From: Acidobacteriota bacterium
Lineage (GTDB): Bacteria > Acidobacteriota > Terriglobia > Terriglobales > Acidobacteriaceae
Direction of reading: 5' to 3'
Length of the DNA stretch: 64,000 nucleotides
Assembly (NCBI GenBank): GCA_013289765.1
Contig: JABCZI010000011.1
Location: forward strand, 1 to 64,000
Shown here: piece by piece, positions 1 to 64,000 of the stretch
Layout: each line of letters begins with the position of its first letter
Numbering within the stretch: position 1 is the stretch's first letter
The notes under the pieces: generated by a model
Seen by the model: the letters and a program-made list of their open reading frames with translations, nothing else
Databases searched by the model: none
What the model was told of the DNA's origin: nothing
Program-made: the position numbers and the translations under genes

Positions 1-623
1 AGATTGATGCGCTGATGGAGGCGGTGGATAAGAGCATTCCGCAGCCGGCGCGCGAACTGGACAAGCCGTTCCTGATGCCGATTGAAGATATTTTTTCGAT
101 TCAGGGACGCGGCACGGTGGTTACCGGGCGTATCGAGCGCGGCAAGGTGAAGGTGGGCGAGGAAGTGGAAATTGTGGGCTTCCGCGACACGCGCAAGACG
201 GTGGTGACCGGCGTCGAAATGTTCAAGAAGCAATTGGACGAAGGTCTGGCCGGCGACAATGCCGGTCTGTTGCTGCGCGGCATCGCGAAAGAAGATGTGG
301 AACGCGGCATGGTGCTGGCCAAGGGTGGATCGATCACGCCGCACACCAAGTTCAAGGCGGAAGTCTACATCCTGACCAAAGAAGAAGGTGGACGACACAC
401 GCCGTTCTTCAAGGGATACCGTCCGCAGTTCTATCTGCGAACCACAGATGTGACGGGAGTGGCGGAGTTGCCGGCGGGCACGGAAATGGTGATGCCGGGC
501 GACAACGTGAGCCTGGTGATTGAGTTGATCACGCCGGTAGCGATGGAGAAGGGCTTACGCTTTGCCATTCGCGAAGGCGGACACACGGTCGGCGCCGGAA
601 CCATTGCGGAGATTGTGCAGTAA
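1..623 (+). CDS. tuf: Elongation factor Tu, C-terminal part (5' truncated by window)
   Basis: The last 206 residues of EF-Tu, the GTPase that delivers aminoacyl-tRNA to the ribosomal A site. The first full codon is at base 3, so about half of the usual ~395-residue protein lies before the window, including the G domain. What is visible is the end of the G domain ([13 protein letters not shown]), then domain 2 ([13 protein letters not shown]) and domain 3 with the tRNA-contact region ([15 protein letters not shown]) and the family-typical end GTIAEIVQ. It precedes rpsJ by 100 bases, the usual str-to-S10 junction, so fusA and rpsL are expected just upstream. Identification is certain; only the length is unknown. 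Confidence 0.98.
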
Positions 624-632
624 CTAGAAAAT

Positions 633-654
633 GCCGGCGGGACGCCGGCGTTAC
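633..654. repeat. Intergenic palindrome GCCGGCGRGACGCCGGCGYTAC, copy 1
   Basis: The perfect dyad GCCGGCG/CGCCGGC sits between tuf and rpsJ. A near-identical copy lies at 4785-4806 between rplV and rpsC. Confidence 0.7.
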
Positions 655-723
655 AACGCGGCTTGCTTCCTGCCGCAGGTTCTTTCCTTCCGAAGATATC
701 GGGAGGGGCAAAGAGAGTGAAAC

Positions 724-1053
724 GTGATTGGAAAAGAAAGAATTCGCATCCGGCTGAAAGCTTACGACTACCGCATCCTCGATCAATCGACGGGCGAGAT
801 TGTGGAAACCGCGCGGCGCACCGGAGCTCAGATCGCCGGGCCGATTCCACTGCCCACGATGAAGAACAAGTACTGCGTGCTGCGTTCGCCGCACGTGGAT
901 AAGAAGTCGCGGGAACAGTTTGAGATCCGCACCCATAAGCGCCTGCTCGATATTCTCGAGCCTACGCAGCAGACGGTCGACGCGCTGATGAAGCTCGATC
1001 TGCCCGCGGGCGTGGATGTGGAGATTAAAGCGTTCGGCAAGGAACATAAGTAA
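724..1053 (+). CDS. rpsJ: Ribosomal protein S10 (NusE)
   Basis: Small-subunit protein S10, which also acts with NusB in antitermination. It has 109 residues against about 103 usually. The GTG start at 724 gives the family-typical beginning [20 protein letters not shown]; a purine-rich GAGAGTGA lies just before it. Conserved segments are [14 protein letters not shown] and [16 protein letters not shown]. It opens the S10 block after tuf and is followed by rplC. The intergenic stretch after it holds a GGAACGGACG/CGTCCGTTCC dyad. Confidence 0.98.
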
Positions 1054-1073
1054 GACGCGGGCTTTGCCTGCGG

Positions 1074-1097
1074 AACGGACGAATGCGTCCGTTCCCA
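1074..1097. repeat. Intergenic inverted repeat between rpsJ and rplC
   Basis: GGAACGGACG and CGTCCGTTCC flank a short AATG loop, a perfect 10-bp stem. There is no T-run after it, so it is unlikely to stop transcription. It could mark an RNA processing site or be an inserted repeat. Confidence 0.6.
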
Positions 1098-1156
1098 CAT
1101 GAGCACGATTCGCTCCCCAGCCAATAGCTACGGCCATGCTGGGAATGGAGACTGAA

Positions 1157-1885
1157 ATGGCGATACGAGTTACAGGCATTCTGGGCAAAAAGGTCGGCAT
1201 GACGCAACTGTTTGATTCCAAGGGCGACGTGCGCCCGGTCACAGTGCTGCAGGCTGGTCCTTGCGTAGTAACCCAACACAAGCTTGCGGTGAAAGACGGT
1301 TATGAAGCGGCGCAGATTGGCTTGGTTGAGTTTGTGAAAGAATCGCGGCTGACCAAGCCGGCGCGCGGACACTTGGCGAAGAACAATCTTCCTCCAGTAA
1401 AGTTCATGCGCGAAGTGCCGCTTGAATCGGACGGTGACGGCGACGGAGCGGTGAAGGTGGGCGACCGGGTGCTGGTCGAAATTTTTGAAGGCGAAAAGTT
1501 TGTCGACATCGTGGGAGTCAGCAAGGGAAAAGGCTTCCAGGGCGTAGTGAAGCGGCATCACTTTGGCGGCGGACCTAAGTCGCACGGATCGATGTTTCAG
1601 ATTACCGGTTCGATCGGATCATCGGCATTTCCTTCGCGTGTTTTTAAGGGAATGCGCATGTCGGGGCACATGGGCCACGCGCGCGTGACGCAGCGCAATC
1701 TGCGCGTCCTTGGCGTGGATAAGGACGAAAATTTATTGGTGGTCGAAGGCAGTGTGCCGGGACCGCAAGGCGGATACATCATCATCACGAAATCGAAGAA
1801 GCCGCCGAGAGAGCGCCGCGGATTTGCCGGATCGGCTACTGTCGATCCGTTGAAGGCGGCGAAGCGAGCGGCGAAGAAAGCTTAG
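1157..1885 (+). CDS. rplC: Ribosomal protein L3
   Basis: Large-subunit assembly-initiator protein L3, 242 residues. An in-frame ATG exists 21 bases upstream at 1136, but the one at 1157 gives the standard beginning [19 protein letters not shown] and has GGAG seven bases before it, so it is chosen. The conserved centre [20 protein letters not shown] and [20 protein letters not shown] reaches toward the peptidyl-transferase centre in known ribosomes. The C-terminus (residues ~220-242) is a lysine/alanine-rich tail longer than in E. coli (209 residues). Next gene is rplD, 28 bases on. Confidence 0.97.
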
Positions 1886-1912
1886 TACCAAGTACCGAGT
1901 ATCGAGAAGCAA
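1886..1912. repeat. TACCAAGTACCGAGTATCGAG-type spacer repeat
   Basis: A short iterated TACC/GAGTA spacer right after the rplC stop. Similar stretches occur at 6958-6978, 10583-10608 and 50500-50556, always immediately after a stop codon. Confidence 0.5.
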
Positions 1913-1913
1913 T

Positions 1914-2654
1914 ATGGCAACTATCGACATACACGATTTGACAGGGAAGAAGGTCGGGACGTTCGATCTTGCCGACGAAATTTTCGGCGCGGTCAACGAA
2001 GATCTGCTTTGGGAAGCGGTGAAGCACTACCGCGCCGGGCAGCATCGCGGCACCCACGCCACCAAGGCCCGCTGGCAGGTTTCCGGTTCGGGCAAAAAGC
2101 TGTGGAAGCAGAAGGGCACGGGGCGGGCGCGTATCGGCTCGATCCGTTCTCCACTGTGGCGCCATGGCGCGACGGTGCATGGTCCGGTTCCGCGTTCCTA
2201 TGACTATGCGTTTCCGCGCAAGAAGCTTTTGGGTGCGTTGCGGTCGGCGCTGGCGGCGAAGTTTGCCGATGGCAAGCTAATCGTGGTGAATGCGTTCGAA
2301 CTGAAGGACGCCAAGACCAAGGCTTTCCGGGCGGCGCTGGATTCGCTGAAGGTCGATAAAACGGTTTTGATCGTCGACGTTCCCAACTCGGGTAACAATA
2401 ATTTGGCGTTGAGTTCGCGAAATATCAAGGGGCTTGAGTTGGTCCCGGGTAACGAGGTTCACCCTTATCACTTGCTGCGCTACGATCGCGTGATTTTTTC
2501 GCATCCGGCAATTGAGAAGCTGCAGTTGACGTTGAAAGATAGTTTGCCCAAGCATCAGCGCGAAGCGAAGAAAGAAGAAGACGCAGGCGCGAAGAAGGCG
2601 TCGGCGGCTCCGCGGAAGCGGACGCGGCATGAAAAAGCGGCGGAGGTGGCCTGA
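1914..2654 (+). CDS. rplD: Ribosomal protein L4
   Basis: Large-subunit protein L4, 246 residues against about 205 usually. The rRNA-binding loop lining the exit tunnel is clear: RAGQHRGTHATKAR followed by KKLWKQKGTGRARIGSIRSP. The excess is a C-terminal lysine/alanine-rich tail from about residue 205 on (EAKKEEDAGAKKASAAPRKR). In gamma-proteobacteria L4 represses its own operon; nothing here shows that directly. Its stop overlaps the start of rplW by one base, so the pair is probably translationally coupled. Confidence 0.97.
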   Translation: MATIDIHDLTGKKVGTFDLADEIFGAVNEDLLWEAVKHYRAGQHRGTHATKARWQVSGSGKKLWKQKGTGRARIGSIRSPLWRHGATVHGPVPRSYDYAFPRKKLLGALRSALAAKFADGKLIVVNAFELKDAKTKAFRAALDSLKVDKTVLIVDVPNSGNNNLALSSRNIKGLELVPGNEVHPYHLLRYDRVIFSHPAIEKLQLTLKDSLPKHQREAKKEEDAGAKKASAAPRKRTRHEKAAEVA

Positions 2655-2947
2655 TGAAATCCGCATACCAGATCATTCGCCGTCCGGTGATCACCGAAAA
2701 AGGTTTGGCGATCAAGGAAAACCAGAACACGCTGGTGTTCCAGGTTTCGCCGAAGGCGACGAAGACGGAAATCAAACAAGCGGTGCAAGCGATTTTTAAA
2801 GTGAAAGTGTTTTCTGTGCGTACGGCGATGTATCCGGGAAAAGAGCGGCGGCGGGGGAAGTTTGCCGGCTACCGTCCGGACTGGAAAAAGGCTTATGTGC
2901 GCCTGCGTGCCGGCGAGAAAATGCCGGAGTACGCGCAGAATTTGTAA
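2654..2947 (+). CDS. rplW: Ribosomal protein L23
   Basis: L23, 97 residues, a protein at the tunnel exit and docking site for trigger factor and SRP. It has the standard beginning [15 protein letters not shown], the core [20 protein letters not shown], and [15 protein letters not shown]-like residues near 55-75. The ATGA overlap with rplD (GGTGGCCTGATG) fixes the start. rplB follows after 55 bases. Confidence 0.97.
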
Positions 2948-3002
2948 AAGCGGGCGAATTTGCGAAGGCCGAACGACTGACGACAGATTACGAGCTGATT
3001 TT

Positions 3003-3830
3003 ATGGCGATAAAAACATACAGACCCACGACTCAGACGTTGCGCTACCGCACGACGATCGTCAATGACGACATTACGACGATGCATCCGCACAAGCCGCT
3101 GATCGAAAAGAAGCAGCGCACTGGCGGACGCCGCAACTCGGGCGACATTACCAGTTGGCACCGCGGCGGCGGACACAAGCAGAAACTGCGCATTATCGAT
3201 TTCAAACGCGAGAAGACGGGAATCCCAGCGACGGTGACGACCATCGAATACGATCCCAACCGCTCGGCGCGCATTGCGCTGCTGGCCTATGCCGACGGCG
3301 AGAAGCGTTACATCCTTGTGCCTGAGGGGATGAAGGTGGGGCAGAAGGTGGTGAGCGGTCCGGAAGCGGACATTCTGGTGGGCAACGCTTTGCCGCTGCG
3401 CAATATTCCGCCGGGCACGTCGATTCATAATCTGGAACTGAAGCCGGGCAAGGGCGCGCAGATGGTGCGCTCCGCTGGCGGCGCGGCACAGTTGATCGCG
3501 AAGGAATCCGATTACGCGCTGGTGAAGTTGCCCTCAGGCGAGACCCGCAAAGTTTCGCAGGATTGCATGGCGACCATCGGGCAAGTGGGAAATCTGGATC
3601 ACGAGAACATCACTATCGGCAAGGCTGGCCGCATGCGCTGGATGGGATGGAAACCGGTCAACCGCGGCGTTTCGATGAATCCAGTCGACCATCCGCACGG
3701 CGGTGGTGAAGGCAAGACTTCGGGTGGAAGGCATCCGGTAACGCCGTGGGGGCAGCCGACGCGCGGATACAAGACGCGGAATAATAAGCGGACCGATAAG
3801 TTTATTGTGAACCGGCGAGGCAAGAAGTAG
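3003..3830 (+). CDS. rplB: Ribosomal protein L2
   Basis: L2, 275 residues, the standard length; it is required for subunit association and peptidyl transfer. The reading frame is open upstream as far as 2862, but the family beginning [17 protein letters not shown] starts at 3003. The near-universal region [20 protein letters not shown] (residues ~223-242) contains the functionally important histidine. The protein ends with the normal basic tail [22 protein letters not shown]-family repeat fills the gap to rpsS. Confidence 0.98.
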
Positions 3831-3845
3831 CCGCCAGGGAAAAGC

Positions 3846-3888
3846 AGGTTCCTCCGGATTCGCTTCGCGAGCCGCCGGAATGACAAGA
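3846..3888 (-). repeat. GTCATTCC...GGATC intergenic repeat, copy 1
   Basis: Read on the minus strand this is CTTGTCATTCCGGCGGCTCG, then AAGCGAATCCGGAGGAACC. It belongs to the family seen at 9604-9630, 16504-16547 and 18441-18465. It lies between rplB and rpsS. Confidence 0.6.
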
Positions 3889-3913
3889 GTCAGTGTGAGG
3901 TTGAAAACATTTT

Positions 3914-4261
3914 ATGGCACGTTCAACAAAAAAAGGCGCGTTCGTGGACGGCTTCCTGATGGCGCGGGTCGAGGGCATGAATTCGCGCAACGAAAAGAAA
4001 GTTCTGCGCACCTGGTCGCGGCGGTCCACCGTGGTGCCAGAGATGGTGGGTCACACCATTGCGGTGCACAACGGCAAAAAGTTTATTCCGGTGTATGTCA
4101 CGGAAAACATGGTGGGGCACAAGTTGGGTGAGTTCAGCTTTACGCGCAACTTCAAGGGCCACTCCATGCGGGCGGCGACGGAAGTGGCGGCGAAGCCGGC
4201 AGGCATCCCGGGAGGTCCGGGAGCAATTACTCCGTCCGCGCCTTCGGCGCCGAAGGCATAA
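3914..4261 (+). CDS. rpsS: Ribosomal protein S19 with C-terminal tail
   Basis: S19 of the 30S head, contacting S13 and the A-site tRNA side. Residues 1-92 match the family ([55 protein letters not shown]). The usual protein stops near 92; here about 22 further residues rich in Ala, Pro and Gly follow ([20 protein letters not shown]). The ATG at 3914 is the family start. rplV begins 13 bases after the stop, with GGGAG before its start. Confidence 0.97.
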
Positions 4262-4273
4262 AGGGAGACGCAG

Positions 4274-4750
4274 ATGGAATTCAGAGCGGAAATGCGTTAC
4301 TTGCGAGTCTCGCCGCAGAAGGCGCGCCTGGTGCTGGAATTGATCAAAGGGCGCAAGGTGGAAGAAGCGCGCAACACGCTGCTGTTTACCAAGAAGCGCG
4401 TGGCGGCGCATGTGGGCAAGCTGCTGCAGTCGGCGCTGGATAATGCGAATTTTTTGAGCGCCGAGAAAAATTTGGATGTCGATCTCGATAATTTGTACGT
4501 GAAGAATGCGATCGCGAATGAAGGGCCGCGCATGAAGCGCATCCGTCCGGCGCCGCAGGGGCGGGCGTTCCGCTATCAGCGTCGCATCTCGCACATCACA
4601 GTGATTTTGGCTGAGCGAGGCAACGGTACGGGGCATCCTTCGGGACAGACGCGAAGAGCGGCAGCGGGTGCGGCTCCAGCGAAGAGGCGGGCTCCAGCTG
4701 CCAAGAAAGCGGCAGGCTCGAGCAAGAAAAAAAAGGCGGCTGCGAAATAG
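4274..4750 (+). CDS. rplV: Ribosomal protein L22 with basic C-terminal tail
   Basis: L22, whose beta-hairpin lines the nascent-peptide tunnel. Residues 1-110 hold the full fold (MEFRAEMRYLRVSPQKARLV, then IRPAPQGRAFRYQRRISHIT at the hairpin). About 45 extra residues follow, dominated by Ala, Lys and Arg (AAGAAPAKRRAPAAKKAAG and a run of Lys). Such a tail would be disordered and RNA-binding; its role is unknown. The start is supported by GGGAGACGCAG just upstream. Confidence 0.97.
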   Translation: MEFRAEMRYLRVSPQKARLVLELIKGRKVEEARNTLLFTKKRVAAHVGKLLQSALDNANFLSAEKNLDVDLDNLYVKNAIANEGPRMKRIRPAPQGRAFRYQRRISHITVILAERGNGTGHPSGQTRRAAAGAAPAKRRAPAAKKAAGSSKKKKAAAK

Positions 4751-4763
4751 TAAGCAGCGCGGC

Positions 4764-4806
4764 GGGCGAGTCGCCCTCCGGACAGCCGGCGAGACGCCGG
4801 CGCTAC
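4764..4806. repeat. Double palindrome between rplV and rpsC
   Basis: GGGCGAGTCGCCC (4764-4776) is followed by GCCGGCGAGACGCCGGCG (4785-4802). The second element repeats the palindrome at 633-654. Confidence 0.7.
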
Positions 4807-4834
4807 GGTACGAAAGGTTCGATTAGGAGAAGCA

Positions 4835-5503
4835 ATGGGACAAAAAGTCCATCCTTATGGTTTTCGGCTCGGCTATACCAAGCCGTGGAAGTCGCGCTGG
4901 TTTGCGGAGCGCGGCTACGACACACAGTTGCTCGAAGACATCAAGCTGAAGAACGAGCTGAAGGACAAGCTGAAGTCGGCGGGCGTCAGCTCGATCGAGA
5001 TCGAGCGTCCAGGTAATAAGTTGCGCATCATCATTAAAACGGCGCGCCCGGGAATTATCATCGGGCGCAAAGGTGCGGAAATCGACAAACTGAAAGCCGA
5101 CTTGCAGAAACGTACTGCGGGCAAGGATGTGTTTGTCGACATCCAGGAAGTGCACAAGCCCGAGCTCGATGCCCAGCTGGTGTCGGAGGCGATTGCGTTG
5201 CAACTGGAAAAGCGCGTGGGCTTCCGCCGCGCCATGCGCAAGGCGGTGGATTCGGCGCTGCGATTTGGCTGCAAAGGCATCAAGGTGCGGGTCAGCGGAC
5301 GGTTGAATGGAAACGAAATCGCTCGCTCCGAGTGGTATCTGCAAGGCCGTCTGCCGCTGCACACGTTGCGAGCGGACATTGAGTACGGATTTTCGGAAGC
5401 CAGGACTACTTACGGAGTGATCGGCGTGAAGTGCTGGGTGTACAAAGGCGAAATTCTTCCAGCAAAGAAGCGCGAGCAGACGACAGGCGTAGGAGCGTTT
5501 TAA
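4835..5503 (+). CDS. rpsC: Ribosomal protein S3
   Basis: S3, 222 residues, at the mRNA entry channel. Beginning [20 protein letters not shown]; the KH domain is at about 40-110 with the GXXG loop in [16 protein letters not shown]; the C-terminal domain includes [18 protein letters not shown] and [14 protein letters not shown]. Length and motifs are ordinary. GATTAGGAGAAGCA precedes the ATG, a good ribosome binding site. rplP follows after 21 bases. Confidence 0.98.
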
Positions 5504-5524
5504 GAAGGCGCAAGGGAAATCGTT

Positions 5525-5941
5525 ATGTTGATGCCAAAGAAGGTGAAGTACCGCAAGCAGCAGCGCGGGCGCATGACGGGCAAAGCCTGGCGGGGCAGCA
5601 CGCTGGCGTTTGGGGATTTCGGGCTGAAGGTGCTCGAACCCGGCTGGATCACCGACCGCCAGATCGAAGCCAGCCGCGTGGCGATGACTCGCTTCGTCAA
5701 GCGTGGCGGCAAGATTTGGATCCGTGTGTTTCCCGACAAGCCCGTGACCAAGAAGCCGGCTGAAACTCGTATGGGTAAGGGCAAGGGAGCCCCCGATCAC
5801 TGGGTCGCGGTAGTGCGTCCCGGGAAGATTTTGTTTGAGATGGAAGGCGTCACCATCGCGGATGCGACCGAGGCGATGCGGCTGGCGTCGCACAAACTGC
5901 CGCTGCGGACGACTCTAGTCAAGCGCGAAACGGCGCATTGA
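5525..5941 (+). CDS. rplP: Ribosomal protein L16
   Basis: L16, 138 residues, which binds near the elbow of A-site tRNA and is important for late 50S assembly. Standard start [19 protein letters not shown]; the arginine recognised by hydroxylases elsewhere lies in the conserved [19 protein letters not shown] region (residues ~78-97). rpmC starts 41 bases later, after a short AGGCTGACGGCTGAGGC spacer of the AGCTGA repeat type. Confidence 0.98.
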
Positions 5942-5948
5942 GATTCAG

Positions 5949-5971
5949 GAAGGCTGACGGCTGAGGCTCAC
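5949..5971. repeat. Short AGCTGA-type spacer between rplP and rpmC
   Basis: GAAGGCTGACGGCTGAGGCTC, a minimal member of the GCTGACGGCTGAGAGCTGAAAGC spacer family seen at many junctions in this window. Confidence 0.45.
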
Positions 5972-5982
5972 GAAGGAATTTT

Positions 5983-6192
5983 ATGAAGGCAGATAAAGTC
6001 AGGAACTTAACCGATAGCGAGTTGCAGCATCAAGGGCAGGATCTCGCGGACCAGCTGTTCAAGCTGAAGTTTCAGCTGAACATGGGCCAGACCGAGAGTC
6101 TGAAGAAGATTCGCGGTCTGCGCAAAGACATTGCCCGGGTCAAGACAATTTTAGGCGAGCGCTCGCGCTCGGCCGCAACGGAGAAAAGATAA
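5983..6192 (+). CDS. rpmC: Ribosomal protein L29
   Basis: L29, 69 residues, two helices beside the tunnel exit next to L23. It has the typical MKADKVRNLTDSELQ beginning and the second-helix signature KKIRGLRKDIARVKTILGER. It is preceded by GAAGGAATTTT. Its TAA overlaps the ATG of rpsQ (TAATG), indicating translational coupling. Confidence 0.96.
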   Translation: MKADKVRNLTDSELQHQGQDLADQLFKLKFQLNMGQTESLKKIRGLRKDIARVKTILGERSRSAATEKR

Positions 6193-6545
6193 TGGCGGAA
6201 ACCGCAAGCGGAAAGTCCGCAACCCCGCAAAGCGAACAGGTGCAGGGCCGGCGCAAGGAAGTGGTGGGAGAGGTGGTCGCCAACCGCATGCAAAAGACCA
6301 TTGTGGTCAAAGTGACGCGCAAAAAGGCGCATCCGTTCTACGGCCGCGTGGTGGCGCGCAATAAGAAGTTTTATGCCCACGACGAAAAAAACGAAGCGCA
6401 CGTGGGCGATGTGGTGCGGATTGAAGAGACCCGGCCGCTTTCGAAATTGAAGCGCTGGAAGCTGAAAGACATTGTGCGCAAAACAACGCTGGTGCCCGAG
6501 ATTGTGCTGGAGCGCGAAGGCCGAGGCCAGGCCAAGGGCCAGTAG
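6192..6545 (+). CDS. rpsQ: Ribosomal protein S17 with N-terminal extension
   Basis: S17, a primary 16S-binding protein. The OB-fold core starts around residue 20 (RRKEVVGEVVANRMQKTIVV) and includes GDVVRIEETRPLSKLKRWKL. Bacterial S17 is usually 80-90 residues; here 117, with about 20 extra at the N-terminus (Gln/Ser/Ala-rich) and a short tail. The ATG at 6192 overlaps the rpmC stop; an internal start at the core is possible, but no GTG/ATG sits there. Confidence 0.96.
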   Translation: MAETASGKSATPQSEQVQGRRKEVVGEVVANRMQKTIVVKVTRKKAHPFYGRVVARNKKFYAHDEKNEAHVGDVVRIEETRPLSKLKRWKLKDIVRKTTLVPEIVLEREGRGQAKGQ

Positions 6546-6578
6546 TTGCTTGGGGATTGACCGAGGGAGATTGAAGCC

Positions 6579-6950
6579 ATGGCTGTGATGATGAGAAGCA
6601 TGCTGGAGGTCGCCGACAATTCCGGCGCCCGCAAGCTGCAGATGATTCTGCCGCTCGGCGGTTCCACCGGACTAAACGCCGGTTTGGGCGACATAATCAC
6701 TGCCGCGGTGAAGGAAGCCTCTCCCGATGGGCAGGTGCAGAAGGGCAAAGTGGTGAAGGCGGTGATCGTGCGCACGCGCAAGGAGCATCGGCGGCGGGAT
6801 GGCACTTACATTCGCTTCGATCAGAATGCCGCGGTGCTGATCAACGATGCGGGCGAGCCGGTGGGAACGCGTGTGTTCGGTCCCGTGGCGCGCGAGTTGC
6901 GCGAGCGGAAGTTTTTGAAGATTGTTTCGCTGGCGCCGGAAGTCATTTAG
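6579..6950 (+). CDS. rplN: Ribosomal protein L14
   Basis: L14, 123 residues, at the subunit interface and the binding site of the silencing factor RsfS. Family features: [16 protein letters not shown] near the start, [21 protein letters not shown], and [20 protein letters not shown], then the end LAPEVI. GAGGGAGATTGAAGCC precedes the ATG. The N-terminus reads MAVMMRS, so the start could be one of three neighbouring ATGs; the first has the best spacing to GGGAG. Confidence 0.97.
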
Positions 6951-6957
6951 TGGCCAA

Positions 6958-6978
6958 TTGCTGGTACCTGGTACCAAG
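6958..6978. repeat. GGTACCTGGTACC spacer palindrome
   Basis: CTGGTACCTGGTACCAAGC directly after the rplN stop. It is a short perfect palindrome of the TACC/GAGTA spacer family. Confidence 0.5.
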
Positions 6979-7009
6979 CGACAAAAAATTAGGAATTGAG
7001 AAATAGAGA

Positions 7010-7351
7010 ATGAGAACAGTCAGCACCGAACATAAGCGAGTGGATATCCGCCGCAACGACAACGTGAAAGTGATCACGGGGCGGGACAAGGGCAAGGAAG
7101 GGCGCGTGCTGCGCGTGTTTCCGAACGATGCCAAGCTATTGGTCGAACATGTGATGATCGTGAAAAGGCACGTTCGTCCGAACCCGCAGCGCAATATTAA
7201 GGGTGGAATCGCCGAGCAGGAAAGCCGGATCGCGATTTCCAACGTGCAACTGGTTTGCCCGAGCTGTGGCCCGGTGCGCATCGGACACGAAGTGCGCGGA
7301 GACCGGAAAGTCCGGGTTTGCAGGAAGTGCGGAACCACGCTGGATAAATAG
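7010..7351 (+). CDS. rplX: Ribosomal protein L24, zinc-ribbon form
   Basis: L24, an assembly initiator of the 50S subunit, 113 residues. The KOW motif is at about 18-45 (VKVITGRDKGKEGRVLRVFP). The C-terminal region has two CxxC knuckles (VCPSCG and VCRKCG), so it is the cysteine-bearing form expected to bind zinc. The start MRTVSTEHKRVDIRRND fits an L24 with a slightly extended N-terminus. After the stop come about 140 bases of AGCTGA-type repeat before rplE. Confidence 0.96.
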   Translation: MRTVSTEHKRVDIRRNDNVKVITGRDKGKEGRVLRVFPNDAKLLVEHVMIVKRHVRPNPQRNIKGGIAEQESRIAISNVQLVCPSCGPVRIGHEVRGDRKVRVCRKCGTTLDK

Positions 7352-7456
7352 CGGTCAGCTCTCAGCCATCAGCTTTCAGCTTGTGGCTCTGAGGCTGGCA
7401 GAATAGAAATTTTAGTTCTCACGCAGCGGTACACGTAAGAAGCTGAAAGCTTCCTA
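7352..7456. repeat. AGCTGA-type inverted-arm element between rplX and rplE
   Basis: The left arm carries AGCTTTCAGCTT and the right arm AAGCTGAAAGCT, a 12-bp exact inverted match, separated by about 65 bases of unrelated core. A purine-rich segment GAGAGAGTTGAAGAG follows the element and serves rplE. Confidence 0.65.
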
Positions 7457-7492
7457 CAATCCGAGACCGTGAGAGAGAGTTGAAGAGACGCG

Positions 7493-8122
7493 ATGGCACG
7501 AGACAAAGAGAAGAAAGCATCGAAGGATTCGGCGCAGGAACAGAAAGCTCCGGCCCAGGCGCATCATAGCGCGAAGGAGCGGCCGCGGCTGCGTACGCGC
7601 TTTGACAAGGAAGTGGCGCCGGCGCTGTTGAAGGAGCTTGAGCTGAAGAATGCGATGGCAGTTCCGCGCCTGAACAAGATCGTGGTCAATATGGGCATGG
7701 GCGAGGCCACGCAGAACTCGAAGATTCTTGACCCGGCGGTGAATGAACTCGGCCAGATCACCGGGCAGAAGCCGATTGTTACCAAGGCGAAGAAGTCGAT
7801 TGCGGCTTTTAAGGTGCGCGAGGGGCAGGCGATTGGCACCATGGTGACACTGCGCGGCGACCGCATGTACGAATTTTTCGACCGGCTGGTGAACATCGTT
7901 CTGCCGCGCGTGCGCGACTTCAAAGGGGTTTCCACCAAGTCGTTCGACGGGCGCGGCAACTACACAATGGGATTGCACGACCAGTTGATTTTTCCGGAGA
8001 TTTCTTACGAGAAGGTTGACAAGTTGAAGGGCATGAACGTGACCATCGTGACCACGGCGGCTAACGATAACCAGGCGCGAACGTTGTTGAAGCATCTGGG
8101 CATGCCGTTCCGGACGCAGTAA
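7493..8122 (+). CDS. rplE: Ribosomal protein L5 with charged N-terminal extension
   Basis: L5, which binds 5S rRNA and contacts the P-site tRNA. The core runs from about residue 25 ([20 protein letters not shown]) through [35 protein letters not shown] and the C-terminal [18 protein letters not shown]. The first ~25 residues are Lys/Glu/Ala-rich and not part of the fold; typical L5 is ~180 residues, here 209. The ATG at 7493 has GAGAGAGTTGAAGAGACGCG before it, and the next in-frame ATG lies well inside the fold. Confidence 0.96.
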
Positions 8123-8167
8123 GGTTTCAGTGTTCGAGGTTCGACAACAAGATTCCTTAAGGATTTC

Positions 8168-8392
8168 ATGACTACAGCGAAACGAGTAAAAGACGCGAAG
8201 ATCGAAAAGAAGTTTGAGCTTGCGCGGAACAACAAAGAGAAGACTCCGAAGTTTTCCACGCGTCGGCACAACCGGTGCAAGATATGCGGACGGCCGCGCG
8301 CCTACCTGCGCAAGTTCGGCTTGTGCCGCTTGTGCTTCCGCGGGTTGGCGCTGCGGGGGGAGATTCCTGGCGTGGCGAAGTCGTCCTGGTAA
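8168..8392 (+). CDS. rpsN: Ribosomal protein S14, zinc (type Z) form
   Basis: S14 of the 30S head, 74 residues. It is the short zinc-binding type: [20 protein letters not shown] gives CxxC and, after 12 residues, a second CxxC pair (CRLCFR). It ends IPGVAKSSW as the family does. It is about a dozen residues longer at the N-terminus than the usual 61, with a lysine-rich lead. The position between rplE and rpsH is canonical. AAGGATTTC precedes the ATG. Confidence 0.96.
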
Positions 8393-8395
8393 GAC

Positions 8396-8447
8396 GTTCG
8401 TCGCCGGTCGCTTGCAGTTAGTCGTTGGCCGACTACGAACGAAAATG
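8396..8447. repeat. CGTTGGTC-type element between rpsN and rpsH
   Basis: CGTTCGTCGCCGGTCGCTTG then AGTTAGTCGTTGGCCGACTACGAACG: CGTTCGT and ACGAACG arms flank a CGTTGG core. It is a diverged member of the family at 15187-15330, 26594-26703 and 26997-27092. Confidence 0.5.
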
Positions 8448-8521
8448 GTACTGGGTAATGGAGCTGCCGCAGGTTCTCCGCTAAGCGCGGAGCGAACGGG
8501 TGGCGAGAGGAGAAGCAAACG

Positions 8522-8920
8522 ATGAGGTTGACCGATCCGGTCGCAGATATGCTGACGAGGGTGCGTAACGCGCTACAGGCGCGGCACCAGAAGGTGGACG
8601 TTCCGGCCTCGCGGTTGAAGGTGGAGATCGCCCGCATCTTGAAGGAAGAGGGTTACATCTCGAACTTCAAGGCCACGGAAGAAGAGGGCCACAGAGTTAT
8701 TCGGATTTATTTGAAATACGGCGCGCATAACGAAGCGGCGATTTCAAAGGCGGAGCGCGTATCGCGGCCCGGGTGCCGGGTCTACGTGCGGCGCAGCGAG
8801 ATTCCGCGAGTGCTGGGCGGAATGGGAATCAATATTCTTACCACGCCGCGCGGAGTGATGACCGGTCGCCAGGCCCGCAAGGAAGGCGTGGGCGGCGAAT
8901 TGTTGTGCGAGATTTGGTAA
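8522..8920 (+). CDS. rpsH: Ribosomal protein S8
   Basis: S8, 132 residues, a primary 16S binder (helix 21). MRLTDPVADMLTRVRNALQA at the start; the C-terminal signature GGMGINILTTPRGVMTGRQA ends in GGELLCEIW. The ribosome binding site GAGAGGAGAAGCAAACG is strong. In E. coli S8 represses the spc operon by binding its mRNA; no matching site is claimed here. About 100 bases of spacer follow, then rplF. Confidence 0.98.
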   Translation: MRLTDPVADMLTRVRNALQARHQKVDVPASRLKVEIARILKEEGYISNFKATEEEGHRVIRIYLKYGAHNEAAISKAERVSRPGCRVYVRRSEIPRVLGGMGINILTTPRGVMTGRQARKEGVGGELLCEIW

Positions 8921-8983
8921 ACGAGATTTGGCAGAAAAGAAGTCGTCAGTGATCAGCCTTCGGCCTTGCAGCAGAGAGGCGAT

Positions 8984-9023
8984 GGATGAAAGCTGGGAAC
9001 TGAAGGCTGAGAGCTGAAAGCTT
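8984..9023. repeat. AGCTGA-type spacer directly before rplF
   Basis: ATGAAAGCTGGGAACTGAAGG then CTGAGAGCTGAAAGCTT runs into the rplF start codon. The repeat therefore occupies the ribosome-binding region; the only SD-like purines are inside it (GAGAGCTGAAAG). Confidence 0.55.
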
Positions 9024-9563
9024 ATGTCGAGAATTGGAAAAAAGCCGATCCCGATCCCCCAAGGGGTGACGGTAAAATTTGAAGGCAATACGGTGCTGGT
9101 GCAGGGGCCGAAGGGCAAACTGGATACGGCTCTTCCCGCTGGCATCAAAGTGGAACAAAAAGATGGGCACCTGGTCGCGGTCCGCGAGAATGATTCGCAG
9201 GCGGCGGTGCACGGACTGGCGCGCGCCCTGGTCAACAATGCCGTTGAGGGCGTCACCAGGGGATGGACGCGCGATCTGGAAATCGTTGGCATTGGCTATC
9301 GCGCTGAGATGAAGGGCAAAGGAATGGTGGTGTTCAGCCTGGGATATTCGCATCCCATTGAATATCCGTTGCCGACCGGCGTCGAGGCGGCGGTCGACCC
9401 CAAGCAGACCAGGATCTCGTTGACGGGAATCGATCGTCAGCAGGTTGGACAGGTGGCGGCTGAAATGCGCTCCCTGCGTCCGCCCGATCCCTACAAGAAT
9501 AAAGGCGTGCGGTATGCGGGCGAGCGATTGAAGAAGAAGGTCGGTAAGACCGGAGCGAAGTGA
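9024..9563 (+). CDS. rplF: Ribosomal protein L6
   Basis: L6, 179 residues, near the factor-binding stalk. [20 protein letters not shown] at the start; two repeats of the L6 fold; signature [20 protein letters not shown] near the C-terminus. Length is normal. The start codon abuts an AGCTGA-type repeat that takes the place of a separate Shine-Dalgarno region. The following junction holds a GGCAGGC/GCCTGCC hairpin and a GTCATCC repeat. Confidence 0.98.
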
Positions 9564-9572
9564 CGCCGTTTG

Positions 9573-9630
9573 GCAGGCGTGAGCGAAGCGGGAGCCTGCC
9601 GGCGTCATCCTGAGTGAAGCGAAGGATCTC
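9573..9630. repeat. GGCAGGC hairpin plus GTCATCCTGAG repeat between rplF and rplR
   Basis: GGCAGGC (9573-9579) pairs with GCCTGCC (9594-9600). It is followed by GTCATCCTGAGTGAAGCGAA and GGATCTC (9604-9630), the intact form of the GTCATCC family in this window. Confidence 0.7.
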
Positions 9631-9667
9631 TGTTCCCGTTAACACGCGTTGAGAGGGAAGCAAAGCA

Positions 9668-10033
9668 ATGTTTACGAAGAAATCGAAGAATCAGAAGCGC
9701 GAACACATTCACGATCGCATCCGTAAAAAGATGCAGGGAACGGCGGAGCGTCCGCGCCTGAATGTTTATCGTTCGCTGAATCATATTTACGTGCAGGTCA
9801 TCGACGACTTGCACGGCCAGACGCTGGTTTCGGCGAGTTCCGCTGAAGGCAAGAAAGACGAGCGGAAGACTGGCGGCAACGTGGCGGCGGCGAAGGCTCT
9901 TGGCACAACGATTGCCGAGCGGGCGAAAGCCAAGGGCGTCAAGAAAGTCGTATTTGACCGCGGCGGCTACATTTATCACGGGCGCGTGAAGGCGCTGGCC
10001 GATGCAGCGCGTGAAGGCGGACTGGAGTTCTAG
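9668..10033 (+). CDS. rplR: Ribosomal protein L18
   Basis: L18, 121 residues, which with L5 and L25 binds 5S rRNA. Basic N-terminus ([20 protein letters not shown]), then [20 protein letters not shown] and the C-terminal [27 protein letters not shown] split across residues 95-118. GAGAGGGAAGCAAAGCA precedes the ATG. It is followed by rpsE after 39 bases. Confidence 0.97.
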
Positions 10034-10072
10034 GATTCGAGAATCGCAGATTAAGGAAATCAGGGTTAAAGA

Positions 10073-10582
10073 ATGCCAACAGTAATCAAGAAGCTCGATG
10101 CGAATTCGTACCAGTTGAAGGATCAGGTTGTAGCCATCAACCGCGTCACGAAGGTGGTGAAGGGCGGCAAGAATCTTTCGTTCGCGGCGCTGGTGGTGGT
10201 GGGCGATCCTTCGGCGGCAGTCGTGGGCCATGGCGCGGGCAAGGCCAAGGAAGTTCCGCAGGCTATTCGCAAGGCGATTGAGTCGGCGAAGAAGAATCTG
10301 ATCAAAGTTAATTTGACACAGACTTCGATTCCGCATTTGATTCTTGGCCGTTACGGTTCGGGGAAGGTGCTGTTGAAGCCCGCTCCGGAAGGTACTGGAG
10401 TGATTGCCGGCGGCGCCGTGCGCGCGGTAATGACTTCTGTGGGAATTCAGAATGTGTTGACCAAATCGATTGGGACGACGAATCCGCACAACGTGATCAA
10501 AGCGACTTTCGACGCGCTGCGGCATTTGAAGAGCCGGGAGAGCGTCGCGGCCATGCGCGGCAAGACAGTGCAGGAACTGTAG
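10073..10582 (+). CDS. rpsE: Ribosomal protein S5
   Basis: S5, 169 residues, at the mRNA entry side and involved in decoding fidelity. The double-stranded-RNA-binding-like N-domain has [20 protein letters not shown], then [20 protein letters not shown], and the C-domain has [20 protein letters not shown]. All are typical. A spacer of the TACC/GAGTA type follows the stop; rpmD is next. Confidence 0.98.
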
Positions 10583-10608
10583 TACTGGCATCGAGTATAC
10601 CGAGACAC
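10583..10608. repeat. GTACTGGCATCGAGTATACCGAG spacer
   Basis: TACC/GAGTA-type stretch immediately after the rpsE stop, like those after rplC and rplN. Confidence 0.4.
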
Positions 10609-10626
10609 GGAATTGAGGAATTTGCG

Positions 10627-10830
10627 ATGACCACGAAGAAACCGAAAGCGGTTACCGGAAAGATACATCTGAAGTGGGTGGTTTCGGCCATTTGCGCCCC
10701 GGTGAAACAGAAGCTGGTGATCAAGGGATTAGGATTTACCCGGTTGAATCAAGTGATCGAGCGTCCGGACAATGCTGCGATTCGCGGCATGGTGGCGAAG
10801 GTCCCGCATTTAGTGGAGATCATGCAGTAG
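10627..10830 (+). CDS. rpmD: Ribosomal protein L30
   Basis: L30, 67 residues, a small large-subunit protein. The core begins near residue 12 (IHLKWVVSAICAPVKQKLVI) and includes GLGFTRLNQVIERPDNAAIRG; ends HLVEIMQ. The family usually starts nearer residue 10, so this copy has a short basic lead. GAATTGAGGAATTTGCG precedes the ATG. Between rpsE and rplO, as expected. Confidence 0.96.
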   Translation: MTTKKPKAVTGKIHLKWVVSAICAPVKQKLVIKGLGFTRLNQVIERPDNAAIRGMVAKVPHLVEIMQ

Positions 10831-10906
10831 AGCTGTCAGGTGTCAGCGCTCAGCCCCGGCGTGAACCGCTTTGGCTGAGAGCGGACAGCTGACGGCTGAG
10901 AGCTCA
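10831..10906. repeat. AGCTGA-type inverted-arm element between rpmD and rplO
   Basis: Left arm AGCTGTCAGGTGTCAGCGCT with CAGCC; right arm GGCTGAGAGCGGACAGCTGA followed by CGGCTGAGAGCT. The arms are inverted copies around a GGCGTGAACCGCTTT core. The right arm ends four bases before the rplO start. Confidence 0.65.
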
Positions 10907-10908
10907 TT

Positions 10909-11358
10909 ATGAATCTATCCAACATTCGAGCACCGAAGAAGGCGTCGGAAAAGCGCAAGCGCGTGGGGCGCGGCATGGGCTCCGGCATGGGCAAAACGTC
11001 CACTCGCGGACATAAGGGCCAGCGCTCGCGCACCGGTATGCGCCTGATTCGCGGCTTTGAAGGCGGCCAGATGCCGCTGCATCGCCGCATGCCGAAGCGC
11101 GGATTCACTAACATCTTCCGCAAGGAATTTAATATCGTCAGCCTGGAACGGCTAGTTGCGCTGGGCGACGATCTGCTCGCCGCAGCCATCACACCCGATG
11201 TGCTGCGCAAGGCGGGAGTGATCAAGGCCAAGCATCCGGTGAAGATTCTCGGAGACGGCGAACTAACGGTTGCCATCACCGTGCACGCGCACAAATTTTC
11301 CAAGTCAGCGCAGGAAAAAATCACCAAGGCGGGCGGCAAGTTCGAGGTCTTGCAGTAA
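10909..11358 (+). CDS. rplO: Ribosomal protein L15
   Basis: L15, 149 residues. MNLSNIRAPKKASEKRKRVG, then the glycine-rich GRGMGSGMGKTSTRGHKGQR and RTGMRLIRGFEGGQMPLHRR. C-terminal globular domain is present. The start is placed by the conserved first residues; the upstream 70 bases are an AGCTGA-type repeat whose GAGAGCTC end provides the only SD-like bases. Its TAA overlaps the ATG of secY (TAATG). Confidence 0.98.
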   Translation: MNLSNIRAPKKASEKRKRVGRGMGSGMGKTSTRGHKGQRSRTGMRLIRGFEGGQMPLHRRMPKRGFTNIFRKEFNIVSLERLVALGDDLLAAAITPDVLRKAGVIKAKHPVKILGDGELTVAITVHAHKFSKSAQEKITKAGGKFEVLQ

Positions 11359-12752
11359 TGTTTGAAAAGCTGGCGAACATCTTCCGCATTCCGGACTTGC
11401 GCAAGCGGGTTCTGTTTACGCTGGCCATGCTCGCGATTTACCGGCTGGGCGGGCATCTTCCTACGCCGGGCGTGAACTTCCTCAAGCTGGAAGCGGCTTT
11501 CAATCAGAATGCGGGATCGCTTCTCGGTTTTGTGGATCTGTTTTCCGGCGGCAACCTGCGCCGCATGACCATTTTTGCCCTCGGCATCATGCCGTATATC
11601 ACGGCATCGATCATTTTGCAGCTTTTGACGGTGGTGTATGAACCGCTGGCCAAGCTGCAAAAAGAAGGCGAGATGGGACGCAAGAAGATCACGATGTGGA
11701 CCCGCTACATCACCGTGATTCTTAGCGCCATCCAGTCATTCGGCATCGCGATCGGCCTGGAGAAGGCCGGAGACTTCGTGCTGCACCCTGGTGTTGGCTT
11801 CATTCTGATGACCATGCTGACGCTGACCACCGGCAGCGCTTTTGTCATGTGGCTGGGTGAGCAGATCACCGACCGTGGCATTGGCAACGGCATGTCGCTG
11901 CTAATTTTCGCCGGCATCGTCGTCGGTTTGCCGCGTGGCGTGCAGGATCTGCTGGAAAAAGCGAAGAACGGGACCTGGGGAGCAATCACGCCGGTGCTGA
12001 TGGCTGGCTTGGTGGTCTTCATGATCGCGGTGGTGGCGTTCATCGTTTATGTGGAGCGCTGCGAACGGCGCATTCCCGTGCAATACGCCAAGCGCGTCGT
12101 CGGGCGCAAGGTGATGGGCGGGCAGTCGACGCATTTGCCGTTGAAGGTGAACGCCGGCGGAGTCATGCCAGTCATCTTCGCCTCTTCGATTCTTACCCTG
12201 CCGCAGACGATCGGCGTCGGCCTGAAAAACAGCCGGTATTTCGGAGATTTATTTCGCATGCTGGCATGGGGCGAACCGCTTTATACGTTGTTGTACGCGC
12301 TCGGCATTATTTTCTTCGCCTATTTCTACGTATCGATCGTTTTCAATCCCAGCGAAGTTGCCGACAATATGCGGAAGTATGGCGGCTTCATCCCAGGGAT
12401 TCGTCCGGGCAAACGTACGGCTGATTACATCAATGAAGTTCTAACCCGGATCACGCTGGTGGGCGCGCTCTACCTGATTATCATCTCGTTCATTCCCGAA
12501 TGGATGATCGCTGGGATTCATCTGAACCACTTGCCGTTCTGGCTGGGCGGCTCGTTTTTTGAAAAGCTCCCGGTGTGGATGACGAACGGCTTGGGAGTTA
12601 ATTTTTATTTCGGCGGAACTTCGCTGCTGATTGTAGTGGGCGTAGCTATGGATACGGTGACGCAGATCGAGGCACAGTTGATCATGCGCCACTACGACGG
12701 CTTTACGCCGCGCAGCGGACGGATTCGCGGACGCCGTAACTGGTCGTCGTAA
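11358..12752 (+). CDS. secY: SecY, core subunit of the Sec protein-conducting channel
   Basis: SecY, 464 residues, integral inner-membrane protein with ten predicted membrane segments. Beginning [20 protein letters not shown]; the plug/TM2 region carries [20 protein letters not shown] (residues ~76-95), and the cytosolic loop before TM7 has the basic [15 protein letters not shown]. It works with SecE and SecG and receives substrates from SecA or SRP. It is coupled to rplO by a one-base overlap, and adk-map follow, the common bacterial spc arrangement. The terminal region after TM10 ([20 protein letters not shown]) is short and basic. Confidence 0.98.
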
Positions 12753-12839
12753 ATTCGTCCGGTAGCTCCGGCTGGTTTTTGGTTTCTACGAAGTTTGTGG
12801 GGTTGCTGAACACTGTTCGGGAGGCGTTTGGCCAACTCG

Positions 12840-13541
12840 ATGGCGCAGGAAACCTCACGCGATGTGGGTCCCGTGGTATTGCTTGGTCCGCCGGGCGCCG
12901 GTAAGGGCACCCAGGCCAAGCGGATCATGGAACGATACAAGATTCCGCAGGTCTCCACCGGAGACATTCTGCGCTACAACGTAGCGCAGGGAACGGAACT
13001 AGGCGTCGCGGCCAAGGCAGTCATGGCGCGAGGCGAACTGGTTTCCGACGATTTAGTTTGCGAAATGGTCCGGCTTCGATTGAAGCAGCCGGATTGCAAA
13101 CGCGGTTATATTCTGGACGGGTTTCCGCGAACCGCCGCTCAGGCCGAATGGCTGGATGCGTTGCTCGAAAACGAGCTCTTTGACAATCCGCGCCCGACCC
13201 GCGCCTGGCCAATTGTGATCCGGCTGGAGGTGGACTATAATCAGTTGTTGCTCCGGATTACTGGACGCCGTTCTTGTCCCACCTGTGGGCGGATCTATAA
13301 CGTCCACTTCCAGCCGCCCCAAGTCGATGAGATTTGCGACGTAAACGGGACGAAGCTGGTGACCCGCAATGACGATCGGTTGGAAGTGATTCAGCCCCGC
13401 TTGGCGGCCTACCAGGAGCAGACTACGCCCGTAGCGGAGTATTACCAGCGCACGGGAAGGTTGATCTCGATCAACGGCGACCGGCCGATGGATGAGGTCA
13501 CGCAGCAGATTTTCAGAATTCTTGAGGACCATCACGCATAG
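12840..13541 (+). CDS. adk: Adenylate kinase, long-LID form
   Basis: Adenylate kinase, ATP + AMP to 2 ADP, cytosolic. P-loop GPPGAGKGTQA near residue 15, AMP-binding STGDILR and the GFPRTAAQAEWLD motif. The LID is the long form: CPTCGRIYNVHF then PPQVDEICDVNGTKLVTRND. Three of the usual zinc cysteines are seen; the fourth position is Asn, so zinc binding is doubtful. Start uncertain: GGGAGG at 12819-12824 lies three bases before a TTG at 12828 and 15 before the ATG at 12840; the ATG is chosen. Followed two bases after its stop by map. Confidence 0.95.
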   Translation: MAQETSRDVGPVVLLGPPGAGKGTQAKRIMERYKIPQVSTGDILRYNVAQGTELGVAAKAVMARGELVSDDLVCEMVRLRLKQPDCKRGYILDGFPRTAAQAEWLDALLENELFDNPRPTRAWPIVIRLEVDYNQLLLRITGRRSCPTCGRIYNVHFQPPQVDEICDVNGTKLVTRNDDRLEVIQPRLAAYQEQTTPVAEYYQRTGRLISINGDRPMDEVTQQIFRILEDHHA

Positions 13542-13543
13542 GA

Positions 13544-14296
13544 ATGGCGATTGTGTGCAAATCGGCGGCGGAGATTGAACGCATGCGGCAGAGTGGCCGC
13601 ATCGTGCGCCAGGTTCTCGATTATGTCCGCACGCTGGTGGCGCCGGGCGTGACCACCATGGATCTGGAGCGCGCTGCCGAGAAAAAAATTGCGGAGTTCG
13701 GTGCTAAGCCCGCCTTCAAGGGATATTACGATTATCCGTGCGTCCTGTGCACGTCGGTCAATGAAGAGATCGTGCACGGGATTCCGTCGGAGAAGCGGGC
13801 CCTCAAAGATGGAGACATCGTTTCGATTGACTGTGGCGTGGTGCTGGACGGCTACTACGGGGACGCCGCCATCACAGTACCGGTAAGCGAATCGGTGAAG
13901 CCGGAGTTGCGCAAGTTGCTGACGGTAACCGAAGAATCGCTGTACCGCGGTATTGACCAGGCGCTCATCGGCAACTCGGTGGGCGATGTGGGAGCGGCGG
14001 TGCAGGAGTACGTGGAAGCGGCCGGGTTCAGCGTGGTCCGCGAATTTGTGGGGCATGGCATTGGTACGCGGCTGCATGAAGAACCGCAAGTGCCGAACTT
14101 TGGGGCGCGGGGTCACGGCGCGAAGTTGCGGGAGGGCATGGTGCTCGCAATCGAGCCCATGGTGAATTTTGGCAAGCCGGAAACGCGGGTGCTCGGCGAC
14201 AAGTGGACTGCAGTTACCGCCGACGGAAGCTTCAGCGCACATTTTGAACACTGCGTTGCGGTCACGAAAGATGGTCCGGTGATTTTGACGAAGTAA
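13544..14296 (+). CDS. map: Methionine aminopeptidase, type I
   Basis: Removes the initiator methionine from nascent proteins; 250 residues, without the N-terminal zinc domain of eukaryotic forms. Metal ligands of the pita-bread fold are visible: Asp in VSIDCGVVLDG, Asp in YYGDAAIT, His in FVGHGIGTRLHEEP, Glu in LAIEPMVNFG and Glu-region near SFSAHFEHCVAV. It begins only two bases after the adk stop, so translation is probably coupled. The placement secY-adk-map-infA is conserved in many phyla. Confidence 0.97.
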   Translation: MAIVCKSAAEIERMRQSGRIVRQVLDYVRTLVAPGVTTMDLERAAEKKIAEFGAKPAFKGYYDYPCVLCTSVNEEIVHGIPSEKRALKDGDIVSIDCGVVLDGYYGDAAITVPVSESVKPELRKLLTVTEESLYRGIDQALIGNSVGDVGAAVQEYVEAAGFSVVREFVGHGIGTRLHEEPQVPNFGARGHGAKLREGMVLAIEPMVNFGKPETRVLGDKWTAVTADGSFSAHFEHCVAVTKDGPVILTK

Positions 14297-14358
14297 GCTG
14301 TTAGCTTTTCGCTCTTGGCTTCTAGCTAAGAGCCAATGGCTAAAGCCTAAGAGCCGAT
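14297..14358. repeat. AGCTGA/TAGCT-type spacer between map and infA
   Basis: Iterated TAGCTTTTCGCTCTTGGCTT and CTAGCTAAGAGCCAATGGCT, with CTCTTGGCTT and AAGAGCC as partial inverted arms. Confidence 0.5.
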
Positions 14359-14370
14359 TTTAAGGAGTCG

Positions 14371-14589
14371 ATGAGCAAAGAAGACGCGATTGAAGTGATG
14401 GCTGTGGTTTTGGAACCACTGCCGAACGCCATGTTTAAGGTGGAACTGGAGAATAAGCACCAGGTACTGGCGCATGTGTCTGGCAAGATGCGCAAAAACT
14501 TTATTCGCATTCTGCCCGGGGACAAAGTGGCAGTGGAGCTTTCGCCTTACGACCTGAATCGCGGACGAATCGTTTATCGCTATAAATGA
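14371..14589 (+). CDS. infA: Translation initiation factor IF-1
   Basis: IF-1, 72 residues, an OB-fold protein that occupies the 30S A site during initiation. [20 protein letters not shown], then [20 protein letters not shown] and the end [15 protein letters not shown], all family-typical. AAGGAGTCG precedes the ATG. Start and length are certain. Confidence 0.98.
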
Positions 14590-14593
14590 ACTA

Positions 14594-14635
14594 TGGGGGG
14601 AGAGTTGCCCTCGGCTGTCCGCCGGGCGCAGCCCC
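14594..14635. repeat. GGGGAGAGYTGCCCTCGGCT repeat, copy 1
   Basis: GGGGAGAGTTGCCCTCGGCT followed by GTCCGCCGGGCGCAG between infA and rpmJ. A second copy with the same lead and CGAGCGCAG end lies at 33360-33400, far outside the ribosomal block. Confidence 0.6.
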
Positions 14636-14662
14636 GCTGAATTATAAGAACTGAGAAACGTT

Positions 14663-14776
14663 ATGAAAGTACGAGCGTCGGTAAAGAAAATCTGTGACAA
14701 GTGCAAAGTCATCCACCGTAAAGGTGTGGTACGGGTGATTTGCGTCAACACGAAACATAAACAGCGCCAGGGTTAA
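14663..14776 (+). CDS. rpmJ: Ribosomal protein L36
   Basis: L36, 37 residues, easily missed because of its size. Translation begins [20 protein letters not shown] and ends [12 protein letters not shown]. Cys11, Cys14, Cys27 and His32 form the zinc-ribbon of the C+ form, so no zinc-independent paralogue is implied here. The ATG follows AACTGAGAAACGTT; rpsM begins 26 bases after the stop. The neighbourhood infA-rpmJ-rpsM is universal. Confidence 0.97.
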
Positions 14777-14802
14777 ACCCTGTTGCCCGGAGTTTAAGAA
14801 CT

Positions 14803-15189
14803 ATGGCACGTATCGCAGGCGTCGATTTACCGCGCCAGAAGCACATCAACATTGCGCTGACCTACATCTACGGCATCGGGCATCCTCGCGCCGGCAGCAT
14901 TCTGGACGAGGCCAAGGTCGATCCGATGAAAAAGGTGCAGGATCTTAGCGAAGAAGAAGTCAACCGCATCCGCACCGTGATCGAGGAACAGGGCTTGGTG
15001 GAAGGCGATCTGCGCAAGGAAGTTTCGATGAACATCAAGCGGCTCATCGAAATCGGCTCCTATCGCGGTTTCCGCCACCGCCGCAACCTGCCGGTCCGCG
15101 GACAGCGCACGCATACCAACGCGCGCACCCGCAAGGGTCCTCGCAAGGGCACAGTCGCGCAGAAGAAGAAGGCGACGGCAAAAACGTAA
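14803..15189 (+). CDS. rpsM: Ribosomal protein S13
   Basis: S13, 128 residues, bridges the 30S head to the 50S subunit. [20 protein letters not shown], helix-two-turn-helix with [15 protein letters not shown], and C-terminal [20 protein letters not shown] then RTRKGPRKG. It reaches into the decoding region through its basic tail. CCCGGAGTTTAAGAACT precedes the ATG. Downstream is a long inverted repeat before rpsK. Confidence 0.98.
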
Positions 15190-15330
15190 GAACCGTCGTC
15201 GGTCGTTGGTCGTTGGTCGTCGGCCAAAACCGAGAGTGTTCGTAGTTAGACGACCTAATCGATTTAAAGATTGCTTGGATCGTGTTCGTCAGGCTTTTTG
15301 CCAACGACCAACGACCAACGACCAAGGACG
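15187..15330. repeat. CGTTGGTC inverted-arm element between rpsM and rpsK
   Basis: GGTCGTTGGTCGTTGGTCG (15201-15219) and CGACCAACGACCAACGACC (15305-15323) are exact inverted copies of 19 bp. They are built from CGTTGGT units and flank an 85-base core. The right arm continues into AAGGA, which is the ribosome binding site of rpsK. Confidence 0.8.
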
Positions 15331-15336
15331 CTTTTC

Positions 15337-15768
15337 ATGGCTAAACCAGCAGCAGCGGGCGGCGCAGCCGCACCGGAGAAAAAAGGCAAGAAGAAAACCT
15401 TCAAGAAGAAGGAGCGCAAGCACGTTCCGCATGGACTGTGCTACGTGCAGGCTTCCTTCAACAACACGATCGTGACTATCACCGACATGAACGGCAACGT
15501 TCTGTCGTGGAAGAGTTCAGGATCGCTCGGCTTCCGCGGGTCGCGGAAAGGCACCCCGTTCGCCGCCCAGCAGGCGGCCTCGAACGCGGCCAACATGGCC
15601 CGCGATCATGGTGTGCGCAGCGTGGATGTGCGCGTCAGCGGTCCAGGTTCCGGCCGCGAATCGGCGGTTCGCGCTCTCGCGTCCTCTGGAATTGAAGTGC
15701 GCTCCATTCGCGACGTGACGCCCATCCCGCACAATGGATGCCGTCCGCCCAAGCGCCGAAGAGTGTAG
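15337..15768 (+). CDS. rpsK: Ribosomal protein S11
   Basis: S11, 143 residues, on the 30S platform. The frame is open further upstream into the repeat, but ATG 15337 follows AAGGA by eight bases and gives [20 protein letters not shown]; the fold begins near residue 25 ([20 protein letters not shown]), so about 15 residues are an added basic lead. [20 protein letters not shown] and the C-terminal [18 protein letters not shown] are diagnostic. Isoaspartate formation in the PHNG region is known in E. coli; the Asn-Gly is kept here. Confidence 0.97.
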
Positions 15769-15769
15769 T

Positions 15770-15806
15770 TTGGTTGTTGGCCAACGACGAACGACTAACG
15801 ACAGTT
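15770..15806. repeat. CGTTGGTC element, core-less copy after rpsK
   Basis: TTGGTTGTTGGCCAACGACG then AACGACTAACGACAG. The two arms abut directly (GTTGTTGG/CCAACGAC, one mismatch), so the element lacks the central core seen elsewhere. Confidence 0.55.
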
Positions 15807-15868
15807 TTACCGTCCGGGACGAAGGGTGAAGCCAAACCCGTAAACCGGTCATCTAAAAGGAGAACAAC

Positions 15869-16498
15869 TTGGCCCGTTATACCGATGCAGTTTGCCGTCT
15901 ATGCCGCCGCGAGGGCATGAAGCTTTTCCTCAAAGGCTCAAAGTGTTTCAGCGATAAGTGTCCCATCGAGAAGCGCAACTTCGCTCCCGGTCAACATGGG
16001 AAAGACCGTAAAGCCAAAATTGTCGGCTACGGCCTGCAGTTGCGCGAGAAGCAGAAAGCCAAGCGAATTTACTTCACGCTGGAAGGCCAGTTCCGCAACT
16101 ATTTCGAGAAGGCCGCCCGCACGCAGGGCGTCACCGGCGAGTTGCTGTTGCAACAGCTTGAGCGGCGTCTGGACAACGTCGTGTTCCGGTTGGGCTTTGC
16201 ACAATCGCGGCGTCAGGCACGGCAGTTGGTTCGTCACGGACACGTCGCCGTCAACAACCGCAAAGTGAACATTCCTTCATACGAAGTGAGTGCGGGCGAA
16301 GAAATTTCCATCCGCGAGAACAGCAAGAAGCTGGTCATTTTGGAAATGGCCAAGGAATTCGCCAGTCACGGCACGCAGCCCAACTGGCTGGAAGTAAATC
16401 GCGACGCGTACACGGCGCGAGTGCTCTCGTTGCCCAAGCGCGAAGATATTCAGATCCCGGTTAACGAGCAGCTGATTGTTGAACTTTATAGCAAATAG
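15869..16498 (+). CDS. rpsD: Ribosomal protein S4
   Basis: S4, 209 residues, a primary 16S binder and fidelity protein. The start is TTG at 15869, supported by AAAAGGAG seven bases upstream; translation is [20 protein letters not shown]. Four cysteines at the N-terminus (CRLC, then KCFSDKC) form the zinc-binding version. The S4 RNA-binding domain is at about 97-160 ([20 protein letters not shown], then [20 protein letters not shown]). Followed by a GTCATCC repeat and rpoA. Confidence 0.97.
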
Positions 16499-16503
16499 TC
16501 GGC

Positions 16504-16547
16504 GTCATCCTGAGCGAAGGCGTGCTTCAGCCGAAGCGAAGGATCTC
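16504..16547. repeat. GTCATCCTGAGCGAAG repeat, interrupted copy
   Basis: GTCATCCTGAGCGAAGGCGTG then CTTCAGCCGAAGCGAAGGATCT between rpsD and rpoA. Relative to 9604-9630 it carries an insertion between the two halves. Confidence 0.6.
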
Positions 16548-16668
16548 GCACCGTTAGGAAGTTTAGGTCTAGTACACATTCGAGCCAAACCAGCCTTTCC
16601 CGGCGCTTGACCTGAGTTGGACCACTCAGCGAGCTGGGATTGAGCCAAACGGCCGAAGGAGAAACAAA

Positions 16669-17706
<1,038 letters not shown>

Positions 17707-17787
17707 GTCGGCCCCGGCCCCCGGCTGTCGGCATCCGGCGTCCGGCAGGAACGAGAACGTTGTTGCGGAACACGCTAGGGAACATGC

Positions 17788-17855
17788 TCGGGAAGGGCAC
17801 GGCTTCAGCCGTGCCGCCCAAGCAAAGATTAAAGCGGGCTTTAGCCCCTGAGGTT
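17788..17855. repeat. GGGAAGGGCACGGCTTCAGCC palindrome, copy 1
   Basis: GGCACGGCT (17796-17804) pairs with AGCCGTGCC (17807-17815). It is followed by GCGGGCTTTAGCCCCTGAGG. The same two-part arrangement recurs at 40785-40830, 44955-45045 and 52998-53060. Confidence 0.7.
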
Positions 17856-17860
17856 CGACC

Positions 17861-18364
17861 ATGCGTCACAAAGTAGCAGGCTACAAACTCGGACGGAACA
17901 CCTCGCACCGGCGTTCGCTGTTGCGCAACCTGGTCACGTCGGTGATCGTCGAGGAACGCGTCGAGACGACCGTTCCCAAGGCCAAGGCAGCGAAGCCGAT
18001 CGTCGAGAAGATGATCACCCTCGGTAAGCGCGGCGATCTCGCTGCCCGCCGCCTCGCTGGCGCGTACCTCATGACTGACGAGGCGCTGGTGAAGCTGTTC
18101 GACACCGTCGGTCCGCGCTTCGGTGATCGCCAGGGCGGATACACGCGCATCATTCGCACTGGTTGGAATAAAGGCGACGGCGCCGACAAGGCTTTCCTCG
18201 AATTGCTCGGCAGCGAAAAGGTGCTGGACGAAAAGCGCGAGAAGCGCTCCGAAGCCCGTGCCAAAAAGGCTGCCGAAACCAAGAAAGCCATGGAAGAGGC
18301 CGAAGCGCAAGCCCAGCACGATGGCGGCGTCGAACCGGTCAAGGACGAAGACAAAAAAGAGTAA
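17861..18364 (+). CDS. rplQ: Ribosomal protein L17 with charged C-terminal tail
   Basis: L17 at the tunnel exit. Residues 1-125 are the family (MRHKVAGYKLGRNTSHRRSL, then LRNLVTSVIVEERVETTVPK and RIIRTGWNKGDGADKAFLEL). The remaining ~40 residues are a Lys/Glu/Ala-rich helix-prone tail (EKRSEARAKKAAETKKAMEE) ending in an acidic stretch, about 40 longer than the E. coli protein (127). It is the last gene of the ribosomal block; a strong hairpin terminator lies 17 bases after the stop. Confidence 0.97.
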   Translation: MRHKVAGYKLGRNTSHRRSLLRNLVTSVIVEERVETTVPKAKAAKPIVEKMITLGKRGDLAARRLAGAYLMTDEALVKLFDTVGPRFGDRQGGYTRIIRTGWNKGDGADKAFLELLGSEKVLDEKREKRSEARAKKAAETKKAMEEAEAQAQHDGGVEPVKDEDKKE

Positions 18365-18380
18365 TGGTTTTTTGGCTTTG

Positions 18381-18413
18381 AAAGGGCGCGGTCCATAGAC
18401 CGCGCCCTTTATT
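18381..18413 (+). terminator. Intrinsic terminator closing the ribosomal operon
   Basis: AAAGGGCGCGGTC (18381-18393) and GACCGCGCCCTTT (18398-18410) form a perfect 13-bp stem with a CATA loop, followed by ATTCTT. The T-run is weak but the stem is very stable. Confidence 0.85.
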
Positions 18414-18440
18414 CTTGCAATCCCGAAACACTTACCTCTT

Positions 18441-18465
18441 GTCATCCCTCACGAAGTGAGGGACC
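18441..18465. repeat. GTCATCCCTCACGAAGTGAGGG repeat
   Basis: Short CCCTCAC/GTGAGGG hairpin with a GTCATCC lead, placed after the operon terminator. Confidence 0.5.
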
Positions 18466-18553
18466 TTGGTTTCGCTTGCGCCACCATCTGACGCGCACTC
18501 GTACATGTCCTCCCGCGCATCCCACTAGTAATCTTGCCCTCTCTTGCCGTCCC

Positions 18554-18559
18554 TATAAA
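18554..18559 (+). promoter_or_regulatory. -10 box TATAAA close to start of the 18571 gene
   Basis: TATAAA ends 11 bases before the ATG at 18571, with no Shine-Dalgarno between them. A transcript would begin within about five bases of the start codon. No well-spaced -35 is seen. Confidence 0.4.
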
Positions 18560-18570
18560 CTTTCTCTTAG

Positions 18571-19062
18571 ATGGGGTTCACTCGCACACAACTCGCGATT
18601 GCAGCGAGCGCCGGCGTACTGCTGGTATTCGGATTTCTTGGCTACATCTGGTGGCTGAGCAATCAGGGTCCAGTACTGGCGCGCTCCGAGGACCACGATC
18701 CCCTCTCGGGCCTGCCGGTCAGCATCAAGATGAATCCGCTGCGCGACCGCACCATTGAACACAGTGCAAACCTCTTTCTTCGCGAGTTGCGCGACGGTCA
18801 CTGCGACGAACTGCTCACCAAATGGGAGCACGACTATCGCAAGAAGTATGCCCACTTCATCTGCGATTCGGAGAAACAGCATCCACTGCTTTCCTGGGAA
18901 CTAGCAGAGTGGGAGAGCGCGCCGCCGCTGACCATTCTTCACTATCACGGCAAACGCCAGTATGGAGGCGGCCAGCCCGGCACCTATCAGGAACTGTTCA
19001 CCGTTACCGCTGAAAAGAAGAATGGTGAATGGGTGGTGACTAAGTACGACGCGATGTATTAA
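18571..19062 (+). CDS. Membrane-anchored hypothetical protein
   Basis: 163 residues of unknown function. Residues 8-29 form one hydrophobic segment (IAASAGVLLVFGFLGYIWWL) and the rest is soluble and polar, probably on the outer face. The soluble part ends in YQELFTVTAEKKNGEWVVTK, a pattern like small NTF2/DUF4019-type domains that read out a beta-sheet, but the family is not assigned. It stands alone between the ribosomal terminator and the convergent vanZ gene. No Shine-Dalgarno is visible before the ATG. Confidence 0.75.
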   Translation: MGFTRTQLAIAASAGVLLVFGFLGYIWWLSNQGPVLARSEDHDPLSGLPVSIKMNPLRDRTIEHSANLFLRELRDGHCDELLTKWEHDYRKKYAHFICDSEKQHPLLSWELAEWESAPPLTILHYHGKRQYGGGQPGTYQELFTVTAEKKNGEWVVTKYDAMY

Positions 19063-19107
19063 GGCGGCGGTCGGCGATCTTGCAGGCGCAAGTCCAACTT
19101 CCAAAAC

Positions 19108-19605
19108 TTACCCAGAGATCGAGGAAAGCGATCCGCGACTCTCTTGCTTTCTCCGCCTCCACACCCACCACAAAAACACCAGCATCTGTGCCGCCAGACC
19201 TGCGCATGTATCGAGCACGACGTCCTGCCAGCGTCCGGTCCTCGATGGAATAAAGCTTTGGTGCCACTCATCGAGACTGGCGACGACCGCAGTTCCAAAC
19301 AGCGCAAGGGTTGCCCAGCGCAGCGTCCAATTTGTAAAGCTCATCGAGGCCAGCGTTGCGCGCCACGCGCGAAAAAGCAAAATGCTCAGAATCGCGTAAC
19401 CGACGACATGGCCTCCCTTGCGTATGTAGAAGTGCCAATCTTGAAAGTGTTCCCAGTCGAGCCCGAACAGAAAATGCAGCAGAGGAAAAAGAATTCGGCT
19501 TGTATTATGAGCCGAGAGCAGCGCGCTGGATTCAATCGCGATGACGATGAGCCAGAGAATCGCGGCGATCCAGGCCTTCAGAAGATTGTGCCGGTCGGGT
19601 GTCAA
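19108..19605 (-). CDS. VanZ-like family membrane protein
   Basis: 165 residues with four or five hydrophobic segments. VanZ-family marks are RKGGHVVGYAILSILLFRAW in the centre and DEWHQSFIPSRTGRWQDVVL near the end, where the His and Asp/Glu residues are conserved. The founding member affects teicoplanin resistance; for most relatives the function is unknown and resistance should not be assumed. The TTG start lies nine bases after the guaB stop, so it is likely cotranscribed with guaB. A later in-frame start is possible because no ribosome binding site is evident. Confidence 0.85.
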   Translation of the reverse strand: MTPDRHNLLKAWIAAILWLIVIAIESSALLSAHNTSRILFPLLHFLFGLDWEHFQDWHFYIRKGGHVVGYAILSILLFRAWRATLASMSFTNWTLRWATLALFGTAVVASLDEWHQSFIPSRTGRWQDVVLDTCAGLAAQMLVFLWWVWRRRKQESRGSLSSISG

Positions 19606-19614
19606 GAGCGCGGG

Positions 19615-21156
<1,542 letters not shown>

Positions 21157-21293
21157 TCATTCTAGAGACGGCTGCCGATTGAGGCAAATCAAAGCCTAGT
21201 CACTTATCCAACCAAGGTGAATCCGCGATCTTGAATACGAATGATTGCTATCGGCATCTAACACGTGACAGCGTTTTCAAGCTGCCTGCCGGT

Positions 21294-21323
21294 TTGTCTT
21301 TTACCCCGCCTCCAGCGTATATT
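21294..21323 (+). promoter_or_regulatory. Predicted promoter of the rimP-nusA-infB operon
   Basis: TTGTCT (21294-21299), an 18-bp spacer and TATATT (21318-21323). It predicts a start near 21330 and a leader of about 110 nt before rimP. The rest of the 21121-21293 stretch shows no gene. Confidence 0.5.
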
Positions 21324-21371
21324 AGAAAACTGGAACTGTTGTGTAGTACCGGCATTTGGCGAAGCACACCA

Positions 21372-21392
21372 GTGGGCGCAAGCCCACTTTTT
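21372..21392 (+). terminator. Intrinsic terminator inside the rimP leader (attenuator candidate)
   Basis: GTGGGC (21372-21377), GCAA loop, GCCCAC (21382-21387), then five Ts (21388-21392). It lies between the predicted promoter and the rimP start. A second hairpin CGTTGCA/TGCAACG (21393-21399 with 21420-21426) follows directly. Confidence 0.65.
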
Positions 21393-21441
21393 CGTTGCAT
21401 AAGAATTTGCCGAGTTACCTGCAACGTAAGTTATTGGATGC

Positions 21442-21972
21442 ATGGCACTTGATCTTGATCGCGTACGGGAGATTGCGGAGCGCGTAGCGGCCTCCAGCGG
21501 GCTGGAAGTGGTTGACGTCGAGTTTCGCGGGAGTGGCAGCGCCCGCCTGCTGCGCGTGTTTCTGGATAAGCCCGGAGCGGCAAGTGGCGATCCCCTGGCA
21601 GGAGTTACGCACGGAGATTGTGCCAGCTTTAGCCGCGAGTTTGGCACCATTCTGGATGTTGAGGATGCCATGCCGGCGAGCTATACGCTGGAAGTTTCTT
21701 CGCCCGGTCTGGATCGAAAGCTGACCAAGGCCGCCGACTTTGAGCGTTTTACCGGAAGCCGGATGAAGCTGATGACCAGAAATCCGGTGAACAATAACCG
21801 GTATTTCGAGGGACGGCTGGAAAGTTTTCGCGAAGGATTGTTGACCCTGGATCTGAGCGTAGCGAGTAAGAAGTCGAAAAAGAAAATGGGCACGGCCGCG
21901 GCAGATCAAGGGCAGAAGATTGAAGTGGAATTCGCCAACGTGGAGAAGGCGAATCTGGTTCCGGAAATCTGA
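21442..21972 (+). CDS. rimP: Ribosome maturation factor RimP
   Basis: RimP, 176 residues, needed for 30S assembly. N-domain with GLEVVDVEFRGSGSARLLRV and FLDKPG; the family signature CASFSREFGTILDVED and the SSPGLDRKLTKAADFERFTG stretch are clear; the C-terminal SH3-like barrel covers the last ~75 residues, with a Lys-rich insert. An out-of-frame ATG lies four bases upstream; 21442 is the one in frame. No Shine-Dalgarno is seen, and a hairpin ends 15 bases before the start. First gene of the rimP-nusA-infB block. Confidence 0.96.
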   Translation: MALDLDRVREIAERVAASSGLEVVDVEFRGSGSARLLRVFLDKPGAASGDPLAGVTHGDCASFSREFGTILDVEDAMPASYTLEVSSPGLDRKLTKAADFERFTGSRMKLMTRNPVNNNRYFEGRLESFREGLLTLDLSVASKKSKKKMGTAAADQGQKIEVEFANVEKANLVPEI

Positions 21973-22028
21973 AGGCGGCCTCCGTCTTCCGGACTTGCAG
22001 CTTATCCGGTAGGCCGGAAGCCGAGCGC

Positions 22029-22051
22029 CGGCAGCCGATTGTCGGCTGCCG
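22029..22051. repeat. Perfect 10-bp hairpin between rimP and nusA
   Basis: CGGCAGCCGA and TCGGCTGCCG with a TTG loop. No T-run follows, so it is more likely a repeat or processing signal than a terminator. Confidence 0.65.
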
Positions 22052-22070
22052 ATTTACAACGGAATTTTAT

Positions 22071-23597
22071 ATGGCAAGTGAGCTTTACAACACGATCGAC
22101 GCGTTGAGCCGGGAGAAGGGCATTGATCCGCAGATTGTAGTCAGTGCGGTCGAAGATGCCATTGTCATGGCCACCCGCAAGTACTACAAGACGCAGGAAA
22201 ATCTGCGCGCCGAATTGGATAAAGAGACCGGCAAGATCAATGCCTACGCCGTGAAAACAGTGGTGGAGACGCCGGAGCAGGTTGAAGATCCGCTCTTGCA
22301 GATCACGCTGGAAGATGCCCGCAAGGCCAATCCCGCGCTCGAAGTTGGCGGAGAATTGCGGATTCCGAAAGTTACCGAAGGAATCCTGGGACGCATCGCG
22401 GCGCAACTGGCGAAGCAAGTCATCTTCCAGAAGGTCCGCGAAGCCGAGCGCGACACGGTTTACAACGAGTACATCGGACGCGTCAACGAAGTAGTGAATG
22501 CGACGGTGAAGCGGGTGGAAGGTCCGGACGTGATCTTCGATATCGGCAAGGCTGAAGCCCGTATGCCGCGCAAAGAGCAGTCCCGGCTGGAATCGTTCGC
22601 CATCGGCGAGCGGGTTCGCGTGGTAATTGCGCGGGTGGAAAGGGCTTCGAAAGGGCCGGGAGTGGTCGTCTCTCGCGCCGTGCCGGACCTCGTCCAGCAT
22701 TTGTTCCAGACCGAAGTGCCGGAGATTTACGACGGCACGGTGGTGATCCGCGCCATTGCACGCGAAGCTGGGGAGCGCACCAAGATCGCGGTCATGTCCA
22801 AGGACAAAGACGTCGACGCCGTCGGCGCTTGCGTGGGCATGAAGGGAATGCGCGTGCAGTCAATCATCCGCGAACTGCACGGAGAAAAGATTGACATCAT
22901 CGAGTATCACGAGGACGCCGTCACCTTCGCCGAAAAAGCTTTGCAGCCGGCAAAAGTGAGCAAGGTGACCGTAGTTGATTCCGGTGGCAAACATCTCGAG
23001 GTCGTAGTAGACGACAGCCAGCTCTCTCTTGCGATCGGCAAGAAGGGGCAGAACGTTCGCCTGGCCGCGAAGCTTCTGGGATGGAAGATCGACATCAAGA
23101 GCGAGGAAGAAAAGCGGCAGGAAGTTGAGCAGCAGATGTCGGCGATGGTGCCGCAGACCTCCACGCCCCTCGATAGCGTTCCCGGTTTGGGTGACGGGCT
23201 GGTAGAAAAGCTGGGCGCTGCCGGCGTGACTACGGTGGAAGCTCTGGCCGATATGACGCCGGAGCAACTTGAGGCCATCGAGGGCATTGGGCCGAAGACG
23301 GTGGAAAAAATCAGCCTGGCGGTGAATAATTACTTTGCCAGCCTTGAGGGCGCAGCCGTGGAAGGCGAAGCAGTCACGGAAGGCGAAGTTCCGGTGGCGC
23401 AGTCGGCTGAAGGCACTGTGGAAGCTGACCAGGTTACTGGCGAAGAAATTCCTCCCAGCGAAGAGACAGCAAGCGAAGAGGCGTCGCCGGCGCAGGAATT
23501 GGCTGCCGAAGCCGACACGCTGACCGCGGACGGCACCGAAACGCAGGGCGAGCAGCCCATAACGGAAGAGGAATCTTCCGAAACCAGAAAGCAATGA
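22071..23597 (+). CDS. nusA: Transcription termination/antitermination factor NusA
   Basis: NusA, 508 residues, binds RNA polymerase and RNA at pauses, terminators and rrn antitermination complexes. N-domain (1-130), S1 domain (about 135-200, TVKRVEGPDVIFDIGKAEAR), KH1 and KH2 (about 205-350, with ACVGMKGMRVQSIIRELHGE and LAIGKKGQNVRLAAKLLGWK). A helix-hairpin-helix unit follows at about 365-425 (VPGLGDGLVEKLGAAGVTTV, IEGIGPKTVEKI). The last ~80 residues are acidic and low-complexity (Glu/Ala/Thr), probably disordered. The gene sits between rimP and infB. Confidence 0.97.
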   Translation: MASELYNTIDALSREKGIDPQIVVSAVEDAIVMATRKYYKTQENLRAELDKETGKINAYAVKTVVETPEQVEDPLLQITLEDARKANPALEVGGELRIPKVTEGILGRIAAQLAKQVIFQKVREAERDTVYNEYIGRVNEVVNATVKRVEGPDVIFDIGKAEARMPRKEQSRLESFAIGERVRVVIARVERASKGPGVVVSRAVPDLVQHLFQTEVPEIYDGTVVIRAIAREAGERTKIAVMSKDKDVDAVGACVGMKGMRVQSIIRELHGEKIDIIEYHEDAVTFAEKALQPAKVSKVTVVDSGGKHLEVVVDDSQLSLAIGKKGQNVRLAAKLLGWKIDIKSEEEKRQEVEQQMSAMVPQTSTPLDSVPGLGDGLVEKLGAAGVTTVEALADMTPEQLEAIEGIGPKTVEKISLAVNNYFASLEGAAVEGEAVTEGEVPVAQSAEGTVEADQVTGEEIPPSEETASEEASPAQELAAEADTLTADGTETQGEQPITEEESSETRKQ

Positions 23598-23620
23598 TGG
23601 CCCGCTGGCATCAGTTCGCT

Positions 23621-23646
23621 AGTGTACGAGCAAAGTGTACGAGCAA
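23621..23646. repeat. Tandem 13-mer AGTGTACGAGCAA x2
   Basis: Two perfect adjacent copies (23621-23633 and 23634-23646) in the nusA-infB gap. Confidence 0.75.
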
Positions 23647-23655
23647 AGAAATTGA

Positions 23656-23696
23656 CTCCGTGAGGTCGCAATGAAGACCTAACTTACAACACGGAG
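23656..23696 (+). promoter_or_regulatory. Nested hairpin in front of infB
   Basis: Outer stem CTCCGTG (23656-23662) with CACGGAG (23690-23696); inner stem AGGTC (23663-23667) with GACCT (23676-23680); eight-base loop and a nine-base bulge AACTTACAA on the 3' side. The GGAG of the outer stem lies 15 bases from the infB start, and AAGG at 23703-23706 is the nearer SD. Confidence 0.55.
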
Positions 23697-23710
23697 AATC
23701 GAAAGGCCGG

Positions 23711-26593
23711 ATGAGTAAGGTTCGAATTAACGATCTTGCCCGTGAGTTGGAAGTGAAGAGCCGGGCAATTCTTGACACGCTTCCTTTGGTGGGAGTGACG
23801 GAGAAAAAAACGCACTCCAGTTCCCTGGAAGACCACGAAGCGGAGAAGGTACGTGTGTATATCCGTTCTTCTGCAGAGGGATCCTCTTCTGCTGGTAGGT
23901 CCAGTTCACGCGCCTCGCGTGGCGAAGAAGAAATCAAAACCAAAATTGATCTCTCAAACATCTCGCGCCCCGGGGATGTGCTGAGAGCGATCACGCAAAA
24001 AAAGGAAGCAGTAGCTCCGCCGCCGGCAGCGCCCCGCGCTGTAGCGCCACCGGTAGCGCCGGCTGTGCCAGAAAAATCTGCGGCCGCGCCTCCAGTTGCG
24101 GTGAGTCGTCCTGCGGCAGTTGCACCTCCGGTCATAAAGCCTACGCCGCCGCCTCCTCCAGCAGTCGTTGCACCACCGCCAGCCGTGGCCCCGCGCCCGG
24201 TCGTTGCTGCTCCGGCAGCAACCACTCCAGTAGTCGCGCCGCCACGTCCGGTTGCGCCTCCTCCACCGGCACAAATGCCTGCAGCGCCTGCTTCAGTTTC
24301 CACTCCAGCGCCTTCAGCCGTTTCGACTCCAGCGCGTCCCACTCCCCCGCCGCCACCGGCGCCGCGGATGATCGTTCCGCAAACTGGCCCAAGGCCTGTT
24401 TACAAAGCGCCGATCCGCCCCGTGCCGCCTCCGGTGCAGCCGGGAGTTCCAATTGGAGGCATGCGGCCGGCCCCTGGACGTCCCGTGCCCGGTCAGCCAA
24501 TTTTTCAGCGCCGTCCGCCCGTTGCCGGCGGAGGTCCTGGAGGCCCAGGTACAGCGCGGCCGCCGCTCCGTCCCGGTGAGCGCAGGCCGATGCATCCCAC
24601 GCGGCAATCGCCCGCAGGCGCCCGTCCGCTGGGCGTTGGTCCGGCGCTTCCGCCTCCCGGAACCACGCGCCCAGGTAGTCGTCCCGGAGGTCCAGCGCGA
24701 CGGCCCGGCCAGCGCTATGTTCCTCGCGGTGTGAAGGAAGGCCCAATGAAGGGCTATACGCCGCCGCCTCGCATGGTGGTGTCGAATGAGCCTCTTCCCA
24801 TCACCCGCAGCATCACCATCGCGGAAGGCATTAGCGTAAAAGATCTCGCGGAAAAGTTAGAAATCCGCGCCAAGGATTTGATTTCGCGATTGCTGTCCAA
24901 AGGCGTGTTCGCCACGATTAACCAGACGCTCGACGCGGAACTGGCCAGCGAGATGGCTCGCTTCTTCGGTGCGGATACAAATGTGATCACGTTCGAAGAG
25001 CAGACTGCGAAAGAAGTTGACGCAGCTGCTGCCAGCGAAGAGTCCGTGCCGGAAACCGGCATCCGTCCGCCTGTGGTCACGATCATGGGTCACGTCGATC
25101 ACGGCAAGACCACGCTGCTCGATTCCATTCGGATCACGAACGTGGCCGGCGGCGAAGCCGGAGGCATCACGCAGCACATCGGCGCCTACAAGGTTCGAAT
25201 TACTGACAAAGAATCGCCGGCATTCGGGCGCGAGATTGTGTTCCTCGATACGCCCGGTCACGAAGCCTTCACCCGTATGCGGTCGCGCGGTGCCAAGGCG
25301 ACTGACATTGTGGTGCTGGTCGTCGCAGCCGACGACGGCGTCATGCCGCAAACCATCGAAGCCATCGACCATGCCCACGCCGCCGAAGTTCCAATCATCG
25401 TCGCCGTGAACAAAATCGATAAGCCCGACGCTTTGCCCGATCGCGTCAAGAAGCAGCTCGCCGACCGCGGATTAGTCCCGGAAGAGTGGGGTGGCAAGAC
25501 CGTATTCGTAGACGTTTCGGCCAAGAAGAAAACCAACCTGAATCTGTTGATGGAAATGATTTGCCTGGTCGCCGACCTCGGCGAGTTGAAGGCGACTCCG
25601 GAGCGCGCTGCGACTGGCGTGGTGCTGGAAGCGAAACTCGATCGCGGACGCGGTCCTGTGGCCACCGTGCTGGTGCAGAACGGAACCTTGAATGCCGGCG
25701 ACAATTTCGTAGTCGGCAATGTCTACGGAAAAGTGCGCGCCATGTTTGACGACCGCGGAGCGCAGTTGCAGACGGCTCCGCCTTCGACCCCAGTCGAAAT
25801 CATTGGCATCGAAGCTCTGCCGCAGGCCGGCGACCAATTTGTAGTAGTGGCCGATCGCGATAAGGCGCGCGGCATTTCGGAATATCGCGAACAAAAGTCG
25901 CGCGAAGCTGCTCTGGCCAAGAGTTCCCGCGTATCGCTCGAAGGACTCGCAGAACAGATCAAGTCCGCGGGCACCAAGGAACTGAACGTAATTCTCAAGG
26001 GTGACGTGCAGGGATCCGTGGAGGTTATCACCGATCTCCTCACCAAGCTCTCCAACGAGAAGGTGCGCCTGAAGCTGTTGCGCTCGGGCGTGGGCGCCAT
26101 CACTGAAACCGACGTCCTGTTGGCCTCGGCGTCCAACGCGATCATCATCGGTTTCAACGTGCGACCGGAACGCAAGGCGCAGGAAATCGCGGAGCAGGAG
26201 AAAGTTGATATCCGCCTGCACTCCATCATTTACGAATTGCAGGACGAAATCAAACGCGCCATGAGCGGCTTGCTCGAACCCACAATCAAGGAAAACTACC
26301 AGGGCCGCGCCGAAGTGCTCAACGTCTTCCGCATCCCGAAGGTTGGGACGGTCGCTGGTTGCCGTGTAAGCGATGGCTTGATCAAACGCGACTCCGAAGT
26401 CCGCCTGCTGCGCGACAACGTGCAGGTATTCAAGGGCAAAATCGGATCTCTCCGCCGCTTCAAAGATGACGCCAGCCAGGTCACGAACGGCATGGAGTGC
26501 GGCATCTCGATCTCGAACTACGGCGACATCAAAGTCGGCGACACGATCGAAGCCTTCGTGACCGAAAGGATCGCCGCGGAAGTGATTGCGTAA
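23711..26593 (+). CDS. infB: Translation initiation factor IF-2
   Basis: IF-2, 960 residues, the GTPase that places fMet-tRNA and joins subunits. N-terminal IF2_N helix domain (1-50, [20 protein letters not shown]); a long Pro/Ala/Val-rich linker at about 98-350, far richer in proline than the E. coli linker; a second IF2_N at about 360-415; then the G domain with G1 at 460-467 (GHVDHGKT), G3 in [12 protein letters not shown] and G4 in VNKIDKP. Domains II, III and the fMet-binding C2 domain follow ([20 protein letters not shown]). AAAGG lies five bases before the ATG. Upstream is a nested hairpin. Confidence 0.98.
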
Positions 26594-26703
26594 GAACCGT
26601 CGTTGGTCCTTTGTCCCTTCGCCCGCTCAGGGCAAGCTAACAACGGTCGTTCGCCAAGAACCGTGAGCCAAGCGGTCTTGCCAACGACTAACGACCAGCG
26701 ACC
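26594..26703. repeat. CGTTGGTC inverted-arm element between infB and ylxP
   Basis: Left arm GAACCGTCGTTGGTCC; right arm CCAACGACTAACGACCAGCG immediately before the next start codon. The inner borders are CGCCAAGAACC and GGTCTTGCCAACG, matching the other copies in layout. Confidence 0.65.
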
Positions 26704-26706
26704 GCC

Positions 26707-26994
26707 ATGATCGCCTTCCTCACCCTCGAACTCCACATCGAAGCAGCGCAATCGCTCAAGGACAAACGCCAAGTGGTGCGCAGCTTGAAAGACCGCCTTC
26801 GAGGCAGCTTCAATGTTTCCGTCGCTGAACTCGATTCCAGTCCGGTCTGGAATCGCGCCACCATTGGCGTAGTCAGCATCTCCGATTCCCGCGACTACCT
26901 CGACGGGCTGATGAAAAATGTTGAACGCCAAGCTACGCGCATCGCCAACAACCATGGGGCCGACATCGCCGATTCGTTTGTGGAATATCTGTAG
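26707..26994 (+). CDS. ylxP: DUF503 family protein (YlxP-like)
   Basis: 95 residues. The family-typical beginning IAFLTLELHIEAAQSLKDKR is followed by QVVRSLKDRLRGSFNVSVAE and the central VWNRATIGVVSISDSRDYLD; such proteins are small ferredoxin-like folds found beside infB and rbfA in many bacteria. The molecular role is not settled; the neighbourhood suggests ribosome or RNA work. The sequence right before the ATG is repeat (CCAGCGACCGCC) without an SD, so the start rests on homology. Confidence 0.9.
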   Translation: MIAFLTLELHIEAAQSLKDKRQVVRSLKDRLRGSFNVSVAELDSSPVWNRATIGVVSISDSRDYLDGLMKNVERQATRIANNHGADIADSFVEYL

Positions 26995-26996
26995 TG

Positions 26997-27092
26997 GCAA
27001 AAACCCGTTCGATTGTCGATAATCGTTGTTCGTTCGCCAAAAGCCATATTCCGCGTGATTTTGCCAGCGACTAACGACCAACGACTATCGAC
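26997..27092. repeat. CGTTGGTC inverted-arm element between ylxP and rbfA
   Basis: Left arm CGATTGTCGATAATCGTTGT with TCGTTCGCC; right arm CCAGCGACTAACGACCAACG then ACTATCGACGATT. The arms match at roughly four positions in five when one is inverted; inner borders GCCAAAA and TTTTGCCA. Confidence 0.65.
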
Positions 27093-27221
27093 GATTCCTC
27101 TATCGCATTGTTACCTCTGTACTTACCGTCGCCGCACAACTATGCGCGACAATAGCACATCAGAGCCAACACTTGCGGCCGTTTTTCTGATATTCTCATG
27201 CGTTTTACTTAGAGGTGAGTC

Positions 27222-27611
27222 GTGGAGAAGCGCGCGGTCAAGTATCATCGTGGCCGGTTGGGCGAGGCGTTGCGCGAGGAAATCGAAACGCTGGTGGAAG
27301 GCGAACTCGCCGACCCGCGTATCGGACTGGTTAGAGTGACTGCGGTGCATATCGCCGACGATGGCCGCTCCGCGCAGGTTTTGGTCGACGTGGATGGCGA
27401 CGATCAGGAAGCGGAACGAAGTCTCGAAGGCTTGCTCGCCGCGAAAGAATATATAAAGCATGAATTAGTGGAACGCTTGCGGCGAAGGCGCGCGCCCGAA
27501 CTGCATTTCCGGCTGGACCGTTCGGACCGCGAGAAAGCGCGCGTGGAAGAGCTTCTGGCACGAGCCAAGAAGAGAATGAAATCCCGCGCCGCATCGAACG
27601 AGAAGAAGTAA
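27222..27611 (+). CDS. rbfA: Ribosome-binding factor A
   Basis: RbfA, 129 residues, a KH-fold protein for 16S 5'-end maturation and cold adaptation. GTG start at 27222 with GAGGTGA eight bases before it. RVGEALREEIETLVEG-like lead (GRLGEALREEIETLVEGELA), ADPRIGLVRVTAVHIADDGR, and RLRRRRAPELHFRLDRSDRE near the end. A short Lys/Arg-rich tail follows. Between DUF503 and nrnA, as in many genomes. Confidence 0.95.
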   Translation: MEKRAVKYHRGRLGEALREEIETLVEGELADPRIGLVRVTAVHIADDGRSAQVLVDVDGDDQEAERSLEGLLAAKEYIKHELVERLRRRRAPELHFRLDRSDREKARVEELLARAKKRMKSRAASNEKK

Positions 27612-27628
27612 GTGAAGAAGGCTAAGTA

Positions 27629-28576
27629 ATGTTGCAGGACGTTCTCCAGGAAATCGAGCAGCGAGATCGGTTCGTGCTTACCTCGCACGCGCGACCCGAC
27701 GGCGACGCCATCGGATCGGCGCTCGCTTGCTGTCAGGTCTTGCGCGCCATGGGGAAAAAGGCCGATGTCGTGCTGCACGACGGCGTGCCGCGTATTTATC
27801 GCGCGCTGCCCTTCGCCGATCAGGTTCTGCAAGCCGATCGCGTTCTTGGTAATTACGAAGCTGCAATCATTCTCGAATGCGACAGCATTCACCGCACCCG
27901 CCTCGAGGGTCTCGAAAATCGTTTCCTGATCAGCATCGATCATCATGTCAGCGGACGTCCTTTCGCCGACGTGAACTGGATCGATCCCCAGGCAGTGGCT
28001 ACGGGTGAAATGGTTTTTCGCCTGGCGCGGGAAGCGGGCACGCCCTTTTCTCCTGAGATTGCCACCTGCCTTTACACCGCGCTGATGACCGATACCGGAT
28101 CGTTCATGTTTCAGGGAACGAACGAGCATACGTTCGCCTTGGCCCGCGAACTGGTGTTGGCCGGGGCGGATCCTTCGCACTGTGCACGCAGCATTTATTT
28201 CGCTCACTCGGTCGCTAAGATGAGGCTGCTCGGTGAGGCTCTGCGCAACTTGAACACCGAGGGCCACGTCGGCTGGACGTGGGTGACGCAAGAACAAATG
28301 GAACGTTGCGATGCCAGAGAAGAGGACTGCGAAGGCCTGGTAAATTACGTGCTCTCAATCGGAGAAGTCGAGGTCGCGGCGTTCTTCCGCGAGCTTCCCG
28401 ACGGACGCTTTCGCGTGAGCCTCCGCAGCAAGGGAAAACTCAACGTAGCCCACGTTGCCGAAGGCTTTGGCGGCGGTGGACATGAGTGCGCCAGCGGTTG
28501 CTCCGTAGAGGGGCCGCTGGTTCAAGCCGCCAATCAGGTTCTGGATCGGATACGGCGGGGCGCTTCCGTACAATAA
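27629..28576 (+). CDS. nrnA: DHH/DHHA1 phosphoesterase (NrnA/RecJ-like; oligoribonuclease or pAp phosphatase type)
   Basis: 315 residues. Motif I is SHARPDGDAIGSALA (Asp24 and Asp26), motif II ILECDS, and the DHH motif is Asp104-His105-His106 in SIDHHVSGRP; the DHHA1 part has FGGGGHECASGCSVEG at about 280. NrnA proteins degrade nanoRNA and dephosphorylate pAp with Mn2+. The neighbourhood after rbfA is typical of NrnA. The start ATG is 17 bases after the rbfA stop with GAAGAAGG upstream. Confidence 0.93.
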   Translation: MLQDVLQEIEQRDRFVLTSHARPDGDAIGSALACCQVLRAMGKKADVVLHDGVPRIYRALPFADQVLQADRVLGNYEAAIILECDSIHRTRLEGLENRFLISIDHHVSGRPFADVNWIDPQAVATGEMVFRLAREAGTPFSPEIATCLYTALMTDTGSFMFQGTNEHTFALARELVLAGADPSHCARSIYFAHSVAKMRLLGEALRNLNTEGHVGWTWVTQEQMERCDAREEDCEGLVNYVLSIGEVEVAAFFRELPDGRFRVSLRSKGKLNVAHVAEGFGGGGHECASGCSVEGPLVQAANQVLDRIRRGASVQ

Positions 28577-28605
28577 CTTACGTCTGCTCTAAAAATCCCA
28601 ACTGC

Positions 28606-30258
28606 ATGACGAATCGCACTCGCACCGACGCGCTGATGCTTGCCGGCTTCTGCGCCTTTCTATTTTTATACGGCTTAGGCCAGTTTGGATTGATCGGGGC
28701 CGATGAACCGCGTTACGCGCAAGTAGCGCGCGAAATGCTCGAACGCCATGACTGGATCACACCCGTGCTCGGCGGCCAGCCGTGGTTGGAGAAGCCGCCA
28801 CTCTATTACTGGCAGGCCATGATCGCGTACTCAATCTTCGGCGTCCGCGATTGGGCGGCCCGCCTGCCTTCCGCATTCAACGCCACTTTGCTCGTGCTGG
28901 CGATTTATATTTTTCTCCGCCGCTTTCGTCCTGGGTTTGAATTAGCTGGGTTTGCGCTGGATGGCGCACTCATCGCGGCGTCCTCGGCCGGAGTTATCGG
29001 CTACGCTCGCGCCGCTTCGATGGATATGGCGCTGGCCGCGGCTTTCACTATTGGAATGCTGGGGTGGTGGGCATGGCGCGACACTGGAATGAAGGTTTAT
29101 CTCGCCGTCTTTTATGGCTTCATCGCCTTGGGAATGCTGGCGAAAGGTCCGGTCGCGCCATTTCTCGCCGCTATAGTCATTGTCGCGTATGCGGCTGCAG
29201 TCCGCGAATTTCGCCTGATCTTAAAGACCCTCTGGCTGCCGGGAATTCTTTTGTTTTGCGCGATTGCGCTGCCGTGGTATTTCGCAGTTCAGATGCGCAA
29301 TCCGGATTTCTTTCACGCATTCATCATCGAACACAACCTCGACCGCTTCTCGACGAATTTGTATCACCATCCTGAACCCTTCTGGTATTACCTGCCCGTA
29401 ACCGCGTTGGCGCTGCTTCCGTGGACGGTCTTCGTAACGGCGGCACTCGTTCAGGAGGTTCGCTCATGGTGGGCGCGCAAATCCGATAACGCAAGCGGAA
29501 GGAGTCTCGAAAATCAATTCGGCATCTTCGCCTGCTGTTGGTTGATCCTGCCCGTGATATTTTTTTCAATTTCACAGTCCAAACTGCCCGGCTACATTCT
29601 CCCTGCGCTCCCAGCGGGCGGGCTGCTGTTAGCGGAATACTTGCGCCAGGGTTTGATAGAGAGGAAAGCGGCCTCCCCCGCCAAAGGTCTCGTGGTGCTC
29701 CACGCGCTGCTGGCGGCGGCGCCGATTGTTCCGGCGCTTCTAATCGCTTACCCCGTAACCCAGCATCGTCTGCCCGGAGGCTGGCCGATGCTGGTAGCCC
29801 TGGCCATTGCATTTGCGCTTTGTGCCGCAATCGCGCTCACGCTGGTCCGTGCCACAGGCCTGCGCATGTTGCGCTTCATAACTCTGGTTCCGATTGTGCT
29901 GAGCGTTGGGGCCACTCTAAAACTGGGTTCTGTCCCGATCGATCAGACCCTTTCAGCCCGGCCGGTGGCGCAGGAAATTGCCAGTATCGAAACTCAGCCT
30001 CTTCCGCTGGCCGTGTATCATGTGCGTCGCGAACTGGAATACGGCCTGACTTTTTATCGCAACCAATTGACCGTCAACTACGATTGGGGCAGTGGCGGAG
30101 TTCCGCAGCAGGCTCACTTACTCGTCGCGCCCCAAGATTCACAAATGGAAGTTGCGAAGTTCCTCGCCGGCCGGCGCGTCTCTTACCTCGGCCACTACGC
30201 CGCCCAGCGTCTGGATTATTTTTGGGTTGCGGCAGCGGGGACTGCATCCGCGCACTAG
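28606..30258 (+). CDS. ArnT/PMT-type glycosyltransferase (GT83-like)
   Basis: 550 residues, integral membrane. The first loop after TM1 has the diagnostic GADEPRYAQVAREML (catalytic Asp/Glu) and the next EKPPLYYWQAMIAYSIFG. Twelve or so hydrophobic segments, then a periplasmic C-terminal domain from about residue 450. Such enzymes use polyprenyl-phosphate sugars to modify lipid A, glycans or proteins; acceptor and sugar cannot be told here. The frame is open upstream to 28486; ATG 28606 is chosen because it begins right before TM1, although no Shine-Dalgarno is seen. Confidence 0.88.
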   Translation: MTNRTRTDALMLAGFCAFLFLYGLGQFGLIGADEPRYAQVAREMLERHDWITPVLGGQPWLEKPPLYYWQAMIAYSIFGVRDWAARLPSAFNATLLVLAIYIFLRRFRPGFELAGFALDGALIAASSAGVIGYARAASMDMALAAAFTIGMLGWWAWRDTGMKVYLAVFYGFIALGMLAKGPVAPFLAAIVIVAYAAAVREFRLILKTLWLPGILLFCAIALPWYFAVQMRNPDFFHAFIIEHNLDRFSTNLYHHPEPFWYYLPVTALALLPWTVFVTAALVQEVRSWWARKSDNASGRSLENQFGIFACCWLILPVIFFSISQSKLPGYILPALPAGGLLLAEYLRQGLIERKAASPAKGLVVLHALLAAAPIVPALLIAYPVTQHRLPGGWPMLVALAIAFALCAAIALTLVRATGLRMLRFITLVPIVLSVGATLKLGSVPIDQTLSARPVAQEIASIETQPLPLAVYHVRRELEYGLTFYRNQLTVNYDWGSGGVPQQAHLLVAPQDSQMEVAKFLAGRRVSYLGHYAAQRLDYFWVAAAGTASAH

Positions 30259-30401
30259 CCGGTCGCGCCGCCAACTCCTCGAATCTCGCCTATTGCCCCG
30301 TCCACCGCCGGGTTTGCCTCTCGTTCTCGATTTCACTAAACTCGAAGTTCTACCACCGCGAATAATGCCAGAAGCGTTTGGCTGATTTTTGCAGGAGCCC
30401 C

Positions 30402-31346
30402 GTGGAGATTCTCGACCTCAGGCACTTTTCATCCATCGACCTGCGCCCCTTGCTGGACGACGAGACTCACGTCTGGGCCAGCTTGCTTTCCTGGGACTAC
30501 AACGGATCGGCCGAGATGATTCTGCGCTATGTCGACGCGAAAATTCTTCCGGGATATGCTGCCATCGATCGCGGCCGCATTTTTGGCTACAGTTTTTTCG
30601 TGTATGAAGGAAGCAAGGGAGTGGTCGGCGATCTCTTCGTGGCCAACGGCGGCCGCGTTCCAAACACTCGCGAAGTCGAAATAAAGCTGCTGACGCACGT
30701 GATCGAAACCTTGCAGCAGTCTCCTGGAATTCACCGCGTCGAAGCTCAGTTGCTGGCGCACGAAACCGGAAGCGTCGCGCGGCCGTTCCTCGATCAAGGA
30801 TTCCAGCGCCATCCGCGTTTGTTCATGGTTCTGGGACTGGGCAACGGTGCGGTGAAACCCGTGCCGACGCATCCCGACGTTGAAATCCGCCGCTGGACCG
30901 AAGCTGACTATCAGCCCGCCGCCGCAGTGATTACGGCGTCATATCGCGGCCACGTCGATGCCCAGATCAACGATCAATACCACACCCTGAGCGGATCGCT
31001 GCGCTTTCTAAATAACATCGTGCGTTTTCCGGGATGCGGACTCTTCGATGCCGAATCCTCGTTTGCCGCCGTCGACAAGAAGGCTAAGAATCTGATCGGA
31101 CTGATATTGTGCTCACGCGTTCGCGCCGATGTCGGACACGTCACCCAGGTATGCGTGCTCCCGGAATATCGCTCGCGCGGCATCGGCGAATCGCTGCTTG
31201 CCGCGACTTCCGCGGCCCTTCGCAAGCGCGGCTTCTCCATGCTCTCGCTGACGGTCACCGAGGCCAATGCCGGTGCGGTCGCGCTCTATCGCCGTCTGAA
31301 TTTCGATTCGAAGCGGGTGTTTGACGCCTTCGTATGGCAGGGATGA
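30402..31346 (+). CDS. GNAT-family N-acetyltransferase
   Basis: About 314 residues. The C-terminal half is a GNAT domain with the acetyl-CoA loop VCVLPEYRSRGIGESLLAAT and the closing motif LTVTEANAGAVALYRRLNFD. The N-terminal half is also GNAT-like (a tandem fold, with GVVGDLFVANGGRVPNTREV) but lacks an obvious CoA loop. Substrate unknown. Start ambiguous: GTG 30402 has AGGAG four bases upstream; an in-frame TTG at 30378 without an SD would add eight residues. Confidence 0.88.
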   Translation: MEILDLRHFSSIDLRPLLDDETHVWASLLSWDYNGSAEMILRYVDAKILPGYAAIDRGRIFGYSFFVYEGSKGVVGDLFVANGGRVPNTREVEIKLLTHVIETLQQSPGIHRVEAQLLAHETGSVARPFLDQGFQRHPRLFMVLGLGNGAVKPVPTHPDVEIRRWTEADYQPAAAVITASYRGHVDAQINDQYHTLSGSLRFLNNIVRFPGCGLFDAESSFAAVDKKAKNLIGLILCSRVRADVGHVTQVCVLPEYRSRGIGESLLAATSAALRKRGFSMLSLTVTEANAGAVALYRRLNFDSKRVFDAFVWQG

Positions 31347-31406
31347 GTAGCACAACCGTTTCGCTGCAGCTAATTGGGGACTGAGAGTTTTAGCTAGTGC
31401 CAGCAG

Positions 31407-31589
31407 CTATCTTCGTATCAGCCACATCGCCCACCCCGCCACCAGCACGCCACCCATAAACATCGCGAAACAATACAGACCATAGCGCACCATGTCGCGC
31501 GTCGTCTCACGATGAGTAATCCCAAAGACGATCGACGCAAAGAGTGCGAAGACGAATGCCGCGCTGAAATGAGTCAGTTGAATAGTCAT
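31407..31589 (-). CDS. Small two-helix membrane protein
   Basis: 60 residues. Two hydrophobic stretches (HFSAAFVFALFASIVFGI and FAMFMGGVLVAGWAMWLI) separated by a short charged loop THRETTRDMVRYG, ending IRR. No family assigned. It lies downstream of the 140-residue membrane protein on the same strand with a 60-base AGCTGA-type spacer between. A purine-rich GGCGGACAG lies before the ATG. Confidence 0.7.
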   Translation of the reverse strand: MTIQLTHFSAAFVFALFASIVFGITHRETTRDMVRYGLYCFAMFMGGVLVAGWAMWLIRR

Positions 31590-31607
31590 GATCTGTCCGC
31601 CGGATAA

Positions 31608-31645
31608 GAGGTTCTAGCTGACGGCTGAGAGTTGATAGCTGAGAT
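31608..31645. repeat. AGCTGA-type spacer
   Basis: TTCTAGCTGACGGCTGAGAG then TTGATAGCTGAGATCC, between the two small membrane-protein genes. Confidence 0.5.
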
Positions 31646-31650
31646 CCGCG

Positions 31651-32073
31651 TCATCGTTTCTTCCCAATGGCAATGTGATAAGCATCCGCTACCGCAATAA
31701 AATTCAGCAGCCCCGCCACGATCATGAATTTCGTTCCATAGTCCGCGATAGCAAAAGCGATTGCCCCTTGCCCGCCATTCATAGCGAGCGTCACGATATA
31801 CATTCCGCCAGCGCCTAAATCGCCAATGAATCCAAGAATGTCGAGGATGTCGCCCCCGTTCGCCTTGTAAATGTGCCCCTGCATCATCAGTCCGAGCGCG
31901 AATAAACTTCCAATGGAGGCCAGCAGAAGCAGGCCTCGAATCCAGCGTTTTTGAATGATGTGCCCCGCGCCTGGAATCAGCCAGCCTACGGCAGGAGCGA
32001 CCACGGCCATCATGTTTGCCTGCTGCGCCGGGTCAGCCGCCGGTTTCGTTTTGAGTTGTGTGGAATTTGCCAT
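31651..32073 (-). CDS. Membrane protein, DUF6677/TM2-like
   Basis: 140 residues with a polar lead and four hydrophobic segments; the first loop carries the TM2-like VGWLIPGAGHIIQKRWIRGL. Such proteins are common in Acidobacteria; function unknown. The ATG overlaps the stop of the M24 peptidase by one base (TAATG on the minus strand), so the two are translationally coupled. Confidence 0.8.
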   Translation of the reverse strand: MANSTQLKTKPAADPAQQANMMAVVAPAVGWLIPGAGHIIQKRWIRGLLLLASIGSLFALGLMMQGHIYKANGGDILDILGFIGDLGAGGMYIVTLAMNGGQGAIAFAIADYGTKFMIVAGLLNFIAVADAYHIAIGKKR

Positions 32074-33239
32074 TAGATAATTACGATCTCACGTTGAATG
32101 TTGCCGGTAACTTCCGCTGATTTATTGCGCACCAGCATGTTGACTTCGCTGCGCACACCGAACTCCGGCAGATAAATGCCGGGCTCAATTGAAAAACAAG
32201 AGTTAGGAAGGATCTGGCGCTCGTCGTGAATTTCCAGATCGTCCATGTTCGCGCCATTCGAGTGGACGTCGGTGCCGATGGAATGCCCCGTTCGGTGGAT
32301 GAAATATTCGCCGTAGCCGCTCTTCTTAATGTGGCCCCGGGTGGCGCGATCCACTTCCCATCCCGCAATCCGGCGTCCGGCGCTCACTGCATCGGTCACG
32401 GTCTTCACGCCAGCATCGCGCGCGTCGCGCACGATATCGAAAACCTGGCAAATCCGGCCCGACGGGGCCTTGCCGACAAATCCCATCCACGTAATGTCGT
32501 AATACACCGCCCCGGGAGTATCTTTCTTCCCCCACACGTCGAGCAGCACCAGATCGCCCTCACGAATCGGAACCGGGTGATCCGCCCGCGGCTCATAGTG
32601 CGGATTGCCGGCGTTGGCATTCACCGCCACGATCGGCGGATCGTCAGTAAGCAAATTCTCGCGTCGAAACGCTTCCATGAACCACTGCTGGATTTCATGT
32701 TCCGTGGTCCCACCCTTGCGCACGCGCTTCCCAATTTCCTTGAAGGACGCTGCCGTTATGGCGTCGATAGAATCTCGCGCCGAAAAGTGTGTCTTGATCT
32801 GTTCTTCGGTCCATGTGGCTTCGAACTGCGCCACCAGATCGGCCGAGCTCACCACGTTCTTTCCCAAGCCGCGCAACAACTCCACCGTCCCGGCATCGAC
32901 CAGAGAAATCGTGAACACAATATTGTTCGGCGAGTACTGCATCGCAATGTCGCGGTAGGATGCGAGCATTGCCTTCAGGCTGTCGAACAACTCTTGCCAT
33001 CCGGAATACTGTCGCTTGCTGCCGGGCAGGGAATCGAGGTGGCCCGCTTCGATTTTATGAACCAATTTTACCGGCTCGCCCTGCGCCGGAATCAGGTAGA
33101 ACCAGCGCCGCGTAACCATCAGTCCCGCAGGCAATCCCAGCACCCGGTAGGCAATAGGGTCGCGATGATGATGGTCATAGAACAGCCATGCGTCGATATT
33201 GCGTTCGCGCAGCGCTGACTGGATGGCAGACAGGTCCAT
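32073..33239 (-). CDS. M24-family metallopeptidase (Xaa-Pro dipeptidase/creatinase-like)
   Basis: 388 residues. N-terminal creatinase-like domain (LRERNIDAWLFYDHHHRDPI) and a C-terminal pita-bread catalytic domain with metal ligands Asp234 (LLDVWGKK), Asp248 (YYDITW), His in HRTGHSIG, Glu in SIEPGIY and Glu in RSEVNML. These cleave N-terminal X-Pro bonds, consistent with the nearby peptide transporters. The frame is open to 33314, but ATG 33239 matches the family start; TACAAT lies 12 bases before it and no SD is present, suggesting a leaderless mRNA. Confidence 0.92.
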   Translation of the reverse strand: MDLSAIQSALRERNIDAWLFYDHHHRDPIAYRVLGLPAGLMVTRRWFYLIPAQGEPVKLVHKIEAGHLDSLPGSKRQYSGWQELFDSLKAMLASYRDIAMQYSPNNIVFTISLVDAGTVELLRGLGKNVVSSADLVAQFEATWTEEQIKTHFSARDSIDAITAASFKEIGKRVRKGGTTEHEIQQWFMEAFRRENLLTDDPPIVAVNANAGNPHYEPRADHPVPIREGDLVLLDVWGKKDTPGAVYYDITWMGFVGKAPSGRICQVFDIVRDARDAGVKTVTDAVSAGRRIAGWEVDRATRGHIKKSGYGEYFIHRTGHSIGTDVHSNGANMDDLEIHDERQILPNSCFSIEPGIYLPEFGVRSEVNMLVRNKSAEVTGNIQREIVII

Positions 33240-33251
33240 GGGCAAACGTCT

Positions 33252-33257
33252 ATTGTA
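33252..33257 (-). promoter_or_regulatory. -10 box TACAAT before the M24 gene
   Basis: On the minus strand TACAAT ends 12 bases before the ATG at 33239. No ribosome binding site lies between, consistent with a leaderless transcript. Confidence 0.45.
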
Positions 33258-33359
33258 AACAATGGAAAGGATTTGAGCGAATTGGCGCGGCAGTGGGTAC
33301 TGAGCGAAATCCATCAGTACCCGGCAGTGCGCGGTAGCGCGTCCGTTTCAAAATGCTTA

Positions 33360-33412
33360 TGCGGGGAGAGCTGCCCTCGGCTCTCCAGTCGAGCGCAGTT
33401 CGACAGCTTCAT
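33360..33412. repeat. GGGGAGAGYTGCCCTCGGCT repeat, copy 2
   Basis: GCGGGGAGAGCTGCCCTCGG then CTCTCCAGTCGAGCGCAG; the same lead as 14594-14635. It lies in the short gap between the POT gene and the M24 promoter region. Confidence 0.6.
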
Positions 33413-33414
33413 CC

Positions 33415-34812
33415 TCACCGCGGCGCTACGGGAGCCACTCTAAAGAATCTGTCATACAACCACAGCAACGCCGTCGTAGCCACGCCAACCCCTGCCACCG
33501 TCCACCAGATGCGTTCCGGTTGGTGCGCGACCTCACCGAAATGATGCAGAAGCGTGCCCCCGAACCATCCGCCGATCAGCGATCCAATTCCAATCGGCAA
33601 AAATGCGAAGCCCATGTAGGTGCCTTGCTGTCCGGGCGGTGCAAGCAGCGCAATGTATTCGTAGTAGCGCGGCTGTTGGATGATCTCTCCTATCGCCAGA
33701 ACGAATAGCGAGATGATCGCTCCCCAGATCGTCGGCCAAAAGGCGAGGATCAACCACGAGACCGACGTGACGAGCGTGCCAAGAATTACTGCCTGAAATG
33801 CGGGAATCTTTCGCGTAATAAGATTCACCGCCAGCGTGAGACAGATCACCGTCAACCCATCAGTGATAAGAATGATCTCCACATCGGCGCCGGAATTGAT
33901 ATAGCCGTGAATGTATCCCGGCAAGCTGATGTACTGTTGCCAGAACACGATCCAGTAACCCGTGAAGAGCACGAGGAACCACATGAAGCGGCTGATCCCG
34001 GCCAGCACAAGTGCTAGCAGCGCAGCCCAGATCCACCACGGGACTGAATACTGCGGATAGATCCACAGCCCGATACGCAGCAGCAGAGTGATCAGCAGGA
34101 CGGGCAACACCAGTCGGTAGTTGCCCACCACCACGCAGAAATTCCGTGCGACAGTCGCGATCGAAGGCGGAGGCGCGTCCCCGGCCTTGCGCGGTTCACG
34201 AAAGAAAAACAGAACTACAAAGAACATCGCGAAGACACTGAGCGCAGCGATCCGGTAAACGCCTTCCACTCCCAGATGGCGATGAGCCCACGACGCGAAA
34301 TACGGTCCGGCCGCGCCGCCGATGTTGACCATCGTGTAGTAAATCGAATAGCCGATAGAACGGACGTTCTCCTTCGAAGCTCGCGCCGTGGTCCCAACCA
34401 CGCAAGGCTTCACCAATGCAATGCCGAGCGCTGGCAGAATCAGAATGAAGCCGACAAACAAACTCAACGGCACAGCGTTGCGCACCGGAGCCAGCCACGA
34501 TGCTCCGATGGAACCGATTAGGAAATAGGCTGCGGCAAGGATGAGATACGCGATCGAGAGCGCTCGTCGGAAGCCCAACCGATCGGCGGCAGCTCCCCCG
34601 AAGATGGCGAGAAACCACACCATGCCGCCAAAGATTCCCGTCAACGTCCCGGTCTGCTCAGTCGAGAAATTCAGCTTCTCCTGCAGATAGAGAGCGAGCG
34701 ACGCAAACGCCCCATAGTAAGAAAGTCGCTCAAAGATTTCGCTGAGATTGGCGATCCAGAACGGCCGTTCGAACCCGGTGCGAATCTCCTGCAAGCGTTC
34801 GGAAAAGCTCAA
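33415..34812 (-). CDS. POT/PTR2-family proton-dependent peptide transporter
   Basis: 465 residues, 12-14 membrane segments of the major facilitator superfamily. The POT mark is ANLSEIFERLSYYGAFASLA in TM1 (ExxERFxYYG), plus SIYYTMVNIGGAAGPYFASW in TM5. It imports di- and tripeptides with protons. TM10 region carries GEIIQQPRYYEYIALLAPPG. The ExxER Glu-Arg pair is intact, so proton coupling is plausible. Together with the M24 peptidase and the OPT gene it fits peptide scavenging. Confidence 0.9.
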   Translation of the reverse strand: MSFSERLQEIRTGFERPFWIANLSEIFERLSYYGAFASLALYLQEKLNFSTEQTGTLTGIFGGMVWFLAIFGGAAADRLGFRRALSIAYLILAAAYFLIGSIGASWLAPVRNAVPLSLFVGFILILPALGIALVKPCVVGTTARASKENVRSIGYSIYYTMVNIGGAAGPYFASWAHRHLGVEGVYRIAALSVFAMFFVVLFFFREPRKAGDAPPPSIATVARNFCVVVGNYRLVLPVLLITLLLRIGLWIYPQYSVPWWIWAALLALVLAGISRFMWFLVLFTGYWIVFWQQYISLPGYIHGYINSGADVEIILITDGLTVICLTLAVNLITRKIPAFQAVILGTLVTSVSWLILAFWPTIWGAIISLFVLAIGEIIQQPRYYEYIALLAPPGQQGTYMGFAFLPIGIGSLIGGWFGGTLLHHFGEVAHQPERIWWTVAGVGVATTALLWLYDRFFRVAPVAPR

Positions 34813-34872
34813 AGTGGCTCCTCGGATGACTCATGTGGCGCACTCTGCGCCCGCAAGACTCTACATGCCGAT

Positions 34873-35160
34873 CTATGTAGCAATTCGTTTTCTAACTTCT
34901 TCGGCCGAAAGCCCGGCAACGCGAATTACTTTTGTGCGGCTGCTCTGGCCGGACGCAATGGTAACGGAAGCACGCGGCACCTTCAAAAACTTCGCAAAGA
35001 ATTCAATACATGCATCATTAGCTTTGCCATCGACAGGCGGCGCAGTAAGAGAGAGTTTTAGAACGTCGCCAAGTTCGCCCGTGATAGCGTTCTTCTTCGC
35101 GCGAGGATGGATTTTGATTGCGAACGTCGCGCTGCCGCTCGCTTCCTGGATGGGAATCAA
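34873..35160 (-). CDS. DUF167 family protein (YggU-like)
   Basis: 95 residues. Family marks: IHPRAKKNAITGE, LTAPPVDGKANDACIEFFAK and VTIASGQSSRTKVIRVAGL. A small alpha-beta fold of unknown function, often next to yggS/yggT genes; here it is one gene away from yggS, which supports the call. The start overlaps the stop of the upstream 117-residue gene by four bases (ATGA). Confidence 0.92.
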   Translation of the reverse strand: MIPIQEASGSATFAIKIHPRAKKNAITGELGDVLKLSLTAPPVDGKANDACIEFFAKFLKVPRASVTIASGQSSRTKVIRVAGLSAEEVRKRIAT

Positions 35161-35510
35161 GCCTTCTTCCTCAGTGAAAATACAGTCTCGACCAGCAGCA
35201 GCGCCCCCACCAGCGGAACCAGGGGGTTTGCCAGCGTGCGAGATTTTCCAATGCTTGCCATCAATGCGGCAACAAACAAGAGCATCGCGACATTTGCTGT
35301 AACGCAGAATAGCTTCAGTCCTCTTACCAAGCGATCGTTTACCAAGCTATCGTTGCGAACGCGCAACACATTTAACATAGCCGTGAACAGCAGGGCCAGG
35401 CCGGTCCCGAATATCCAGATTCTGCCCGTATAAGTTCTTGGCACAAGCAGGCAAGCGACGATTGCGAGAATAAAAATGGTTCCCGCGCAAAGTCGGTCGA
35501 CAAGCGTCAT
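35157..35510 (-). CDS. Integral membrane hypothetical protein
   Basis: 117 residues with four hydrophobic segments (FILAIVACLLVP, IFGTGLALLFTAMLNVL, ANVAMLLFVAALMA, LVPLVGALLLVETVFSL). No family recognised. It sits between yggS and DUF167 in the position where YggT often occurs, but the sequence is not evidently YggT. ATGA overlap with DUF167 suggests coupling. Confidence 0.7.
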   Translation of the reverse strand: MTLVDRLCAGTIFILAIVACLLVPRTYTGRIWIFGTGLALLFTAMLNVLRVRNDSLVNDRLVRGLKLFCVTANVAMLLFVAALMASIGKSRTLANPLVPLVGALLLVETVFSLRKKA

Positions 35511-35538
35511 AGCCTCTGTGTTCCTCAGTGACCCCTGT
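35511..35538. repeat. CTCTGTGTTCCTCAGTG-type spacer
   Basis: GCCTCTGTGTTCCTCAGTGA then CCCCTGTGTTT, a degenerate relative of the ACAGAGACACAGAG repeat at 46296-46341. Confidence 0.4.
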
Positions 35539-35540
35539 GT

Positions 35541-36245
35541 TTAAGCCTTTATCCGTTCCCCGAAGATGGCCGTTCCCACGCGCACGCAAGTAGATCCTTC
35601 TTCAATCGCTACTTCGAAATCGTGTGACATCCCCATTGAAAGCTCATCCATAGCAACGGACGGCAGCTTGCGAGCGGCAATCGCATCCCGCAACTCGCGC
35701 AACTTGCCGAAGTAAGGACGTGCGCTTTGGGGGTCGTCGGTAAGCGGAGGCACGGTCATCAGTCCGCGGAACACTAACGCCTTTAGCCGGGGAGCGGCCA
35801 GCAGCAAACCTTCCAGTTCGTGCGAGTCCGGCGCTACGCCGCTCTTCGCCGCTTCTCCTCCAACATTGATTTCAATCAGCACTTCCAACGTCCTTCCGAG
35901 CGCGCGCGCGGCCGCGTCCAGTTTTTCCGCCAGCTTCACCGAATCGACTGAGTCCACCGCGCGAAATAACTCCGCGGTTCTTGCCGCTTTATTGCTCTGA
36001 AGATGCCCGATCATGTGCCATTCCGCATCTTTCAGATCCTGCATAGCCTCGGCTTTAAGGCCAAACTCCTGAACTCGATTCTCTCCGAACAGTCGCTGGC
36101 CAGCCGAGTAAGCTTCGCGGATGCGCTCGGCGGGCTGAGTCTTGCTCACTGCCATCAGCGCGATTTCTTCGGAAGAACGTCCTGCGCGGCGCGCAGCTTT
36201 ATGGATGCGTTCGCGAACCGCGGCAAGATTTTCCGAGATCGACAT
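35541..36245 (-). CDS. PLP homeostasis protein (YggS/PLPBP)
   Basis: 234 residues, a single-domain alanine-racemase-like barrel that binds pyridoxal phosphate and regulates its level. The PLP lysine is in LMAVSKTQPAERIREA; further marks are GENRVQEFGLKAE, WHMIGHLQSNKAA and SMGMSHDFEVAIEEGSTCVR. The frame is open 42 bases upstream, but ATG 36245 (MSISENLAAVRERI) is the family start. Confidence 0.95.
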   Translation of the reverse strand: MSISENLAAVRERIHKAARRAGRSSEEIALMAVSKTQPAERIREAYSAGQRLFGENRVQEFGLKAEAMQDLKDAEWHMIGHLQSNKAARTAELFRAVDSVDSVKLAEKLDAAARALGRTLEVLIEINVGGEAAKSGVAPDSHELEGLLLAAPRLKALVFRGLMTVPPLTDDPQSARPYFGKLRELRDAIAARKLPSVAMDELSMGMSHDFEVAIEEGSTCVRVGTAIFGERIKA

Positions 36246-36295
36246 AAAAAAATTAAACCACGGCAGGCACAAAGTTAAACGAAGCAATACTGCCT

Positions 36296-36325
36296 TCGCG
36301 CACCTTCGTGTCCTTCGTGGTGAAC
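36296..36325. repeat. CACCTTCGTGTCCTTCGTGGTG repeat
   Basis: A sequence known as a frequent intergenic repeat in diverse bacteria; it fills the gap between yggS and the OPT gene. Confidence 0.45.
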
Positions 36326-36326
36326 G

Positions 36327-38405
36327 CTACATCATCGCTGTCGGAGGCGCAGGTTCGTTCGGATCTCCAGCGCTCGATAGCGGCAGGAAGATCATCAGGG
36401 CGGCCAGCAGAACCATCACCACAACTCCACTCAGATACAGGGGATGCTCAAAAATCTGTGCCGTCTTGATTCGCGCGGCCCACGCCGAAGCCAGATGCAA
36501 CCACGGTTGCTGTGCGAACGACATTGCGATAACCCCCGCCCAGAGCAGCCCGCAGATGGCTTCACCAGCGATCAAGCCGGAAGCCGTAAGAACTCCGGCA
36601 TTTTCCGCTCGCGCCGTTTGCGCCGCGTTCAGGCCGCGGCGTTTGGCCATCCAGTCCCCGATCGACCGAAACACTCCGCCCAGGAAAATCGCGAACGTAG
36701 TCTCAAAAGGAAGATACATCCCCACCGCCACCAGCATCGGACTCTTCACCTGCATCATGATCAGCGCAATCCCGAAGCAGACGCCGACCACCACAAGAGG
36801 CCACGGCATATCTCCGCCCACGATGCCGATCGCCAGTGTGGCCATCAGCCCGGCTTGGGGCGCCGAAAGATCACGGCTGCCGAAACCGAACGCCGTGTGA
36901 AGCAGGTAGAGCGGCCAATACATGACCAAACTCGCCACCACCACAGCAATCAGTTCAGCGCTCTGAATTTTGCTGGGCGTACCGCCCAGAATGTAGCCGA
37001 CCTTGAAATCTTGCAACAGTTCGCCCGCAACCGCCGCCGAAACGCAAACTACCGCCGCCACTCCCAACACGGTAGCCACGCCCTTGATTCCGTGAACCCC
37101 GAGGGCAACCATCAACAGCGCCGCAATAATTAGAGTTGAGAGAGTTAGCCCCGAAATCGGGTTATTGGATGAGCCGATGAATCCAACCAGATTCCCCGAG
37201 ACCGTCGCGAAGATAAATCCCACCACCAGCATCACCACTGCCGCCAGCACCGCCGGCCAAATCAAACCAGAAATATGTATGTACAGGAAGCACATCAGCA
37301 CGAACATAACCGCGATCAATCCAAACACGATCTTCGAACTCATGTAGCGCTCGGTTCGCGATAGCTTGGCCTGCTGGTCGGCGGTTTGGCCAAGGTCGGA
37401 GAATGCCTTTCCCAGTCCCGCGGTCAGGCTCGCTCGCATTTTGTAGAGTGTGTACGCCGCGCCCACCAACATGCCGCCAACGGCGATCGGTCGCACGATA
37501 AACCGCCATACGGCGGTCGCCATCGTTGCCCAATCATCAGGAGTATCCGCTGGAATGTATTGCTTGAGTTGGGGACCCAGAAAATACATCAGGAGCGGAA
37601 CCATCAACCCCCACGCCAGCACCCCTCCGGAAAACTGAAGTGCGGCAAGCTTTAGCCCGATGATGTACCCCACGCCCAAATAGGCTGGGCTCACACTTGG
37701 GGCCGAAGCCATGCTGGCAGCGCCGGTCGCGATGGTATTCGTGGTTCCCACTCCACCCAACCGGACTTGGCTGCGTCCCAGTGTGCCAACACCGAAGTGA
37801 AAATCCTTGTCTGCCGCAAACAATCCAAACCGCCCTAGCAGATATACGAAGCCACCGACACCAATATTCCAGAAAAGATACTTGGCAGCTTCGGCTCCGC
37901 GTTGTCCAGCTTTGTGAATCTCCGATGCGGCCAGCGATTCCGGAAAGGGCAGTTCCGGATCCTCCACCATGCCGCGCCGCACCAGCGAAATGAACAGCAC
38001 TCCCAAAATGCTGCCCACCATAATGAGCGCCGTCGATTTCCAATACGCCACCCCGGGCTCGAAGGAAGGCCACGCCTTTGCAATCAGAAACGCCGGAATT
38101 GTAAAGATTGCCCCAGCCGCAACCGATTCTCCAATCGAACCCGCAGTCCGCGCGATATTTTCTTCCAGCAGCGATCCCTTCCACGCGCGCATCGCCGCCA
38201 TCGCAATCACGGCTGCTGGATACGTGGCCGCGATCGTAATGCCTGCGCGCAATCCCAGATACGCGTTGGCCGCCCCCAGAACGATCGTCATAAGGAGTCC
38301 CAGCAGCACTGCGCGCAGGGTAAACTCCTTCATTTCCATCCCCTCCGGCACGAAGGGAACATGTTTCTTGACAGTAGTCCCTGGTTCGCGAACTGGACTG
38401 CTCAT
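36327..38405 (-). CDS. OPT-family oligopeptide transporter
   Basis: 692 residues, about 14-16 membrane segments. OPT marks: PEGMEMKEFTLRAVLLGLLM, GAANAYLGLRAGITIAATYP and VEDPELPFPESLAASEIHKA in the first half, GSSNNPISGLTLSTLIIAAL in the second. OPT proteins import oligopeptides or metal chelates. The frame is open upstream to 38678, but ATG 38405 has GAGAGGA about nine bases before it and matches the family start; the extra upstream part would be non-homologous. Next to yggS and the POT gene. Confidence 0.92.
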   Translation of the reverse strand: MSSPVREPGTTVKKHVPFVPEGMEMKEFTLRAVLLGLLMTIVLGAANAYLGLRAGITIAATYPAAVIAMAAMRAWKGSLLEENIARTAGSIGESVAAGAIFTIPAFLIAKAWPSFEPGVAYWKSTALIMVGSILGVLFISLVRRGMVEDPELPFPESLAASEIHKAGQRGAEAAKYLFWNIGVGGFVYLLGRFGLFAADKDFHFGVGTLGRSQVRLGGVGTTNTIATGAASMASAPSVSPAYLGVGYIIGLKLAALQFSGGVLAWGLMVPLLMYFLGPQLKQYIPADTPDDWATMATAVWRFIVRPIAVGGMLVGAAYTLYKMRASLTAGLGKAFSDLGQTADQQAKLSRTERYMSSKIVFGLIAVMFVLMCFLYIHISGLIWPAVLAAVVMLVVGFIFATVSGNLVGFIGSSNNPISGLTLSTLIIAALLMVALGVHGIKGVATVLGVAAVVCVSAAVAGELLQDFKVGYILGGTPSKIQSAELIAVVVASLVMYWPLYLLHTAFGFGSRDLSAPQAGLMATLAIGIVGGDMPWPLVVVGVCFGIALIMMQVKSPMLVAVGMYLPFETTFAIFLGGVFRSIGDWMAKRRGLNAAQTARAENAGVLTASGLIAGEAICGLLWAGVIAMSFAQQPWLHLASAWAARIKTAQIFEHPLYLSGVVVMVLLAALMIFLPLSSAGDPNEPAPPTAMM

Positions 38406-38679
38406 AAGTTGGAATCCTCTCTCCGGACCTTGAGAAAAACAATGCAGCGCGTAACTTAACCGAAAGACTAAACCGCGCAAGTTAGCATGTGCCATGCCTG
38501 CATTACAAGTGCGATGCGGGTCCCGGCCATCTCTGGAACGCACTTTAACGGCCCGTTTGCGACCGGCAGCCGGATTCCTCTCCTCCCAGGATTGGCCTGT
38601 GCCCATTGGCCTGTGCCCTCTCCTGGCGTAGAATAGGGCTAACGTTTTTCCTCGTAGTCCTCTCTGCTGGAGGTGCAAT

Positions 38680-38946
38680 GTGATAGGTCCTTCCGACCAG
38701 CTATGGTTCGAAAAAGTCCTGGAGTTTCATTGTGAGGATTGTGGCAGTGAAATAGGTTTTCGTTCGCGCCGCCGCAGCTTTTTTGAACGTTACTTTCTTC
38801 CGATCTTTCTCCTGCAGCCAGTGCGCTGTGCAGAATGTTTTCGCCGGGATTATCGTTTGGTCTTTGTTCCGGTAAAAGAGCGGCTCCCAGAAACGCTCAA
38901 GAAGGTGGCATCGCCGGTTCCGCAGTCCAAGCGTAACGTTGCCTAG
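38680..38946 (+). CDS. Small zinc-ribbon protein
   Basis: 88 residues. Cys18-x2-Cys21 and Cys50-x2-Cys53 flank a basic and hydrophobic middle (RSRRRSFFERYFLPIFLL), a typical zinc-ribbon arrangement. GTG start at 38680 with GGAGG nine bases upstream; the overlapping ATG two bases earlier runs straight into a stop. Function unknown; similar short proteins are frequent in Acidobacteria. Confidence 0.75.
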   Translation: MIGPSDQLWFEKVLEFHCEDCGSEIGFRSRRRSFFERYFLPIFLLQPVRCAECFRRDYRLVFVPVKERLPETLKKVASPVPQSKRNVA

Positions 38947-39096
38947 CAGACCCGGCCGCCGTTATACTGCTAAGGCAAGCATTCACGGAGTCGCCCAGAT
39001 TTTTCCGCGGGCAGTACGGAGGCCGTCTTCAGCAGTAGCGAGGACAGAATTCGGGCTAGCCAGTCCAAACCTGCAGTAGCAAGCCCTCCTATTGCT

Positions 39097-39984
39097 TTGC
39101 GCACCGGCCAGGCATCGCGCGTCCGCGGATGGGCTGGGCAGATTGCCGAAAGTCTTTTCGCTGTTTTATTTCCCTCCGATTGCCGCATCTGCGCGGCCCC
39201 GCTGGTCAAGATTTCCCGCCTTCCACTCTGCCAGCAATGCCTCGACGCCATGCTGCCCATTTCAGGTGGAGTCTGCACGGTATGCGGCGAGCGGATCGTT
39301 TCTCCGTACGCTTTTGCCGATGGTGCGAACGAATCCCGCTGCGGGCTGTGCCGCCGCATCGAGCCGGCGTTTGCGCGCGCCGCGGCTTATGGCAGTTATG
39401 AGAGCGGACTGCGCGAGTTGATTCATCTCCTGAAATATGGCGGCGTGTGGCCGGCTGCCAATGTCCTCGGACGCATGCTGGCAGAAGCTATTGCAACACT
39501 CGAACCCAGTTTTCCCGCGGACTCGATTGCTGTAATTCCCGTACCGCTGCATCGGACGAAGCTTCGCCAACGCGGCTTTAACCAGGCGGAGCTGATCGCT
39601 CGCGCTGCCATGAAAGGATTCAATCCTGCCCGCCTGCATCTGTGCGCCACCGTGCTCACCAGAAAGCGCGACACCGCCTCGCAGATCGGCCTCACCACCC
39701 ATCAGCGTCGCGAGAACCTGCGAGGAGCGTTTGGGGTATCGTGCCCCGAAGCTGTGAAAGGTCGCGAGGTGTTGGTAGTGGATGATGTTTACACGACCGG
39801 CGCGACGGTCTCTGAATGCGCGCGGGTTTTGCGCCGCGCCGGTGCGACCAAGGTATGGGTGGCGACCGTCGCCCGCACCCTGAAAGTTTCGGCCCAACAT
39901 GTCGAGATCAGTTCCCACTACGACGAAACCGAAGAAGCTTCTGAAGTGAGGGAGGTTCCGCTGGCTCGTGCAGTTGGCGGCTGA
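39097..39984 (+). CDS. comF: ComF family protein (phosphoribosyltransferase fold)
   Basis: 295 residues. N-terminal zinc-finger with CxxC pairs (SDCRICAAPL, CQQC, CTVCGER, CGLCRR) and a C-terminal PRTase domain with PVPLHRTKLRQRGFNQAELI and the PRPP loop VLVVDDVYTTGATVSECARV. ComF acts in DNA uptake in Bacillus and Haemophilus; natural competence cannot be deduced from this gene alone. Start TTG 39097 is the first usual start codon after an in-frame stop; no SD is visible, so an unconventional start upstream is possible. Confidence 0.9.
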   Translation: MRTGQASRVRGWAGQIAESLFAVLFPSDCRICAAPLVKISRLPLCQQCLDAMLPISGGVCTVCGERIVSPYAFADGANESRCGLCRRIEPAFARAAAYGSYESGLRELIHLLKYGGVWPAANVLGRMLAEAIATLEPSFPADSIAVIPVPLHRTKLRQRGFNQAELIARAAMKGFNPARLHLCATVLTRKRDTASQIGLTTHQRRENLRGAFGVSCPEAVKGREVLVVDDVYTTGATVSECARVLRRAGATKVWVATVARTLKVSAQHVEISSHYDETEEASEVREVPLARAVGG

Positions 39985-40106
39985 CCAAATCGCGCGGAAC
40001 GTGGGTCGCATCTAAGTATCCATAAGATCGAGCCCAAGTATCGAGCCCAGAACGCAGTTTAAGCGGATGCTTCGAGTTCTTAGGAAATTGGGGAGACGAG
40101 CAGAGT

Positions 40107-40715
40107 ATGTCAACCAGGATGGAAGCCGCGGCAGAACCAACAGGCAGGCACGCCGCCGGGCTGTTCGCCACGGCGGCGATGCATCGCGACAGCAACGGCA
40201 ACACGCTGCACGCGCCCGTGCTGGTTTTGAACGCGTCCTACGAACCCATCAATGTCTGCGCCGCTCGCCGCGCCCTGGTGCTGGTGCTGAAGGGCGTGGC
40301 CATGACGGAAGAAGAAAACGGACACTTCCTCCACGCCGCCCGCCTCGCCATTCGTGTGCCCTCGGTGATCCGGCTGCTTGAGTACCGCCGCATCCCGCAC
40401 CAGAGCCGCGCCTTGTCGCGCAAGAACATTCTGTTGCGCGACCGCAACACCTGCCAGTACTGCGCGACCGTCCTGCCCTCAGGCGAATTGACTCTCGACC
40501 ATGTCACTCCCCGCTCGCGCGGCGGCTCCTCGACCTGGGAAAATCTCGTGGCCTGCTGCCACTCCTGCAATCGCCGCAAGGGTAACCAGTATCCCCTCGA
40601 AGCCGGCATGAAGCTGATGCGCGAGCCCCGCGCCTTCAACCTCCACACCAGCCGCCACATCATGCGGCTCATGGGCCGCTCCGATGATAAGTGGAGGAAG
40701 TATTTGTTCTACTAG
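40107..40715 (+). CDS. HNH endonuclease family protein
   Basis: 202 residues. The HNH core is at about 113-163: Cys116-x2-Cys119, [11 protein letters not shown] (Asp131-His132), then Cys151-x2-Cys154-Asn155. This class resembles McrA-like nucleases and occurs as a lone gene in Cyanobacteria, Deinococci and Acidobacteria; no methyltransferase is nearby, so a restriction role is not shown. GGGGAGACGAGCAGAGT precedes the ATG. The N-domain (35-95) has [20 protein letters not shown], a typical lead of the family. Confidence 0.88.
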
Positions 40716-40737
40716 GGCTCGTCTCCTAAGAATGGTT

Positions 40738-40830
40738 TTGGGAAGGGCCCGCGTCCGCCGAAATTCTCTAGCTATTCCATGATCGGGAAGGGCACGAGTT
40801 CCACTCGTCCTGCTAAGCCGTGAAAATGTT
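40738..40830. repeat. GGGAAGGGCACGAGTTCCACTCG palindrome, copy 2
   Basis: GGGAAGGGCACGAGTTCCAC and TCGTCCTGCTAAGCC form an imperfect hairpin, followed by GTTCCCGCGCTTCAGCGCCTGGGG. A diverged copy of the element at 17788-17855; no gene is evident here on the plus strand. Confidence 0.55.
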
Positions 40831-40927
40831 CCCGCGCTTCAGCGCCTGGGGTTTGCGCGCTTGTACGTTAGCAAAGACGATCGACGACTTAAATTCACGT
40901 TTACGTGTAGGAGTCTGCAATGCCCCG

Positions 40928-41131
40928 TCAGGCCTGAGGCTTGATCGAAGCTGCGATCAAGCTCATCTTGAATACGTAGCATTCTTCATGAACAATCTGT
41001 CCGCGCTCATCTGTTTTGGCGGTCTCAAGCGGCGCAGGTTTGTTGCAGATAGAGCACGATGGAACTACGGGCGCAGAGGCAATCTGATTCATGACGCACG
41101 CCTGTGGCGAAGGCGTTTCAGCTTCGGGCAC
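40928..41131 (-). CDS. Small zinc-knuckle protein
   Basis: 67 residues from a GTG at 41131, or 54 from the ATG at 41092. The centre is SCSICNKPAPLETAKTDERG followed by QIVHEECYVFKMS: a CxxC pair and a HxxxC-like VHEEC, a plausible zinc site. Codon use is coding-like and the plus strand has no competing gene. Many Acidobacteria encode proteins with this pattern, but function is unknown. No clear SD; an inverted repeat (41131-41160) precedes the GTG. Confidence 0.55.
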   Translation of the reverse strand: MPEAETPSPQACVMNQIASAPVVPSCSICNKPAPLETAKTDERGQIVHEECYVFKMSLIAASIKPQA

Positions 41132-41160
41132 TATATCATGCGTCGCACTTGTTGATATAG
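41131..41160. promoter_or_regulatory. Inverted repeat CTATATCA/TGATATAG
   Basis: CTATATCA and TGATATAG with a 14-base centre lie directly before the GTG of the minus-strand zinc-knuckle gene. Possible operator or part of its promoter. Confidence 0.4.
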
Positions 41161-41617
41161 CTCTTTCCGGCTACATAGTTTCGTGTAGAGGGATGGGCTT
41201 CGAGCTTCGCCGCCTTGACCATAACCTTCGGGAATTCCCTTGACTCTCATCCTCGAACTTGCAATCCTATTTCTATACGAATCAGTTCCTTGACATCAGA
41301 ATAACCCAAAGATAAGTGCCGTAAATGCAATATTTTGCGAGCCGAATCGATGGAATCCGGCCCTTTGCTGGGTAATGCTTCCTCTAAATCCTTTAGAAAC
41401 TATATTTTGCGGTTAAGTTATTTGCTATCAATATTTTGCTGGATCTGGAGGATCTCGAAGTCGGCAACTTGCTGATTCCATGGATTTTATGGTTTCGATC
41501 CGTCTTCTTTTTTAATCCAGATCCAGATCCAGGTCGAGCTGAGAGAGGCACGCCGTCCTTGCAGGTGCATCCACTTCCAGGGCGTAACATCGAATAAGAG
41601 TTAGATCGACCACATTT
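41161..41617. other. AT-rich intergenic stretch with three ATATTTTGC copies
   Basis: No gene seen. ATATTTTGC occurs at 41330-41338, 41402-41410 and 41431-41439. The 3' part has GATCTGGAGGATCT and AGATCCAGATCCAGG as partial inverted copies. It forms the upstream region of htpX. Confidence 0.5.
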
Positions 41618-42478
41618 ATGGGAAATACGTTTAAGACCGCGTTCCTGTTGACCGCGCTGACGCTGCTGCTGATGTTCATTGGCCGCTACTTTGGCGGGCA
41701 GAATGGGATGCTGCTGGCGCTGGCGTTTGCCGCCGTGATGAACTTCGTCTCTTACTTTTACTCCGACAAAATTGCTCTGGCCATGTACCGCGCGCAGCCG
41801 GTAACGCGCGAGGAGTTGCCCCGCGCCTATGGGGCGGTCGAGCGCCTTACGCAGAAAATCGGCCTGCCGATGCCGAAGATTTATGTAATCCCCACGGAAT
41901 CACCAAACGCGTTTGCCACGGGACGGAATCCACAGCATGCTTCAGTCGCCGTGACCCACGGAATTCTGGGACTGCTCAACGATGAGGAACTCGAAGGCGT
42001 GCTGGCGCATGAACTGGGGCACGTGGGGAATCGCGACATCCTGATCAGTTCGGTGGCGGCGACGATTGCGGGCGCAATCACCATGCTGGCCAGCATGGGC
42101 CGCTTTGCCATGATCTTTGGAGGCATGGGCGGCGACCGCGACCGGCGCGATGGCGGAGGCCTGGGCGCGTTGTTCATGCTGATCCTGGCCCCAATCGCGG
42201 CCAGCCTCATTCAGCTTGCGGTTTCGCGCTCTCGCGAGTATCAGGCGGATGCAACCGGCGCTCACTACACCGGCAATCCTTACGCGCTGGCCAGTGCGCT
42301 ACAAAAGCTCGACGCCTATTCGAAACGCGTCCCCATGGCAGCATCGCCTTCGACCGCACATTTGTTCATCATCCAGCCGCTGCTGGGAATGAATTTCGGC
42401 AGCTTGTTTTCGACCCATCCCCCAATTGCCAAAAGAATCGAGCGGCTCACGGGAAGGCCGGCAGAATTCACGCAGTAA
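41618..42478 (+). CDS. htpX: HtpX-type M48 membrane metalloprotease
   Basis: 286 residues. Two N-terminal hydrophobic segments ([35 protein letters not shown]), then the zinc motif His131-Glu132-Leu-Gly-His135 ([20 protein letters not shown]), a second membrane pair, and the third ligand Glu in [20 protein letters not shown]. HtpX degrades misfolded membrane proteins. The end [14 protein letters not shown] is typical. No SD before the ATG; stress control is likely from the family but not shown. Confidence 0.95.
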
Positions 42479-42481
42479 AAT

Positions 42482-42636
42482 CGCTTCTAGCTTCTGGCCC
42501 CTGGCTACTAGCTTGGGACTCTCGCAAGAATGGTTCGGGCTCGCGTTCTGATTCAGAGTAGTGTCACCACGACTCTCGCGTTATGGGCGGTGAGCTAGAC
42601 GCTACCAGCCCGAAGCTAGGAGCTAAAAGCTGAAGT
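42482..42636. repeat. TAGCTTC/AGCTAGG-type inverted-arm element between htpX and moxR
   Basis: Left arm CTTCTAGCTTCTGGCCCCTG then GCTACTAGCTTGGG; right arm GCTAGACGCTACCAGCCCGA then AGCTAGGAGCTAAAAGC. The arms are inverted relatives around a core of about 75 bases. A large member of the AGCTGA family. Confidence 0.55.
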
Positions 42637-42688
42637 CCAGTGACATCGGTAACTCCGCCAGTCTTGCGTCCGATAGTAAAATTCAGCA

Positions 42689-43648
42689 ATGTCTCCTGAG
42701 ACCGCACTCGCTGTTTCTAATAAAGCCGCCGACCTGGAAAAGGCGCTGCGGTGCGTAATCCGCGGCAAGGACGAGGTTGTGCGGCTGGCGCTGGTCAGCA
42801 TTTTTGCCCGCGGACATCTTCTGATCGAGGGCGTCCCGGGAGTCGGCAAGACCACGTTGGGCCAGGCCCTCGCCCGCGCCATCGATTGCACCTTTCAGCG
42901 CGTCCAGTTCACCAGCGACATGCTGCCTTCCGATGTGCTGGGGATTTCAGTGTATTCGGCGCTCGAGCAGGAATTCGAGTTCAAGCGTGGCCCCGTCTTC
43001 ACCAATGTGTTGCTGGCGGATGAGATCAATCGAACCACGCCGAAGACGCAGTCCGCGTTGCTTGAGGCGATGAACGAAGGCCAGGTCACGGTTGACGCGC
43101 ATTCTTACGAATTGCCGCGCCCCTTTCTGGTGATCGCAACGCAGAATCCGGTGGAACACTATGGGACTTATCCTTTGCCGGAATCGCAGATGGACAGATT
43201 TTTGATGCGTGTGCGAATGGGATATCCCGAAGCGGCGGCGGAGCGCGAGATTCTGCGGTCGCAGGCGGGCGCAGCGCACTTGCACGAGATGCGCCCAGTT
43301 CTAACCGGCGCTGACGTGCTCGAAATGCAGGAAGCCGCGAAGCGCATTCGCGTGGATGAATCTCTGGTGACCTACGCTCTGGAAATTGTGAAGCGCACGC
43401 GCGAGTCGGAATATCTGTCGTTGGGAGTTTCGCCCCGCGGAGCGCAGGCGCTTTATCGTGCGGCGCAAGCCATGGCCTTTCTCGACGGGCGCAGCTTCTG
43501 CACTCCGGAAGACTTCAAGCCCCTGGCCGTGCCGGTGTTCGCTCACCGCGTCGTGGTGAACGGAGGCTACGCTTCGACGCTGAAAAAGTCAGAGCAGGCC
43601 GATCAGGTGATGCGCGAGATTGTCGAGAATGTGGCAGTGCCGCTGTAA
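42689..43648 (+). CDS. moxR: MoxR-family AAA+ ATPase
   Basis: 319 residues. Walker A at 48-55 (GVPGVGKT), Walker B LLADEINRTTPKTQSALLEA, sensor 1 VIATQNPVEHYGTYPLPESQ, and the C-terminal lid LGVSPRGAQALYRAAQAMA. MoxR ATPases act as chaperones for metal-cofactor enzymes or VWA proteins. The usual partners DUF58 and VWA genes do not follow here; a transglutaminase-like protease does. TAAAAT lies six bases before the ATG and no SD. Confidence 0.95.
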   Translation: MSPETALAVSNKAADLEKALRCVIRGKDEVVRLALVSIFARGHLLIEGVPGVGKTTLGQALARAIDCTFQRVQFTSDMLPSDVLGISVYSALEQEFEFKRGPVFTNVLLADEINRTTPKTQSALLEAMNEGQVTVDAHSYELPRPFLVIATQNPVEHYGTYPLPESQMDRFLMRVRMGYPEAAAEREILRSQAGAAHLHEMRPVLTGADVLEMQEAAKRIRVDESLVTYALEIVKRTRESEYLSLGVSPRGAQALYRAAQAMAFLDGRSFCTPEDFKPLAVPVFAHRVVVNGGYASTLKKSEQADQVMREIVENVAVPL

Positions 43649-43715
43649 GCAGTGGCCAGCAGGCAGTGATCTTAAAGCTCATCAGGCCCATCGTGAGAGA
43701 ATCGGAACCGGTCTG

Positions 43716-44405
43716 ATGATTGCTGAAGTCATCCCGGAAGCTTACGATCCGATTGGGCGAAACGGCAGTCGCCCATTCGAGCGGCGTCGCGGCTTTCATT
43801 CGACGTTTCCCTTCGGCCGTTACGTCAGCCAACCGCTTAGCGTAAAGTGCAACACGATAGCAGACGTACGCAGGTTTCTAGCCGACTGTAAATATGTTTC
43901 TGACAAGGAGCAATTTGGCAAGGACGACTATTGGCAACCGCCAGAAGAATTCGAGAAAAGGAAGAAAGGCGATTGCGAAGATTTCGCGTTGTGGACGTGG
44001 AGACAGCTTCTAAGCCTGGGTTACGAGGCACGGTTCGTTGTCGGCTCTTGTGGCAAGTACGGCTCAGGACATGCGTGGGTCGAGTATTTTCAAGATGGCA
44101 AATGTTACCTTGTAGAGTCTTTGGCCAGCCGAGTCGGAACGCTGCCTCGCTTATCCACCGTAGGATATTTGCCTCAGTTTTCAGTCTCTTGGGATGGCAA
44201 GATCGTAAAGTATTTCTCGCATGCCAAACCGGATCGCCCGCTCGGAGTCCGGGCCGTGGCGCCGCTAGTTCCAGATTACATCGTTTTCTGGACATGGTTC
44301 TGGGTCGCGAATTCTTATCGTTTGCCCAAGCTTCTGTGGAAGGTTCTGCGGCGGAATCTTTTTAGACGTGAACTTTGGCTGCAGCGTAAGACTCGACAAC
44401 GCTGA
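43716..44405 (+). CDS. Transglutaminase-like cysteine protease (bacterial, BTLCP-type)
   Basis: 229 residues. The catalytic set is Cys87 (KKGDCEDFALWTWRQLL), His119 (GSGHAWVEYF) and Glu134 (CYLVES), the papain/transglutaminase fold. The C-terminal 50 residues are hydrophobic/basic (IVFWTWFWVANSYRL), possibly membrane-associated. Substrate unknown. The frame is open upstream to 43620 within the moxR 3' end, but ATG 43716 (MIAEVIPEAYDPIGRNG) seems the natural start. Base composition is lower in GC than its neighbours, so transfer is possible. Confidence 0.75.
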   Translation: MIAEVIPEAYDPIGRNGSRPFERRRGFHSTFPFGRYVSQPLSVKCNTIADVRRFLADCKYVSDKEQFGKDDYWQPPEEFEKRKKGDCEDFALWTWRQLLSLGYEARFVVGSCGKYGSGHAWVEYFQDGKCYLVESLASRVGTLPRLSTVGYLPQFSVSWDGKIVKYFSHAKPDRPLGVRAVAPLVPDYIVFWTWFWVANSYRLPKLLWKVLRRNLFRRELWLQRKTRQR

Positions 44406-44421
44406 AGTTCCGTTCGACGGT

Positions 44422-44427
44422 TATAAT
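44422..44427 (+). promoter_or_regulatory. -10 box TATAAT six bases before GTG 44434
   Basis: A perfect TATAAT. The start codon GTG lies where transcription would begin. No clear -35. Confidence 0.4.
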
Positions 44428-44433
44428 TCTCGC

Positions 44434-44919
44434 GTGACGTCTTTCCTCCGTTTTCTCATGCTGCTGTCGCTCATCTGCTGGATTGGCGGCCTGATTTTCT
44501 TCGCCTTCGTGGTCACGCGGACGGCGTTTTCAGTGTTGCCTACAACTCATCTCGCGGGCAACATCGTTGGCAGCACTTTAAGCAAGCTGCACTGGATCGG
44601 CATCGTCTCCGGAATCATCTTCCTTGCCAGTTCCATGTTCTACAGCCGCCTGACTGCAGGAACCGCACACGTCTTCGAAGCGCGTCATGTGCTCTTGTGC
44701 TTGATGCTTGCGCTCACGCTGATCTCGCAGTTCGGCATTATTCCACGCATGGACACTTTGCGGGCATCGCTGGGTGAGGTGAGGGCTGCGCCGATCGACA
44801 ATCCTGAGCGGGTTCAGTTCGATGCGTTGCATGTGTGGTCGACGCGAGTGGAAGGGGCTGTGTTGCTGCTGGGGTTGGTGGTGGTGTATTTCACCGCGCA
44901 GCAACTTGCCGTCCGATAG
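44434..44919 (+). CDS. DUF4149-type membrane protein
   Basis: About 161 residues with four membrane segments: FLRFLMLLSLICWIGGLIFF, LHWIGIVSGIIFLASSMF, ARHVLLCLMLALTLISQFG and VEGAVLLLGLVVVYFTAQQL. The pattern R.D.. and FdaLHVWSTRVE near the end is that of the DUF4149 (TMEM205-like) family. Function unknown. The GTG 44434 start is placed by the TATAAT six bases upstream; ATG 44458 is an alternative. It overlaps nothing and ends 280 bases before ychF. Confidence 0.75.
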   Translation: MTSFLRFLMLLSLICWIGGLIFFAFVVTRTAFSVLPTTHLAGNIVGSTLSKLHWIGIVSGIIFLASSMFYSRLTAGTAHVFEARHVLLCLMLALTLISQFGIIPRMDTLRASLGEVRAAPIDNPERVQFDALHVWSTRVEGAVLLLGLVVVYFTAQQLAVR

Positions 44920-44954
44920 CGGGTGAGCGAAGAGGCGACGATGAAAGAGCCATC

Positions 44955-45046
44955 CTCAGCGGCTGAAGCCGATCAATTTTCGCAACTTTGTGGCACGACT
45001 GAAGTCGTGCCCTTCCCGATCTCGTACGCGCGAAGCGCCTCAGTTT
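44955..45046. repeat. GGCACGACTGAAGTCGTGCC palindrome, copy 3
   Basis: CAGCGGCTGAAGCCGATC, then GGCACGACT (44992-45000) with AGTCGTGCC (45003-45011), then CCTTCCCGATC and CGCGAAGCGCC. A larger member of the GGGAAGGGCACG family in reverse orientation. No gene. Confidence 0.65.
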
Positions 45047-45202
45047 GAAAGGAACTGACGGATTACCTGTCGCGCCACCAGTTGGGCAATATCCTTATTC
45101 TCATTTATCCTGAAAGGTTGCCCTAGCGTTGCTAAAGCGACCGTGCACGTCGAGGCTGAACTAGCTCGCGCGCGGCATCGCTAGGAGCTAAGAGCTTTCC
45201 TT

Positions 45203-46288
45203 ATGAAAACTGGCATTATTGGCCTGCCTCAGGTGGGCAAGACATCGTTGTTTCGAATTTTGACCAAGGCGCATCTTTCGGATCAGGCGCGGGCCAACCC
45301 GCGCGAGGCGCACATCGGCGTAGCCAAGGTTCCCGATGACCGGCTCGATCGGCTGGCTGCGCTTTACAACCCGAAGAAACTTACGCACACATCAGTGGAG
45401 TACGTCGACGTGGGCGCGATCGGCCAGGAAGCGTTGAAGGACACCGCTTACGCCGCGCACCTACGCACCGTCGATGCACTAGCGCACGTGGTGCGGGTGT
45501 TTGACGATCCTTCGGTGCCGCATACGGGAGAGATCGATCCGCTGCGTGACATCAAGAACGTTGAGTTTGATTTGCTGGTGAGCGATCTGGGACAGATCGA
45601 AAAACGGATCGAGCGTCTGGAAAAAGATTTGAAGAAAATGAAAACGCCAGAACTCGAAAAGGAGTTCGAGCTGTTGAAGCGCGCGAAAGTGCAGGTGGAA
45701 TCGGACAAGCCTTTGCGCGAAATGGAAATGACCGCTGAGGACAAAAAACGGATCAAGGGCTTTATGTTTTTGAGCGAGAAGCCGATCTTCTATGTGCTGA
45801 ATATTGGGGAGTCCACGGAACTGGGCAGGGAATTGGAAGAAGCGGTGAGCAAATATAAGCTGACGGAAATTGCAGCGCGGCCGAATGCAGCGGCGACCGC
45901 GATTTGCGGCAAGGTCGAGGCCGAATTAGCCGAGATGAGCGATGCGGATGCAGCGGAATTTCTCTCCAGCTACGGGCTTACCGAGAGCGGGTTGGTGCGC
46001 TTGATTCGGACCACATACAAATTGATGGGGCTGATTTCATTCTTCACGGCTGGCGAGGATGAGTGCCGCGCCTGGCAGGTTCCGGCAAACTCGCGCGCGC
46101 AGTCGGCGGCGGGAGCGATCCATTCCGATTTGGAAAAACATTTCATACGAGCGGAAACGATTCGATGGGATCAGCTGCTGGAAGCTGGTTCAGAAGCGAA
46201 CGCTCGCGCCAAGGGAACCTTGCGGCTGGAAGGGAAAGATTACATCGTGCAGGATGGGGACGTAATGCACATTCGGCACTCAGGATAA
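45203..46288 (+). CDS. ychF: YchF/OLA1-family ATP-binding GTPase-like protein
   Basis: 361 residues, ribosome-associated P-loop protein that prefers ATP over GTP. G1 loop GLPQVGKTSLFRILTKA at 7-23; the helical coiled coil at about 127-200; C-terminal TGS domain ending GKDYIVQDGDVMHIRHSG. The central motif FYVLNIGES replaces the usual NKxD as the family does. The start has AGGAGCTAAGAGC, part of a repeat, about 15 bases upstream. Role in stress and translation is known from E. coli, not shown here. Confidence 0.95.
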   Translation: MKTGIIGLPQVGKTSLFRILTKAHLSDQARANPREAHIGVAKVPDDRLDRLAALYNPKKLTHTSVEYVDVGAIGQEALKDTAYAAHLRTVDALAHVVRVFDDPSVPHTGEIDPLRDIKNVEFDLLVSDLGQIEKRIERLEKDLKKMKTPELEKEFELLKRAKVQVESDKPLREMEMTAEDKKRIKGFMFLSEKPIFYVLNIGESTELGRELEEAVSKYKLTEIAARPNAAATAICGKVEAELAEMSDADAAEFLSSYGLTESGLVRLIRTTYKLMGLISFFTAGEDECRAWQVPANSRAQSAAGAIHSDLEKHFIRAETIRWDQLLEAGSEANARAKGTLRLEGKDYIVQDGDVMHIRHSG

Positions 46289-46292
46289 ATTC

Positions 46293-46344
46293 ACTACAGA
46301 GACACAGAGAAAAGCTCGAAGCGGTTTCTCTGTGTCTCTGTGGT
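46293..46344. repeat. ACAGAGACACAGAGAAA inverted repeat
   Basis: ACAGAGACACAGAGAAA (46296-46312) pairs exactly with TTTCTCTGTGTCTCTGT (46325-46341), a 17-bp stem with a 12-base loop. Located after ychF. Could function as a bidirectional terminator, but there is no T-run beyond the arm itself. Confidence 0.7.
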
Positions 46345-46377
46345 GAAGCCTCTCTGATATCATCCTCGACACTGCAC

Positions 46378-47106
46378 ATGAACGCCATTCTCATCAGCAT
46401 TCTCCTTGGCGTCACGGCTGCCGCGGCAAATGTTTTTGGCGGGGCAATCATTGTGCAGCGCAATTGGGAGCGCAGGTATCTTCGCTACTTCGTCGCTCTG
46501 GGCGCGGGATTCATGCTGGCCACCGCTCTGGTCGAGATGGTCCCAGAGAGTCTGGAACTACGGGGAAGAAGCGCTGCGTTTCTCATCCTGCTGGGATACT
46601 TGATCGTTCACTTCTTCGAGCATACGGTCACGCCTCACTTCCACTTTGGCGAAGAGACCCATAAAGATGAGTTCATCCATGCGCATAAGGGATATTCCGT
46701 TCTGCTGGGATTGATCATCCACACGTTCTTCGACGGCATTGCCATTGCTTCCGGATTTCTGGTGTCAAACTCGCTGGGCTGGCTCATCTTTTTCGCGGTA
46801 TTTCTGCACAAAATTCCTGAAGGCTTCACGGTGAGTTCGGTGATGCTGGCCAGCGGACGCAGCCGGGGGAAGGCTTGGGGAGCGTCCGTGGTTCTGGGCG
46901 GAGCGACACTGGCGGGAGTTTTGACCATGGCGCTATTTCGGCATCACGTAAGCGCTGGGTTACCGCTGTCGGCCGGGGTGACGATTTATGTTGCGGCTTC
47001 CGATTTGGTTCCGGAAGTAAACAAGGAACCAGCGATGAAGATGGCGCTACTGGTTTTCGTCGGCGCCGCTTTTTTCTTTGTGCTGGAAAAGCTCTTTCAC
47101 TTGTAG
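46378..47106 (+). CDS. ZIP-family metal transporter
   Basis: 242 residues, eight membrane segments. The metal-site motifs are HTFFDGIAIASGFL in TM4 and LHKIPEGFTVSSVML in TM5, with a His-containing loop between TM3 and TM4 (HFFEHTVTPHFHFGEETHKD) that is a likely zinc sensor. Moves Zn2+ or Fe2+ into the cytosol. The frame is open upstream inside ychF, but ATG 46378 begins with TM1 (MNAILISILLGVTAAAANVF). Confidence 0.92.
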   Translation: MNAILISILLGVTAAAANVFGGAIIVQRNWERRYLRYFVALGAGFMLATALVEMVPESLELRGRSAAFLILLGYLIVHFFEHTVTPHFHFGEETHKDEFIHAHKGYSVLLGLIIHTFFDGIAIASGFLVSNSLGWLIFFAVFLHKIPEGFTVSSVMLASGRSRGKAWGASVVLGGATLAGVLTMALFRHHVSAGLPLSAGVTIYVAASDLVPEVNKEPAMKMALLVFVGAAFFFVLEKLFHL

Positions 47107-47249
47107 TGCATGTGAGCTATGACCCTGGGGCTGAATCCCGTTTTATCATGAACGCCTCAACGCGGCGCTGAAGCGCCGCTCTTCCACCTCTGAGCGCTGT
47201 TCCATGTTTCTGAAGTCTCCACCGTTTCTGGAAGTTTGCTCATAACTCG

Positions 47250-48491
47250 CTAGTCCACGGAGTGTTTGGCGGTATACCCATCGCGGGCCACGACGTCGAT
47301 TTTTTGATCTTTGCCCTTCTGATCTCTGACTTTCAGCGGGCCGCCATCGGGCGCCACCACCTGCACTTTCAACTTGCGATAAGTGCCGTCGAGTTTGGAG
47401 TTGGTGGGGTGATAGGAAAGCGAGTATTGATTGCGGATATCTTTTCCGATGTCTTGAAAATCTTCCCCGTATTCGGCTTCGAAACGGGGAAAATAAGCGC
47501 GGCCTCCAGTCATGGCGGCGAAGGTGCGCATTTCGTTATCGGCTTGCAGATAATCCATTCGGTCCACCGGGATGCCCAGGCCGCGGCGGGCAGCGCCGCC
47601 ACGCGCTTCGGCACGTTCGCGGGCCATAAATCCGACACTGATGGGGAAGATGGTCACGTCCTTCGTATCCTTGATCTTCTTCATGATCGTGTCGAGTTTG
47701 ATCCGGCTGAAGGTATCGACACCGGTAGTAACAAGAATGACGTATTTTTTGCCTTCCACCCGGTCCAGACGGTCGAGCGTGTCAAACAGGGCGTCAAAAA
47801 CGTTCGTCTCTGAAAAACCAGGAATTCGCAGTTGGTTCAGCGCGCCGTAAACCGCGCGCTTGTCCTGAGTGAAATCCACCAGAATGTGCGGGAGCATGTC
47901 GAAATAGCTGACCGCAACCCAGTCATCCTTCTGCAGGGAGTTGGCGAACGCATAAGAAGCCTGAAGCGCATCGATCATAAAGGTATAGTTCGTGGAGGCG
48001 AATTCGATGAGCAAAACTGCGGTGATTGGCGCTTTCGCTACGTTGAACTTGGTGATCTGCTGCTGCGATCCGTCTTCAAAGAGCCGGAAATTATCTTTCT
48101 TCAGGCCCGGAACAAATTGGCCGCTCTTGGTAGTTACCATCACGTCGACATTGACCAGGGGGACGTTTACTTTAATGGAATAGTCGGGCAGGCCTTCAAC
48201 CTTCGGCGTGGAAGCTGGCGGGGGAGGTGGGGGAGGAACCTCGGTACTCTTTTTCGGAATGGTGTAGGGGCCGATGTCACCCGTAGGACCGCCGGCGTCG
48301 GAAGGCGCGTCCTGCTTGGGCTTTCCATTATCTTGAGTTGGCGCTGGGTTTTGGGGCGCTGGAGATTGATCTTGGGCGGAAACTGAGGTGCCAGCCGAAA
48401 GCAGCAACAGGCAAGCCGCAAAGGTTAGCATGACATGGGTAAGATTTTGGGAATGTGCTCGCAGGTTTACGACCTTCCGTTTGAAAAACAT
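47250..48491 (-). CDS. Acidobacterial VWFA-domain secreted protein
   Basis: 413 residues. Signal peptide region around 15-40 (LTFAACLLLLSAGTSVSAQD), a Pro/Gln-rich spacer with a run of prolines, then a VWFA domain at about 130-330. It begins VLLIEFASTNYTFMID, where the metal-site DxSxS is replaced by ExSxN. The family is found mostly in Acidobacteria (TIGR03436). ATG 48491 has TGAGG six bases before it; an in-frame ATG 33 bases further up has none. Function unknown; secreted or surface-bound. Confidence 0.85.
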   Translation of the reverse strand: MFFKRKVVNLRAHSQNLTHVMLTFAACLLLLSAGTSVSAQDQSPAPQNPAPTQDNGKPKQDAPSDAGGPTGDIGPYTIPKKSTEVPPPPPPPASTPKVEGLPDYSIKVNVPLVNVDVMVTTKSGQFVPGLKKDNFRLFEDGSQQQITKFNVAKAPITAVLLIEFASTNYTFMIDALQASYAFANSLQKDDWVAVSYFDMLPHILVDFTQDKRAVYGALNQLRIPGFSETNVFDALFDTLDRLDRVEGKKYVILVTTGVDTFSRIKLDTIMKKIKDTKDVTIFPISVGFMARERAEARGGAARRGLGIPVDRMDYLQADNEMRTFAAMTGGRAYFPRFEAEYGEDFQDIGKDIRNQYSLSYHPTNSKLDGTYRKLKVQVVAPDGGPLKVRDQKGKDQKIDVVARDGYTAKHSVD

Positions 48492-48673
48492 ATGAGCCTC
48501 AGTGAAAAAGCGGTTAAAGAACAAAAATCCCTGTGCTAGTATAGACGCAAGGATTCGCGATTGGGATGTTTTGCCTGGCTCCCAGTATTCCCCCTCCTGG
48601 CAACGACTTACAATTTGGCGAAATCTAAAATCTGTATAGGTAGGGCTGATCCAGTTCTGCCAGGTGTTGATTC

Positions 48674-50500
48674 ATGAGAAAATTTGCTGTTGCATTTGTC
48701 GCCGCCTCCCTGTCTTTCACCTCTTTTGCATCCGGTCAAACGCCGTCTGCTTCGCTGGCGCAAGATCCTAAAACCATTGCAGTGAGCCAGATTCATGCTG
48801 GCATGCGCGGTGTGGCTTACACCGTGTTTCAGGGTGTGAAGCCCGAAGCCATGGAAGTGGAAGTGCTGGGCGTGCTGCACAACGTGAATGGGCCGAAGGG
48901 CGACATTATTCTGGTGCGCTTGCACGGGCAAAAGGTGGAGTACACCGGCGTGGTTGCGGGTATGAGCGGCAGCCCGGTTTATTTCGACGGCAAACTCGCT
49001 GGGGCGCTGGCGTTTCGCATCGGGGAGTTTTCGAAGGAACCGATTGCCGGGGTAACGCCGATCGCCGACATGCTGGAAATCAGCGCGCTGGATCGATCGC
49101 CTGCGGAGGAAACGTCGGCGGTGAGTCCTTCTGCAATTTCGGTGATTGGCAAGACTGGTGGACCGGGGGAAAGCGTTGCCTTGCCGGGATCGCCGCAGAA
49201 TTCCCCAGTAAAGAGTTTTGCGAATTACCTGAAGCCGATTGAGACGCCGCTGGCTTTCAATGGATTTTCCGAGCAGGCGGTCCAACTTTTTGCGGGACAA
49301 CTTGGGGCCGCGGGGATTGTTCCGGTCATGGGGGCGGGGTCAAGCAGCGACGAGAAGCAGCCTGAGCCGCTGGAAGCCGGCTCGGCGATTAGTGCGGTCT
49401 TAGTACGTGGCGATATGGATATCGAAGCTACCTGCACCGTGACTTATGTAGATCCGCAGCGCCTGCTGGCCTGCGGGCATCCGCTTTTGCAGTTTGGGTC
49501 GGTCGATCTGCCGATGAATAAGGCCGACGTTTTGGCTACGCTGCCATCGCCGCTCAACGCGTTCAAGATTGTGAATACGACCGAGCCTGTGGGAACGTTT
49601 GTGCAGGATCGCCACACTGGAATCATGGGAGTGTTCAACCGGCAGCCGGAAATGATTCCAGTGACGTTAAGCATTCACAGCGCCACGGGAGTGAAGCAAT
49701 TCCACTACGAAGTGCTGAATAATCCGAAGCTGACGCCGGTGGCTCTGATGGTGACGGTGTTCAATGCGCTGCACGGGGTGAACGAGTTCGGCGAAGAGAT
49801 TACTTACCGGCTGGCGGGAAGTATTGGAGTCAAGGGATTTCCGGAAGTCACGATGCGGAACATGTTCGCTCCTGCGGAAGGTTCGCAGCCGGCGGCGATG
49901 CAGGCGGCGATCTCGCTGGGCGAGCGCTTCGGGCGCATCTATGACAATCCTTACAACGCTCCGGCAATTGCGGGCGTGAAGCTGGATTTCGATTTGGTCC
50001 GTGAACGGCGCTGGGCGCGGTTGGAAAGCGCGCGAACCAGCGTGACTGAAGCTCGTCCCGGGGAAGAGATTATTCTGGAGACGGTGCTGGCGCCCTATCG
50101 CGGCGAACGCATCGTGCAGCAGATTCCGGTAAAGATTCCAACCTCGGCGAGCAAAGGAACGTTGCGCATTCTGGTGAGCGACGGCGAGACTTTAGACCGC
50201 GTCGGGCACGGAACAGCGGCTTTCGGGCGGAAGCTCGATTTGGCGTCCACCATCGCGCTGCTGAACAAAGAACATTCTAATAACCGCGTTTACGTTTCGC
50301 TGCTCGAAGCCGATCCTGAGGCACGGGTCGCTGACAAGGTGATGCCGACCCTGCCTATTTCAATCATGAATGTGATGGACGGCATGCGCGGCAATCAGGA
50401 GATGCTCGTCTCCGGCGAATCGAATGTGGACGAAACGGCGACGGCTCCGCTGGATTATGTGGTGTCGGGAGCTCAGCTGCTCACTGTTACGGTGAAGTAA
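48674..50500 (+). CDS. SpoIVB/S55-type serine peptidase domain protein, secreted
   Basis: 608 residues. Signal peptide MRKFAVAFVAASLSFTSFAS, then a SpoIVB-like peptidase domain at about 40-180 with the catalytic motif GMSGSP at 96-101 (VVAGMSGSPVYFDGKLAGAL). The rest is a large predominantly beta region without a recognised family. In Bacillus SpoIVB triggers sigma-K processing; here the gene has no sporulation neighbours, so a signalling or envelope role is more likely. AGGTG nine bases before the ATG. Divergent from the VWFA gene. Confidence 0.85.
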   Translation: MRKFAVAFVAASLSFTSFASGQTPSASLAQDPKTIAVSQIHAGMRGVAYTVFQGVKPEAMEVEVLGVLHNVNGPKGDIILVRLHGQKVEYTGVVAGMSGSPVYFDGKLAGALAFRIGEFSKEPIAGVTPIADMLEISALDRSPAEETSAVSPSAISVIGKTGGPGESVALPGSPQNSPVKSFANYLKPIETPLAFNGFSEQAVQLFAGQLGAAGIVPVMGAGSSSDEKQPEPLEAGSAISAVLVRGDMDIEATCTVTYVDPQRLLACGHPLLQFGSVDLPMNKADVLATLPSPLNAFKIVNTTEPVGTFVQDRHTGIMGVFNRQPEMIPVTLSIHSATGVKQFHYEVLNNPKLTPVALMVTVFNALHGVNEFGEEITYRLAGSIGVKGFPEVTMRNMFAPAEGSQPAAMQAAISLGERFGRIYDNPYNAPAIAGVKLDFDLVRERRWARLESARTSVTEARPGEEIILETVLAPYRGERIVQQIPVKIPTSASKGTLRILVSDGETLDRVGHGTAAFGRKLDLASTIALLNKEHSNNRVYVSLLEADPEARVADKVMPTLPISIMNVMDGMRGNQEMLVSGESNVDETATAPLDYVVSGAQLLTVTVK

Positions 50501-50557
50501 TAGCCAGTATCTGGTAGCGAGTACCTGGTAGCGGGTGCTGAGTACCGAAATTTCTAA
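50500..50557. repeat. CTGGTAGCGAGTACCTGGTA repeat
   Basis: CCAGTATCTGGTAGCGAGTA then CCTGGTAGCGGGTGCTGAGT after the S55 gene stop. The clearest iterated copy of the TACC/GAGTA spacer type. Confidence 0.55.
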
Positions 50558-50714
50558 CATTGCCTCCAAGACCACCGATAAAAAATCCTATTCGTGCCTG
50601 CGAATAGATGACGCTACCGCTCGTTTTACGTGCGCTATAATGCACACGCTTGCCTGTGTAAGTCACCGCGGTGCGCTGAGAAACTGCTCGTTACACCCTG
50701 ATGAGGAGGAAACC

Positions 50715-52100
50715 GTGTCACACGATCTTGATCGCCAGTTCGATCCCCAACTTGATCCTCAAGAAGAACAACATAGCCGGCCTGAATCCCACGGCCACGC
50801 TTGCGGAAATCTTTTTGGATGCGGCGTTGAGCAAGGCACAGGAGTTTTCCGCGAAGACATCAAAGGCGCCGCAGTCACCAAGCGATCCGCCGACCGGCTT
50901 CTGCACATGGACGAGATGGACCAGGAGCGTCTCGACGGCTTTCTGACGGCGCGGGGCCAGTCGCGGCGGCGACTGATGCGCGCCAGCAGTTTCATGGGAG
51001 CGCTGGCTGGCATTGGTCCGTGGTTCACGAAACTTGCGCGTGCGGCTGATGCGGTAGAGGCTGCAGCTGGCACGCCGCTCGCCTCGGAAGCGGCACAGAA
51101 GAAGGACGAGCAGGGCCGCGTGCACGTGGTCGAATCGAACGATAAGACGGTGCGCTTGGGCGTTTACGACACTACGCTCGATCCCATTCTCAAAATCGAT
51201 TCCGGCGATACCATCAGCTATGCCAATACGTGGTCACATTTCTTGAACCAGATGCAGCCGGGCGTTCCGGTTGAAACTTTAGCGAAGCTTCGACTTAGTA
51301 ATCCCGGACACGGGCCGCATTCGATCATCGGACCGGTCTACGTCAATGGAGCGGAACCCGGCGACGTGCTGGAGGTGCGCTACAAGCGCATTCTTCCATT
51401 TGACTGGGGCGCCGTATTCAATAATCCCGGGTCGATCGGAACGGGATTACTCCCCCAGGATTTTCCCGAAGGTCAGGTGAAGTATCTGAAACTCGACCTG
51501 ACTAAGATGACGGCGGAGTTTAACTCGAATATTCATGTGCCGCTGAAACCGTTTCAGGGAACGCTGGGCGTGGCGCCGCCTGATGGTTTCTATCCTGCTT
51601 TGACTCCGGGAGTGACCAGTTCCGTGCCTCCCGGCCCTCATGGCGGGAATACGGATTTGAGCGAGATGGTCGAAGGCTCGACTATGTTCATACCAGTGTG
51701 GAAGGCGGGAGCGCTGATCTATACCGGCGATTCGCACGCGGTTCAGGGCGATGGCGAGATCAATCTTTCCGCGCTGGAAACGCGCATGAAGGAATTGCGC
51801 ATTCAGGTCGTGCTGCACAAGCAGAAAAATTTCGCATGGCCGGTGGCGGAGACGACGACCCACTGGATCACGCTGGGCCTGGATAAGGATCTCAACGTAG
51901 CCATGACCTTGGCGGCACGCAACGCTATCAACTTTCTGGCCACGCGGGCCGACCTCACCAAGCTCGATGCCTACGCATTGTGCAGTATCGCCGTCAGTTT
52001 TCGGGTGACGCAGGTCGTGGACATCGTGCGTGGGGTGCACGCCATGATCCCTAAAAATCTTTTCGCAGCGGACTTGCGCAAGCAGATTGCGGTGGTTTGA
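50715..52100 (+). CDS. Acetamidase/formamidase family protein with Tat-like leader
   Basis: 461 residues. The GTG 50715 start has AGGAGG five bases before it; the frame is open upstream to 50535. Residues 85-115 hold a Tat-like pattern SRRRLMRASSFMGALAGIGP preceded by an unusually long polar lead with CGNLFGCGVEQGTG. The rest matches the FmdA/AmdA family: GHGPHSIIGPVYVNGAEPGD, FPEGQVKYLKLDL and TGDSHAVQGDGEINLSALET. These hydrolyse short amides to ammonia and acid. Export by Tat is inferred from the twin Arg. Confidence 0.82.
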   Translation: MSHDLDRQFDPQLDPQEEQHSRPESHGHACGNLFGCGVEQGTGVFREDIKGAAVTKRSADRLLHMDEMDQERLDGFLTARGQSRRRLMRASSFMGALAGIGPWFTKLARAADAVEAAAGTPLASEAAQKKDEQGRVHVVESNDKTVRLGVYDTTLDPILKIDSGDTISYANTWSHFLNQMQPGVPVETLAKLRLSNPGHGPHSIIGPVYVNGAEPGDVLEVRYKRILPFDWGAVFNNPGSIGTGLLPQDFPEGQVKYLKLDLTKMTAEFNSNIHVPLKPFQGTLGVAPPDGFYPALTPGVTSSVPPGPHGGNTDLSEMVEGSTMFIPVWKAGALIYTGDSHAVQGDGEINLSALETRMKELRIQVVLHKQKNFAWPVAETTTHWITLGLDKDLNVAMTLAARNAINFLATRADLTKLDAYALCSIAVSFRVTQVVDIVRGVHAMIPKNLFAADLRKQIAVV

Positions 52101-52110
52101 GGCGAGGCAA

Positions 52111-52989
52111 TCACAAGCAACGGCAAAACAATAAGAGTCCTGCTTTTTCCATGTGACGGAAGCCGTCCGTGGCCCAAATCGCTAAGATCATCTGTATCCC
52201 GTTGTAGCCAACGTGCGCAAGAAAGCTTGATGCTACAGACTTTGTGACGGCACGAATCGTAGTAAGAACGACTCCGACAAGAACAATAATCAGGACAGCC
52301 CAAGAGTAGCCGTATTGCGGCGAATGGATAGCGCCGAAAAGCACGCCAGTGATCAGGATGGCGGGGAACGCTCCAGCACGGCGGGCTACGACCGGATATA
52401 AGAATCCACGAAAGAAAACTTCTTCCATCAGCGGGCCGAGAGTGACGGCGAAGATGGCAGTCAGATAGGCATCGGATCGGTGCGCGAAGAATTGATCGAA
52501 GGGAGTGCTCTTGGGCATGGGAAGAACCCTATCCAGAAGCAGTAGGCCGAGCATGAGAACGCCGATGCCTAAGAAAGTCACTCCCGCAATCCCCGGCCAA
52601 TTCCAGCGGATCGCTTGCCAGAATCGCGCGTGATATTTGCCTTCGACCAGCAGAATCATATACAGCGCTACGGCGACGTAGGTCAACAACTCCGAGAGCA
52701 GCGCCAGCGACGGCTTCTGCGCTACTTCCATCCAACTGGCGTGCGGGAAGGCGAAGTGGCGGGCGCCGAGGACGGTGAAGAGTTGCACGAAGAAAAGCGT
52801 GACGAGAATGAGGCCTGCGATGACGAGCACATCCCAGCCGCTCCAGACGGGGTTCTCGGCGGATTGGGGAAGAATTGGCGCGGACGCGAAGACGGGCGGC
52901 GGCAATGGATCGTCGGCAGGAGGGATAAGGATCTGCGGGTCGCTGCTCAGAGGCGGCGGATCAAGATGCGGATCTTCGGGTGATGACAA
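52111..52989 (-). CDS. CPBP intramembrane metalloprotease (CAAX/Abi)
   Basis: 292 residues. TTG start at 52989 with TGAGGAATTTGT, six bases of spacing from GAGGA. Proline-rich acidic lead, then seven to eight membrane segments. The family motifs are all present: EEVFFRGFLYPVVARR (EExxxR), FGAIHSP (FxxxH) and LAHVGYNGIQ (HxxxN). It cleaves within membranes; substrate unknown. Convergent with the acetamidase gene, 10 bases apart. Confidence 0.9.
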   Translation of the reverse strand: MSSPEDPHLDPPPLSSDPQILIPPADDPLPPPVFASAPILPQSAENPVWSGWDVLVIAGLILVTLFFVQLFTVLGARHFAFPHASWMEVAQKPSLALLSELLTYVAVALYMILLVEGKYHARFWQAIRWNWPGIAGVTFLGIGVLMLGLLLLDRVLPMPKSTPFDQFFAHRSDAYLTAIFAVTLGPLMEEVFFRGFLYPVVARRAGAFPAILITGVLFGAIHSPQYGYSWAVLIIVLVGVVLTTIRAVTKSVASSFLAHVGYNGIQMILAIWATDGFRHMEKAGLLLFCRCL

Positions 52990-52997
52990 ACAAATTC

Positions 52998-53060
52998 CTC
53001 AGGGGCTAAAGCCCGAATTCTTATTTCACTTTTCCGGCGCGGCTTTAAGCCGCGCCCCTT
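52998..53060. repeat. GGGGCTAAAGCCC and GGCGCGGCTTTAAGCCGCGCC palindromes
   Basis: GGGGCTAAAGCCC (52999-53012 region) and GGCGCGGCTT/AAGCCGCGCC (53036-53045 with 53047-53056). They are followed by several AAATCC-containing short repeats up to the uvrA stop. A member of the GGGAAGGGCACG family. Confidence 0.6.
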
Positions 53061-53165
53061 CAAATCCTCAAGCGTCCCGCAACCTTAAAGTTGACGCTCC
53101 CCAAATCCCACAACTGCACCGCTCAAATCCTAAAGCCGTGCCCTTCAAATCTCCTGGAGCAGTTC

Positions 53166-55955
53166 CTATGCGCTGCGCTTTCCGTTCCCGGAGAAATATC
53201 CCGTCAGCGCCTGGCCCGTATACGACTTCTTCACGCGTGCTACTTGTTCTGGCGTGCCTTGGGCCACGATGCGGCCGCCTTCTTCGCCGCCTTCGGGGCC
53301 GAGGTCGATGATCCAATCGGCGTTGCGGATCACGTCCAGATTGTGTTCGATGATGATGATCGAATTGCCCAGGTCGGTCAACCGGTGCAACACGTCGAGG
53401 AGCTTTTTCACGTCGTCGAAGTGGAGACCGGTGGTTGGTTCGTCGAGCAGATAAAGAGTTTTGCCGGTCTGGCGCTTGCTTAGTTCGCGGGCCAGTTTGA
53501 TGCGCTGGGCTTCGCCGCCGGAGAGCGTGACCGCAGATTGGCCGAGATGAATGTAACCGAGGCCGACGTCGACCAGAGTTTGCAACTTCTGCTTTACCTG
53601 CGGAATGTTTTCGAGAATGGGCAGCGCGTCGGAGACTGGCATCTCGAGCAGGTCGGCGATAGAGTTGCCATTGTATTTTACCGCCAGCGTTTCGCGGTTG
53701 TAGCGGCGTCCGCCGCAGACCTCGCAGAGAACGTAAACATCCGGCAAAAAATTCATCTCGATGCGGCGCTGGCCCTCGCCCTGGCAGGCCTCGCAACGTC
53801 CGCCGGGGACGTTGAAGGAAAATCGTCCGGGCTTGTAACCGCGCTCGCGCGCTTCGGGCAGCATGGCATAAATATCGCGAATCGCGGTGAACACGCCGGT
53901 ATAGGTTGCGGGATTCGAGCGCGGGGTGCGGCCGATCGGGGATTGGTCGATGCGAATGACTTTGTCGATATTCTCCGCGCCGACGATCGATTTATGCTCG
54001 CCAGATTTTTCGCGCGAGCGATAAAGTTGCCGCGCCAGTGCACGGTAAAGGATGTCGTTGACCAGCGTCGATTTTCCTGAGCCTGAAACTCCCGTCACCA
54101 CCGTCATCACGCCAAGCGGGAAAGTTACATCGAGATTCTTGAGATTATTTTCCTTCGCGCCGAGAATGGTCAGAGCCGCGCCATTCGCCTGGCGGCGCTC
54201 AGACAGCATGTCAATCCGAACTCTGCCGGAGATGTAAGCGCCGGTAAGAGAGTTGGGCTCTCGCATGATTTCTTCCGGAGTGCCATGGGCGACGAGGCCT
54301 CCGCCATGGCGTCCAGCGCCGGGACCGAGATCGATTACATAGTCGGCGCGCCGGATGGTTTCTTCGTCGTGCTCAACGACCAGCACGGTGTTGCCGAGAT
54401 CGCGTAGATTTTCGAGCGCGGTTAGCAGGCGTCCGTTGTCGCGATGGTGCAAACCGATGGAAGGCTCGTCGAGCACGTAGAGCACTCCGCGCAGCTTGGA
54501 CCCGATCTGAGTAGCGAGACGAATGCGCTGCCCTTCACCGCCGGAAAGAGTGGAGGCCGAGCGGTCGAGCGAAATGTAGTTGAGTCCCACGGCATTCAGG
54601 AATTGCAGGCGCTCGACTACTTCGTGCATGACCCGGCCGGCAATCTTTTCTTCCCGGCCAGCAAGCTTGATGCTGCGCGCAACTTCGAGCGCTTTGGAAA
54701 TTGGCAACGCGGTGAAATCGGCGATTGACATGCCGTTCACTTTTACTGCAAGGCTTTCGGGACGCAGGCGCTTCCCATGACATGCCGGACAGTCGGTCGC
54801 GGACATGTGATCCATTAGCCAATCGCGGTAGCCTTCGGAAGTTGATTCTTCGAGATTCTGTTTCAAATATCCGAAAATTCCTCGGAAGCCAGTTTTGCCG
54901 CGGCCGGATTCGCCGTTCAATAGCAGGTCCTGGATCTTCTCGGGAAATTTTTCAAAGGGCGTGTTCAGATCGATGCCGTGCGCGGTAGAGGTTACTTGCA
55001 GTGCGTGAATCAGGCCCTGCGATGCCGAACCCGGCCCGAGTCCGCCATCGAGCAGCGGCTTCGACCAGTCGGTGATAACTTTCGCGGGATCGAAATCGTA
55101 ACGGCTGCCGAGGCCGTGGCAATCGGGACAGGCTCCGTACATACTGTTGAAGGAAAATGAACGCGGCTCGAGTTGCGGCACGCTGATGCCGCAATCCGGG
55201 CAGGCAAGCTTCTCGGAATAAAGTGTTTCTTCGCCGCCAACCACTGCCACATGTACCAGTCCGCCGGCCAACTTCATCGCGAGACCGACCGACATTTCCA
55301 GGCGATGTTCGATTCCGGGCTTGACCAGCAGACGGTCGATCACGACTTCGATGGTGTGGTTCTTGCGCTTGTCGAGATTGAGGTCGTCGTCCAAATTCAC
55401 AATTTCGCCATCGACGCGGGCGCGCGTGTAGCCATGCTTGAGCAGCGTCTCCATCTCTTTTTTGAATTCGCCTTTGCGTCCGCGAACGATTGGCGCGAGA
55501 ACCATCACGCGATCTTCCGGCGTGAGCGCCATCACGCGCTGGACAATTTGCTCGGCGGACTGCCGGCTGATAGGGCGCCCGCATTTCGGGCAATGCGGGA
55601 TTCCAATCGAAGCGAATAACAGGCGAAGATAGTCATAGATCTCGGTTATCGTGCCCACGGTCGAGCGCGGGCTGCGGCTGGTGGTCTTTTGCTCGATCGA
55701 AATCGACGGGCTAAGTCCATCAATGGAGTCGACGTCGGGACGCTCCATCTGGTCCAGAAACTGGCGGGCGTAGGTGGAGAGCGTCTCCACGTAACGGCGC
55801 TGGCCTTCGGCGTAAATCGTGTCGAATGCTAGAGATGACTTGCCCGAGCCGCTCAGGCCGGTGACCACGGTGAGAGTGTTTCGAGGGATTTCAACGTCGA
55901 TATTTTTGAGGTTATGCTGGCGCGCCCCGCGGACCGAAATCTTGGTAATGGCCAT
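53166..55955 (-). CDS. uvrA: Excinuclease ABC subunit A
   Basis: UvrA, 929 residues, damage recognition in nucleotide excision repair. Two ABC modules: first P-loop [17 protein letters not shown] at about 31-47 and second [18 protein letters not shown] at about 625. ABC signatures [17 protein letters not shown] and [17 protein letters not shown] are both intact. The insertion zinc modules are [25 protein letters not shown] and CEAC.../CEVCGG. Length is normal (E. coli 940). ATG start; convergent repeats follow the gene. Confidence 0.98.
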
Positions 55956-56168
55956 TTGGTGTGAGGCTGATTGCCCTTCCGTAATGTCGACAGGTCTGCA
56001 GGGATGTTCGACAGTAGGTATGCGCAGCTCTACTCCGTATTTTACTACGGCGCATCTGGGTCGTCACTAGCGGCGGGCGCGAACGCGGGTAGATTGAAGA
56101 AAACCGCATAGACGAAATTTAGGGTTGCGGCATCTGATTACTGCCAATTCGCAAAGGGTGGTTGAACT

Positions 56169-56366
56169 GTGATTTCGCTTTTCATGCCTCTGATTCTCTG
56201 CTTCACTGTGGCGCTCTCCGTTGGAATTGGCGTACTGGCGGCTTATGCGGCCGTATTTGGAATTCTGCAGGCTTGCGGCCGGGCATCGCAGCAGCAGCTA
56301 CGGCCGGCGGAAATAAGGCCGCGACTGCTTCTGGTGCCTACGCAGAACCATGCTAGCGGCGACTAG
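56169..56366 (+). CDS. Small single-helix membrane protein
   Basis: 65 residues from GTG 56169. The N-terminal 35 residues form one long hydrophobic segment (PLILCFTVALSVGIGVLAAY, AAVFGILQA), followed by a polar basic tail. GGGTGG sits about nine bases before the GTG. Function unknown; small one-helix proteins like this are frequent in Acidobacteria. Confidence 0.5.
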   Translation: MISLFMPLILCFTVALSVGIGVLAAYAAVFGILQACGRASQQQLRPAEIRPRLLLVPTQNHASGD

Positions 56367-56646
56367 GAACCTCTCCTAGACCCATCTGGACTAGCAGACA
56401 ATCCTATCCTCAGGCAATTTTCTTGCGGCAATTTTTTTGGCAATCGTCCTTTCGAGCAGAATTCCTAACGAAGAGGCGGCCGCATCTGCTGGACGTCTTT
56501 CCCGATTTCCCAAATCGACGCGCCTTCGCAAAGACTGAGCAATTCTTAACAGATCAGAATCCCCTGCCGAAGATAGTTTGAGTCGGTTGACGAGTGGCGC
56601 AGGCAAAGGGTAGCGGCGGGCATTCTTCCTTGGAGGAAATTCGCGG

Positions 56647-56856
56647 ATGATGAGGAGAATACCTTTTGCCGATCCTACTCCCGATCCTTGTCCCGACCCT
56701 TCTCCCGAACTGGAGCCAAGGATCGAGCCGGAGCGTCAGCCTGAGGACTTCAAGCCATTAGAACTGCTGCCTGCCGCAGCGAAGGCTGTGTTCCAGTGGC
56801 CTGCAGATTGTGCGTGGCCGTTCGTTGATGGGGATGAGACGGCGAGACCTAAGTGA
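56647..56856 (+). CDS. Low-complexity short ORF (PDP/PEP repeats)
   Basis: 69 residues, MMRRIPFADPTPDPCPDPSP then ELEPRIEPERQPEDF. Proline, aspartate and glutamate dominate. GGAGG lies about 12 bases upstream, at the edge of useful distance. Could be a real secreted or disordered protein, but the composition also fits a chance frame. The 280 bases before it hold nothing recognisable. Confidence 0.35.
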   Translation: MMRRIPFADPTPDPCPDPSPELEPRIEPERQPEDFKPLELLPAAAKAVFQWPADCAWPFVDGDETARPK

Positions 56857-56878
56857 AAGGCTTCGACGCAAGATGACA

Positions 56879-57727
56879 TCAGGCCGCCACTGACTTCTGC
56901 ATGACCTTCATGTAGCTCTCCATCGACTGAGTTAGCTGCGCGTCGACCTCATCGGCGATGGTCATGACGTCAGGCAGGAGCAAGCTGAAATCCAGGAAAC
57001 TCATATTGTGTTGCAAGGTGCCAAATAGTGTCACCTGGAGTATTCGCGAATCATGCACCAGCATCGCTGGAGTGTAGCCTTGCTCATAACGCAGCTCGCC
57101 ATGAGCCACGGCGGCGGAGGAAAAAGCGGCCTCGCTGTCCTTGTTAGTGGCGGGGGGCTTTCGCAGGCGGACGATTAGATCTTCAATCAGTTTAGGTAGA
57201 TGCCCCGTGCGTTCCATGTCGCTGAGATGAATGTGATTGAGTTCGTTGCTCCCATTTACTCGCGTCAACCAGTCTTCCACTATACCGCCCGAACAGCGCT
57301 GCAGGATCGCGGCCACTCTTTCCTTTTCTATCCGCTCGGCAGGTTTGCGAGCCATCAGCTTATCTTCAAGGAGTTCCGCAACTTTCCCTGCTTCGAAGGG
57401 CTTGACCAGGATTTCGTCCGCTTCCAATAGGATAGCGGCCATGGCGCTCTGCACGTCGGGGTATCCGCTAACTAGCAGGGTCAACGCCTCGGGCTGTAAA
57501 TGGCGCATGGATGTAATCACGGTGAAACCATCGCCGGGGTTCGGCATGTGCAGGTCGGTAATGAGCACGTCGAAGGGCTCTACCGTAATCAGCTTCAAAG
57601 CTTCAGTTACGTTAGCCGCCGCGATTACCTCAAAACCTTTCTTTTCCAGGGTGGCGCTCATCATGGCGCGAACGGAGTCATCATCATCCACGAGCAGGAT
57701 TTTATGCACAACAGGAGGGTAAGGCAT
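56879..57727 (-). CDS. Response regulator with RsbRD-like helical output domain
   Basis: 282 residues. Receiver at 8-125: acidic cluster Asp14-Asp17 (LLVDDDDSVRAMM), phospho-acceptor Asp58 (DVLITDLHMPNPG), Ser87, Lys109 (ILVKPFEAGK). The C-terminal half is all-helical, with LQRCSGGIVEDWLTRV and HGELRYEQGYTPAMLVHDSR, resembling the RsbRD N-terminal/sensor-globin-like domain rather than a DNA-binding one, so the output is probably protein-protein. AGAGG nine bases before the ATG. No kinase gene is adjacent. Divergent from a candidate RNA. Confidence 0.85.
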   Translation of the reverse strand: MPYPPVVHKILLVDDDDSVRAMMSATLEKKGFEVIAAANVTEALKLITVEPFDVLITDLHMPNPGDGFTVITSMRHLQPEALTLLVSGYPDVQSAMAAILLEADEILVKPFEAGKVAELLEDKLMARKPAERIEKERVAAILQRCSGGIVEDWLTRVNGSNELNHIHLSDMERTGHLPKLIEDLIVRLRKPPATNKDSEAAFSSAAVAHGELRYEQGYTPAMLVHDSRILQVTLFGTLQHNMSFLDFSLLLPDVMTIADEVDAQLTQSMESYMKVMQKSVAA

Positions 57728-57771
57728 CTAGGGGAACCTCTCAGTAATCACAGTATGACGTGTTTCGATTT

Positions 57772-57802
57772 TTGAAGATGATCAAAATGGCACAGTTATT
57801 AA
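57772..57802 (+). promoter_or_regulatory. Possible promoter for the candidate RNA
   Basis: TTGAAG (57772-57777), 18 bases, TTATTA (57796-57801). A weak match; it would start transcription near 57808. Confidence 0.3.
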
Positions 57803-57807
57803 GATAG

Positions 57808-57945
57808 TTAGTAGGTATGGTTACTTCTGTACGTCGTAAACGCGGCCACGGGTTAGTGGCGGGAAACCGATCATTCGGACCCTTAATGGCCGCGGCACTA
57901 TGCCACACGACTCGGACCGGGCTCGAATGGGCCCGGCCTTTTTTT
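57808..57945 (+). ncRNA. Candidate structured RNA with intrinsic terminator
   Basis: CGCGGCCA (57841-57848) pairs with TGGCCGCG (57887-57894), an 8-bp outer stem. Inside, GGGT (57850-57853) pairs with ACCC (57879-57882), and either CGG-GAAA-CCG (57860-57869, a GNRA tetraloop) or CCGA-TCAT-TCGG (57867-57878) can form, but not both. Then GGCACTATGCC hairpin, then the terminator at 57917-57945. It is not a recognised riboswitch. A weak ORF of the same strand spans it, but the base pairing argues for RNA. Confidence 0.45.
57917..57945 (+). terminator. Intrinsic terminator after the candidate RNA
   Basis: CCGGGC (57917-57922), TCGAATGG loop, GCCCGG (57931-57936), CC, then seven Ts (57939-57945). 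The clearest rho-independent terminator of the window. Confidence 0.8.
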
Positions 57946-57996
57946 GAGGTTGGGAATAGAGCGTATGATGGGTCGTCCAAGAGAGTTGAGATATCA

Positions 57997-58206
57997 ATGT
58001 CAGCCAACAGCTTTGCGATTTGTTCTCATCGAATCGCTATCCTAATGTCGAGCGCGGGGCGTTTTCTGGAGTGCAGAGATTGCCAGCGGAACTTCGCGTT
58101 TCCAACGGGGACCCATTATCCGACCATAGCGAAACAGTTTGAATCTCATTCGTGTTCGCCGGTCCCTTCGAAAGATAATAAGGCGAGCAGCTCTCGCTCG
58201 AAATAG
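57997..58206 (+). CDS. Small zinc-finger-like protein
   Basis: 69 residues from ATG 57997 (an alternative ATG is 58045). The centre is GRFLECRDCQRNFAFPTGTH followed by YPTIAKQFESHSC: a CxxC and an H-x2-C end, an apparent zinc finger. The surrounding frame is open upstream to 57817. A purine-rich AGAGAGTTGAGA lies before 57997. It follows the candidate RNA and its terminator on the same strand. Function unknown. Confidence 0.5.
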   Translation: MSANSFAICSHRIAILMSSAGRFLECRDCQRNFAFPTGTHYPTIAKQFESHSCSPVPSKDNKASSSRSK

Positions 58207-58384
58207 GTTTCCTTCGCCCGGACATAACGCCCGTTGTGCATTGAAGTCTAGAACGGGAAACGGATCGACAGAATCGGAATGTGGTTTGTTTGGCGGAATG
58301 AAGTCGTGGCGATTCGAACCCGCCGCGCGAGGTTTTGATGAACCACTCACCTTTGGCTCTCGCTTGAGCTCGCTAGGGAAACGA

Positions 58385-59899
58385 TCAGAAGGTGAAACGA
58401 GCACCGACTGTCGGAGCAAAATTGTTGTTGGAGTTATAGGGGACGCCCGGGCCATGAGGAATGGCGATGGCCAGGCCGCCGCTCACCCAGGAATACGCAA
58501 TTCCGGCAAAGCCGTCGAAGCGCTTGGTGAAGTGATGATCCACAAAGAGCGACCCCTCGTTGAGGGTGCCCGCGCAGGAACTGCGGAAACTGGCGGGCGA
58601 ACAGGCCGGCGGAACACGGAAGTCGTTTTGCCGCTGTTGATACCATGAGAAAGTGAAGTCGGTTTTGCTGCGGTAGGTATACTTCACGCCCGTCCACCAG
58701 ATATTCACTAACTTTTCAGAATCAAGATTCTTGTCTTCAACTCCGCTCATGTTATAACCGCCCTGGTCCGAGGCGCCAACGCCCAACGGGTTCTTCGGGT
58801 TGTTCTGCCAGATGTATTCGTAGCCGGCAAAAAACTTGAACGGGTCCCACGTGTACTTAGCAGCGACCATAACTGCGTAGTTGTCGGTCACGATGCCATA
58901 TACGGTGTCGTTCGGGTCGGTCAGATTCGTCCCGGTGATGGGGTTTGTATTGATGCTGTCGGTGGTTGACTGATAGGACGCCGTCGGACTCTGAGGCCCC
59001 AGCAAGGGGTTCAATACGCTAATCGCCTGGTTGTAATGTTGGGGGACGATGTCGGCGGAGAACTTGCCGTAGTTTGCGCCGAGGTCGAATCCATAGGCGT
59101 TGTTATGCGCCGATTCCGGCGTACAGGTGGTCGCGCTCCAGGTTGACGAGGCCGAGTAGCAACCGCCGGAACCGTCGGCAAACTTATACATCGCACCGAA
59201 ATGGACCGGGCCATAGGTGATGCGATACTTCACGGCGTCATCCCAACGGCTGTTTTCGGTGTCGCCGCCGCCTGCCATTGTGCCGTTATATCCGATGTAG
59301 GAAAAGGCGTAGCTGCCGCCGGCCGGATCGTAAAGGAGCATCGCATCGGTACCGAGAGAGCGCTGCCGACCGAACGTCAGTGTGCCGAATTGCGTGGACG
59401 AAATACCAGCATAGATTTCGTCATTGAAGGGTTGTCCGGCGCGCGCGCCGTCGATGGCATACGAATAGCTGCTCCGGGGAAGGCCGTTGTTGATGATGTC
59501 AGTCTTTGATGCGTTGGCGAGCAGGCCGGACTGCGGATTGATGCCAGTGGAAGCGTTGAACACAACCGACCAGCCGGGCCGGAACTCTTCCTTGCCCCTG
59601 ATGCCCAGACCCGTCTGCTGCAGGTTGTTTGGTGCAACGAGAAATCGATGTTGAAAGCCGTTCCGGTTTACCAGTGATGCGCCTTCATAGTTATAGCCGT
59701 TTTCCGGTAAGCCGTGACTCACCCAGCCGACGCCGATGTCGTACGCACCGTACAGCGTGATGCCGTGCCAGGTCAGCGTGCAATCGGTGGTGGCGAACTC
59801 GTGGCCGCTGGTGCAGGGATCAGTGGTGCTCTGAGCGAAGATCAACGATGCCGAAAGCAAAAAACTAACCGCTGCGATAAACAGGTAGGCCTTGCGCAT
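58385..59899 (-). CDS. Outer-membrane porin, general-porin type
   Basis: 504 residues. Signal peptide of about 22 residues (AYLFIAAVSFLLSASLIFAQ). The mature part alternates beta strands with a first strand WHGITLYGAYDIGVGW, then QTGLGIRGKEEFRPGWSVVF, FGTLTFGRQRSLG and a final strand APTVGARFTF ending in Phe, the outer-membrane signature. Trimeric 16-strand porins of the OmpC/Porin_4 type are the nearest match. GGAGG lies five bases before the ATG. It faces the molybdate regulator across a 169-base region with a dyad. Confidence 0.85.
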   Translation of the reverse strand: MRKAYLFIAAVSFLLSASLIFAQSTTDPCTSGHEFATTDCTLTWHGITLYGAYDIGVGWVSHGLPENGYNYEGASLVNRNGFQHRFLVAPNNLQQTGLGIRGKEEFRPGWSVVFNASTGINPQSGLLANASKTDIINNGLPRSSYSYAIDGARAGQPFNDEIYAGISSTQFGTLTFGRQRSLGTDAMLLYDPAGGSYAFSYIGYNGTMAGGGDTENSRWDDAVKYRITYGPVHFGAMYKFADGSGGCYSASSTWSATTCTPESAHNNAYGFDLGANYGKFSADIVPQHYNQAISVLNPLLGPQSPTASYQSTTDSINTNPITGTNLTDPNDTVYGIVTDNYAVMVAAKYTWDPFKFFAGYEYIWQNNPKNPLGVGASDQGGYNMSGVEDKNLDSEKLVNIWWTGVKYTYRSKTDFTFSWYQQRQNDFRVPPACSPASFRSSCAGTLNEGSLFVDHHFTKRFDGFAGIAYSWVSGGLAIAIPHGPGVPYNSNNNFAPTVGARFTF

Positions 59900-59949
59900 A
59901 GCGCCTCCAATTGAGTCGAGGTTTACAGGAAACCGAGAAGTGTATTGCA

Positions 59950-59996
59950 GATACGATAATTATATCAATTACTACACGGTTCAATGTTATTGTATC
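59950..59996. promoter_or_regulatory. Operator-like inverted repeat GATACGATAA/TTATTGTATC
   Basis: GATACGATAA (59950-59959) and TTATTGTATC (59987-59996) match when inverted except at one base, in an AT-rich stretch. It lies between the porin and the HTH-Mop gene and overlaps a possible -35 for TATACT at 60008-60013. Confidence 0.5.
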
Positions 59997-60030
59997 GCCT
60001 CATGGGGTATACTGGGCGACGGGCAGCTTG

Positions 60031-60059
60031 TTGACCGCAACTTTCGTTGACTGTAGGAT
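60031..60059 (+). promoter_or_regulatory. Promoter of the HTH-Mop gene, leaderless layout
   Basis: TTGACC (60031-60036), 17-bp spacer, TAGGAT (60054-60059). The ATG is at 60069, nine bases after the -10, so transcription would begin two or three bases before it. Confidence 0.6.
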
Positions 60060-60068
60060 TTCGTTCCG

Positions 60069-60503
60069 ATGCCAAGGAACGGACAATCCGCGCACAAGAA
60101 TGAGGAGTTGCTAAAGCTGCGGGACGCGGCTTTGCAATTAGGAATCAGTTTCCCCACGATTAAGCAGTGGATTTACAAGAAAAAGCTGCGCAGCATTCGC
60201 ACGGCGGGGGGACACCACCGCATTCCACAGAGCGAAGTGGACCGGCTGCTTTTCAGAACGCGGGGTAGAACGGAGAAAGAACGCAACCTGGTAATCCGCC
60301 GCGTTAGCGGACGCAATCAACTGGTGGGACGAATCGATGCTGTCCGTATTAGCGGCCTGATGGCGGAGGTAAAGATTTCGATTGGGGGTCAGCAGATCAC
60401 ATCGATTATCACCGCGAGCTCGGCGCGGGAGATGCAATTGAAAGCCGGGCAGACTGCTGCCGCGCTCATCAAAGCCACCGAAGTGATGATTCTGCGAGTT
60501 TGA
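60069..60503 (+). CDS. Molybdenum-binding transcriptional regulator (excisionase/MerR-type HTH plus Mop/TOBE)
   Basis: 144 residues. Residues 12-58 are a winged helix-turn-helix like MerR or excisionase (LRDAALQLGISFPTIKQWIY, RTAGGHHRIPQSEVDRLL). Residues 77-143 are a Mop domain (SGRNQLVGRIDAVRISGLMA, ending ATEVMILRV). It resembles a small ModE substitute: molybdate or molybdopterin binding to the Mop part would alter DNA binding. It opens the cluster with the molybdopterin-fold protein, a stand-alone Mop protein and ModA. Confidence 0.85.
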   Translation: MPRNGQSAHKNEELLKLRDAALQLGISFPTIKQWIYKKKLRSIRTAGGHHRIPQSEVDRLLFRTRGRTEKERNLVIRRVSGRNQLVGRIDAVRISGLMAEVKISIGGQQITSIITASSAREMQLKAGQTAAALIKATEVMILRV

Positions 60504-60504
60504 C

Positions 60505-60990
60505 ATGAGAAATCGACTCTTCTTTTCGACCCTGCTCTTAACTCTGACCCTGCAGAGTGCGTTGGCGCGTTCGCAGCAGCTAACCATTCAAGATGAGACC
60601 GGAAAACAGGCTTCGCTAGCACGGGCAGAAGTTGAAGCCTTGCCGCATATCAAGGTAACTACCAGCACTTCTGGTGAGCCTGCAACTTTCGAGGGCGTCG
60701 CTCTTAAAGCAGTGTTGGAGAAAGCGGGAATTAAATTTGGGGAGACGCTAAAAGGCAAGCGGCTGGCGTCATGTATGTTGGTGGAGGCTGCTGATGGTTA
60801 TCGTGTTGTGATTGCGCTGCCCGAATTGGACCCGGCATTCACCGACAAGCAGATTCTTCTGGTTTTCCTGAAAGATGGCAAGCCGCTGAATGATAAGGAG
60901 GGCCCCTATCGGATCGTGATACCCGATGAGAAAAGAATGGCGCGCTGGGTGAGGCAGGTGACTGGCCTGAAGATCGTGGCTGTGCAGTGA
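60505..60990 (+). CDS. Small secreted molybdopterin-dependent-oxidoreductase-fold protein
   Basis: 161 residues. Signal peptide (MRNRLFFSTLLLTLTLQSAL). The mature part is a short form of the oxidoreductase molybdopterin fold: VTTSTSGEPATFEGVALKAV, LVEAADGYRVVIALPELDPA and NDKEGPYRIVIPDEKRMARW. It lacks the heme/dimerisation domains and the cysteine ligand of sulfite-oxidase types, so a full catalytic site is doubtful; it may bind molybdopterin or a related ligand. It starts one base after the HTH-Mop stop, so an operon is likely. Confidence 0.75.
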   Translation: MRNRLFFSTLLLTLTLQSALARSQQLTIQDETGKQASLARAEVEALPHIKVTTSTSGEPATFEGVALKAVLEKAGIKFGETLKGKRLASCMLVEAADGYRVVIALPELDPAFTDKQILLVFLKDGKPLNDKEGPYRIVIPDEKRMARWVRQVTGLKIVAVQ

Positions 60991-60996
60991 ACCGTC

Positions 60997-61203
60997 TCAG
61001 TCCTTTTGAATCATGACTTCGGTAGCTTTGACGACAGCGGTGACGGTGTCGCCCTTCTTGAGCTTAAGTTCGTCTGCGCTGCGGCGTGTGATGGCACTCT
61101 CGATGAGATTGTCTCCAACCCGAACTGCGACGTGGGCCATGATATCGCCCAGCTGGATTTCCTCGATCTTCCCGCGGAGTTTGTTTCTGGCTGAGATTGG
61201 CAT
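60997..61203 (-). CDS. Stand-alone Mop (molbindin) protein
   Basis: 68 residues, one Mop/TOBE domain: SARNKLRGKIEEIQLGDIMA, then LIESAITRRSADELKLKKGD and the end KATEVMIQKD. Such proteins assemble as hexamers storing molybdate or tungstate. It is encoded opposite to its neighbours. TATAAT lies six bases before the ATG on the minus strand, with no SD, so its mRNA is probably leaderless. Confidence 0.9.
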   Translation of the reverse strand: MPISARNKLRGKIEEIQLGDIMAHVAVRVGDNLIESAITRRSADELKLKKGDTVTAVVKATEVMIQKD

Positions 61204-61209
61204 GCACTC

Positions 61210-61215
61210 ATTATA
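61210..61215 (-). promoter_or_regulatory. -10 box TATAAT of the Mop gene
   Basis: Perfect TATAAT six bases before the ATG at 61203, placing the transcription start on the start codon. TTCATT is at the -35 position with a 17-base spacer. Confidence 0.55.
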
Positions 61216-61233
61216 AGCCCAGGTGAGAATTCA

Positions 61234-62013
61234 ATGAACGGTCGAAGATTGAGCCTGATCGCGATCATAGCGGCCAGCTTGATCCCGCAAGTAAGTGTCG
61301 CGCAAGAAATAACCGTGGCGGCCGCCGCCGACCTTCAATTTGCCATGCAAGATGTGGCCGCGCGATTCCAGAAGGAAACAGGGGAGACGGTGAAAGCGAT
61401 CTACGGTTCGTCGGGCAACTTCTTTCAGCAGATTCAGAATGGCGCTCCCTTCGATATGTTCTTCTCCGCCAACCTCGAATTCCCGAAGAAGCTGGAAGGC
61501 GCTGGATTGACCGATCCCGGAAGTTACCACCAGTACGCACGGGGCAAGATCGTGATCTGGGTTCCGAAAGAATCGAAAGTCGATCTGACTTCCGGGATGC
61601 AAGCCCTTCTCGATCCTTCCATAAAGAAGATCGCCGTTGCGAATCCGCAACACGCCCCCTATGGCCAAGCTGCCGTCGCGGCGATGCAGAAGGAAGGCAT
61701 TTATGAAAAGGTGAAAGATAAATTTGTTCTGGGCGAAAACATTTCTCAGGCAGCCTCGTTCGTGGTCTCGGGTGCGGCCGATGTCGGCATCGTAGCTCTG
61801 TCGCTTACGTTGGCTCCAAACATGAAGGACAAAGGCCGTTACACAAATATTCCGGCCGGCGACTATCCGCCGATTGAGCAGGCATGCGTCATACTTGGCT
61901 CATCAAAAAATAAAGAGACCGCCCGACAATTCTTGTCGTTCATGAAGACCGCAGCGATTGGCGATGTATTGAGGAGTTACGGTTTCGACGTACAAAGTAA
62001 TTCGGCTAAATGA
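61234..62013 (+). CDS. modA: ModA, periplasmic molybdate-binding protein
   Basis: 259 residues. Signal peptide (LSLIAIIAASLIPQVSVAQE). Type-II periplasmic fold with the oxyanion loops AAAADLQFAMQDVA, YGSSGNFFQQIQNGAPFDMF and GAADVGIVALSLT. It hands molybdate to the ModBC ABC transporter, but no modB or modC follows; a minus-strand gene does, so the permease must be elsewhere or absent. AGGTGAGAATTC precedes the ATG. Confidence 0.93.
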   Translation: MNGRRLSLIAIIAASLIPQVSVAQEITVAAAADLQFAMQDVAARFQKETGETVKAIYGSSGNFFQQIQNGAPFDMFFSANLEFPKKLEGAGLTDPGSYHQYARGKIVIWVPKESKVDLTSGMQALLDPSIKKIAVANPQHAPYGQAAVAAMQKEGIYEKVKDKFVLGENISQAASFVVSGAADVGIVALSLTLAPNMKDKGRYTNIPAGDYPPIEQACVILGSSKNKETARQFLSFMKTAAIGDVLRSYGFDVQSNSAK

Positions 62014-62025
62014 TGATTGTGCAAT

Positions 62026-62400
62026 TCACGGCGCGATTTCTTGCCGCAGATGTTTTGCCAGTTTCTGAATGCGCTTTAGTTTTTCAAGAGTGTCTTTGGG
62101 GTGCAGGCCGTGATTTACGGACTCGATATCACCCTGCAACGATTGCGAAAGTTCCAGAAGTTCGCGAGCCTCGCGCTGTAGCTGGTCCGGATCGAGTTTG
62201 GTCTTCGGCTGGGCGCTGGGGCCAGTCGGTTCCTGGGGCTGAAGATGCGGCACATTGCCCTGTTTGGTCGGCATGTGGGTCTGCAATGCTGCGAAGGCAA
62301 GAGCCGAGTCAGGCGTGGAGATTGCAACGTATTCTTGCGTAGCTTGACAGAAACAGAAAGTAGCGGCCAGGAGAAACGAGAATGAACCAAACAGTCCCAC
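62026..62400 (-). CDS. Secreted coiled-coil hypothetical protein
   Basis: 124 residues. Hydrophobic lead (LFGSFSFLLAATFCFCQA) consistent with a signal peptide, a Pro/Gln/Thr-rich middle, then an amphipathic helical end LQREARELLELSQSLQGDIE and DTLEKLKRIQKLAKHLRQEI. The final pattern is frequent in Acidobacteria. Function unknown. It is convergent with modA. Confidence 0.65.
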   Translation of the reverse strand: MGLFGSFSFLLAATFCFCQATQEYVAISTPDSALAFAALQTHMPTKQGNVPHLQPQEPTGPSAQPKTKLDPDQLQREARELLELSQSLQGDIESVNHGLHPKDTLEKLKRIQKLAKHLRQEIAP

Positions 62401-62542
62401 AGCTGACCTCCTTGTTATTCGAGTGATGTCGACTCTCTCTCAAACAAGCAGTACTAAAACCGTTAAGATTGTACGCCGCGCGCTCCCCTGACGACATCAT
62501 GTTAGGATTTTGAGCATTGCCCTGTTACGCGGCGGCACGCTT

Positions 62543-64000
62543 ATGGCGCGGCCTTGTCCCATCTCGGTTAAAGTAATTTCAATACTGCTTCTGGGATTTA
62601 TTTTCTTAAGGAGCGCATTCGCCGCTGAGCAGTCTCCATGGCTTGAGATTCATTCGGCCCACTACACCGTGATCACCGATGCGGGCGATAAAAAGGGCAG
62701 GGAAGTCGCGCTGCGGTTCGAGCAGATGCGGTCGGTATTCGCCACGCTGCTGATGAAGGAGCGGCTGAACGAGCCAGTGCCGCTGACAATTCTTGCTTTC
62801 AAGAATGACAAGACTTATTTCCAAAGCGCGCCACTACGGCGAGGACAGCCAATCGGCGCTGCCGGCTTCTTCGTCCCCGGGGAAGACCACAACTTTATCG
62901 CACTGAACTTGTTTGAGGAAGAATCATGGCGAGCCGTCGCACATGACTTCGCCCACCTGATGCTGAACTACAACTATCCTCCGGTGCAGGGATGGTTCGA
63001 CGAAGGATTGGCGGAGTACTTCAGCTCGATCCGCCTCGACAATAAGCAGGTGGAGATTGGCGGCGATCCTGAGTTGCAGTCCGCTTACACAGAAGACTTG
63101 CTGCAGAACCAGCGCGAGGTGCGCAATCCTCCGAAGTCGCTTACGGAATTACTCAGCGGGCAAGCATGGCTCGCGCTGCCGGACTTGCTGACCATGAAAC
63201 ACGATACATCTTCCTATACGGAAAGCACGCATAACACGCTGTTCTATGCGCAATCGTGGATGGTGATGCATTATCTGCTGCATGAGAAAAAGCTGCCGGA
63301 AACCGGAACGTATTTTGATCTGGTCGAGAATCAGCGCGTTCCGGTGGAAGAAGCGATTCAGAAAGCGTATGGCGTAACGGTGGTGCAGTTTGACCAGGCA
63401 GTGAAAGATTACTTTCACTCGCTTAAGCCGCTATTTGCAGCACTCGACGCATCGAAGCAATCCAACTCGCGCAGTAACTCGCCGCAGGTCTATCAATTCC
63501 CGGAGATGGTTCTGAACGACATTGTGATTACCGCCAAGAGCATTCCTGAGGCCGACGCGCGCGCCTTGACGGCCGAAATGAAAATGAGAATTCCCGATCG
63601 CCGCGAGGCGGCAATACAGGAATTGCAAACGCTTGCTACTGCTACCGATCAAGCCGCAGCCAAGGCGGCGAGCGATAAGGAGCGAGACAAAAATCAAGAT
63701 CATGAGCCCAAGAAAATCGGATCAACCGCGGCGGTGGGCAACGAAATTGCGCATCGGGCACTTTTTTGGGACCACCTGCAACGTGGCGAGTTTGAGCCTG
63801 CGGCCGAGGAACTGGGTGATGCTGCCGCGATCAACCCGCGCGATATGTGGATACGCTATTACCTTTCCGTGTTGAAGTACCGGATTTCCCAGGCGAAGCA
63901 CACCGAGATGCTGGGGCTGCCGAACATGCTGCAAGATCTCCGCGCCGTGCTCGAATGGTATCCCGAATTTGCCGACGCCTATGACTTGACGGCGATTGCG
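62543..64000 (+). CDS. Gluzincin/peptidase-MA-like protein with HDFAH motif, 3' truncated
   Basis: The frame is open from ATG 62543 to the window end, so the 3' end lies beyond. At least 486 residues. Signal peptide (ISILLLGFIFLRSAFAAEQS), then a peptidase-MA-like region with AVAHDFAHLMLNYN and VQGWFDEGLAEYFSS, i.e. two His and a Glu ligand, but the catalytic Glu of HExxH is replaced by Asp. A TPR-like part starts near residue 395 (ALFWDHLQRGEFEPAAEELG). No SD before the ATG. Probably periplasmic; catalysis uncertain. Confidence 0.75.
   Translation, partial: MARPCPISVKVISILLLGFIFLRSAFAAEQSPWLEIHSAHYTVITDAGDKKGREVALRFEQMRSVFATLLMKERLNEPVPLTILAFKNDKTYFQSAPLRRGQPIGAAGFFVPGEDHNFIALNLFEEESWRAVAHDFAHLMLNYNYPPVQGWFDEGLAEYFSSIRLDNKQVEIGGDPELQSAYTEDLLQNQREVRNPPKSLTELLSGQAWLALPDLLTMKHDTSSYTESTHNTLFYAQSWMVMHYLLHEKKLPETGTYFDLVENQRVPVEEAIQKAYGVTVVQFDQAVKDYFHSLKPLFAALDASKQSNSRSNSPQVYQFPEMVLNDIVITAKSIPEADARALTAEMKMRIPDRREAAIQELQTLATATDQAAAKAASDKERDKNQDHEPKKIGSTAAVGNEIAHRALFWDHLQRGEFEPAAEELGDAAAINPRDMWIRYYLSVLKYRISQAKHTEMLGLPNMLQDLRAVLEWYPEFADAYDLTAIA

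Follow-up and report, generated by a model that had tools for sequence, protein, structure and literature searches.

A multi-copy family of structured RNAs in acidobacteria, probably under the control of a Crp-type regulator

Sequence comparison identifies positions 57808-57945 of a 64,000-nucleotide acidobacterial stretch (the window) as one copy of a real structured-RNA family, found in multiple copies per genome and restricted to acidobacteria in the collections that we searched. Covariation indicates that its P1 and apical helices are real RNA helices, and a Crp-type regulator probably activates the family. The reading that we favour, with moderate confidence, is that 57828-57945 would be a Crp/FNR-activated, independently transcribed and trans-acting small RNA (sRNA), belonging to a multi-copy family with a docking core.

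Results

Fold and parts of the window copy

The segment 57808-57945 folds with -60.8 kcal/mol, against -45.2±4.1 kcal/mol in 200 dinucleotide shuffles (z -3.84; 1/200 shuffles as good), and a terminator scan of both strands of 301 nt found one terminator, against 0.4±0.7 in shuffles. The first-pass annotation had described a structured RNA with its own terminator, and the fold, the terminator scan, the homologues and the covariation presented below all bear it out. Every stem that it listed is present, including a CGG-GAAA-CCG hairpin at 57860-57869, a GGCA/TGCC hairpin at 57894-57904, overlapping the variable stretch that separates P1 from the terminator, and the GC terminator itself. In the minimum-energy fold the outer stem takes the register 57842-57848/57887-57893. 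The true unit probably starts at about 57828 and not at 57808, since 57808-57827 contains the predicted -10 box and the initiation region.

Table 1. Features of the window copy and its surroundings.
Feature	Position	Strand	Details
Response regulator	56879..57727	-	Divergent; receiver PF00072, plus RsbRD_N exactly at cut-off
Predicted Crp/FNR-type operator	57779..57794	+	TGATCAAAATGGCACA; TGA-N10-ACA, of the TGT-N10-ACA class; read from sequence
Predicted -10 box	57816..57821	+	TATGGT, 21 nt after the operator
Predicted small RNA	57828..57945	+	118 nt; start placed from the -10 box and end from the terminator; fold -56.3 kcal/mol
P1, 5' strand	57841..57847	+	CGCGGCC, pairs with GGCCGCG at 57888-57894
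Conserved internal region, 5' side	57848..57858	+	AUGGGUUAGYG; ACGGGTTAGTG in the window copy; basis alignment A4
Middle helix	57850-57854 with 57878-57882	+	GGGTT/GACCC, present in the window copy
Variable apical hairpin	57859..57871	+	GAAA loop in the window copy
Conserved internal region, 3' side	57872..57887	+	CRUUCGGACCCUCAC; CATTCGGACCCTTAAT in the window copy; basis alignment A4
P1, 3' strand	57888..57894	+	Covariation in 51 cores and in 32 distinct unselected cores
Intrinsic terminator	57917..57945	+	8-bp GC stem (57917-57936) and T-run
Small CxxC ORF	57997..58206	+	69 aa; downstream; CxxC...H...C by eye; not part of the RNA

Copies and distribution

BLASTN against 60 relatives and the genome of the window itself returned homologues in the same genus (L002-L010). 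A first covariance model, R1, built from ten sequences with the terminator included, gave matches across the whole class, and a model of the core only, R2, built from 51 sequences, was used in its place. Among the R1 matches inspected for the core (L073-L090 lay outside this inspection), L068 and L072 had it, while L069, L070, L071, L093 and L094 had none and were dropped.

At E≤1e-3, R2 found copies in 30 of 45 genomes of the same genus, with one to eight per genome, so that the covariance search proposed in the first-pass annotation did recover homologues in acidobacteria. At E≤0.01, where some matches are weak, 43 of 398 genomes of the family and 9 of its 79 genera were positive. A phylum-wide draw of 396 genomes gave two positives, namely the genome of the window and a borderline one (E=0.0075). 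The former holds two copies, that of the window and a short one at C6:249416-249475. A genome of the same family that is 53% complete (G377) holds nine, and one of its stretches (L180, G377:C28:11622-13653) carries three cores inside about 2 kb. L107:7068-7188 holds a tandem pair of complete cores, placed back to back, and the promoter blocks usually seen upstream are missing there.

An exact pattern of the core, run over 84,980 GTDB genomes, hit 47 stretches, every one titled as acidobacterial (Ca. Sulfotelmatobacter, Acidobacteriaceae, Acidobacteria including gp1 and gp2 isolates, Terriglobales and Terriglobia). The same pattern had no match in viral contigs and the family had none in plasmids; for these two collections a plasmid or viral element is rejected.

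Conservation and covariation of the core

Alignment A4 comprises 51 cores, with identical cores counted once and most rows taken from the exact-pattern scan. It omits L129, whose apical loop is very long, L048 and L050, whose cores are shorter by one base, L051, which has a degenerate core, L003 (wrongly cut out), and L059, L064 and L072 (not carried over). The core consists of P1 (7-9 bp), an asymmetric internal loop AU/UCAC, the helix GGGUU/GACCC and a bulge C(N), beyond which lie an A-U, a G.U and a Y.R pair and then a variable apical helix.

In A4, 86.6% of the cells are paired, against 78.3±0.7% in shuffles (0/500 as high), and 108 cells show double changes, against 43.2±6.2 in shuffles and 16-38 in slid controls; these counts are not independent events, since the copies are related by descent. 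Double changes fall in 8 of the 9 P1 pairs and in 5 of the 6 apical-helix pairs. The invariance seen in A4 is inflated, because most rows entered it through the exact pattern. Since its conserved columns were thus partly fixed in advance, covariation was recounted on an unselected set: all 33 R2 matches (E≤1e-3) of six genomes, 32 of them distinct. In a plain alignment of this set, in which P1 and the middle helix were scored, 90.2% of cells are paired, against 84.3±0.9% in shuffles, with 35 double-change cells against 13.3±4.3 (slid controls 2-8), again in 8 of 9 P1 pairs. A model-fitted alignment of 34 matches, one of them weak (E 0.00065), gave 67 double-change cells against 26.8±4.9, and here too 5 of the 6 apical pairs changed on both sides. 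Compensatory changes, the test that the first-pass annotation had set for its RNA, are therefore abundant in both sets.

Of the 33 unselected copies, 28 retain GGGTTA, 23 retain GACCCTCA and 17 match the exact pattern, so the internal region is strongly conserved without being invariant. The middle helix shows one-sided changes only (G-C to G-U, U-A to U-G) and is broken in a few places. At the Y.R pair (columns 20/43, 51 rows), where Y was fixed by the search pattern in most rows and R was free, we counted U.G 21 times, C.A 19, U-A 9 and others twice; C-G never occurs, a pattern suggestive of wobble geometry. G-U exceeds A-C by 16 to 5 in the six inner P1 pairs, indicating the plus strand as given.

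The window copy itself lacks GACCCTCA, carries a C where 49 of the 51 A4 rows have T, and has ACGGGUUAG for AUGGGUUAG and UUAAU for UCAC. These deviations make it a somewhat divergent member of the family (R2 E 1.7e-9). The conserved AUGGGUUAG reads Met-Gly-stop, and its translation is not required, since in the window copy ACG replaces AUG.

Terminators differ between copies. Long ones, such as that of the window, have a separate GC terminator; in several short ones a T-run directly follows P1 on the 3' side. A script recognised a terminator in 21 of the 33 rows that bear an operator (see below), a count in which one row was cut short and some terminators visible by eye were missed.

Upstream promoters and the link to Crp

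The putative operator upstream of the window copy has the TGT-N10-ACA geometry of Crp/FNR operators; it is among the weaker ones (8/10) and deviates from the strict pattern. Class II activators sit at -41.5. With the start taken seven bases past the -10 box, the centre of the window operator (57786.5) falls at about -41.5, the arrangement to be looked for in an sRNA activated by Crp/FNR. A generic sigma-70 scan returned nothing at the predicted window promoter. Across the family, 33 of 61 rows, or 32 of 60 places, have an operator followed by TANNNT, the window copy among them, against 2.0% of order-1 shuffles, a rate that lacks independence, the operator consensus having been derived by eye from these very copies; within the 33, L123 is probably spurious, and L106 and L145 are one place seen twice. 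The sites have the form TGWRYA-N4-TGNACA or alike, with TANNNT after 21 (26 rows), 22 (6) or 23 (1) nt.

Since the other 28 of the 61 rows lack this operator-promoter, and most of them show another block upstream, the family cannot be defined by Crp control. Twenty-six copies were treated as lacking a Crp-type promoter, and 22 of them have a YGTATTG-like block 53-97 nt before the core; in short copies such as L105, L111 and L155 it reads by eye as CTACGGNNTTCRCYGTATTG, of which the GTATTG part is what recurs in the 22. A subgroup of copies (L097, L099, L104, L130 and L161) has a common 5' leader resembling CCTGAGAAGGCGGACAGCC, and in these the script recognised no GC terminator.

Genes for Crp-type proteins were sought with PF13545 in six genomes, and 83 rows were kept among the matches listed, excluding those below the cut-off. 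A gene with a Crp-type HTH lies within 5 kb of 9 of 33 RNA copies, where 0.76 would be expected (Poisson 1e-7, a value that is too optimistic because the loci are related). Split by promoter class, copies with such a gene nearby number 7 of 20 where the operator is present, 0 of 9 where the other block is, and 2 of 4 among the unclassified (operator versus other block, Fisher p=0.066). The case is weakest in the genome of the window, where neither of the two RNA copies has one within 5 kb; the window contig has no match above the cut-off, the nearest, below it, being about 37 kb off.

In 20 stretches around RNA copies (223 kb) we found 25 operator-like sites outside the RNAs, against 1.9 in shuffles (order-1 resamplings), in a count that covers both strands, doubles some palindromes and includes one site that is the opposite strand of the L193 copy's own operator. 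Nine of the 25 are followed by a -10 box at 21-22 nt, against 0.0 in shuffles, and nine fall in a single stretch, L189. No operator of the strict pattern occurs in the rest of the window or in control loci L011-L037, whose 80.5 kb would not be expected to yield many.

Neighbouring genes

The first-pass annotation had placed the RNA beside a response regulator, as PF00072 corroborates; the regulator gene is divergent, so the RNA is not its leader, although the gene may share the operator at 57779-57794. A homologue of it adjoins the RNA in nine loci, the window included. The small ORF downstream, which the same annotation called a zinc finger, does lie on the same strand and does contain CxxC...H...C by eye, but no Pfam family matches it at E≤0.01. 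Within its orthologue group four more loci (L048, L050, L051, L060) have a related CxxC ORF, and this is the only orthologue group in which the response regulator and the CxxC ORF adjoin the RNA.

The second copy in the genome of the window lies about 100 nt upstream of recO (identified by Pfam), and a recO-like neighbour was seen in seven loci in all. No neighbour common to all copies was found: the groups have the response regulator, the recO-like gene or others. At L008:2561-2639 a fluoride riboswitch lies close to an RNA copy, which is also flanked by two tRNA genes of equal score, one per side. Further along the window, 60069-62013 contains the gene of an HTH_17-TOBE protein, another TOBE-like ORF and one resembling a periplasmic binding protein, which by eye look like a molybdate cluster.

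Comparison with known RNAs

None of the Rfam 15 covariance models reached its cut-off in the window, in agreement with the first-pass annotation, which had recognised no known consensus. The window copy drew four matches, all far below the cut-offs (E 0.3-7.6), the L092 copy drew none at E≤10, and ten loci with copies yielded two tRNAs and the fluoride riboswitch of L008 only. A known Rfam family is rejected on these grounds for the copies examined.

FnrS-type sRNAs are the Crp/FNR-activated, Hfq-dependent sRNAs of enterobacteria. Our RNA resembles them in being short and intergenic, with its own terminator, behind a Crp/FNR-type site and in a genome with an Hfq gene: Hfq had matches in 6/6 genomes (weak only in G377, 53% complete), so that an encoded Hfq goes together with a Rho-independent terminator, as an Hfq-dependent sRNA would have it. 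It differs from them in belonging to a family that is multi-copy, seen only in acidobacteria and without an Rfam match, and in its conserved internal region. Three Crp-type proteins that we translated lack, by eye, an N-terminal cysteine cluster of the FNR kind. CsrB/RsmXYZ-type sRNAs also occur as several paralogues per genome, under the control of a regulator, and this the family shares with them; it differs in that CsrA was not found in the six genomes searched and GGA is not conserved.

Acido-1 (RF01686) and Acido-Lenti-1 (RF01687) are acidobacterial noncoding RNA candidates given without cis-regulatory assignment in a table of PMC2864571. Both are in Rfam, whose families all stayed below their cut-offs in the window. 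The same article presents Soil-1 and Solibacter-1, candidate RNAs from soil or Solibacter without Rfam accession, either of which may equal the acidobacterial family. Among the titles and openings of abstracts listed in a literature search, none names it. The family is apparently uncatalogued, in the sense that it is set apart from Rfam 15, and PMC2864571 may already describe it as Soil-1 or Solibacter-1.

Discussion

The findings would fit together as follows. In the class of copies to which that of the window belongs, transcription would be activated from -41.5 by a protein of the Crp/FNR family bound at 57779-57794. The resulting 118-nt RNA would fold into P1, the conserved internal region and the variable apical hairpin, and would end at its own terminator. 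It would most likely act in trans, for which the difference in neighbours between orthologue groups speaks. The conserved core is probably a docking site for a protein or a ligand, and the leader, apical loop and linker, specific to each copy, would make target or timing differ from one paralogue to the next. Neither a partner protein nor a conserved seed emerged from the comparison. Promoter, activator, start site and trans action are what we infer from sequence in this scheme; partner and targets are what we postulate.

A broader reading puts the weight on the internal region, which might be an RNA module of a new kind, be it aptamer, ribozyme core or dedicated protein-docking site, that this lineage has placed behind two or more unrelated types of promoter, one of them Crp-controlled. 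We entertain this tentatively, and deem it clearly less probable than the Crp/FNR-activated sRNA.

Less probable again, and on balance unlikely, is a ligand-sensing cis element (riboswitch or attenuator), whose aptamer would be the core and, in short copies, would double as the terminator before genes such as recO. The conserved internal region between covarying stems is what one would look for in an aptamer, several short copies do have the T-run after P1, the tandem pair in L107 is of a suitable kind, and the copy upstream of recO has homologous ORFs similarly placed in six other loci. Long copies, however, have a separate terminator, and in the regulator group the copies are divergent from the regulator gene. 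Downstream genes do not belong to any single family, nor was a shared function seen among them, most neighbours being without functional annotation. The first-pass annotation had seen in its mutually exclusive hairpins the layout of a switch, and this did not hold up for the alternative hairpin examined, CCAC/GTGG at 57846-57849/57856-57859: across the 51 cores 73.5% of its cells are paired, against 72.6±0.8% in shuffles, two of its four pairs fail (in 20/51 and 33/51 sequences), and its CCAC half is peculiar to the window copy. Conserved mutually exclusive pairing is rejected for this hairpin, the sole alternative considered.

Could the copies instead be a dispersed repeat at the DNA level, REP-like or a transposon end, that happens to resemble an RNA hairpin? 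Up to nine copies per genome, the clusters in G377 and the tandem pair in L107 would suit a repeat, and in G377 ORFs resembling resolvases and IS110 transposases by eye (L181:7176-9694, L184:9318-11129) lie within several kb of copies. Against it stand the excess of G-U over A-C in inner P1, a promoter-like block on one side with, in long copies, a terminator on the other, the synteny of the orthologue groups, and the lack of matches in plasmids and, for the exact pattern, in viral contigs. We judge a repeat to be quite improbable.

There is still less room for a coding explanation, in which the element would be a translated leader or the 5' part of a 129-aa ORF (57817-58206). The frame is indeed open across the RNA in the window, but at L048, L050, L051 and L060 the related ORF begins no earlier than where the RNA match ends, so the open frame is not common to those four loci; the changes track base pairs, the ORF has no Pfam match at E≤0.1, and the protein-coding conservation by which the first-pass annotation would have given up its RNA did not appear. 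The idea of a CsrB/RsmZ-type RNA that sequesters CsrA, prompted by the adjacent response regulator and by CGGAC, with GGA in the core of the window and many others, has a negligible chance of being right, since such an RNA needs CsrA and conserved GGA loops, and CsrA is found in 0/6 genomes searched (against 3/14 control genomes) and A4 contains the variants CGAC, CCGAC and CAGAC.

To our knowledge, little is known of the regulatory RNAs of peat and soil acidobacteria. The family described here combines strong covariation, no Rfam match and several copies per genome with a putative Crp-type activation at -41.5 that can be tested, and its conserved internal region should allow the binding partner to be found by pull-down. 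If the internal region did turn out to be a new module, these bacteria would have a multi-copy sRNA system in which one core is placed under many regulatory inputs and serves a single partner.
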